This document shows positions 1-34,342 of a stretch of 34,342 nt of DNA, piece by piece; within the stretch, counting starts at the first letter, position 1, and every line of letters starts with the position of its first letter. Position numbers and translations under genes: made by a program. The notes under the pieces are model-generated. The model searched no databases, was not told the DNA's origin, and saw nothing but the letters and a program-made list of their open reading frames with translations. Origin of the DNA: Candidatus Thiovulum karukerense (GTDB lineage: Bacteria > Campylobacterota > Campylobacteria > Campylobacterales > Thiovulaceae); NCBI GenBank assembly GCA_024281215.1, contig JAMJTX010000026.1, positions 1-34,342 of the forward strand. Reading direction: 5' to 3'.

Positions 1-2044
1 TCATTACACTATATATGCTTTTATTAACATCACTTTTAGAAAGCTGATCAATTGAATAGACTTTTGTGATTGAACCAAGTGCTAATTTATTACTAGATTC
101 AACTCTAGTTAGAATATCATCATCTCCATTCTCTTTAATATCAAAGTTTCTATTTTCATCATTAATGGTTGTCATATATACATAATCACCACTCTCTTTA
201 GACTTAAAGTCCCCAAAGGTTAAAGTTGTTGCAATAGTGTTAGCTGTATTTCCATTACTAACTGTTTTTGAAATATAGTTACCATTACCTGTATAGTCAA
301 TATATAGATTTTCATCTGCTCCAAGAGTTGTATCATCAACTCTAAATGTTTTAGTAAATGTATTATCTAAAATATAGAATGGAGTGTTTCCAACAAGAAT
401 AACAGAGTCTTGGAATCCATTGATATCTAAATCAACAATAACATCATTAATAATATCTACTGAGCCACTTGAAAAATCCGTAGTTAAATCTGCAATATTA
501 TCTTCTGTAACATCAATTTCAGTTGTATTTATTTTGACTTTACCTAGTTCAATGGTTCCACTATTCAAAGGTGTATTAGCAGTAGTTCCATCACCATTGT
601 TATTTATAGAAGCTACTAATGTATATTCACCATATCTTGAAGCTACACCAGTATCCGTTAAGTTTGCAACAGCAATATATGAATTTGATGATAGATCATA
701 AGGATCTTGATCTCCAATTGTTCTTACAATATCAAATACATCGTCATCATTACCTCCACTATCTTTATCATAAACCCTAAACCGTCTGTCTGATAAAATA
801 ACTATTTTTCCTGTTAGCTCAGTATCATCGATTGGGAATGCTCTAACATTAAAATTTTTAGACAGCTCTCCCTTTTCAATACCAGAGCTAATTTGATTAT
901 TAATAGCTCTACATACCTCTTGAGGATTTACCCCATTAGCATCAATAGAGTATAAAGTGATGGATATACTCTCTTTACCTGTCTCATCAGTGATAGTAAA
1001 TTCATCATCAACTGCTTGATTAGATAATTTTAATATCAATCCTGTTGATGAGTGTCGAAGATAACCATCTGGAAATGAGAGCATATTCCAGCCACTTGAT
1101 AAGAGAGGGTGTCCGCCATATCGACTAGTATTGTTTCCATCTGAAAGAGGGTAGTAAGTTTTAGAGTATGTTGTAAGAGATATATTTCCATCTCCAAGAA
1201 TTAGACCATGCTGTGTTGTAGCTTCAGTATCGTCATGGAGTTTTACCCAATATGCACTTCCTGCTGTTAACTCTGTAAAATCATTTGAGCTATCAGCTAT
1301 CTCAGAGTAGAAGCTCTCCCAAATAGATCTATTAGAGTCTAGCCGAAATACTTTTATCCAGTCATCACCAACAGTAAGATCATCTCTGTGAGCAGAGTCT
1401 CTATCATAATCCAGAATATCACCAGATTGACCATCTCTCCCTGGATTGTTTGTGAAGTCCATATCTATCAATTTACGAATCTTAAATGTGTAATCAGATG
1501 TAGCCACTTTTAAGGCTGACAGAGTCATTGGATTGTCAGAAGTGTGGGAAGAGTTAAAATAGCCATAATAGACTCTATTATCATTAAGGTCTGTAATAAC
1601 TTTTAAGTGAAACATTTCACCCTCAAGGTTTGCCTGATACTTCACTTTTATATCAGCAGTTCCACTGTTGTCACTATCGATAAATATCTCTCGTCGTGGT
1701 TGGTAGCTATCAATTGAAAAACCATCTCCATTAAATGAGAGAGTAATTGTATTGAAGTCTGTATCTGTCACCTCAAAACCGACTAGATGAGTTGTTGCAT
1801 TATATACAGCTAGAGTTCCACCATCAGCAGTTCCTATATAACTCCCATCGTTAATGCCACCATCAACCTCAGTCCCATAGTGCCAATCCCCGCTCGTTGT
1901 AATATCACCACTTCCAGAACCCTCCATAAAAGCCCCTGGAACACCTATAAGTTTCCACTGGTCGTTAGGCAAAACAACCTCAACAAGATTATTTGCACTT
2001 AGTCCAATAAAAGCTACTAGAGAAAAAAGTCTTAATATCTTCAC
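1..2044 (-). CDS. Large secreted surface protein, C-terminus cut by left edge (paralog of 6168..10229)
   Basis: The frame is open for 681 codons from a GTG at 2044 and still open at base 1, so the gene is 3'-truncated by the window and absent from the ORF track. The start overlaps the preceding stop as GTGA, which points to translational coupling. The N-terminus (VKILRLFSLVAFIGLSA, then NNLVEVV) looks like a Sec signal peptide, so export is expected. The mature part is rich in Asp, Asn, Ser and Thr. It carries aromatic anchors: WKLIGVPG (W30), AYWVKL (W266) and GWNMLSFP (W319). It also has Asp-rich loops such as DSDNSGTADIKV that resemble calcium-binding loops. It aligns with the 1353-aa protein at several anchors (FNVRAFP/FNVRAIP, NTFTKTF/TTYTKVY, NPG..DYDRDS). 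I recognise no catalytic domain. Function is unknown; a cell-surface or matrix role is inferred. Confidence 0.85.
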   Translation of the reverse strand, partial: MKILRLFSLVAFIGLSANNLVEVVLPNDQWKLIGVPGAFMEGSGSGDITTSGDWHYGTEVDGGINDGSYIGTADGGTLAVYNATTHLVGFEVTDTDFNTITLSFNGDGFSIDSYQPRREIFIDSDNSGTADIKVKYQANLEGEMFHLKVITDLNDNRVYYGYFNSSHTSDNPMTLSALKVATSDYTFKIRKLIDMDFTNNPGRDGQSGDILDYDRDSAHRDDLTVGDDWIKVFRLDSNRSIWESFYSEIADSSNDFTELTAGSAYWVKLHDDTEATTQHGLILGDGNISLTTYSKTYYPLSDGNNTSRYGGHPLLSSGWNMLSFPDGYLRHSSTGLILKLSNQAVDDEFTITDETGKESISITLYSIDANGVNPQEVCRAINNQISSGIEKGELSKNFNVRAFPIDDTELTGKIVILSDRRFRVYDKDSGGNDDDVFDIVRTIGDQDPYDLSSNSYIAVANLTDTGVASRYGEYTLVASINNNGDGTTANTPLNSGTIELGKVKINTTEIDVTEDNIADLTTDFSSGSVDIINDVIVDLDINGFQDSVILVGNTPFYILDNTFTKTFRVDDTTLGADENLYIDYTGNGNYISKTVSNGNTANTIATTLTFGDFKSKESGDYVYMTTINDENRNFDIKENGDDDILTRVESSNKLALGSITKVYSIDQLSKSDVNKSIYSVM

Positions 2045-2643
2045 ACACTCTCCCTATCTATATAGTAATCTGTAATCTCTGTATATAGTTCAATTTCGTC
2101 ATATCGGAATATCTTTTCAACTATTGGTTCAAAAAAATCAACCATCTGTTGAGGAATAATAGGAGTTGCAATATAGATAGACTCAATCTTAAATACAGAT
2201 GATATCGTTGCTATTGCTGTCTCCATTCGTAAACCAGTCTCAACTGCTTCATCAACTAAAATAACTTTTTCAACTGTTTCACCTATCTTTAAGTTATCTC
2301 GATTGCCTCGAATAGCTTCAACTCTCGGCATAAGTTTATAGTCATAAATAACATCAATACTATTTAAAAGCATCTCCCGTTCAAGTTGAAAAGCCTCTTT
2401 AAGAACATCGTCAATAATTATAGTTTTAAATTCGCTAACCATAGCTATTTCACAATCAGAGTTCTTTTGGCAAAATACAGGCTCTAAAAATAGTCTTTTA
2501 TTTGGAATTTGAAGATGCTTAGAGAGAATTTTAGCTATCTGCTCCCCACTCTCTGAAATTGCAACAAGAAGCCAATTTTTATCTTCCAACTCCCCGATTG
2601 TTTCTAAGAGTTTTAGTGAAGCATCTTCGATATTTTGAAACAC
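2041..2643 (-). CDS. Phosphoribosyltransferase-like protein
   Basis: This 200-aa protein has the type I phosphoribosyltransferase signature VILVDEAVETGLRMETA in the second half, the loop that binds the 5-phosphate of PRPP. The loop is divergent: DE replaces the common DD, and the usual final Ser/Thr is missing (GLR). Substrate cannot be predicted. It resembles stand-alone COG1926-like PRTases, not Apt, Upp or PyrE. The start is GTG immediately after the TAA of the upstream MCE gene (TAAGTG). A strong ribosome site, GGAGGAGGT, lies inside the last codons of that gene, which supports this start. The stop overlaps the next GTG (GTGA). Being locked between an envelope lipid-transport gene and a secreted protein gene is odd for a nucleotide-salvage enzyme. 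The fold is fairly certain, the role is not. Confidence 0.82.
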   Translation of the reverse strand: MFQNIEDASLKLLETIGELEDKNWLLVAISESGEQIAKILSKHLQIPNKRLFLEPVFCQKNSDCEIAMVSEFKTIIIDDVLKEAFQLEREMLLNSIDVIYDYKLMPRVEAIRGNRDNLKIGETVEKVILVDEAVETGLRMETAIATISSVFKIESIYIATPIIPQQMVDFFEPIVEKIFRYDEIELYTEITDYYIDRESV

Positions 2644-4020
2644 TTATAGACCTCCTCCAGCAGCTCCCATAAATGCTTTAAGATCGTTATCAATAAAGTA
2701 GAACCCAACTCCCATAAATAGCGCAGAGTGACTATTAATTAAGTTTGTCCCACCTACTAAGAGATCGATATGGTCATAGACTCTATATCGCAATGAAGCT
2801 TTTAAATTTGCTCCATCATTTCTGATATCATTTACAGCATTAAAATCAAATGCTTCAAGTGAAAATTTAAGCTTGTCTGCAAAAGCGAAGAAGTCTATAC
2901 CTAAACCACCTGTACTTTCAATCAATCCAGCTCGGAACAACCAATCACCATACCTTTTTCCATACTGTGCAGAGAAGAGAGTCTCTCCATCTTCATGAAG
3001 CTGACTTCCCTTAATTGTTCCATCAGACTTGTACTCATCATAGACAGGAGCATTAACAAGTGAGAAGAGATAGTATGTATTTGGATTTGGAAGATAAGCG
3101 ATATTTGTATATGTTGAGAAAGTCTCATCTCGGAAATTATGCTCAGCCCTCATCGAGAATTGAAGCTCAGATTTTGTTAATGATAAAATAATTTTATCTA
3201 ACTCTTTAATAGTCTCTTCACCCTTAGAAAAGAATCCTTCAACAGAGTCTAAGCTATTTATTAGAGGCTCTTTTGCATCACTAACAGTTCCGTTTAGCTC
3301 TGTTACAAGAATCTGAATTGAATCTAGCACCTCAGGAAGTCGTCTATCTAAATTTGCTCCAACAGAGTGGTATTTATCAAGGGTTCTTTCAAGAGATTCT
3401 ATAACAGCTGGAAGATTTGATGAAGCACTCTCTATATTTGTTACTGTATTTTTTACTCCATCTCTATTCTCTTGAATAACCCCCTTAAGATCTCGGAGGA
3501 TTGTGGCAAGATTAGATATTGCTCCCTCTAACTCATCTCGTCTATCTTGGTTGAGGGTACTTCTAATCTCTTGAGCAAGTTGTCTAAACTCCTCTGATGT
3601 CTGGAAAAAGCTATCACTTGTCTTCTCAAAAGATGCCAACTTTTTATATCTTTTAATAAATGAGCCTTCACCAAGGTAGATTGGTGAGTGACCTCTATTT
3701 ATAGCTACTATTTTACTTCCAAGAAGTGACTCTTGGACAAGTTGCACCTCTGAATCTTTTGGTATCTGATACCCATTTTCAATAAAGAGGTTTAAGACAA
3801 TAAAGTCATCAGCCATTGAGAATGACTCAACCCAACCGATAGAGATACCATTCATCTTAACTTTAGAGTTAATTTCAAGACCAGTTGAATCATCAACAAA
3901 GACCTGAACTCTATACCCCTCTGCATTAACATTTTTAAACTCACTAACTTGAGTTGTCAATAGAAACAGCATTGCCAAACCAAGAACAACGAAAAAACCA
4001 ACTTTTGCCTCTACACTCAT
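2644..4020 (-). CDS. MCE/MlaD-family lipid-transport protein with beta-rich C-terminal domain
   Basis: The protein has 458 aa. Residues about 7-24 form one membrane anchor (VGFFVVLGLAMLFLLT). Residues about 36-115 are an MCE domain, with typical segments VFVDDSTGLEINSKVKMNGI and the LLGSKIVAI strand. Residues about 130-285 are mostly helical and polar, likely the periplasmic coiled needle. Residues about 288-458 alternate polar and aromatic residues in roughly ten short strands (e.g. LKASLRYRVYDHIDLLVGG, ALFMGVGFYFIDNDLKAF) and look like a small outer-membrane beta-barrel. MCE proteins bind phospholipids and span the periplasm between an MlaFE-type ABC transporter and the outer membrane. No mlaE or mlaF lies beside it here; ligA is divergent, 152 bp away. 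The first gene of the probable mce-PRTase-secreted protein operon. MCE assignment is firm, the barrel is inferred from strand pattern. Confidence 0.9.
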   Translation of the reverse strand: MSVEAKVGFFVVLGLAMLFLLTTQVSEFKNVNAEGYRVQVFVDDSTGLEINSKVKMNGISIGWVESFSMADDFIVLNLFIENGYQIPKDSEVQLVQESLLGSKIVAINRGHSPIYLGEGSFIKRYKKLASFEKTSDSFFQTSEEFRQLAQEIRSTLNQDRRDELEGAISNLATILRDLKGVIQENRDGVKNTVTNIESASSNLPAVIESLERTLDKYHSVGANLDRRLPEVLDSIQILVTELNGTVSDAKEPLINSLDSVEGFFSKGEETIKELDKIILSLTKSELQFSMRAEHNFRDETFSTYTNIAYLPNPNTYYLFSLVNAPVYDEYKSDGTIKGSQLHEDGETLFSAQYGKRYGDWLFRAGLIESTGGLGIDFFAFADKLKFSLEAFDFNAVNDIRNDGANLKASLRYRVYDHIDLLVGGTNLINSHSALFMGVGFYFIDNDLKAFMGAAGGGL

Positions 4021-6113
<2,093 letters not shown>

Positions 6114-6167
6114 ACGATTCTTTGACTAGTATATTAATGTAAATAGAGATATAGGGGAGGTTCCGCA

Positions 6168-9100
6168 ATGGCTGGAAAACTAGGTAGGCTACTTATAGCC
6201 TTTATGCTATTCAACACACTCTTATCCGCTGAAAATGATCTGAGTCCAAAGTATGTTCGACTCTTTTCAAATGATAGTAGTGGTGATGGTGTATGGCAGA
6301 TGGTGGGTGTTGCAGGTTTTTATAACAACATCTATGGAGTTGGATTTGATGAAAAAGTAGGGAGTAATGTATATACAGCTTTCTACTGTGATGACAATAG
6401 TGAAGACTCGATTATTAGGGCTAAAGTAGTTAATTCTGAGACTAATGATGACGAGATGAGAAACCGATATTGGTTATTCTCTGTATCTCTCCAGAAGAGT
6501 GTCACAGGATATGAGCCTCTAGTTGTTGATATTGCATCATCTAACTTAAACTGTTCAACAGTCGGTCAATATAATGGTGTTCCATCACTGGAGAAACCAG
6601 TTGAAGAGCCAAATGGAACAGATGTGATGATTAACTTTATTCATGCTTCAAATGTTAACCCAACTGTTGTATTCTCATTAGGCTATGATCTCGATACTGA
6701 GGGGAAAGATATATATAGCATTACTATCGATGATGATGCGACACCTGTTACATTAAGTTCATTGGCAATGGATCAGACAACTCAGACTTACTCATCAATT
6801 ATCTCAAATATGAGTGTAAAAAAGCAGTCAATTGGTAGTATTGTTGATCTATATCTTAATGATAACCCTGGTTTTGGTAGTGCAGATGATAACTCAACAA
6901 ACTATGATAGAGATAGTAGAGAGTTTGTCTCTGTAAATCATCAAGTACCTATTGATGAGAGTAACTTCCTAAGTGATGAGGTAACTCTGACTATATATAG
7001 TTATGAAGATGCTGATGGTGATGATACAGTTGCATCACGAAATAGTTGGCAACTATACAACAACAAACGACCTAGTGCCGAAAACGGATTTAATGAACTT
7101 CAAGCTGGTAGAGGATACTGGATGAAGTATGACTTCTCTGCTGATAGAACATCAACATTTATTCAAACACTAGATCTAAACTCTAGTTGTGGTAGAGGTT
7201 GTGAAAGTAACTTAACTATTAGCATGAATGGTGATCTCAATAGCACTAACTACCAATTTACAGATAGTGATGTTGATTCAATAGTTTCTGTTCTTAATGA
7301 TACTAATGTCTCTAGAAATGGTGTTGCAGAAGTTAATATATCTGCTGTTAAGATAGCAAACAACTCTATCCTTATTCGAGCTATTGCCGGTGCAAAGCCT
7401 ACTCTTAAAGAGGAGAAGGTTGATGGTGTTACAAAAAATATCTTTTTAAATATTAAAAATGCAACTACTGCATTCTCTAATACAGAAGATATTAAAGCCG
7501 GTCTTGTTCTTGGTGATAGTAGTGTTGTATTAACATCTAGTTCCGTCTATCCACAAATTGTAAGAGAGGGTTGGAATCTATTAACTCTGCCAACTTCAAC
7601 AATTCGAGAGAGTGTTACAGGATTAATGATTGACTGGACAGCTCCAGACTTTAATAAACTTCAGATTAGTGATCACTCTGGTGTTAATGTTGTTGATGTT
7701 ATTGATTCAGATAGTAACCTTTTAATGGATCAAGCTAGTCTAAGAGACTCAGCAAGAGCAATTAATCAAGCTATCTATAAAGCTCAAACATCAGGAACTC
7801 TCTCAACTCAGTACTTTAATGTAAGAGCTATTCCAGTAACTGATGCTAATGATGTGAATAAAATTATGTTGATATCTAATGATCGATTCTCTATTGCAGT
7901 TGATAAAACTGGTCATAGTAGTTTTACAGGAAAAGTTTTATCACTAAATGGTAATGATAAAAATATTAGAGATACATCTATTGTATCAAGTGATGCAAAT
8001 TTATCAACATCAACTTATGGAGAGTATGCTCTTGTTTTTGAACCTAACCTCAACTCTCAATTTGTTAAAGATGGTATCGCTTCATTTGAGATTAATGGAC
8101 ATAAAATAGCTATTGCAGCTAATGCAACTCTAAATTCTCTAAAGAATCAAATTAATGGTGCAAATATTGATGTTAATGCATCTGAGATAGACTCAGATAT
8201 AGATGGAACGATGGATAGACTTCTTATAACATCAAGCTCAGTTATATCTATCAGGGATACAACTTATACAAAAGTTTATAAATTTACACCTAATCTTATT
8301 GGTGATGTTACGGTATCTCTTCATAAAGGGACAGATTTAGATGGTGAAGTACTTAATTCAAGAGTTACTGTTGCAAAAGATAAGAATATCTCTACATCAT
8401 CTTACACTCAAAATGGGACTTATCTAGATGGTGAAGTTACAAAGAACTATTATAGTTATATAGTAGATAAAGATGGAAATGGAACAATTACTGGAAGTGA
8501 GACAGAATATATTGTTTTAGTTTCGCAAACTCCTGACCTATATCTCAGAGAGAGTGCAGAGTCAAACAACACAGATGATAGCCTTGAAGAGAACCTCTCT
8601 TATGATAAAAATGTTTCAACAGCCGGAGCAATTTTAGGTGCAATTCACGGTGGAACATTTGCAACTGTTGATCTTGATAGCAATGGAGATATCAATAGTA
8701 GCAAACTTGGTGAAAGAAATGTGACAGCAAACAAGTTTATTACAGATGACCTTTTAGTCTCAAATGCTCTTATTACTCTCTATAATGCATTTGCAAATAA
8801 AGAGACAAAATATGTTCCTACTATGATCATTGGTGGTGAATCAAATGTAGATACTGGTATTATCAAATGGCAGAAACTATCACCTATTCAACAGATTAGT
8901 AAATGGTATAAAGATTACAACCTTTTCCATACTAATAACCAAAAGGGTTACTGGGTATATCTTGATAAGTACGACTCAAATAACAGTCTTGTTAAAGTGT
9001 TGATAGAGGAAGATATCGGTTCTGGTATTGAGGAGAATGAAGTCCCAACCGTTACAAAACAGTATATTAGAAGTTTTGATAATGAGCGCAATACTACAAC

Positions 9101-10229
9101 AAATATGTTTGACCTTGATATATCCGCATTTGTTAAAGGTGTAAAGACAACAACAGATAGTAATGGAGATACAGTAGCAGATGAGAGTAGTCTTTTTGTA
9201 TCAGCTCAACTTGTAGGTGTCTCAGATGCTCTTGAAGCTCTTGAGTTTAAAATGCCTATAAATAGTTCAACTGAGGATTCTGCTCCAACAGTTGATGGAA
9301 TTAGAGAGTTCTCAACAGAGATTAACTACTTTGATGTTGATGGTCTCCATAGAGATATGTTAAGTGGTCTAACTCAATTAACAGGTATTAAAATTACTGC
9401 AACAGATGGGCGACTTGATACAGATGAATATACAATTCCTCTTGATGTAACAAAGCCTAAAAAACCTACTCTTGAGTTTAAGACAACAGAGCCTAGAGAT
9501 ATCTTTATTACAGCTGGTGATGTCAATGATACAGTTAAATATCTCATATTTAAAGATAGAATAGATGATATTAATGGAACTGTTATCGATAGCTCAAATG
9601 GTATAAATATACCATCTAACTTTATTATGGAAGTTAATAGAACAGATGGGGAGAGTGGAGTTGGAGGACTTTGCCAACACCCTACTTTTAGTGGTGACAA
9701 CTTAGAGTATGCTTCTCTTATTGTTCTTGCTCTTGATAACCAAGATGATACTCAAGCAAACTTCTCTGATATGAAACGAATCAACTTCTTACCTATGAGA
9801 GATAGCCATGTTTTAGAGAGTACTTATGCTAATGGTTCTACAACTGAAAGAGACGAAGTACCAACTATCTACAACTCATCTTGTGATAATGACGGTGACT
9901 TAACAGATAGTACAGGTGAAACAATAAATAGTGGGATTAGCTTAAAATCTCTTAATGGAGAAGTTCGTATAGCTTACCGAGGTATTGAGGGTGAAAAGTT
10001 TGCTCAAGATCTACCAAATACAATAGTTGTGGGTGTTGTTGGAAACTCAACAGTAAGAGTTGCTGAGATTAAGTATATTGATAGATATGTTGGTAAAAAC
10101 TTCTATATCTCTTATAACGGAAAGATTTATGGTCAAACTTTCCCAACAACAGCAGATTCTGAAAACTATTTAGAGACACCATATCCATTAAACTTAGTCT
10201 CAAATAGTGGGCAGATAATAGGTGATTAA
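6168..10229 (+). CDS. Giant secreted surface protein (paralog of the gene at 1..2044)
   Basis: This 1353-aa protein starts at an ATG with GGGGAGG 8 bases upstream. Residues 1-21 form a signal peptide (LLIAFMLFNTLLSA, cut before ENDLS). The mature chain is acidic and rich in Asn, Ser and Thr. Aromatic anchors occur as WQMVGVAG (W43), GYWMKYD (W318), GWNLLTLP (W469), KWQKLSP and GYWVYLDKY (W929). EF-hand or dockerin-like loops are visible: DKDGNGTITGSE, DLDSNGDINSSK and DNDGDLTDSTGE, suggesting calcium binding. A cysteine pair, CGRGC, lies near residue 341. Anchors shared with the gene at 1..2044 show paralogy. No enzyme motif or membrane barrel is recognised. It lies 54 bp after ligA and starts a run of four closely spaced envelope genes. 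Adhesin, S-layer-like or matrix role is only inferred. Confidence 0.88.
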   Translation: MAGKLGRLLIAFMLFNTLLSAENDLSPKYVRLFSNDSSGDGVWQMVGVAGFYNNIYGVGFDEKVGSNVYTAFYCDDNSEDSIIRAKVVNSETNDDEMRNRYWLFSVSLQKSVTGYEPLVVDIASSNLNCSTVGQYNGVPSLEKPVEEPNGTDVMINFIHASNVNPTVVFSLGYDLDTEGKDIYSITIDDDATPVTLSSLAMDQTTQTYSSIISNMSVKKQSIGSIVDLYLNDNPGFGSADDNSTNYDRDSREFVSVNHQVPIDESNFLSDEVTLTIYSYEDADGDDTVASRNSWQLYNNKRPSAENGFNELQAGRGYWMKYDFSADRTSTFIQTLDLNSSCGRGCESNLTISMNGDLNSTNYQFTDSDVDSIVSVLNDTNVSRNGVAEVNISAVKIANNSILIRAIAGAKPTLKEEKVDGVTKNIFLNIKNATTAFSNTEDIKAGLVLGDSSVVLTSSSVYPQIVREGWNLLTLPTSTIRESVTGLMIDWTAPDFNKLQISDHSGVNVVDVIDSDSNLLMDQASLRDSARAINQAIYKAQTSGTLSTQYFNVRAIPVTDANDVNKIMLISNDRFSIAVDKTGHSSFTGKVLSLNGNDKNIRDTSIVSSDANLSTSTYGEYALVFEPNLNSQFVKDGIASFEINGHKIAIAANATLNSLKNQINGANIDVNASEIDSDIDGTMDRLLITSSSVISIRDTTYTKVYKFTPNLIGDVTVSLHKGTDLDGEVLNSRVTVAKDKNISTSSYTQNGTYLDGEVTKNYYSYIVDKDGNGTITGSETEYIVLVSQTPDLYLRESAESNNTDDSLEENLSYDKNVSTAGAILGAIHGGTFATVDLDSNGDINSSKLGERNVTANKFITDDLLVSNALITLYNAFANKETKYVPTMIIGGESNVDTGIIKWQKLSPIQQISKWYKDYNLFHTNNQKGYWVYLDKYDSNNSLVKVLIEEDIGSGIEENEVPTVTKQYIRSFDNERNTTTNMFDLDISAFVKGVKTTTDSNGDTVADESSLFVSAQLVGVSDALEALEFKMPINSSTEDSAPTVDGIREFSTEINYFDVDGLHRDMLSGLTQLTGIKITATDGRLDTDEYTIPLDVTKPKKPTLEFKTTEPRDIFITAGDVNDTVKYLIFKDRIDDINGTVIDSSNGINIPSNFIMEVNRTDGESGVGGLCQHPTFSGDNLEYASLIVLALDNQDDTQANFSDMKRINFLPMRDSHVLESTYANGSTTERDEVPTIYNSSCDNDGDLTDSTGETINSGISLKSLNGEVRIAYRGIEGEKFAQDLPNTIVVGVVGNSTVRVAEIKYIDRYVGKNFYISYNGKIYGQTFPTTADSENYLETPYPLNLVSNSGQIIGD

Positions 10230-10259
10230 GAGTCACACTATATTTAGAAGGAGTATAAA

Positions 10260-10466
10260 ATGCTAACAGCAATTGCAGCACTACTTGTCGCCTCCCTTGT
10301 GGGGGGGGTTTTTGGCTCTGTGGCAACATACACCTATGTTGATTCATCTGAAGGTAAGTATTGCGATAGAATGAGTGATGAAGTAACTCCTGATGAGGAG
10401 TTCTATAATGAATATGGCACAACAGAAAATTATAACTCTGGAGAAGACGGATACGAAGGGTATTGA
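10260..10466 (+). CDS. Small membrane protein with in-frame G8 tract, possibly phase-variable
   Basis: The 68-aa product has one hydrophobic segment (residues 2-26, LTAIAALLVASLVGGVFGSVATYTYV) and a short acidic tail rich in Glu and Tyr. A good ribosome site (AAGGAG) precedes the ATG. The gene sits between two secreted-protein genes; its stop is one base before the ATG of the next gene, so translation is probably coupled. Codons for VGGV contain eight consecutive G (10301-10308). Losing or gaining one G gives early stops in both alternative frames, which I checked by hand. The hydrophobic segment could be a signal anchor or an uncleaved signal peptide. I recognise no family. Confidence 0.7.
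   Translation: MLTAIAALLVASLVGGVFGSVATYTYVDSSEGKYCDRMSDEVTPDEEFYNEYGTTENYNSGEDGYEGY
10301..10308 (+). repeat. Poly-G tract (G8) inside coding sequence
   Basis: Eight consecutive G in a window that is otherwise AT-rich. In Campylobacter and Helicobacter, G tracts of about 8 or more in surface genes change length by slippage and switch genes on and off. In this copy the frame is open (gtg ggg ggg gtt). G7 would read to a TGA in gaatgagtg, and G9 to a TGA in tgttgattc. Confidence 0.75.
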
Positions 10467-10467
10467 T

Positions 10468-12135
10468 ATGAAGAAGTTCCTGAATATAATTAACTTATCT
10501 CTCTTCTCTATTTTTATACTCCTATCAGGTTGTAATGTAGCTGATAATATCAATAAAGATCTATTGGGTATTGAAGATGAAGATAACAGTAATCCTCCGC
10601 CATCTAATAGTGATGATAGTCAGCCTGATGATAGTAGTGATGATGACAACAGTAATCCTCCACCATCTAACAATGACAACAATCAATCTGATGATAGTAG
10701 TGATGATGACAACAGTAATCCTCCACCATCTAACAATGACAACAATCAACCTGATGATAGTAGCGATGATTCTAATATTACTAGCAATGGTGATTCAAAC
10801 CTTTCAAGCGGTTCTAACGATAATGATACCCAAGAGACTCCTATGGAGTGTGAGAGTGGTTACCATTTAGAGGGTGATACTTGTGTTGTTGATACAGTTA
10901 CTTGCGATGACGATCAAATTCTTCAAAATGGTGAATGTGTTGATGTAACAACTACTTGTTCGACGGGTTATCACTTATCTGGTGGAACTTGTGTGCCTGA
11001 TAGTTCTGGTGGTTTAGATTATGTGGAGGTGGTTGAATTTAACCTTTCACTACCTGAATATAACAACCAGAAAAGTATAGATATTATCATGCCAAAAAAT
11101 CATGAAAAAGTTGTTATTGTTCGTTCAAATCCTAAACAGACTGATATCAACCTAAAGATGCAACTTCATCAATTTACTAACAATAGTGTAGTTGATGCAA
11201 TGCTTCAGGCTGAAGGTTCTCCAATCGTTGCACAGAACTATGATTATGGAGTCATTTTTACATCTGGAGATGCCATAGGTAAAGATGAGTTCCAATTGAC
11301 CCTTGAGAACGATACAGGATTTAGCGATAGTGTATATATCAATATGCAGGTTATTGATCAGATAACTTTAACTAAGGCACGAGATAAATATACTGTTGTA
11401 ACAGATGGAGATGCTGTAAATATAGTTATTGGGGGCTACAATGCTTTAAATAATCCTCTTGAGTTTGAAATTGTTGATTTAACCCAGATTAACAATGAGA
11501 AAAATCTTGCAATTGTTGTTAATGGCTCAAGAATCTTCAATACAGATACAGTTGATGGAGTTGATTTCAACTTTTCAGTTAGAGGTCTTGAAGATTGGAA
11601 AGAGAGTGTTGAGATTAAAGTTAAAGATAGAAGTACAGGAACAACTGAATCACTATTCTTAACTATTGAGTCTGCAAAACGAAGTACTGCTATCTATGAA
11701 GATCTAGAAGAGTGTAATGAAGATTACAATAGAAACTACTTTGAGGCAACTAGTGATAGCAACACTCCTCAATCTCCAGATGGAATATATAGTTCTGACA
11801 ATGCGATATACTTAAAATCGACTTACAATATGGACTATGATATAGGTAATACATTCTCAACTGTTATGGTATTCCATCCAACAAATGGTCAATACTCTTA
11901 TGATAGCTATGCACGAGAGACAATATCTAATTTAGATACTGGAAAAAGGATAGCTACTATATACTATGCAAACTACCTTCAAGGAATGGATTACTTTGTT
12001 AAGTACTACAATGAGGATAAGAACCAAGTTGTATGTGAGAGACGAACATTCCCTGTAATTAGTGCAGCTCCAATTGAAGACTGGGAGAGCGGACTCTATA
12101 CTCCGACTGAGTCAGAAATTCCTTCTATCTTCTAG
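10468..12135 (+). CDS. Repeat-containing surface lipoprotein
   Basis: The ORF track starts at 10393, but that start lies inside the preceding gene. The ATG at 10468 follows the previous TGA by one base, has GAAGGG 7 bases upstream, and gives a perfect lipoprotein signal (MKKFLNIINLSLFSIFILLSGC, lipobox LSGC, Cys22). The product is 555 aa. After the lipid anchor comes an acidic stalk of three 21-residue repeats (DNSNPPPSNNDNNQPDDSSDD). Next come three small cysteine modules (CESGYHLEGDTCV, CDDDQILQNGEC, CSTGYHLSGGTCV). About 380 residues follow that look beta-rich and match nothing I recognise. Asn rather than Asp after the lipidated Cys is compatible with outer-membrane sorting. Likely displayed on the surface with its operon partners; the function is unknown. 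Confidence 0.87.
   Translation: MKKFLNIINLSLFSIFILLSGCNVADNINKDLLGIEDEDNSNPPPSNSDDSQPDDSSDDDNSNPPPSNNDNNQSDDSSDDDNSNPPPSNNDNNQPDDSSDDSNITSNGDSNLSSGSNDNDTQETPMECESGYHLEGDTCVVDTVTCDDDQILQNGECVDVTTTCSTGYHLSGGTCVPDSSGGLDYVEVVEFNLSLPEYNNQKSIDIIMPKNHEKVVIVRSNPKQTDINLKMQLHQFTNNSVVDAMLQAEGSPIVAQNYDYGVIFTSGDAIGKDEFQLTLENDTGFSDSVYINMQVIDQITLTKARDKYTVVTDGDAVNIVIGGYNALNNPLEFEIVDLTQINNEKNLAIVVNGSRIFNTDTVDGVDFNFSVRGLEDWKESVEIKVKDRSTGTTESLFLTIESAKRSTAIYEDLEECNEDYNRNYFEATSDSNTPQSPDGIYSSDNAIYLKSTYNMDYDIGNTFSTVMVFHPTNGQYSYDSYARETISNLDTGKRIATIYYANYLQGMDYFVKYYNEDKNQVVCERRTFPVISAAPIEDWESGLYTPTESEIPSIF
10582..10770 (+). repeat. Three tandem 63-bp repeats encoding an Asp/Ser/Pro stalk
   Basis: Three in-frame units start at 10582, 10645 and 10708. 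Units 2 and 3 differ at only two of 63 bases, while unit 1 is more diverged. Each encodes 21 residues with PPPSN and DDSSDD. The near identity of units 2 and 3 points to recent duplication, so copy number may vary between strains. Confidence 0.9.
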
Positions 12136-12153
12136 TTCCGTAGGAGAAAATTC

Positions 12154-15132
12154 ATGAAATATCTATTCACTCTATTGGCTTTAGCAACCTCCCTTTTTGG
12201 GAGGGACTTCACTGTTACAACAAGTGAAGAACTCTACTTTGCTCTTAAAAGTGCAGAAAACAATCTTGAAGATGACACAATTACTCTAAAAAAGGGTCGC
12301 TACATTGCAACGGATAAACATCTTTTTGTCTATGAGTCTAGTGAGAATTTTGACTTAACACTTGAAGCTGAGTCTGGAGCAAGAAGAAGTGATGTGGTCA
12401 TTGATGGAAATGGCTTGTCTTCTGTTCTAACCTTTCGTAATGAGACATATAAGATTATTGTCAATATTCTAAATATAACGATACAGAATGGAGATACAGC
12501 TGAACAGGGTGGTGGTATTCTTATGGATAACATAGGGGAACTAAACCTTGATGGTGTAACAGTTGCTTATAATAAGTCAAAGTATGATGGTGCTGGTGTC
12601 TATAATTTAGGAACAGTTATTGTTAATGAGTCAATTATTGCTAGAAATGAGTCTTTGAGAGGAGTTGGTGGAGGTGTTTTTACGGGTCGTAATGCAATTA
12701 TAAAACTCTCGCAAATATCTTACAACAAATCCTATAAACACGGTGGTGGAGTGTTTAGTACAAAAACAGCTCTTGTCAAAGATTCAACAATATCATACAA
12801 CCAGAGTAGTTATGGTGGAGCATTCTATGGTCTCTCAAAGCTTAAAGCGACACAATCTATATTTACAAACAATAGTGCTAAATATGATGGTGGGGCAATT
12901 AAATGCGATAAAGTTCGCCTTTTTGATGTAAATCTTTCCAACAATAGTGCTAATAACTATGGTGGTGCTATCTATTCAACAAGAGTCAATCTTGATGATT
13001 CAAGCCTTTTTGAGAATAGTGCGAAATATGGTGGAGCTATTCTTTCAGATGAGATCGAGATAAAAGGTGGTTCGATATTTAAGAACTCCGCAGATTATAG
13101 TGGGGGTGCTTTAAAGGGTGTTAATGTAATAGTGAAAGATGCAAATCTTTCATACAACACTAGCAGAAGAGATGGTGGAGCGATTGAGACCACTCAAGCT
13201 ATCATATCAAATAGTGAGCTATCTGATAATAGCAGTAAAAAGGGTGGAGCTATTTTTGGCAAACGAGTCACAATTACAAACTCTACTTTTAATCGAAACA
13301 GGTCAGCTATAAGTGGTGGAGCTGTTAAAGGTTACGATCTTAAAATTCGTTATACCACTATGTGCGAAAATCGATCTGAGAAGTTTGGAGGGGCTATTGA
13401 TGGAGTTGATGTTACAGTTACAAACTCAAATCTTTCCAAAAATGTCAGCTATAAAGGTGGTGCTATCTACTCTCCGCACACATCAAAGCTTGATTTAACA
13501 AACTCCCTTATGTTTTACAATAAAGCATACTATGGAGGAGCACTGTTTGGTAATGTAAAGATTTTTAACTCTCTTCTACTTAATAACTATGCTAAAGGAA
13601 TGACTCTCTATGGTAAAGGAACTCTTATTAACAATGTTATTAAGAACTTTACTGCACCAGATGTAGCTTCTCAAGAGATATTTATGACAGGGAATCTTAA
13701 GCTAGAGAACAACTATCTCAATATGGGTAACATCTATAACTATCAGATGTATAAACTCAAAAGAAAAGGGAATCTGCCACTAAGTCAATTAGAGGAGGTT
13801 GAAGATCTATCGAGTGTATTTGGAGAACAGTCTCATATAGCTTCAGTTGGACTATCCGTAGATTTTAGATCTAGTTGTGAAGAGATTTTTAATGTGAAAA
13901 ATGCATATGAATCTCTTTTAGAGAATGCTCTTATCGATGTTAATGGTGATGATGATAATGATACTATCGTTACGATGAAGCGAGATGATAGAGGTGCTGA
14001 AAGAAGCTCAATGTTAGCAGATATTAGTGATTTGATGGTTGAGGGTGACCAGAAAGTCTTTAATGAACTATACCTTGTTGTGATTGTTAGAAGTGGAAAA
14101 CATAGAGTCGAAAAATATTTTATCGATTTTGACGAGGGTCGAGGTTATGAAGAGATTAGAGGAAATTCTGTAAATCACCGTTTTCATAACTCTGGAATTA
14201 AAGATATAAAAGTTAAGATTGTTGATAGTGCAGGCAATATTGTTGAAAGAGAGTTTCCAGTAGATATATATGAACTATCTCAAGATGAGTTCCGAGAACT
14301 GTTGAGCGATACTGAGACACGAGAGTATCTTGAAAACATAAGTAAAGGTGTTCTAAATGTTGCAGAGGATATGAATGGCTCAAAATATAGTTCTGCGGTT
14401 GGTCTCTTTAATAGAAGTAGTGGTGATAGTGAATATCTAAAAAGAAGGTATGGGGCTTTATTGAGTGAGTTAAACTCTGAGAGTGCTTCAAGTAATGAGT
14501 TTAATATCTCGAAGATGGTACAGTTTAATAATGGTGTCAATGAGGTTAAAGAGTATATCCTTAGTAACTTGGAGGAGTTTAACTTAGTCTCTCGCGAGGA
14601 GTCAAAAGATGCTATTGAGAATGCTAAGAAGTATATAGTTGAGAATCCATCAGAGTTCAATCTCACAAGTTTCAGAAACTATGAAGAGATTATTATCGAT
14701 ATCCAACATCAAATTATGTCAAATCTTGATGAGTATAACTTAACCCATAAAAAGAACTTAGATGTTGCATATAGTGAAGGACAAGAGAAAGTTATAAGCA
14801 ACCCGAAAGCATTCAACCTTATGAGTATGAACGACCTTCAGGGTGAAATGAGAAAACTTACTGATAAGATTAAAGCAGATCCATCTAAATATGGCATTAA
14901 AGTTACCAGAGAAGTTGTTCAAAGTCTTGATAAAGGTTGGTCTCTTCTTGGAACTCTTGCTGAAATAGAAGATATATCAATATTTGACGGTGCAAAAATT
15001 GTTTGGATATTTGCCGAAGGTGAGTTTAAGGGGTATAGCCCTGATCCTGATGTCCGAAGGAAGATTCGGGGAGCATACTTTGAACTCTTTAGCCATGTTC
15101 CAAAAAATGCTGGAATCTGGCTCTATAAGTAA
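12154..15132 (+). CDS. Secreted beta-helix protein with Pmp-like GGAI repeats and helical repeats
   Basis: The 992-aa product has a signal peptide (MKYLFTLLALATSLFG) and an ATG preceded at 7 bases by AGGAG. Residues about 20-470 hold some 15 repeats of about 20-25 residues built on GGAI/GGGV plus N-x-S (FTNNSAKYDGGAI, LFENSAKYGGAIL). This matches the pattern of chlamydial polymorphic membrane proteins and right-handed beta-helices. Unlike Pmp autotransporters it has no C-terminal barrel. Residues about 790-925 carry roughly 33-residue helical repeats marked NLEEFNL, NPSEFNL, NLDEYNL, NPKAFNL and DPSKYGI. The last 64 residues form a small module, KGWSLLGTLAEI ... GIWLYK. Similar tails occur, as far as I recall, in other Campylobacterota exported proteins. 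Probably a surface or extracellular adhesin-like protein. Confidence 0.88.
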   Translation: MKYLFTLLALATSLFGRDFTVTTSEELYFALKSAENNLEDDTITLKKGRYIATDKHLFVYESSENFDLTLEAESGARRSDVVIDGNGLSSVLTFRNETYKIIVNILNITIQNGDTAEQGGGILMDNIGELNLDGVTVAYNKSKYDGAGVYNLGTVIVNESIIARNESLRGVGGGVFTGRNAIIKLSQISYNKSYKHGGGVFSTKTALVKDSTISYNQSSYGGAFYGLSKLKATQSIFTNNSAKYDGGAIKCDKVRLFDVNLSNNSANNYGGAIYSTRVNLDDSSLFENSAKYGGAILSDEIEIKGGSIFKNSADYSGGALKGVNVIVKDANLSYNTSRRDGGAIETTQAIISNSELSDNSSKKGGAIFGKRVTITNSTFNRNRSAISGGAVKGYDLKIRYTTMCENRSEKFGGAIDGVDVTVTNSNLSKNVSYKGGAIYSPHTSKLDLTNSLMFYNKAYYGGALFGNVKIFNSLLLNNYAKGMTLYGKGTLINNVIKNFTAPDVASQEIFMTGNLKLENNYLNMGNIYNYQMYKLKRKGNLPLSQLEEVEDLSSVFGEQSHIASVGLSVDFRSSCEEIFNVKNAYESLLENALIDVNGDDDNDTIVTMKRDDRGAERSSMLADISDLMVEGDQKVFNELYLVVIVRSGKHRVEKYFIDFDEGRGYEEIRGNSVNHRFHNSGIKDIKVKIVDSAGNIVEREFPVDIYELSQDEFRELLSDTETREYLENISKGVLNVAEDMNGSKYSSAVGLFNRSSGDSEYLKRRYGALLSELNSESASSNEFNISKMVQFNNGVNEVKEYILSNLEEFNLVSREESKDAIENAKKYIVENPSEFNLTSFRNYEEIIIDIQHQIMSNLDEYNLTHKKNLDVAYSEGQEKVISNPKAFNLMSMNDLQGEMRKLTDKIKADPSKYGIKVTREVVQSLDKGWSLLGTLAEIEDISIFDGAKIVWIFAEGEFKGYSPDPDVRRKIRGAYFELFSHVPKNAGIWLYK

Positions 15133-16536
15133 GTGCAGAAGATATTTAAAGAGGTAACATCTCTTGATAAGAGATGTTACAAAGAACTCTTTCTCAGTGA
15201 AGATATTTTGATGGAGAGTGCAGGTCGCTCAATATCAGACTATATTCTGAAGAACTTTCCAAAACAATCAACTATCCTGATAATTTCAGGAGGTGGTAAT
15301 AATGGAGCCGATGGAGTTGTTGTTGCAAGACAGCTTCACAAAGATTATAGAGTTAAACTGTTTCTTGCTTCTCAGCCAAAGAGTGAGATAGGCAAACTTC
15401 AGCTAAAACGAGCATCAGCTGTTGGAGTTAAAATTGTTACAGAGGTAGAAGATAGTGATGTTGTTGTTGATGCTATTTTTGGGAGTGGCTTTCAGGGTGA
15501 GTTATCAGAAAAATATATAGACCTCATCAGTAGATTCAATTCGCTATCTGGATTTAAAATAGCTTGTGATCTACCATCAGGAGTAGATATTGATGGAGGC
15601 ATACCTTCAATAGCTACAAACTGTGATATCACTATAACGATGGGGGCTATGAAACTCTCTCTTCTATCTGATGAGGTCAAAGATTTAACTGGTTCAATAG
15701 TTGTGGCAGACTTAGGAGTCTCAAGAGCTATATATGAGACTCACTCTATCTACTCTCTTCTTGAGAAGAGTGATCTAAAACTACCAATTCGAAAGTCTCA
15801 ATATAGTCATAAAGGTAGTTTTGGACATAGTGCTATATTAAGTGGAGAGAAGAGTGGTGCATCTATTATATCTGGAACTGCATCTCTCCTTTTTGGCTCA
15901 GGACTTGTAACTTTAGTCTCTCAAAATGAGAGTCTCAATACTTCTTATGAGTTAATGAGTAGTCAAACAGTACCTGATAATAGCACAGTAATTATTGCAG
16001 GTATGGGACTGGGAAATAGCGGAATAGAGTATTTCAGAGACGAGATATTAAATAGCACTCTACCCATGCTTCTTGATGCAGATATTTTTCATCATCAAAT
16101 TATTAATGATATTCTTAAAAAACGACCATATAACTTAGTTATAACTCCACACCCAAAAGAGTTCCAGTCAATTTTAAAGGTTGTGTTCCATATAGAGTTA
16201 CCAATATCAGAGATAGTCAAAAAACGGATTGAATTAACAGAACTATTCTCACAAAGATTTCCAGATGTAGTTCTTCTATTAAAAGGTGCTAATCGAGTTA
16301 TAGCTTTTCAAGAGAGGCTATATTTTGATACTTTGGGAGATGTTAGTTTAGCAAAAGGTGGAAGTGGAGATATATTGGCAGGATTAATAGGTTCTCTTTT
16401 AGCTCAGGGTTATTCTCCTTTAGATGCAACAGTTTCAGGTTCATTGGCTCTTAGTCTTTTATCACAAAGATATAAGGGAGCAAACTACTCCCTCTCACCT
16501 AGTAGGATTTTAAATATGGTTGGCGAACTATTTTAA
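15133..16536 (+). CDS. nnr: Bifunctional NAD(P)HX epimerase / ADP-dependent NAD(P)HX dehydratase
   Basis: Repairs hydrated NADH and NADPH. The N-terminal YjeF (NnrE) domain, residues about 1-210, epimerises the R and S forms and shows ILMESAG and GGGNNGADGVVVARQL. The C-terminal ribokinase-like NnrD domain, about 220-467, dehydrates S-NAD(P)HX using ADP. It shows HKGSFGHSAILSGEKSGASI, GMGLGNSG, ITPHPKEFQSIL, LLKGAN and the nucleotide/catalytic loop AKGGSGDILAGLIGSLLAQG. Its length fits the fused bacterial enzyme. The start is GTG directly after the TAA of the beta-helix gene, with no clear ribosome site, so translation likely depends on coupling. Its stop overlaps the convergent pyrF stop by four bases (TTAA). 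The GSGD variant of the usual GTGD loop is a mild substitution. Confidence 0.95.
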   Translation: MQKIFKEVTSLDKRCYKELFLSEDILMESAGRSISDYILKNFPKQSTILIISGGGNNGADGVVVARQLHKDYRVKLFLASQPKSEIGKLQLKRASAVGVKIVTEVEDSDVVVDAIFGSGFQGELSEKYIDLISRFNSLSGFKIACDLPSGVDIDGGIPSIATNCDITITMGAMKLSLLSDEVKDLTGSIVVADLGVSRAIYETHSIYSLLEKSDLKLPIRKSQYSHKGSFGHSAILSGEKSGASIISGTASLLFGSGLVTLVSQNESLNTSYELMSSQTVPDNSTVIIAGMGLGNSGIEYFRDEILNSTLPMLLDADIFHHQIINDILKKRPYNLVITPHPKEFQSILKVVFHIELPISEIVKKRIELTELFSQRFPDVVLLLKGANRVIAFQERLYFDTLGDVSLAKGGSGDILAGLIGSLLAQGYSPLDATVSGSLALSLLSQRYKGANYSLSPSRILNMVGELF

Positions 16537-17225
16537 AATTGAGTTAGTTCGGCTAGAATCTTCTCAACATTTCCTCTCGGATCTTCTGAGTTATAGATTG
16601 GACGACCAACAACTATATAATCTACATGTTGATTCTTTGCAACATATATATTACCAACTCTCTTTTGATCATCAGCACTCTCTCCAAAAGGTCGAATACC
16701 TGGAGTTAGAGTTAGGAAATCGTTAGATGTATGCTCTTTTATTATTTTACTCTCAAATACAGAAGCAACTACACCATCTATTCCTGCTTCAAAACTGTGT
16801 TGAGCGAGTTGAACTCCTTTTTTTGGAATAGGTTCATGATAGATCTCCATAAACTCTTTATTATCAAAAGATGTTAAAGCAGTTACGGCTAAAACTTTAG
16901 GACGACTCTCTCGCTTATTTAATCTCTCCATAACAGCACTCATTCCCCGTTTTCCAGCACTAGCATGGACATTAAACATATCTATACCAAGATCGGCAAT
17001 CTCTTCAGCAGCATCAGCCATTGTGTTAGGAATATCATATAGTTTTAAATCTAGAAATATCTTAAAGTTTGGATTAATACTCTTCAATTCATTGATAATA
17101 CTCTCTCCATCTCTAATGTAGCTTCTAAATCCAACCTTTAGCCATACATCAAAATCTTTAATCTCTTTCACGAGATCAATATTCTCAACTAGAGACGGTC
17201 TATCCAATGCAATACAGAGTTCCAT
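16533..17225 (-). CDS. pyrF: Orotidine 5'-phosphate decarboxylase
   Basis: Last step of UMP synthesis: decarboxylates OMP. The triad motif DLKLYDIPNTM carries the catalytic Asp-Lys-Asp residues. KVGFRSY, NVHASAGKRGM, LTPGIRPFG and the phosphate-gripping end VGRPIYNSEDPRG are all present. I start at the ATG at 17225 (MELCIALDRPSLV), giving 230 aa. It is preceded at 5 bases by AGGAG and fits the family N-terminus. The track start, a TTG five codons upstream, overlaps that ribosome site. Single cytoplasmic enzyme, convergent with nnr, and followed by no other pyr gene here. Confidence 0.96.
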   Translation of the reverse strand: MELCIALDRPSLVENIDLVKEIKDFDVWLKVGFRSYIRDGESIINELKSINPNFKIFLDLKLYDIPNTMADAAEEIADLGIDMFNVHASAGKRGMSAVMERLNKRESRPKVLAVTALTSFDNKEFMEIYHEPIPKKGVQLAQHSFEAGIDGVVASVFESKIIKEHTSNDFLTLTPGIRPFGESADDQKRVGNIYVAKNQHVDYIVVGRPIYNSEDPRGNVEKILAELTQF

Positions 17226-17282
17226 ACACTCTCCTAACAATTAATTATTGGTATGATTGTATCAAAAATAGTTATTCACTTA

Positions 17283-18026
17283 TCAGTTCTCAACCCTCAA
17301 TAGGTGAACTCTAAACTTTATATAACCTAGAATATATAGAAAAATAGACTGAATTAATATATGCAACCAGTTAGACCTAGAGAGTTCATCTTGATCGAAG
17401 ATATGAAAATTGGGAACAACTATTGATAGATAGTCATATATAGTCTGCAACTGAAGATCATTTTTTATTTTGTAAGCATAGATATATAACTCATCAAGAC
17501 CATTTCCAAAGAAAAAGATTGTTAAAGAGTATATCATCGCTTTCAAGGCTGTTGTAAATTGAGCTAATGCTAGAAACAGTAATATCAAAACAGTTGAAGA
17601 TAGGATTGATAAACTTAACTGATAAGCTATTTTTACATCAACTTTATAGATTGCCATATAGATCTGATCTACAACCATAAAAAGAATAAACAGAGAGAGT
17701 ATGGTGGCTATTTGAGATAAAACAACTGATAAAAAATATAGACCTCTATTTAAACTGCTTGATAGAGGAAATATAAATATTCCACCATTTCGCTCTTTTC
17801 CTAAATATGAAAATAGCGAAAATATAGCTATTAGATGTAAAAGAGAACCTTGAATGGAGATAGTTACATCTCGAAAAAGACGAGAGTTACCATCTCCCAT
17901 ATCTATATGACTCACCCCTATTGAGATAGCAATTGAGACTATTGAAAGTATGATAAATAGAGTAATAGCTCTCTGTTTTACAAAAGATTTGTATAAAAAT
18001 AGGGTTAAAGCAAACACTCTACTCAT
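17283..18026 (-). CDS. ABC-2-type multi-pass membrane protein
   Basis: The product (247 aa from the ATG at 18026) is very hydrophobic, with about six membrane segments, such as AITLFIILSIVSIAISIGV, LLHLIAIFSLFSYLG and FLSVVLSQIATILSLFILFMVV. The loop LGKERNGGIFIFPLSSSLNRGLYF resembles the cytoplasmic loop after the second segment of ABC-2 permeases. No ATPase partner is adjacent. The chosen ATG (MSRVFALTLF) overlaps the trpA stop by 8 bases; the track start nine codons upstream lies deeper in trpA and is less likely. No ribosome site is obvious, so expression is probably coupled to trpA. Substrate unknown. Confidence 0.75.
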   Translation of the reverse strand: MSRVFALTLFLYKSFVKQRAITLFIILSIVSIAISIGVSHIDMGDGNSRLFRDVTISIQGSLLHLIAIFSLFSYLGKERNGGIFIFPLSSSLNRGLYFLSVVLSQIATILSLFILFMVVDQIYMAIYKVDVKIAYQLSLSILSSTVLILLFLALAQFTTALKAMIYSLTIFFFGNGLDELYIYAYKIKNDLQLQTIYDYLSIVVPNFHIFDQDELSRSNWLHILIQSIFLYILGYIKFRVHLLRVEN

Positions 18027-18753
18027 TGATAATATTTTTAATCTTCTCTGCACTTTTTGTGATTCTTACTATCTTCTCTGAATGAGATATAGAGCTGTCT
18101 AACAGTATCTTTACAAAAGCACTTCCAACAATTACACCATCAACATCTCTACTCTTCTCTTTAGCACTCTCTTCATTAACTCCAAAACCGATGTATAGTT
18201 CATCTGTTGATGAGGTACGAATATCCTCTATAACTCTTTTTAGATCTTCTGTTTTACCACTTCCAGTAATTCCAGCATAAGCTACTAGATAGATAAATCT
18301 ACTTCTGTCACCTTTTAAGAGTTGAGATATCCTCTCTTTACTATCTGTTGGAGCGATAAATGGTATTAAGTCTCGACTATGATTATTGAACAACTCTCTA
18401 TATTGAAGAGCCTCTTCATATGGCAAATCAGGAATAATCAGTCCCTCAACACCTCGTCTTTTTAACTCAGGAATTAGGATTTCCATTTTTTGATTGTAGA
18501 AACTGTTAAAGTATCCCATAAGATAAGTATCAATAGGTGAACTCTCAGCAAGATTGAGAACATCAGCAAATTTAACACCATTTTTAAGAGCTAAACCATT
18601 AGCCTTTTCAATCACTTCACCATCAGCCACAGGATCAGAGAATGGAACACCAAGCTCAAGAGTATCAACACTTGTTTTTAGCGAGGAGATAAGATCTTTT
18701 GTAAATTCAATATCTGGATAACCAGTTGTTAAGTATGCTACAAGCTTTTTCAT
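18019..18753 (-). CDS. trpA: Tryptophan synthase alpha chain
   Basis: Cleaves indole-3-glycerol phosphate to indole and glyceraldehyde 3-phosphate; indole passes to TrpB. Both catalytic acids are visible, E33 and D44, in ELGVPFSDPVADGEVI, with the family's normal 11-residue spacing. LIIPDLPYEEA, FIAPTDSKERI, YAGITGSG, GFGVNEESA and GVIVGSAFVK mark the TIM barrel and phosphate site. The track ORF begins 23 codons too early. The ATG at 18753 (MKKLVAYLTTGYPD) has AAGGA 6 bases upstream and gives 244 aa, slightly short for the family because the usual N-terminal helix is reduced. No trpB or other trp gene lies nearby, so the pathway genes are dispersed. Confidence 0.95.
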   Translation of the reverse strand: MKKLVAYLTTGYPDIEFTKDLISSLKTSVDTLELGVPFSDPVADGEVIEKANGLALKNGVKFADVLNLAESSPIDTYLMGYFNSFYNQKMEILIPELKRRGVEGLIIPDLPYEEALQYRELFNNHSRDLIPFIAPTDSKERISQLLKGDRSRFIYLVAYAGITGSGKTEDLKRVIEDIRTSSTDELYIGFGVNEESAKEKSRDVDGVIVGSAFVKILLDSSISHSEKIVRITKSAEKIKNIINE

Positions 18754-18821
18754 CACGAATCCTTGAGTTTTTTTGCAAGGATAACTAAAATAATCTCTAT
18801 TAAGTGTTTTAAAATTTCTCA

Positions 18822-18881
18822 TCAGCTTTACTATATATATAAATTTCAGTAAAATTCCGCCTAAAAATTGAGGATAGTCTT
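18822..18881 (+). promoter_or_regulatory. Probable rpmB promoter
   Basis: The divergent trpA-rpmB gap of 128 bp contains ACTATATATATAAATTT just upstream of rpmB, a plausible extended -10 region about 40 bases before the ATG. A GAGGA ribosome site follows. No -35 is recognised. Confidence 0.4.
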
Positions 18882-19070
18882 ATGGCAAGAAGATGTGAAA
18901 TCAGTGGCAAAGGTCCTATGTCAGGAAATAATGTTAGCCATGCAAACAACAAAACAAAGAGAAGATTTTTACCAAACTTAAGAAGTGTAAAAATTACTCT
19001 TGAAGATGGAACTACTAGACGAGTAAAAATGTCTGCAAAAGAGTTAAGAACTCTAAAGAAAAAAGGTTAA
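18882..19070 (+). CDS. rpmB: 50S ribosomal protein L28
   Basis: The 62-aa protein starts [20 protein letters not shown] and has the conserved [12 protein letters not shown] segment and the basic C-terminus of L28. It lacks the paired CxxC zinc motifs seen in some L28 forms and keeps only Cys5. GAGGA precedes the ATG. It is followed by the potassium channel gene, an order I recall from Helicobacter pylori (rpl28 and the KchA-type channel), so conserved synteny supports a Campylobacterota origin. Confidence 0.97.
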
Positions 19071-19079
19071 TTCTTACAC

Positions 19080-19104
19080 TTAGTTACCGCTGGAAAATAA
19101 CTAA
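19080..19104 (+). repeat. Inverted repeat just upstream of channel start codon
   Basis: TTAGTTA (19080-19086) and TAACTAA (19098-19104) are perfect 7-bp arms with an 11-base loop, CCGCTGGAAAA, ending three bases before the GTG start. In RNA the hairpin would lie where the ribosome binds. It could tune translation, but the stem is AU-rich and weak and may be chance. Confidence 0.35.
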
Positions 19105-19107
19105 CAA

Positions 19108-20247
19108 GTGAAGATAGCTAAAAGCTTTCTCGAATTTATAGAGAAGCGAAATCAACACAAGACAAAAGAGGATATTTTCCTCGATCAGGCTCTATATTAT
19201 GAGTTGAGACACTTTCGACTCCCTATGATAATAACCGTGCTGACTATGTTGTTTGGCACACTTGGTTATGTTGTTATCGACGATTTCTCCCTTCTTGATG
19301 CAATCTATCAAACAGGTATAACCTTTACAACTGTTGGTTTTGGAGAGATCGCCCCTGTGTCTCCAATGGGTCGAATATTTACAATTACTCTTATTATTGT
19401 TGGTTTTGCTGTCTTTACCCTTGCGGTGGGGACAGTGGTTAATGTAATAACAAATGGAGAGATTACAAACATTGTAAAGGTGAGAAAAATGCTTCACAAA
19501 ATTGCAAGAGTAAAAAGACACTTTGTTCTCTACTACTTAAATGACTATACAATAGAGATAGCCGAAAACCTACGACGAAATCATATCCCGTTTGTAGTTA
19601 TAGACCCAAGTCCAGATCTTGAAGAGAGGGCTAAAAGACTTAAATTTCCATACTATTTTCAGGCTGAACCCCATACAGAGATTGCGATTAAACGAGCAAA
19701 TCTTGGAATGGCTAGAGGTGTTATTACTCTATCCGAAAAAGAGGCTGATAATATCGCCCTCATAGTATCTGTTCGACTATTTGAGCAAGAGTATCGCAAA
19801 AATAGACCTTTTCAAGTAATTACCAGCTCAAAAAGCTCAATGAGTGCAGATAAGCTTAGAAAACTTGGAGCTGACAGTGTGGTTGTGCCAACAACTTTAA
19901 CAGCACAAAGAATTAGTACTATGGCAGTTAGTCCAGATCTTGAAAATCTTCTTGAGAGCTTTCTATACTCTAATGATACAGCTCTTGATATGGAAGAGGT
20001 ATTTGTTCCAAAATATAGCTGGATTGTTCTTCAGAGGCTTAAAGATCTAAGGCTAAAGAGTTTAGCAAATGTCTCTGTTGTCGGACTACGAAATAAAGAG
20101 GGTGGCTTTTTAGCTATGCCTAAACGAGATGTTCTTATAACTGCTGAGTCTTATCTTCTATTGATTGGAAAGATTAAAGATCTTAAATATGCAAAACGAA
20201 TAATAAATAGAACTGAAGCTCCTGTTGAGTTTAAACTGATGTCTTAA
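19108..20247 (+). CDS. Two-helix potassium channel with RCK (TrkA) domain
   Basis: K+ channel of the MthK/HpKchA type, 379 aa. A first membrane helix lies at about 38-57. The pore loop carries the selectivity filter TVGFG (75-79, in FTTVGFGEIAP), and a second helix spans about 88-116 with a glycine hinge (TLIIVGFAVFTL). An RCK N-terminal Rossmann domain follows from about 137. A TrkA-C-like domain covers about 285-370 and ends with a YLLLIG strand. The RCK nucleotide loop, normally G-x-G-x-x-G, is replaced by FVLYYLNDYTIEI (139-151), so NAD(H) binding is doubtful. The acidic residue at the end of strand 2 (VVIDPSPD) is kept. The start is GTG with no strong ribosome site. It ends base-to-base against the convergent priA stop. 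Confidence 0.93.
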   Translation: MKIAKSFLEFIEKRNQHKTKEDIFLDQALYYELRHFRLPMIITVLTMLFGTLGYVVIDDFSLLDAIYQTGITFTTVGFGEIAPVSPMGRIFTITLIIVGFAVFTLAVGTVVNVITNGEITNIVKVRKMLHKIARVKRHFVLYYLNDYTIEIAENLRRNHIPFVVIDPSPDLEERAKRLKFPYYFQAEPHTEIAIKRANLGMARGVITLSEKEADNIALIVSVRLFEQEYRKNRPFQVITSSKSSMSADKLRKLGADSVVVPTTLTAQRISTMAVSPDLENLLESFLYSNDTALDMEEVFVPKYSWIVLQRLKDLRLKSLANVSVVGLRNKEGGFLAMPKRDVLITAESYLLLIGKIKDLKYAKRIINRTEAPVEFKLMS

Positions 20248-22125
20248 TCAAGAGTAGCTACTAGGATTAATCTCAACCATCAACCGCTTTTTCATCTCTT
20301 TAGGGATAAGTCTTAACATCTCCTCAAGAAATGGAATAGCTTCAGATAGCTTTTTAACTCGTAAAATCAGATGAAATCTATATCTCTTTTCAACTTTCTT
20401 CAGAGGTGCTTCACCTGATATAAATATCTTTAACTTTGAAAAGAAGTGAATATATAGCTCTATATGGGTAAGGGTGTCATTAGCTATCTCTCTATCGAGA
20501 TCTTCGATAACTACTCTAATAAAATTGACAAACGGTGGAAAGAGTCCCTGTCGATTCAGAATCTCATATTTTAGAAACTTCTCATAGTCATCAATATATT
20601 TTTTATAGAAGTCCTCATACTTTGTTCCAATAATAATCTCTGAATCTCTCTCTCTTCCACTCCGTCCTGCAAGTTGAACAACAAGAGAGAGGGTCTTCTC
20701 ATAAGATTGGAAGTCTGTTAGGTTAATTGCAAAATCAAGCCCCAGAATAATAGATAGAGTGACATTTGGATAGTCATGCCCTTTGGCTATCATCTGAGTT
20801 CCAACAAGAATATCTATTTTTTTATCTTTAAAATCTTTAAGAATCTTTTTAAGATCACTCAATTTCTTAACCCGATCGCTATCAAAGTTTATTATGTTTG
20901 CATCAGGAAAAGTCTCTTTCAGTTCATTAGCTACCTGAACTGTTCCAGCTTTACCAACTTGAAGAGTATCTGAGCCACAGCTATCACAACTTATTGGAAT
21001 AGTTGTGCTATATCCACATCTATTACACTTTATCTGATTACTCTCTGAGTAGATAGTTAAACGAACAGAACAGTCTGGACAGATGTATTCATAACCACAA
21101 TCACTACAACTCAGATACTTAAAATTGCCTCTTATAGGGATAAAAATAATTGTCTGCTCTTTTTGTTGTAGTCGCTCATCTATCTTCTGGAGAATTATCT
21201 CACTCAACTCCACATCAATCTTCTGGAACTGATAACTCTTTTCTCCTTTAAAAAATCCACCCTTTAATCTAACAGATGGAAATTTATAGTAGCTATTGAG
21301 TGATGGAGTTGCACTTCCAAGTAGGACAGGTATCTTAAGCTGGTTTCCCAGATAAATTGCCATATCTCTAGCATTAAATTGAAAGTACCCACTCTCTTCA
21401 AGTGAGTAGCTATCTGAATGCTCCTCATCAACAATGATAAGAGATAGTTTTGGTAGAGGTAGAAATAGAGCGGATAGAGTCCCAATAATAACTCGAGTTG
21501 AGCCATTATATATTTTTGCCAATATCTCCCGCTTCTCTTTTGCTGACCGTTTTGAGTGCCAAGTATCGACAATATCTCCAAAGGCATCTCCAACTCTCTC
21601 TGAAATTTGTGGAGTCAAGTTAATCTCAGGTAGGAGAAAGAGAGCTGTACCTCCACTCTGCAACACATCATCAATATATTTTTTATATATAAAAGTCTTA
21701 CCGCTTCCAGTGTCTCCAAAAAGGAGTGATACAGAATGAGACTTAAGGGTCTCAAATACATCTTGTTGTTCGGGTGATAGCTTAATCTTGAGCTGTTTAG
21801 CAGGTTTTGGAATAGGAATATCTAGGTGATGAGGTTGAAAAAACTTTAAGAGAGTTGAGAATGGAGCAAAATAGTACCTATTCATAAAGAGGAGAGATTG
21901 AAGATACTCTTTAGGTAGGTAAAATGGGAGAATTTCAACAATAGCTTTCACTTTGTCCAGAGGAAAAGTGATACTCTCTTCTGAAACCTCTCGATAGATT
22001 ATCCCTCTCTCTCTTCTTCGCATCAGAGGAACAGTAACATATCGAAAACCTCTTATTCTGTATGGGTAAGAGTATGTCAATATAGGAGTTGCACTACCCC
22101 CTAAAATCACTTCATAATAGAACAT
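20248..22125 (-). CDS. priA: Primosomal replication-restart helicase PriA
   Basis: 3'-5' superfamily 2 helicase that reloads the replisome at stalled forks. The short N-terminal DNA-binding region (residues 1-105) is followed by the helicase core. Walker A is GDTGSGKT (137-144), Walker B is IIVDEEHSDSY, motif III is LGSATPSLNSY, and later motifs are VGTQMIAKGHDYPNV and QLAGRSGR. The zinc-binding insert has eight cysteines (CSDCGYEYICPDC ... CNRCGY ... CDSCGSD). At 625 aa it is shorter than E. coli PriA, as is usual for Campylobacterota. AAGGAG lies 9 bases before the ATG. It may share transcription with nothing, as the flanking genes are convergent on one side and a 188-bp gap with a repeat element lies upstream. 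Confidence 0.96.
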   Translation of the reverse strand: MFYYEVILGGSATPILTYSYPYRIRGFRYVTVPLMRRRERGIIYREVSEESITFPLDKVKAIVEILPFYLPKEYLQSLLFMNRYYFAPFSTLLKFFQPHHLDIPIPKPAKQLKIKLSPEQQDVFETLKSHSVSLLFGDTGSGKTFIYKKYIDDVLQSGGTALFLLPEINLTPQISERVGDAFGDIVDTWHSKRSAKEKREILAKIYNGSTRVIIGTLSALFLPLPKLSLIIVDEEHSDSYSLEESGYFQFNARDMAIYLGNQLKIPVLLGSATPSLNSYYKFPSVRLKGGFFKGEKSYQFQKIDVELSEIILQKIDERLQQKEQTIIFIPIRGNFKYLSCSDCGYEYICPDCSVRLTIYSESNQIKCNRCGYSTTIPISCDSCGSDTLQVGKAGTVQVANELKETFPDANIINFDSDRVKKLSDLKKILKDFKDKKIDILVGTQMIAKGHDYPNVTLSIILGLDFAINLTDFQSYEKTLSLVVQLAGRSGRERDSEIIIGTKYEDFYKKYIDDYEKFLKYEILNRQGLFPPFVNFIRVVIEDLDREIANDTLTHIELYIHFFSKLKIFISGEAPLKKVEKRYRFHLILRVKKLSEAIPFLEEMLRLIPKEMKKRLMVEINPSSYS

Positions 22126-22250
22126 TTAACACATCTCCTTTCCTAACCCTACATTTTAACTTAAATATATGGACTTGGTAAATTAGAACAAATCTTTATC
22201 TATGAAATTGTGTATTGGTTTTTTAAGAAGTTTACTATAAGAAGATTTAG

Positions 22251-22303
22251 GGGGTCGGGACTTTAGTCCCGCACTTATATAGCACAGCTAAAGCTATGAC
22301 CCC
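22251..22303. repeat. 53-bp element: two hairpins enclosed by a GGGGT/ACCCC stem
   Basis: The outer arms are GGGGT (22251-22255) and ACCCC (22299-22303). Hairpin 1 is CGGGAC-TTTA-GTCCCG (22256-22271), perfect. Hairpin 2 is CACAGC-TAAA-GCTATG (22283-22298), with one mismatch. The 11-base spacer is CACTTATATAG. The loops TTTA and TAAA are reverse complements. The element is GC-rich in an AT-rich gap and stands 10 bases downstream of the flagellin stop. No U-run follows on either strand, so it is not a classic terminator. The paired-hairpin layout resembles REP-type palindromic repeats. I see no second copy in this window. Confidence 0.75.
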
Positions 22304-22313
22304 ATTAGAGAAG

Positions 22314-23888
22314 TTACTGTAAAAGTTTTAAGATATTTTGCTGAACAGCATTAGCTTGAGTTAAAGCATAACTTCCAGATTGAACAAGAATATTCATTTT
22401 TGAGAAGTTAGCCGACTCTTCTGCAAAATCAACATCTCTAATTGTAGATTCAGAAGCTTTAACATTTGTTCTTGTTACAGAGATATTGTTAATTGCTGCC
22501 TCTAGCTCGTTTTGAGCAGAACCGAGTCCAGATCGAATAAGGTCAAGGTGTTTAATAGCAGCATCTGCGATATCCATCACAGCAAATGCACCCTCAAGAG
22601 TTGTTACACCAGCAGTTAGTGGATAGTCAGATTCATCAATATTCTCAACACCAGGGTAGTTTAATGAGTTCTCATTTGCAAAAACACCCATTGCATCAGC
22701 CTGAAGTGAGTTAAATCCGTTAAGAATTCCTCTTAAGTTAAAGTTAGCTTGACTCATAGCACCATCATTAACAGCATTAGCTAAAGCTCCACCATCTTGC
22801 TCAGATACTCTAATATCAACAGCACCGATAGATACCATTGTTAATCTACCACCATTAAAGCTGTTTCCATCAATTCCAAAGAAATCTTGAAAAGTTTTTG
22901 TAATAGGATCACCATTCTCATCTGTTCCAACTGTAACAGGATCACTACTAATCTCAACTGCTCTACCATCAGTTGAAGTTAATTTGAGTCGTCCTCTCTC
23001 ATCAATTGAAGCAAAAACACCAGTCTCATCTCTAGCTTCATTGATTGTTGCAACTAAACGACCATCAGCATCATTTGCTTTAATGTCAGCAAGTTCCCCA
23101 AGCTCAACACCGTTGATAACAAGGTTTTTCACCTCTGCATCAGCTTGAACTGCTTTATCTCCAAGAACCTCAACTTTATATGATGCTCGAACACCAAGAA
23201 TTGAGCTATTTTTATTGATAACTTCTGTTAAAACTCCAAGTCCAGTTCCAGCTCGGCTATCAATCTGAACAGACTCCATTGTAATAGCACCATTTGGAAT
23301 ATGAGTACCTGTAAATGTAAGAGTACTTGTTCCACTTGCTGTAATTGAATTAACAGCTGTTGTCTCCGCTCTAACATGTCCAATTTTATCAGTTGAAGTA
23401 GCTTCGATTGAAGCTTGAACAGTGTTTCGGCTATAAGCACCAATTTGGAATTCTCTATTTACGAAGTTTCCAGATAGAAGCTGTTTTCCGTTGTAGCTTG
23501 TACTTCCAGCGATATTATCAATCTGATTCATAAGAAGAGTAATATCTTTTTGGATAGCTTTTCTTGAAGCACTTGACTGTCCATCTTGTGCAGCTTGAGT
23601 AGCTTTTGTCTTGATTGTATCAAGGATAGCAACTTGCTCAGCCATAGCTTTATCAGCAATCTGAATAATTCCAACAGCCTCATTTGCATTGTGAAGAGCT
23701 TGAGTAAGTGAGTTTGCTTGAGATCGGAGGGAGTCAGCAATCGCCATACCTGAAGAATCATCAGCAGCTTTATTAATTTTAAGACCTGAGCTTAATCTTT
23801 CGAGAGAGCTACTAAGACCCTTGTTATTTAAGTTTGCTTGAGTAGATGCAATCATGGCAGCAGTATTCGTATTAACAATAAAACCCAT
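22314..23888 (-). CDS. flaA: Flagellin
   Basis: The major filament subunit, 524 aa. The N-terminal D0/D1 region (GFIVNTNTAAMIASTQANLNN, LSSGLKINKAADDSSGMAIAD) and the C-terminal D1/D0 (RDVDFAEESANFSKMNILVQSG, ANAVQQNILKLLQ) are complete. The variable centre, about 170-440, is Asp/Gly/Thr-rich. The segment KAMAEQVAILDTIKTKATQAAQDGQ is the Campylobacterota form of the D1 region that in other bacteria is recognised by TLR5, so this flagellin is expected to escape that receptor. The ribosome site AGAGGAAA precedes the ATG, and a sigma-28-like promoter lies upstream. flaA versus flaB cannot be told apart without the rest of the genome. Confidence 0.97.
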   Translation of the reverse strand: MGFIVNTNTAAMIASTQANLNNKGLSSSLERLSSGLKINKAADDSSGMAIADSLRSQANSLTQALHNANEAVGIIQIADKAMAEQVAILDTIKTKATQAAQDGQSSASRKAIQKDITLLMNQIDNIAGSTSYNGKQLLSGNFVNREFQIGAYSRNTVQASIEATSTDKIGHVRAETTAVNSITASGTSTLTFTGTHIPNGAITMESVQIDSRAGTGLGVLTEVINKNSSILGVRASYKVEVLGDKAVQADAEVKNLVINGVELGELADIKANDADGRLVATINEARDETGVFASIDERGRLKLTSTDGRAVEISSDPVTVGTDENGDPITKTFQDFFGIDGNSFNGGRLTMVSIGAVDIRVSEQDGGALANAVNDGAMSQANFNLRGILNGFNSLQADAMGVFANENSLNYPGVENIDESDYPLTAGVTTLEGAFAVMDIADAAIKHLDLIRSGLGSAQNELEAAINNISVTRTNVKASESTIRDVDFAEESANFSKMNILVQSGSYALTQANAVQQNILKLLQ

Positions 23889-23926
23889 AATATTTCCTCT
23901 AATTTTCTTAATTTAATTCTAAATTT

Positions 23927-23957
23927 AGTATCGTCTAAAGATATAAATTCTTAAAAC
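23927..23957 (-). promoter_or_regulatory. Probable sigma-28 (FliA) promoter of flagellin gene
   Basis: Reading toward flagellin: GTTTTAAG, 16 bases, then CGATACT, with the ATG about 40 bases further. This fits the sigma-28 layout (TAAA-like -35, CGAT core in the -10). Flagellin genes in this group are normally FliA-dependent. Boxes are assigned by eye. Confidence 0.5.
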
Positions 23958-24066
23958 AGACTCTATATTAGAGCTGTTAGTTAAGTCCGATTCTAACAAA
24001 ACATTGTTATTGCCGTGCCTGATAGAATAATCCATTTTCTAATGAACTTTAATTTTGTCAGTTCAC

Positions 24067-25110
24067 CTAATATTGTTCCAGAAATTTATAAGCTGTGTTT
24101 CGTTGAGCAGGAATTTCTCCAATATCTCTAATTAGCTCAATCATCTCATCTTTACCCATTCGGAATGATGCTCCAGCAGAAGAGACAACATTCTCCTCCA
24201 TCATTGTTGAGCCAAGATCATTTGCCCCAAAAAGAAGTGCCATCTGTCCAATGTAACTACCCTGTGTCACCCAAGAACTCTGAATATTTGGAAAATTATC
24301 TAAAAATAGACGACTAACGGCAAGAAGTCTTAAATATCTATTTGATGAACTCTTTTGAATATCAATCTCTCTGGCAAGTTGAGTATTTTCAGACTGAAAA
24401 GACCATAAGATAAATGCTCTAAATCCACCCGTCTCATCTTGAAGTTTTCGGATTCGATCAAGGTGTTCAACAATCTCCTCATCTGTCTCAACTGTTCCAA
24501 ACATCATTGTTGCTGTTGATTTGATTCCAAGTTTGTGAGCCTCTCGATGAATCTCAATCCAGCGATCAGCATCAATCTTTTTAGGTGAGATAATATCTCT
24601 TACTCTATCACTCAGTATCTCTGCTCCAGCTCCAGGAATTGAAGCCAACCCTTTATCTTTAAGTCTTTGAAGAACTTCTACAATAGAGATTTTTGAGATT
24701 TTGGCAATATAATCGATCTCAATTGCAGAAAACCCATGAATAGTTATTGTCGGGTATCGTGTAGCAATCCACTCAACTAAATCTTCATACCACTCAATTT
24801 TTAGCTTTGGATGAACTCCGCCTTGAAATAGAATCTGTGTTCCACCAATCTCAATAAGTTCATCAATCTTTTGACCAATCTCTTCAAACGATAGAACATA
24901 ACTATCTCTATCTTTTTCATGACGATAAAATGCACAAAACTTACAATTGACCCAACAGACATTGGTATAGTTAATGTTTCTATCAACTACAAATGAGGTT
25001 ATATTATCAGGGTGAAGTCTCTTTTTGACTGCTGTCGCCTTTTCGCCAAGCTCTTTCAGATGCCCATTTTTTATGAGGTCAATAGCCTCACCTATACTTA
25101 ATCTACTCAT
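24067..25110 (-). CDS. mqnC: Cyclic dehypoxanthinyl futalosine synthase
   Basis: Radical-SAM enzyme of the futalosine route to menaquinone; it cyclises dehypoxanthine futalosine. The cluster motif CWVNCKFCAF (C52, C56, C59) fits the CxxxCxxC pattern, and the following FYRH is typical of the MqnC/MqnE/CofH group. QGGVHPKLKIEWYEDL, ASIPGAGAEIL, GIKSTATMMFGTVETDEE and GANDLGSTMMEENVVSSAG are characteristic of MqnC. The length of 347 aa is normal. The start ATG overlaps the upstream stop as ATGA, so it is coupled to the unknown 213-aa gene. The other mqn genes are not in this window. Confidence 0.95.
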   Translation of the reverse strand: MSRLSIGEAIDLIKNGHLKELGEKATAVKKRLHPDNITSFVVDRNINYTNVCWVNCKFCAFYRHEKDRDSYVLSFEEIGQKIDELIEIGGTQILFQGGVHPKLKIEWYEDLVEWIATRYPTITIHGFSAIEIDYIAKISKISIVEVLQRLKDKGLASIPGAGAEILSDRVRDIISPKKIDADRWIEIHREAHKLGIKSTATMMFGTVETDEEIVEHLDRIRKLQDETGGFRAFILWSFQSENTQLAREIDIQKSSSNRYLRLLAVSRLFLDNFPNIQSSWVTQGSYIGQMALLFGANDLGSTMMEENVVSSAGASFRMGKDEMIELIRDIGEIPAQRNTAYKFLEQY

Positions 25111-25748
25111 GATAAATCTGGCTCAATCTGAAAATATTTTAGTGCATCAACTTCATCATCAGAGAATCCATACTTCTTATACTCATCTTTTTCACTCTCA
25201 ATCTGTTCAAGAATCTTTCTCTTTGCAAAGCTGAGTAGAATCTCTCGTCCATCTTCAACTCTATCTGGATCGATAAAAGCAAATCCACTAAACATATATG
25301 GCTCACCATCTTGCTCAATACAGACAAGAGTACCCTCTCCTTTTGCCTCAAGCTCATCAACTAAATCTCGATATGTGATTTTAAACTCAACTGCATGCCA
25401 ACCAATATCTTCCATCACCTTATCTCGAAAACTATCGATACCATCTGCTGACTTATCTTCATAGAGTGCATTGAGACTATTTAGCTCCTCTACTCGATTC
25501 CAGTTTTTAGCAACCGATATTGAGACAGATACAAAAGTAGATGATATGTCATACCCCTTACCTAAAGGTTGCTGTTTTTGAAGCAGATTAGCTTTACCCT
25601 TAAAGATATAGACTCGATCATTTTGAAACTCATAATCGATAACACCATCAACAGTAATTCCAAACTCCCTATTTGAGTTAAGAGCTTTTGCAAACTCACT
25701 ATTTGGAACAACTACTTTATCTGTTAAAAGATTGATTTTTTTGAACAT
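25107..25748 (-). CDS. Conserved-looking hypothetical protein coupled to mqnC
   Basis: 213 aa, soluble, with no signal peptide or membrane segment. The mix is charged, with a likely helical C-terminus (KRKILEQIESEKDEYKKYGF). Segments such as EFGITVDGVIDYEFQNDRVYIFKGKANLLQ look like a beta-sheet domain. I do not recognise the family. It overlaps mqnC by ATGA and probably starts that transcript, since 129 bp separate it from tmk. The link with menaquinone synthesis is positional only. Confidence 0.75.
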   Translation of the reverse strand: MFKKINLLTDKVVVPNSEFAKALNSNREFGITVDGVIDYEFQNDRVYIFKGKANLLQKQQPLGKGYDISSTFVSVSISVAKNWNRVEELNSLNALYEDKSADGIDSFRDKVMEDIGWHAVEFKITYRDLVDELEAKGEGTLVCIEQDGEPYMFSGFAFIDPDRVEDGREILLSFAKRKILEQIESEKDEYKKYGFSDDEVDALKYFQIEPDLS

Positions 25749-25877
25749 TTTAAACCCTATTTAAAAGCTGAAATTGTGTAAGTTTAGCAAATTGTTGTAA
25801 TTATGGTGATTGACAGTCATTCAAAGTTAAAGTCTGCTTAATATTCCTCTTAAAAAATCTTCAATGATGATATTTAG

Positions 25878-26471
25878 TCAATTTCTTAAACTCTCTATCT
25901 CTGAAATAATCTTTTTAGAGATGGCTTCAACATCTTCAGAAGCATCTATCTCAAGAGTTCGTAAATTGAGTCTCTTCATCCAATACTTCAGGCTATCTTG
26001 GACTTGCAAGGAGTATTCAACTCCTCGAAGTTCAATATTGTCAAAACCTCTATCCTTTCTTCTCTCAATCAGCTCATCTTGAGATATTTTCAGAAAGATG
26101 ACTAAGTCTGGTTTTCGGTTCTCAACTGCAAGAAGGTTAATGCTTTCGATGGTATCATCATCAACTCCACCATTTTCACGAGCATATGCCATTCCAGATA
26201 TCATTGACCTGTCACTCACAACAACCTTACCACTCTGAAGATTTGGTTTAACAACTCTCTGAAAATGTTCTGAACGATCTGCAATAAACAGAAAAAACTC
26301 TGATAGGCGACTTAGATAGTAATCATCGTGAAGCAGAATCTCTCGGATTTTTTTCCCAAACTCTGTACCCCCAGGCTCTCTTGTAAATAGAAACTCTGGA
26401 AATCTATTTTTAACTTCAGCTATCTGTGTCCCCTTGCCAACAAGGTCGATGCCCTCAAAAACTATATACAT
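25878..26471 (-). CDS. tmk: Thymidylate kinase
   Basis: Phosphorylates dTMP to dTDP. The 197-aa product shows the P-loop region FEGIDLVGKGTQ, the DR[YH]-type segment FLFTREPGGTEFGKKIREIL, LFIADRSEHF and VVVSDRSMISGMAYA. The LID region RRKDRGFDNIELRGVEY is present. The P-loop is unusual: bacterial Tmk usually has GK[ST]TQ, whereas this has GKGTQ, the form found in adenylate kinases. Nine bases separate the flgL stop from this ATG, so it is likely co-transcribed with flgL and the upstream genes. The identity is firm despite the P-loop change. Confidence 0.95.
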   Translation of the reverse strand: MYIVFEGIDLVGKGTQIAEVKNRFPEFLFTREPGGTEFGKKIREILLHDDYYLSRLSEFFLFIADRSEHFQRVVKPNLQSGKVVVSDRSMISGMAYARENGGVDDDTIESINLLAVENRKPDLVIFLKISQDELIERRKDRGFDNIELRGVEYSLQVQDSLKYWMKRLNLRTLEIDASEDVEAISKKIISEIESLRN

Positions 26472-26479
26472 TCTTTAGC

Positions 26480-28330
26480 CTAAATGTAATTGACAAGAGA
26501 TAGACCCTGCACTCTTGCGATACTCTGAAGCATAGCTTGATAGTTGAGACTAAGAGCTTGAAAATATGCTGATGTCTCTGCAAAATCTGTATTGATAACA
26601 TCGTTTTTAGTTATCTGCATATTAAGAGTTAGAGCCTCTGCCCTATCAATTGTATATTCAATATTCTGGAGTTGAGCTCCACTTCTTGATCTCTCTTTAA
26701 TGACATGGTCAATAATATGTGTTAAATTATCGAGAGAACCTTGAACACCTCTATTTCCTTCAAAACCATCTCGCTCACCATCTGGATGGAAGAGATCCTC
26801 TTGAACGGCATCGATTGCCATATCTATCGCTTCAAAAATATCGACTGACGGTCGGTCAAGGTCAATCGCCTTATTTGAGTTAAAAGCGAGTGGAGAACCA
26901 ATATCTGTTGAGAAGTCATGAACACTCTCATCAAACATTGAAAACTCCATATCTGTTACCGATGAGGTTAAATCCATTATCTCAAACTCTCCACGGTGGT
27001 TCAGTTTCACATCAACAAGCTCTTCTGATTCGAGAACAGCACTCTCAAAATCACCAACTTCAACACCAGACAGAGCTATTCCCATCACCTCTGTCAGTTG
27101 TTGATATGAGAAGCTCTCCGCTCCACCACCAAGTTCAAATGTTGCTCCGTTAATCGATACAGCTGTTGTCTCCTCTCCAAAAGTTAATGAAGCACTCATC
27201 TCTTCACCGCTAACTGTTTTTCCCTCAATATTGATGGTTCGATTTAGGAGGGAGTCTGTTGCAACTTCGCTCAAGGTTGTTCGAGCTGTTGCAAAACCAC
27301 TATCTGGAGATATAAACTGCTGAATATTATTTGTTAGGAAGTTTCCATCTTTTTTAAACTGAAGACTCTCACCAACAGTTGCTTCAGCATCTCCACTCTT
27401 CACAAACTCTATTGACTCGCTCTCAGATAGTTCTGAAATATCATTAACATCTTTTGTTCCAGCGACCATATGGAAATTTAGCTTTGCATTACCGCTCTTA
27501 TTGTCTTGAATAATAAATTGACCATTATTTGATAGTTCAACGGTCACCTCATCTTTAAAGACTAGACGAATCTCCTCTGCCAAATCCTCGACTTTAATTT
27601 GAGATGGATCTCCAACTTGAAACTTATGCTTAAAGCCACTACCATCTGGTCTAGTTCCACTCATATAAAATGTTGTTGATTCACTCTTACCAGTTAAATC
27701 ATAGATAGAGTCTTCAGCTTGGATATAGGCATGTCTCGATGGAATCTCTTGAAGAGCAGATTGATTCAACTTTCGCATATTTGTAGAGACTCGACTCTTA
27801 ATATCTCGGTCATATCCTAAAAATAGAGATGCTCCATCAATACTATACTCTTGACTCTGAAATCTATCTGTTCGGATAGTTAGCTTCTCTCCATTGCCTT
27901 GGTAGTTCCCTTTAATATCAATAGGTGGTTGTTTATTATCAGTTCCACCAAATATATACTCTCCATTTACTTTTGTATTTGCAAGATGTATCATTGATGA
28001 CTTAATAGCTTTCAACTCTTTCACAAGAGCCTCTCGGCTTGTTGTAGAGTGGTTACTTCCTGCATAAGCCAACATTTTAACTTTAAAGTTTTCCATCGTC
28101 TCTGTCATAGAGTTGAGAGATGTGTCTGTATAGATTGCAAACGATTTTGCACTCTCTGCACTCTCTTGAAGCTGTTTTGATAAATTTATATCTGTATCTA
28201 AATCAATTGTCTTTTTAAAGGTTGAAGAGTCTTCATACCCTTGAGATATCTTATTACCTGTACTAATCTGTTTTGAGACTCTGTTAAGTTCTCCCTGAAG
28301 AACTGAACTATAATTTGATGAAATATTCAC
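26480..28330 (-). CDS. flgL: Flagellar hook-filament junction protein FlgL
   Basis: Joins hook to filament together with FlgK. The 616-aa protein has flagellin-like helical ends. The N-terminal part is NYSSVLQGELNRVSKQISTGNKISQGYED, with VNGEYIFGGTDNKQPPI as the family's IFxGT motif. The C-terminal part is INTDFAETSAYFQALSLNYQAMLQSIARVQGLSLVNYI. The central domain is long, as in other Campylobacterota FlgL and unlike the ~317-aa enteric form. GTG start with AGGAG 5 bases upstream. A GCCGATTT box in the upstream gap suggests sigma-28 control. It lies apart from flgK and the rest of the hook genes. Confidence 0.93.
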   Translation of the reverse strand: MNISSNYSSVLQGELNRVSKQISTGNKISQGYEDSSTFKKTIDLDTDINLSKQLQESAESAKSFAIYTDTSLNSMTETMENFKVKMLAYAGSNHSTTSREALVKELKAIKSSMIHLANTKVNGEYIFGGTDNKQPPIDIKGNYQGNGEKLTIRTDRFQSQEYSIDGASLFLGYDRDIKSRVSTNMRKLNQSALQEIPSRHAYIQAEDSIYDLTGKSESTTFYMSGTRPDGSGFKHKFQVGDPSQIKVEDLAEEIRLVFKDEVTVELSNNGQFIIQDNKSGNAKLNFHMVAGTKDVNDISELSESESIEFVKSGDAEATVGESLQFKKDGNFLTNNIQQFISPDSGFATARTTLSEVATDSLLNRTINIEGKTVSGEEMSASLTFGEETTAVSINGATFELGGGAESFSYQQLTEVMGIALSGVEVGDFESAVLESEELVDVKLNHRGEFEIMDLTSSVTDMEFSMFDESVHDFSTDIGSPLAFNSNKAIDLDRPSVDIFEAIDMAIDAVQEDLFHPDGERDGFEGNRGVQGSLDNLTHIIDHVIKERSRSGAQLQNIEYTIDRAEALTLNMQITKNDVINTDFAETSAYFQALSLNYQAMLQSIARVQGLSLVNYI

Positions 28331-28366
28331 ACTCTCTCCTTTTTATAATCTATCTATCTTATTTTT

Positions 28367-28374
28367 AAATCGGC
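28367..28374 (-). promoter_or_regulatory. Possible sigma-28 -10 box for flgL
   Basis: GCCGATTT, read toward flgL, is close to the FliA -10 consensus GCCGATAA and lies about 37 bases before the GTG in the 92-bp gap after the kinase gene. The corresponding -35 is poor (T-rich), so this is tentative. Confidence 0.35.
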
Positions 28375-28422
28375 AAAGATAACTATCAAAAAAGCTATCC
28401 TCACTAACTATATTGTGAGTTC

Positions 28423-31400
28423 TCAACTCTTATTAACCCAAGCTTTAATCATAAGCAGAAGAGCTTTAGAGTCGATCGGTTTAGACATATAGTCATTTGC
28501 ACCAACTTCTATACATCTCTCTTTATCCTCTTTCATAGCCTTTGCGGTAACTGCAATAATTGGAAGCTCTGTCAGTTTCAACTCTCCCCGAATCTTAGTG
28601 ATGGTCTCAAATCCGTCCATCTCTGGCATCATAATATCCATAAGAACCAGATCAACAGATTCACTCTTTAACTTCTCAATAGCTTGAACTCCATTAAGGG
28701 CATGAAGAGTCACAACTTTCTCTTTTTGGAGCATAGCTGACATTGAAAAGATATTTCGTGAATCATCATCAACAATCAACACTCTCTTTCCAGCTAGTTG
28801 ATTATCGAGGGTAAAGCTACTCTCTTTATAGCTTTTATCAATCAGATCTTTATCACTAAAAAGTTCGTCTTTAACTGGACCACTCTCTACTGGAGGCTCT
28901 TGAATAGTAACCTCTGGTTTTTTCTCTTCTTGGACTCTCTTTCGTTGTGTTGTACTCCTCTTCTTGATTACAGAAGAGCTAGGTAGATAGATCTTGAAAG
29001 TACTTCCACTATTTTCCTTGCTGACAACCTCAATTTTACCCCCAATTAACTCAACAAACTTTTTACTGATTGAGAGACCAAGACCAGTTCCACCATACTT
29101 ACGACTAATAGAGCCATCAACCTGTTTAAATGCTTCAAAAATATATGAGAGCTTATCTTTAGGTATTCCAATTCCACTATCTTTTACACTAATCAGAACT
29201 GGGAACTCACTATCTTTCTGTTGAGTCACTCGGAGAGCAACTTGCCCTTTATCTGTAAATTTAAAAGCATTTGAGAGTAGGTTTCTTAAAACTTGTAACA
29301 GTTTAACTCTATCTGTCGAGATACTATTTTTATAATCATCACGAACAATAAACTCAAGATCTTTACTCTTTGCAATTGGTTGGAACAGGTCATTCAATTC
29401 ACCTGTCAATTCTGTTGTATTAAAGTCATCATATATGATATCCATTCGACCTGACTCTATTTTTGATAGATCTAAAATATCATTAATTAGAAGCAGAAGA
29501 TCTTGACCTGACTTATTGATAACTCTAGCCTGTTTTAGAGACTCTTCTGAAAGCTCTTCACTATTATCGCTCAACATCTTTGAGAGGAGAATAATTGAGT
29601 TAAGAGGTGTTCGAAGTTCGTGAGACATATTTGCTAAAAACTCTGATTTGTATTGACTAGACTTCTCTAACTCTTTTGCTCGTTCATCTAACTCAACTTT
29701 TGCAGTCTCAAGCATATCGTTTTTAACCCTCATATCGTGGGCTTGTTGCTCTAACTGCTGTTGTTGTTCCTCCATCTGGACATTTGATTGTTGAAGCTCC
29801 TCACTCTTAACTTGAAGCTCTTCATAAGCCTTTTGAGAATCTTCAAGAAGCTCTCTAATTTTTGATCCCTGTTTGACATTGAAGAAGAAAGCACTAATTA
29901 GCTTTCCAGCTCGATTCATAAAATCTTTTTGGAGTTGAGAGAAAATCTCAAAAGATGCAACTTCAATCACTCCAAGCAGAGTTCCCTCATATATAATAGG
30001 GAATGTATATGTGTTGGTTGGCTCACGATGGACAATCCCACTCCCAACAACAAAGTCACTTTTTGATATATTCTTAAGAAGAATAGGCTGTTTTTCAAGT
30101 GCAACTTGACCAATTACCCCCTCTCCTAATTTAAAGTTATTAGAGAGTGACTCGCGATCGATAAAGGCATATGATGATTTTAGATGTAACTCACCTTTCG
30201 CCTCATTAAATAGAAAGAGAAGAGCTGATGATGCTTCAATATGTTTAGATATTAGAGTTAATGCCTCTGTTGATAGCTTCTGAATATCCTCAATCCCAGA
30301 TAGTGAATTACTCAAGTTGCTAAATCCATCTTTCAGCCAATTATCATCTATATTCTTTTTGCTGTTACTATTAAGAGTTGCTGTCATCTTCTGGAGAGCA
30401 AATCCTAAACTATCCTTATCACTCTTAATTGCTATATTCTGAGAGTAGTCACCCTCGGCAATCTGTTCAGCTTGAAGAACGATCCCCTTAAGAGTCTCTA
30501 TCATTTTGTTAAGAGCTATCCCCAATCTGTCCTGTTCAGAGACATCTTTTAGAGATATATCAAAGTCACCAACGGCAACCCGTTCAGCAACATCTCGAAT
30601 CTCTTCAAAATATATAATTAAATCTTGAAGAGCATTACCTAGGCTATCTTGAGAACCTCTAACATCTAATCGAGTATTGAGTTCGCCATTCGATAGACTA
30701 CTTGCAAGGTTTGCTACCTCATTAAGCCTATCTGTCATTTGGTTAATAGTGTTTGAGAGTTCATTTCGTTCGCCATTAACAGATATACGATTAGAGAAAT
30801 CTCCATCTGCAACCCGCTTCGCCTGTTCAATAACTGTTTTTATATTGATATATAGTCTATTTGAAGCCTCTATCAAATCTCCTATCTCATCTCTATTTCC
30901 GTACTCTATATTTATTGGCACAGGCTCTCCATTCGATATCTTTTGAATCTGAGCTGTGACTGATGAGAGTGGATTTAATACTTGACGAATATATCTTTTT
31001 ATAAAAACTATTAAAACGAAAAGAGCAAATATTACCGCAGAGAGAAAATAGTATTCAAACTCTCGTAACTCCTCAAAAGCTACATCTTTTTCAGCATGGC
31101 TAATTATCACCCAATACTTATCTGGATGATTTTGGTCTGGATATACTCGTTTAAAAGCATGAATATGGTTATGGAGATTGACAAAACCACTCTCTTGTTT
31201 CTGAATAGCTTCAAATAGAGGTGGATCATCAATTTTGACATTTGACTCGTGACCAATTTGCCATCCCCACCTCTTATTCTCATTGTTGTGGTAAAGATAG
31301 TATCCATCTTGATTAACCATATAAATACTTCGATTTTCATGTGTAATATCTATCTTTCTAAAGAATTGGAAAAAATATTCAGCATAAGCATTTATAACTA

Positions 31401-32016
31401 ACATTGACCGCTGATTGCCATCTCCATCATATATAAAAGTTGAGAAGTGTAGAATTGGTGTCTGCGGAATGAGAATTTTTCCAAACTCCATATTCAACTC
31501 CATCTGAGATATATAGATATCTTGGAAGCCCAAGCTTAAAGCTGATTTGTAGTAATCATAACTCTCTCTATTTTGCAGTCTATTCTCCGGTTGAACAATT
31601 GCACCTTTGCTTTTTACATCAAAGAGAACAGTAACACTCTCTTTTCCATTTAAGTCTAAAATTCTGATTTTAAAATATGCTTTTTTTAACTCTATTAAAG
31701 ACTTAAAAGTCTCTTCATTGGCTCGTCTCCACTCCTCAATCTCATACTTCATTCGGACACTCTCCCAATTTAGCATATTGGTAATTGAGTGTGAGTTAGC
31801 AATAAAGTGAGTATCCTGTTTAACCATCTCCAACTTCTGCATAAGAGATAGATGGGCATCATCAACAATCTGTTGATGGGTCTTGAGGACTTTATCAATG
31901 TGTGCCTCTTGACTAGTTGTATAGCCAATATAACCAACTAACCCTACAATAAGAATTGTAAAGGCTGTTATGATATATGTTAATTTTGTCTGAATATTTA
32001 TCCGCACTCTAGTCAC
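28423..32016 (-). CDS. Hybrid sensor histidine kinase, poly-HAMP plus GAF plus receiver
   Basis: A 1197-aa membrane sensor. The first helix lies at about 13-31 and a periplasmic Cache-like sensor at about 32-320. The second helix (about 322-342) precedes a run of one classical and about four further HAMP units (343-575), marked by ISNGE, VADGDF, LSNGEL, VAVGDF and IAEGDY. Next come a GAF domain (about 600-745), a Gln-rich coiled coil, and HisKA with phospho-acceptor H799 in SHELRTPLN. HATPase_c boxes are LLSNAFKFT, DSGIGIP and GGTGLGLSI. The C-terminal receiver has phospho-acceptor D1127 in LVLMDIMMPEMDG and the conserved Lys in YMSKPID. GTG start; 9 bp after ycjX. No separate response regulator is adjacent, so the output partner is unknown. 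Ligand unknown. Confidence 0.94.
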   Translation of the reverse strand: MTRVRINIQTKLTYIITAFTILIVGLVGYIGYTTSQEAHIDKVLKTHQQIVDDAHLSLMQKLEMVKQDTHFIANSHSITNMLNWESVRMKYEIEEWRRANEETFKSLIELKKAYFKIRILDLNGKESVTVLFDVKSKGAIVQPENRLQNRESYDYYKSALSLGFQDIYISQMELNMEFGKILIPQTPILHFSTFIYDGDGNQRSMLVINAYAEYFFQFFRKIDITHENRSIYMVNQDGYYLYHNNENKRWGWQIGHESNVKIDDPPLFEAIQKQESGFVNLHNHIHAFKRVYPDQNHPDKYWVIISHAEKDVAFEELREFEYYFLSAVIFALFVLIVFIKRYIRQVLNPLSSVTAQIQKISNGEPVPINIEYGNRDEIGDLIEASNRLYINIKTVIEQAKRVADGDFSNRISVNGERNELSNTINQMTDRLNEVANLASSLSNGELNTRLDVRGSQDSLGNALQDLIIYFEEIRDVAERVAVGDFDISLKDVSEQDRLGIALNKMIETLKGIVLQAEQIAEGDYSQNIAIKSDKDSLGFALQKMTATLNSNSKKNIDDNWLKDGFSNLSNSLSGIEDIQKLSTEALTLISKHIEASSALLFLFNEAKGELHLKSSYAFIDRESLSNNFKLGEGVIGQVALEKQPILLKNISKSDFVVGSGIVHREPTNTYTFPIIYEGTLLGVIEVASFEIFSQLQKDFMNRAGKLISAFFFNVKQGSKIRELLEDSQKAYEELQVKSEELQQSNVQMEEQQQQLEQQAHDMRVKNDMLETAKVELDERAKELEKSSQYKSEFLANMSHELRTPLNSIILLSKMLSDNSEELSEESLKQARVINKSGQDLLLLINDILDLSKIESGRMDIIYDDFNTTELTGELNDLFQPIAKSKDLEFIVRDDYKNSISTDRVKLLQVLRNLLSNAFKFTDKGQVALRVTQQKDSEFPVLISVKDSGIGIPKDKLSYIFEAFKQVDGSISRKYGGTGLGLSISKKFVELIGGKIEVVSKENSGSTFKIYLPSSSVIKKRSTTQRKRVQEEKKPEVTIQEPPVESGPVKDELFSDKDLIDKSYKESSFTLDNQLAGKRVLIVDDDSRNIFSMSAMLQKEKVVTLHALNGVQAIEKLKSESVDLVLMDIMMPEMDGFETITKIRGELKLTELPIIAVTAKAMKEDKERCIEVGANDYMSKPIDSKALLLMIKAWVNKS

Positions 32017-32025
32017 AACGACTCC

Positions 32026-33423
32026 TTATAGCTTATCTCCTATGAGATAATCAATCACCTCATCCATATTTATATGAGGCACAGCATCAATATCTCGATC
32101 TGGAAACTCAATTGGAGAGAAACTTGGAAAACTAAACATACCACCTCTCCATTCACTTTTTGGTGGATAATCTTCAGGAACTCTTCCAGAGTACTCTATT
32201 GTTGGTACTGTTTTTCCAACAACTCGCCCCTTTAAAGAGTCCATCTCTTTGCCTCCATAATCATGAACAATATCTTCCGTACTCTTAACTGATGCAAAAA
32301 CAATTGCCTCTGTATCTATCCCCTTGAGATTCAACTCCCGTTCAGCCTCTTCAACAACTGTATTCAGAAGCTTCTGATAGTTTTGATGTTGTGACGAAGC
32401 TATGTGATCAGCTTTTGTTGCTCCAAATAGAACTTTATCAATCTTCTTCTCAAGAACTTTTTTAAGAAAGCTCTGCTCCCCATACTCATACATTCGTATT
32501 ATCTTCTTAATAGCCTCTGTCATATCGATAAATGGGTTATACCCATTCTGGAGAGATTTTAGGACATCAACAAGAATAATCTGTCTATCAAACTGAGAAA
32601 AATATTCAACTGCAAGAGGCTCTACAATCTCTTTAATATATCGATTGTATCTATTTTGAAATCGTTGATATATTGAGTCTTCATGAGGTTTTAAATATTT
32701 TGGTGGTGGAAGAGGGGTAAAGAGAAGAGTTGAGTGATCACTTAGGTTTCCACTCTGAACACTTCGTCCAGGTTGAATAATAGAGAACCCCATATTTTGG
32801 AGAGTTCTTAAGTAGTCCCGATATTTATCCACAATTCCACGATCTGCACTTCCATCAGAAAAGCCATAGATATCGTGTTTGCTTAACTCACTCTGCCACT
32901 CTTTAGCTAACTCTCGTTTTACAGAGTTTCGTAACTGAGAGTATGCACTCTCTGACCACTCTGCAAACTCTTTGTTATACATCTCCAGATCAAAAAGCCA
33001 CTCTCCAGGATAGTCAATCACCTCAAGCTCTAATATCTTGTTTGGAAAGAATGAACTTCGGCTCTTAACTTCAATCTCAACTCTCACTTTTGAGACTGAT
33101 GAGGTTGATTTAGGCCACTTCGGATCTTCTGTCCGAAGAGCATCAACAACTGTTCGATAATCAAATTCAGGAACAGAGTCATCTTCAAGAGGGATAACCT
33201 TTGCAATAAACTCTTTTCCTCTACTTCTGCTAACTTTTTGGATTCTTTTTCCAGATACAAGTTGATTAACAAGTGATGTGATAAAGATACTCTTTCCACT
33301 TCGATTCAAACCAGTAACGGCAAGTTGAATCTTCTCCCGCTTCTTAAATATAGTATCAGCATGAATATCTTTTAGAAGTTTGAGTGTCTCACTCGATACT
33401 TTATCTATATACTCTTTTGCCAT
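32026..33423 (-). CDS. ycjX: YcjX-family P-loop GTPase-like protein
   Basis: The 465-aa protein matches the YcjX/DUF463 family. P-loop GLNRSGKS (38-45) sits in QLAVTGLNRSGKSIFITSLVNQL, and DYPGEWLFDL stands in the switch/Walker B position. TKADHI provides the nucleotide-specificity TKxD motif, and a long C-terminal domain follows. In enterobacteria ycjX is paired with ycjF and belongs to an envelope-stress (phage-shock) context; no ycjF is present here. The gene is 7 bp after the GlcD-like gene and 9 bp before the kinase. The ATG has AGAGG close upstream. Cellular role unproven. Confidence 0.92.
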   Translation of the reverse strand: MAKEYIDKVSSETLKLLKDIHADTIFKKREKIQLAVTGLNRSGKSIFITSLVNQLVSGKRIQKVSRSRGKEFIAKVIPLEDDSVPEFDYRTVVDALRTEDPKWPKSTSSVSKVRVEIEVKSRSSFFPNKILELEVIDYPGEWLFDLEMYNKEFAEWSESAYSQLRNSVKRELAKEWQSELSKHDIYGFSDGSADRGIVDKYRDYLRTLQNMGFSIIQPGRSVQSGNLSDHSTLLFTPLPPPKYLKPHEDSIYQRFQNRYNRYIKEIVEPLAVEYFSQFDRQIILVDVLKSLQNGYNPFIDMTEAIKKIIRMYEYGEQSFLKKVLEKKIDKVLFGATKADHIASSQHQNYQKLLNTVVEEAERELNLKGIDTEAIVFASVKSTEDIVHDYGGKEMDSLKGRVVGKTVPTIEYSGRVPEDYPPKSEWRGGMFSFPSFSPIEFPDRDIDAVPHINMDEVIDYLIGDKL

Positions 33424-33430
33424 TCGCCTC

Positions 33431-34342
33431 TTATAGTCCCATTTTATCTGGATTTAGAATATTATTAGGATCAAAAGCCTTTTTAATATTTCGGAATAGA
33501 TTCATCTCTTCATCACTAAATGCCATGCCCATATATGGAGCTTTTACCATTCCAATACCATGCTCACCGCTCAATGTTCCACCCATATCTATTGTAGCTT
33601 GGAAAATCTCTTTTATAGCTTTGTAACCAATCTCAACAGCTTTTGGATCTGAACCATCAACCATAACATTTGTGTGTATATTTCCATCTCCTGAGTGTCC
33701 GAAGCAAGGAACATTAATTTTATACTTTTCAGCTATTTCGTTGAATCTTTTTAGTGTCTCTGGTAGCTTACTTCTAGGAACAGTAACATCTTCGTTTATC
33801 TTTTTGCTTCCATAGATAGAGATAGCCTGACTCGCATTTCTTCTTGCAAACCAGATATCTTTTGCTTCATTTTCATCTTTCGCTCGTCGAAACTCTGTGG
33901 CTCTATTCTCTTTAAAGACTCGTTCAATTACCTCTAGTTGAAGATTAAGGTCCTCTTCTAAATCTCCATCAACATCAGTTACAAGAATTGCTCCCGCCTC
34001 CTCTGGAAGTCCTTTTTTATACATCTGCTCAACAGCTTTAATGGTTAAGTTATCAAGAAACTCCATCGCAACAGGTGTTACACCACTTGCCATAGTTTTA
34101 AAGACGGCACTCATTGCATCTTCAACAGTTGGAAATATTCCCATTGCTGTTTTTGTCAATTTAGGTTTTGAAATTAGCTTCAGAGTAATCTCAGTAATGA
34201 CAGCAAGAGTCCCCTCACTTGCTATTAAAATCCCAGCGATGTTATAACCAGCAACATCTTTAATCGTTCTCTTACCAGCTCGGATAATATCTCCATTTGG
34301 AAGCACTGCTCGAACTGCCATCACATAATCTTTAGTGATTCC
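33431..34342 (-). CDS. glcD: GlcD-like FAD-linked dehydrogenase, N-terminus cut by right edge
   Basis: The frame stays open to base 34342 (GITKDYVMAV precedes the track start), so the track's GTG start is internal and about the last 303 residues are seen. TIKDVAGYNIAGILIASEGTLAVITEITL belongs to the PCMH-type FAD-binding domain. The rest is the FAD-oxidase C-terminal domain, with FGHSGDGNIHTNVMV and TLSGEHGIGMVKAPYM, which surround the active site and flavin, and a LNPDKMGL end. The family includes glycolate oxidase subunit GlcD and D-lactate dehydrogenases, which oxidise 2-hydroxy acids. The exact substrate cannot be decided from this fragment. It starts or belongs to the minus-strand run glcD-ycjX-kinase-flgL-tmk. 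Confidence 0.93.
   Translation of the reverse strand, partial: GITKDYVMAVRAVLPNGDIIRAGKRTIKDVAGYNIAGILIASEGTLAVITEITLKLISKPKLTKTAMGIFPTVEDAMSAVFKTMASGVTPVAMEFLDNLTIKAVEQMYKKGLPEEAGAILVTDVDGDLEEDLNLQLEVIERVFKENRATEFRRAKDENEAKDIWFARRNASQAISIYGSKKINEDVTVPRSKLPETLKRFNEIAEKYKINVPCFGHSGDGNIHTNVMVDGSDPKAVEIGYKAIKEIFQATIDMGGTLSGEHGIGMVKAPYMGMAFSDEEMNLFRNIKKAFDPNNILNPDKMGL

Follow-up and report, generated by a model that had tools for sequence, protein, structure and literature searches.

The window, a 34,342-nucleotide stretch of Candidatus Thiovulum karukerense DNA, encodes two giant homologous proteins, P1 and P2. They belong to a family without a qualifying match in Pfam, NCBIfam, PHROGs or PDB sequences, one that appears restricted, as found here, to a single order of Campylobacterota. 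An earlier note on this DNA had described both as large exported proteins of no known family, and the presence of signal peptides bears this out. Beyond that note's view, we found that there are members besides these two, that the proteins are built of modules and that certain partner genes are conserved. These proteins probably contribute to building or decorating the cell surface, a putative location.

Homology of P1 and P2 and extent of the family

We examined both translations for the short ordered anchors on which a relationship had been proposed. All six pairs were found, in identical order: WKLIGVPG at residue 30 of P1 and WQMVGVAG at 43 of P2; NPG..DYDRDS at 201-216 and NPG..NYDRDS from 233; AYWVKL at 264 and GYWMKY at 316; GWNMLSFP at 318 and GWNLLTLP at 468; FNVRAFP at 398 and FNVRAIP at 550; and TFTKTF at 562 and TYTKVY at 699. 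BLASTP with compositional adjustment aligned the two proteins at P1 residues 314-575 (E=1e-15) and 172-268 (E=3e-6). An hhalign comparison of five P1 orthologs with five P2 orthologs gave a probability of 100 and E=6.8e-44 over 879 columns, which rules out short low-complexity matching at the profile level. On sequence grounds, P1 and P2 are homologous well past the anchors. Their overall identity is low and both are rich in N, S, T and D, as chance or low-complexity resemblance would have it; yet the adjusted BLASTP value, the profile value (E=7e-44) and the end-to-end alignment of 20 to 35 homologs with invariant W/G/Y positions refute that explanation, which we regard as virtually inconceivable.

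P1 had been read as a left-edge gene of at least 681 codons, invisible to the ORF track. The gene was confirmed, and it was invisible merely because contig C26 ends at window base 1 and truncates it. As the note had anticipated, sequence to the left supplies the C-terminus: the remainder of P1 lies on contig C75 (3094-5106, minus strand), located through a 19-nt exact in-frame overlap with C26 (SIYSVM). Joined, P1 has about 1,346 aa, compared to 1,353 aa for P2, and an ortholog (L013:7995-11963; 1322 aa) is 51% identical to it. Both giants have a pI of 4.3 to 4.4 and an N/S/T content of 27 to 28%.

A search of the same genome for further paralogs recovered P3 and P4, giving four members (P1 to P4) of 875 to 1,353 aa. 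Two other own-genome matches, C185 (E=0.008) and C128 (E=0.10), were unsupported and were excluded. Giant orthologs were present in all five genomes of the taxonomic family; in G003, P2 and P3 are each split, possibly through frameshifts. The protein family matched 28 of 399 genomes, with full-length relatives across several families within the same order; members are acidic, beta-rich, modular and exported, and range from about 870 to 1,480 residues. The family profile matched P2 at positions 1-1109 of 1111 (E=1.5e-257) and P1 at positions 8-656, with the C75 part at 629-1093. P1 and P2 are themselves rows of this profile, and the independent evidence is the BLASTP result and the hhalign comparison of ortholog sets. 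A tblastn search of plasmids gave no family match, and nothing relevant to the giants was found in the literature. Phylogenetically, P1 formed a 100/100 clade with all five genomes of the taxonomic family, and so did P2. Since each clade unites all five, the P1/P2 split predates their common ancestor, in keeping with the old duplication suggested previously.

Modular anatomy of the giants

The giants were found to consist of a signal peptide, two GW...GYWVK domains each split by an insertion, an Ig-like stretch and a C-terminal domain B (Table 1). The Ig-like assignment falls below curated cut-offs. The insertion in GW domain 1 was shown by alignment to be a copy of domain B; hhalign of the N-terminal and C-terminal copies gave a probability of 95 and E=2e-8, a score reached by 0 of 150 shuffles. 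The insertion in GW domain 2 is a set of modules that may be called flagellin-IN-like, a label below curated cut-offs. Two GW copies were found, starting GWN(L/M)xx(G/S) and ending DF..l..GkGYWvK, with 0/100 shuffles for both. The GW domain matched the end of P2 GW domain 2 (probability 83, E=9e-6), and the ends of GW domains 1 and 2 matched each other (probability 87, E=4e-6; 0/100 shuffles).

Table 1. Positions of the giants, their modules and neighboring genes in the window
Feature	Position	Strand	Basis or remark
P1 giant exported protein, first 681 codons	2..2044	-	runs off window; +665 codons on contig C75
P1 Sec-type signal peptide, residues 1-17, ..GLSA/NN	1994..2044	-	direct from translation; orthologs same position
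P1 N-terminal domain B copy (IKVKYQANLEGEMFHLKV..YYGYFNSS), within GW domain 1	1511..1693	-	hhalign and shuffles
P1 GW domain 1 end (..WESF..NDFTELTAGSAYWVKL)	1229..1360	-	hhalign vs simple tandem GW domains E=9e-12, 0/100 shuffles
P1 GW domain 2 start (GWNMLSFPDG) and IN-like module 1	755..1105	-	AF2, residues 308-448
P1 IN-like module 2 (..TFTKTF)	350..652	-	weak internal repeat; family alignment
P1 IN-like module 3	125..349	-	equivalent region of homolog X_G156: Pfam Flagellin_IN E=0.0016, below cut-off
Phosphoribosyltransferase-like gene, upstream of P1	2041..2643	-	PF00156 E=1.3e-5, just under cut-off
mce/MlaD gene, heads P1 gene row	2644..4020	-	PF02470 E=1.6e-13
ligA (NAD-dependent DNA ligase), upstream of P2	4173..6113	+	PF01653 E=5e-79
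P2 giant exported protein, 1353 aa	6168..10229	+	translation, BLASTP
P2 signal peptide, residues 1-21, ..TLLSA/EN	6168..6230	+	direct from translation
P2 region aligning with N-terminal domain B copy; divergent in P2	6498..6812	+	family alignment
P2 GW domain 1 end (..GFNELQAGRGYWMKY)	6975..7133	+	GW profile comparison
P2 GW domain 2 start (GWNLLTLP) and IN-like module 1	7560..7967	+	
P2 IN-like module 2 (..TYTKVY)	7980..8297	+	
P2 GW domain 2 end (W..LSP..YNLF...QKGYWVYLD)	8805..8972	+	GW profile comparison, 0/100 shuffles
P2 Ig-like stretch	9000..9497	+	inferred from pattern; PDB profile matches weak (titin E=0.04)
P2 C-terminal domain B (YVGKNFYISYNGKIYGQTF)	9840..10226	+	domain B profile comparison
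Lipoprotein LB (LLSGC lipobox)	10468..12135	+	ORF opens at 10393
LB repeat, 63-bp x 3.1	10576-10770		
PMP-repeat protein, 992 aa	12154..15132	+	Chlam_PMP E=3e-18, POMP_repeat E=3e-27

Simple tandem GW...GYWVK proteins, for which a Pfam model was looked for and not found, occur in other Campylobacterota (1787 aa in G027; 474 to 1916 aa in G030 and G367). They share with the giants a tandem pair of GW domains directly behind the signal peptide, and their profile matches to the two GW copies reach E=9e-12 and E=9e-6; the family profile matches G027 at E=5.7e-8. Their domains, however, are uninterrupted and about 75 to 80 aa long, whereas those of the giants carry insertions of 100 to 400 residues and the giants have extra C-terminal domains.

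Flagellin_IN (PF07196) gave weak profile matches in 4 of 30 members, the best at 19.0 bits against a curated cut-off of 22.7, and no Pfam match in P1 and P2 themselves. An AF2 model of P1 residues 308-448 (pLDDT 69, pTM 0.67) displayed strands-helix-strands and had no Foldseek match at E<0.001; a model of the entire P1 fragment from three sequences (pLDDT 34) was discarded. Foldseek against the PDB and viral libraries returned nothing below E=0.001, the weak top folds for the IN-like module including FliD, a phage nozzle and CbpD. Residues 174-275 of GbpA matched by profile at E=0.69, and Foldseek gave E=0.15 for GbpA/LPMO-type proteins, neither significant, and domain profiles against PDB sequences produced chance-level or weak matches alone (Prp8, titin, HasR). 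The Flagellin_IN, GbpA domain-2 and FliD/nozzle/CbpD matches weakly point the same way. PF07196 proteins (FlgL, FliD, flagellin inserts) would share with the giants a beta-alpha-beta module with the IN helix, and the predicted order of elements is compatible. The giants differ from them in having signal peptides, in lacking the flagellin helical-domain families and in carrying the module as an insertion inside another domain.

Gene context and partner genes

P1 and P2 point away from each other, as had been noted, and lie in separate gene rows: mce/MlaD-PRTase-P1 occupies the minus strand and ligA-P2 the plus strand. The former order was present in G000, G003 and G004 and missing from G001 and G002; the latter was maintained in G001, G002 and G003. 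P1 and P2 do not keep their side-by-side placement in relatives: in G003 some 14 kb separate them, and G002 and G004 have them on different contigs. The window also contains flagellin and FlgL-like genes (22314-23888, 26480-28330).

P2 is followed by the lipoprotein LB, whose C-terminal domain (about 11710-12072) matches the C-terminus of the giants (0/150 shuffles), a domain not common to the LA and PMP controls. The last 68 or so residues of the PMP protein are GW-like (GWSLLG...NAGIWLYK; 0/100 shuffles). This neighbor resembles Chlamydia-type PMP proteins in its Chlam_PMP/POMP repeats but differs in its GW-like end and in having no autotransporter barrel match in Pfam or NCBIfam; PMP repeats are absent from P1 and P2 themselves. 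The ligA-P2-LB-PMP set was found in 4 of 4 genomes whose contig shows it, and the fifth has LB beside P2. An LA-LB-giant set (lipoprotein A, lipoprotein B) occurs at 10 loci in three other families, and lipoproteins with the giants' C-terminal domain adjoin P2 and giants in several other families. At the P1, P3 and P4 loci read, no LB-type lipoprotein was directly adjacent. A terminator-like hairpin separates P2 from LB (10290-10309), so the two may not share one transcript.

We rejected an association between the family and type IV pilus genes, as it is not seen at the P3 loci of G001, G003 and G004. C163 lies near two pseudopilin-like genes and P1 of G002 near one. The genome encodes two secretins.

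Possible roles of the giants

We infer, with slightly less than even confidence, that the giants are exported surface scaffold or adhesin-like proteins with lipoprotein partners. Sec export would come first; the giants would then cross or stay at the outer membrane, possibly via the genome's T2SS/T4P-type machinery, and assemble through shared domains with the lipoprotein as anchor and, for P2, also with the PMP beta-helix protein. The outcome would be a cell-surface scaffold or adhesin-like layer, and the multiple paralogs of a genome may serve different partners or conditions. No outer-membrane transporter, autotransporter beta-barrel (Pfam, NCBIfam) or known sorting domain was found in the giants, which leaves room for a periplasmic site. 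NCBIfam, presuming that it includes those models, gave no T9SS C-terminal sorting domain at E<0.1 in P1, P2 or homologs, and Pfam gave no SLH or other curated S-layer domain in 30 members. A further reading, which we consider doubtful, is that giants and lipoproteins constitute an undescribed Campylobacterota outer-surface assembly system. Domain B, found at the giants' C-terminus, in the internal repeat and in the lipoproteins, would be its coupling or sorting module, and the split GW domains would display the flagellin-like insertions outward.

It is unlikely that the giants are secreted proteins binding glycans or polymers, or cryptic enzymes, in which the GW and B domains serve as carbohydrate-binding modules to capture or retain extracellular material and do not build a surface layer. 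Aromatic residues are abundant in the GW domains, and the IN-like region is weakly nearest to GbpA domain 2 and CbpD, of chitin-binding multidomain proteins. However, GbpA domain 2 resembles flagellin and domains 2 and 3 bind the bacterial surface, and the matches fall on this surface-binding module rather than on the chitin-binding domains (PMC3257281). The likeness to GbpA/CbpD-type proteins consists of the weak domain 2 match and CbpD among the top folds; unlike them, the giants have no LPMO or chitin-binding domain, and Pfam found a catalytic or CBM family in 0 of 30 members.

The mce-PRTase-P1 order in three genomes would suit periplasmic or outer-membrane biogenesis factors, with P1 acting alongside the neighboring MlaD/Mce in lipid transport. 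We give this only a slim chance: the order is absent from two genomes, P2, P3, P4 and homologs elsewhere sit in other contexts, and the patchy spread is unlike a core envelope function. A flagellum-associated role (sheath, cap or filament decorations that employ flagellin-IN modules), which the Flagellin_IN-like modules and the flagellin and FlgL-like genes within the window might suggest, is very improbable. The giants have Sec signal peptides, and to our knowledge axial flagellar proteins are without them; no Pfam match to the flagellin N/C helical-domain family was found in 30 members, and most relatives' giants are not beside flagellar genes. That the giants are toxins of the polymorphic or contact-dependent kind, or deliver such toxins, is hardly credible: they are large, exported and near lipoproteins, and the neighboring PMP protein has a single weak NCBIfam match (SAR2788, below cut-off), but the C-terminus is a conserved domain without a variable tip, neither Pfam nor NCBIfam gave a toxin family for the giants, and no small immunity-like gene lies downstream.

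About 14 kb of this 1.87-Mb genome is spent on coding P1 to P4, a family recognized by no domain library searched. With its anatomy, its conserved gene sets and a C-terminal domain that lipoproteins also carry, what was an anonymous "hypothetical protein" becomes a putative surface assembly open to testing, and the resulting profile models would allow the family to be annotated throughout the order.

Homology of the two giants and the full length of P1

The earlier note had described two giant exported proteins, P1 and P2, that flank the divergent mce-ligA region and share ordered sequence anchors. All six anchor pairs were found in the translations, and their order was kept. BLASTP aligned the GWN...TKV regions of P1 and P2 with E=1e-15 and the NPG...GYW regions with E=3e-6, and profiles built from five orthologs of each protein aligned over 879 columns (probability 100, E=6.8e-44). 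These values lead us to read the likeness as homology, not as a collection of short matches. The earlier observation holds, and its reading as an old duplication in a family of large exported proteins is supported and extended here. The family is real and unnamed, and its nested architecture is of an unusual kind.

The truncation of P1 at window base 1 is due to the end of contig C26, which the window covers entirely (the genome, of a Campylobacterota bacterium, comprises 1.87 Mb in 191 contigs). The C-terminal half of a 1,322-aa P1 ortholog (locus L013) matched contig C75, which belongs to this genome, at 53% identity (E=3e-182), and the last 19 bases of C75 are exactly the first 19 of the window. 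The frame is continuous across this overlap, inside P1 (..NKSIYSVM / SIYSVMIYSDE..), and the two contigs are neighbours in the genome. The 19-nt in-frame overlap therefore gives a P1 of about 1,346 aa, near-identical in length to P2. The gene after P1 (447 aa on C75, 449 aa in L013) agrees in size and start.

Feature coordinates
Feature	Sequence	Positions	Strand	Basis
P1	window (C26)	2-2044	minus	translation
P2	window	6168-10229	plus	translation
Overlap with C75	window	1-19
Same overlap	C75 (L128)	5088-5106
Match to C-terminal half of the L013 ortholog of P1	C75	3097-5034
Terminator-like hairpin	window	10290-10309
LB tandem repeat	window	10576-10770
Pilin-like genes	C163 (L009)	5509-6606
DUF1501-like gene	C77 (L135)	1145-2707
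Split P2 ortholog, G003	L028	4420-8384
Split P3 ortholog, G003	L029	3989-7897
Small Cys-containing protein, f15	L105; L104; L099	8855-9250; 390-821; 9311-9703
Small lipoprotein	L052; L011	583-1104; 8885-9463

Members, distribution and age of the family

A profile search recovered four paralogs in the genome: P1, P2, P3 (contig C163, 1,267 aa) and P4 (C123, 875 aa). Orthologs of P1 and P2 were present in all five genomes of the taxonomic family, and the closest named relative found was Campylobacterales isolate UWMA-0117. Matches occurred in 28 of 399 genomes of the order, with full-length giant homologs in several of its families (f1, f8, f15, f17, f5 and f22). A sample of 397 genomes drawn across the phylum contained nine with a match, all of them from this order. 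No Pfam, NCBIfam or PHROGs family reached its cut-off in any giant scanned, and no PDB sequence was significantly similar to the giants.

A maximum-likelihood tree of 35 sequences, rooted by midpoint only, placed P1 and P2 each in a clade of its own (100/100 for both) containing all five genomes; therefore, the duplication predates the taxonomic family. Under the same rooting, P1 grouped with P3 (100/99) and P2 with P4 (91/94). The P2 and P3 orthologs of genome G003 are each split into two ORFs of nearly continuous register, either by frameshifts or by sequencing errors.

The order mce-PRTase-P1 was present here and in G003 and G004 and absent in G001 and G002, and the adjacency of P1 and P2 is not conserved. 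Two type IV pilin-like genes lie near P3 with one small gene intervening; such genes were not seen beside P3 in the other genomes.

Nested domain anatomy

The giants carry an export signal, read from sequence, and are modular. Simple proteins of related genomes (G027, G367 and G030) have two uninterrupted domains of about 75 to 80 aa directly after the signal peptide. These GW domains start with GWN(L/A)xG and end with DF..l..GkGYWvK. Their profile aligned with both GYWVK regions of the giants, at E=9e-12 for the first and E=9e-6 for the second (NLF..kGYWVY), and these regions matched one another (E=4e-6); in each comparison, 0 of 100 column-shuffled profiles reached the score. Each giant therefore has two GW domains, both split, whose halves, judging by order and motif, would close into a single domain across the insertion. 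The tandem GW-domain proteins with lengths of 778 and 1,916 aa in G367 (L090 and L091) directly adjoin TAT-signal proteins resembling DUF1501, and a DUF1501-like gene also lies near the secretin on contig C77 of the genome studied here.

The insertion in GW domain 1 is a copy of the giants' C-terminal domain, domain B (hhalign probability 95, E=2e-8, 0/150 shuffles), with the pattern I.Y...Y.GK.FYI.YNG.LY.G.F; the copy is divergent in P2. The insertion in GW domain 2 contains three modules, each with strands, an 'IN' helix and 'v.a...d...iliS..F.i.d', whose internal repeat was not significant. One module modelled from three sequences gave a pLDDT of 69 and a pTM of 0.67. Flagellin_IN was the sole Pfam family in more than two of 30 giant-family members (best E=0.0016, below its cut-off), the whole giant profile had one PDB match only (GbpA stretch 174-275, E=0.69), and the Foldseek top list, none of it significant, included phage tail nozzle proteins, H. 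pylori FliD and CbpD. These weak signs mutually agree, since GbpA domain 2 was reported to be most like a flagellin and domains 2 and 3 to bind the bacterial surface (PMC3257281). The modules are labelled IN-like, not members of the Flagellin_IN family.

Lipoprotein partners and a possible surface assembly

The gene order ligA-P2-LB-PMP protein, in which LB is a lipoprotein and the PMP protein carries Chlam_PMP repeats, was found in four genomes (here and in G001, G002 and G003); in G004, LB-P2 was seen before the contig end. In other families (f15, f5 and f22), ten loci place the giant after a pair of lipoproteins: LA, which is Big_2 Ig-like and has about 650 aa, and LB, with 300 to 570 aa. 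A small PPVPD-type protein often follows the giant in f15. A small exported Cys-containing protein (RPPVPDVGVAEEKRQILQSCKVP) follows f15 giants; the copy scanned had no Pfam match. A strong terminator-like hairpin lies between P2 and LB despite their conserved order, and LB has a linker of SNPPPSNNDNNQPDDSSDD type encoded by a 63-bp in-frame tandem repeat (3.1 copies). In G002, the P2 gene row is followed by a small lipoprotein ending in ..PP(R/K)LPDLSIG.., which in the present genome lies near P4.

The LB proteins of f1 showed no likeness by BLASTP to those of f15, f5 and f22. Profiles of both groups aligned with the C-terminal domain of the giants in one common register and scored above 150 of 150 shuffles, as did a 302-aa protein adjoining the G281 giant, above all 150; LA and PMP controls did not match. 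With single-comparison E-values that are modest (0.002 to 0.007 for LB), a domain common to LB and the giants is well supported by the controls, though not overwhelmingly. The PMP protein has a GW-like stretch at its end (0/100 shuffles).

Ortholog identity was 33 to 53% for P1, P2 and LB, 44 to 49% for PRTase, and 52 to 67% for ligA, mce and PMP. P1, P2 and LB, like PRTase, thus diverge slightly faster than the last group, which for the giants and LB would fit surface exposure without proving it. Because the genome has two secretins, one adjoining a putative GspE/PilB-type ATPase gene (assigned by eye), a T2SS/T4P-type route of export is possible. The function we infer for the family is that the lipoprotein anchors and the giant, together with the PMP protein, would associate at the outer membrane via the shared domain, and that this association may form a surface scaffold or adhesin-like layer.
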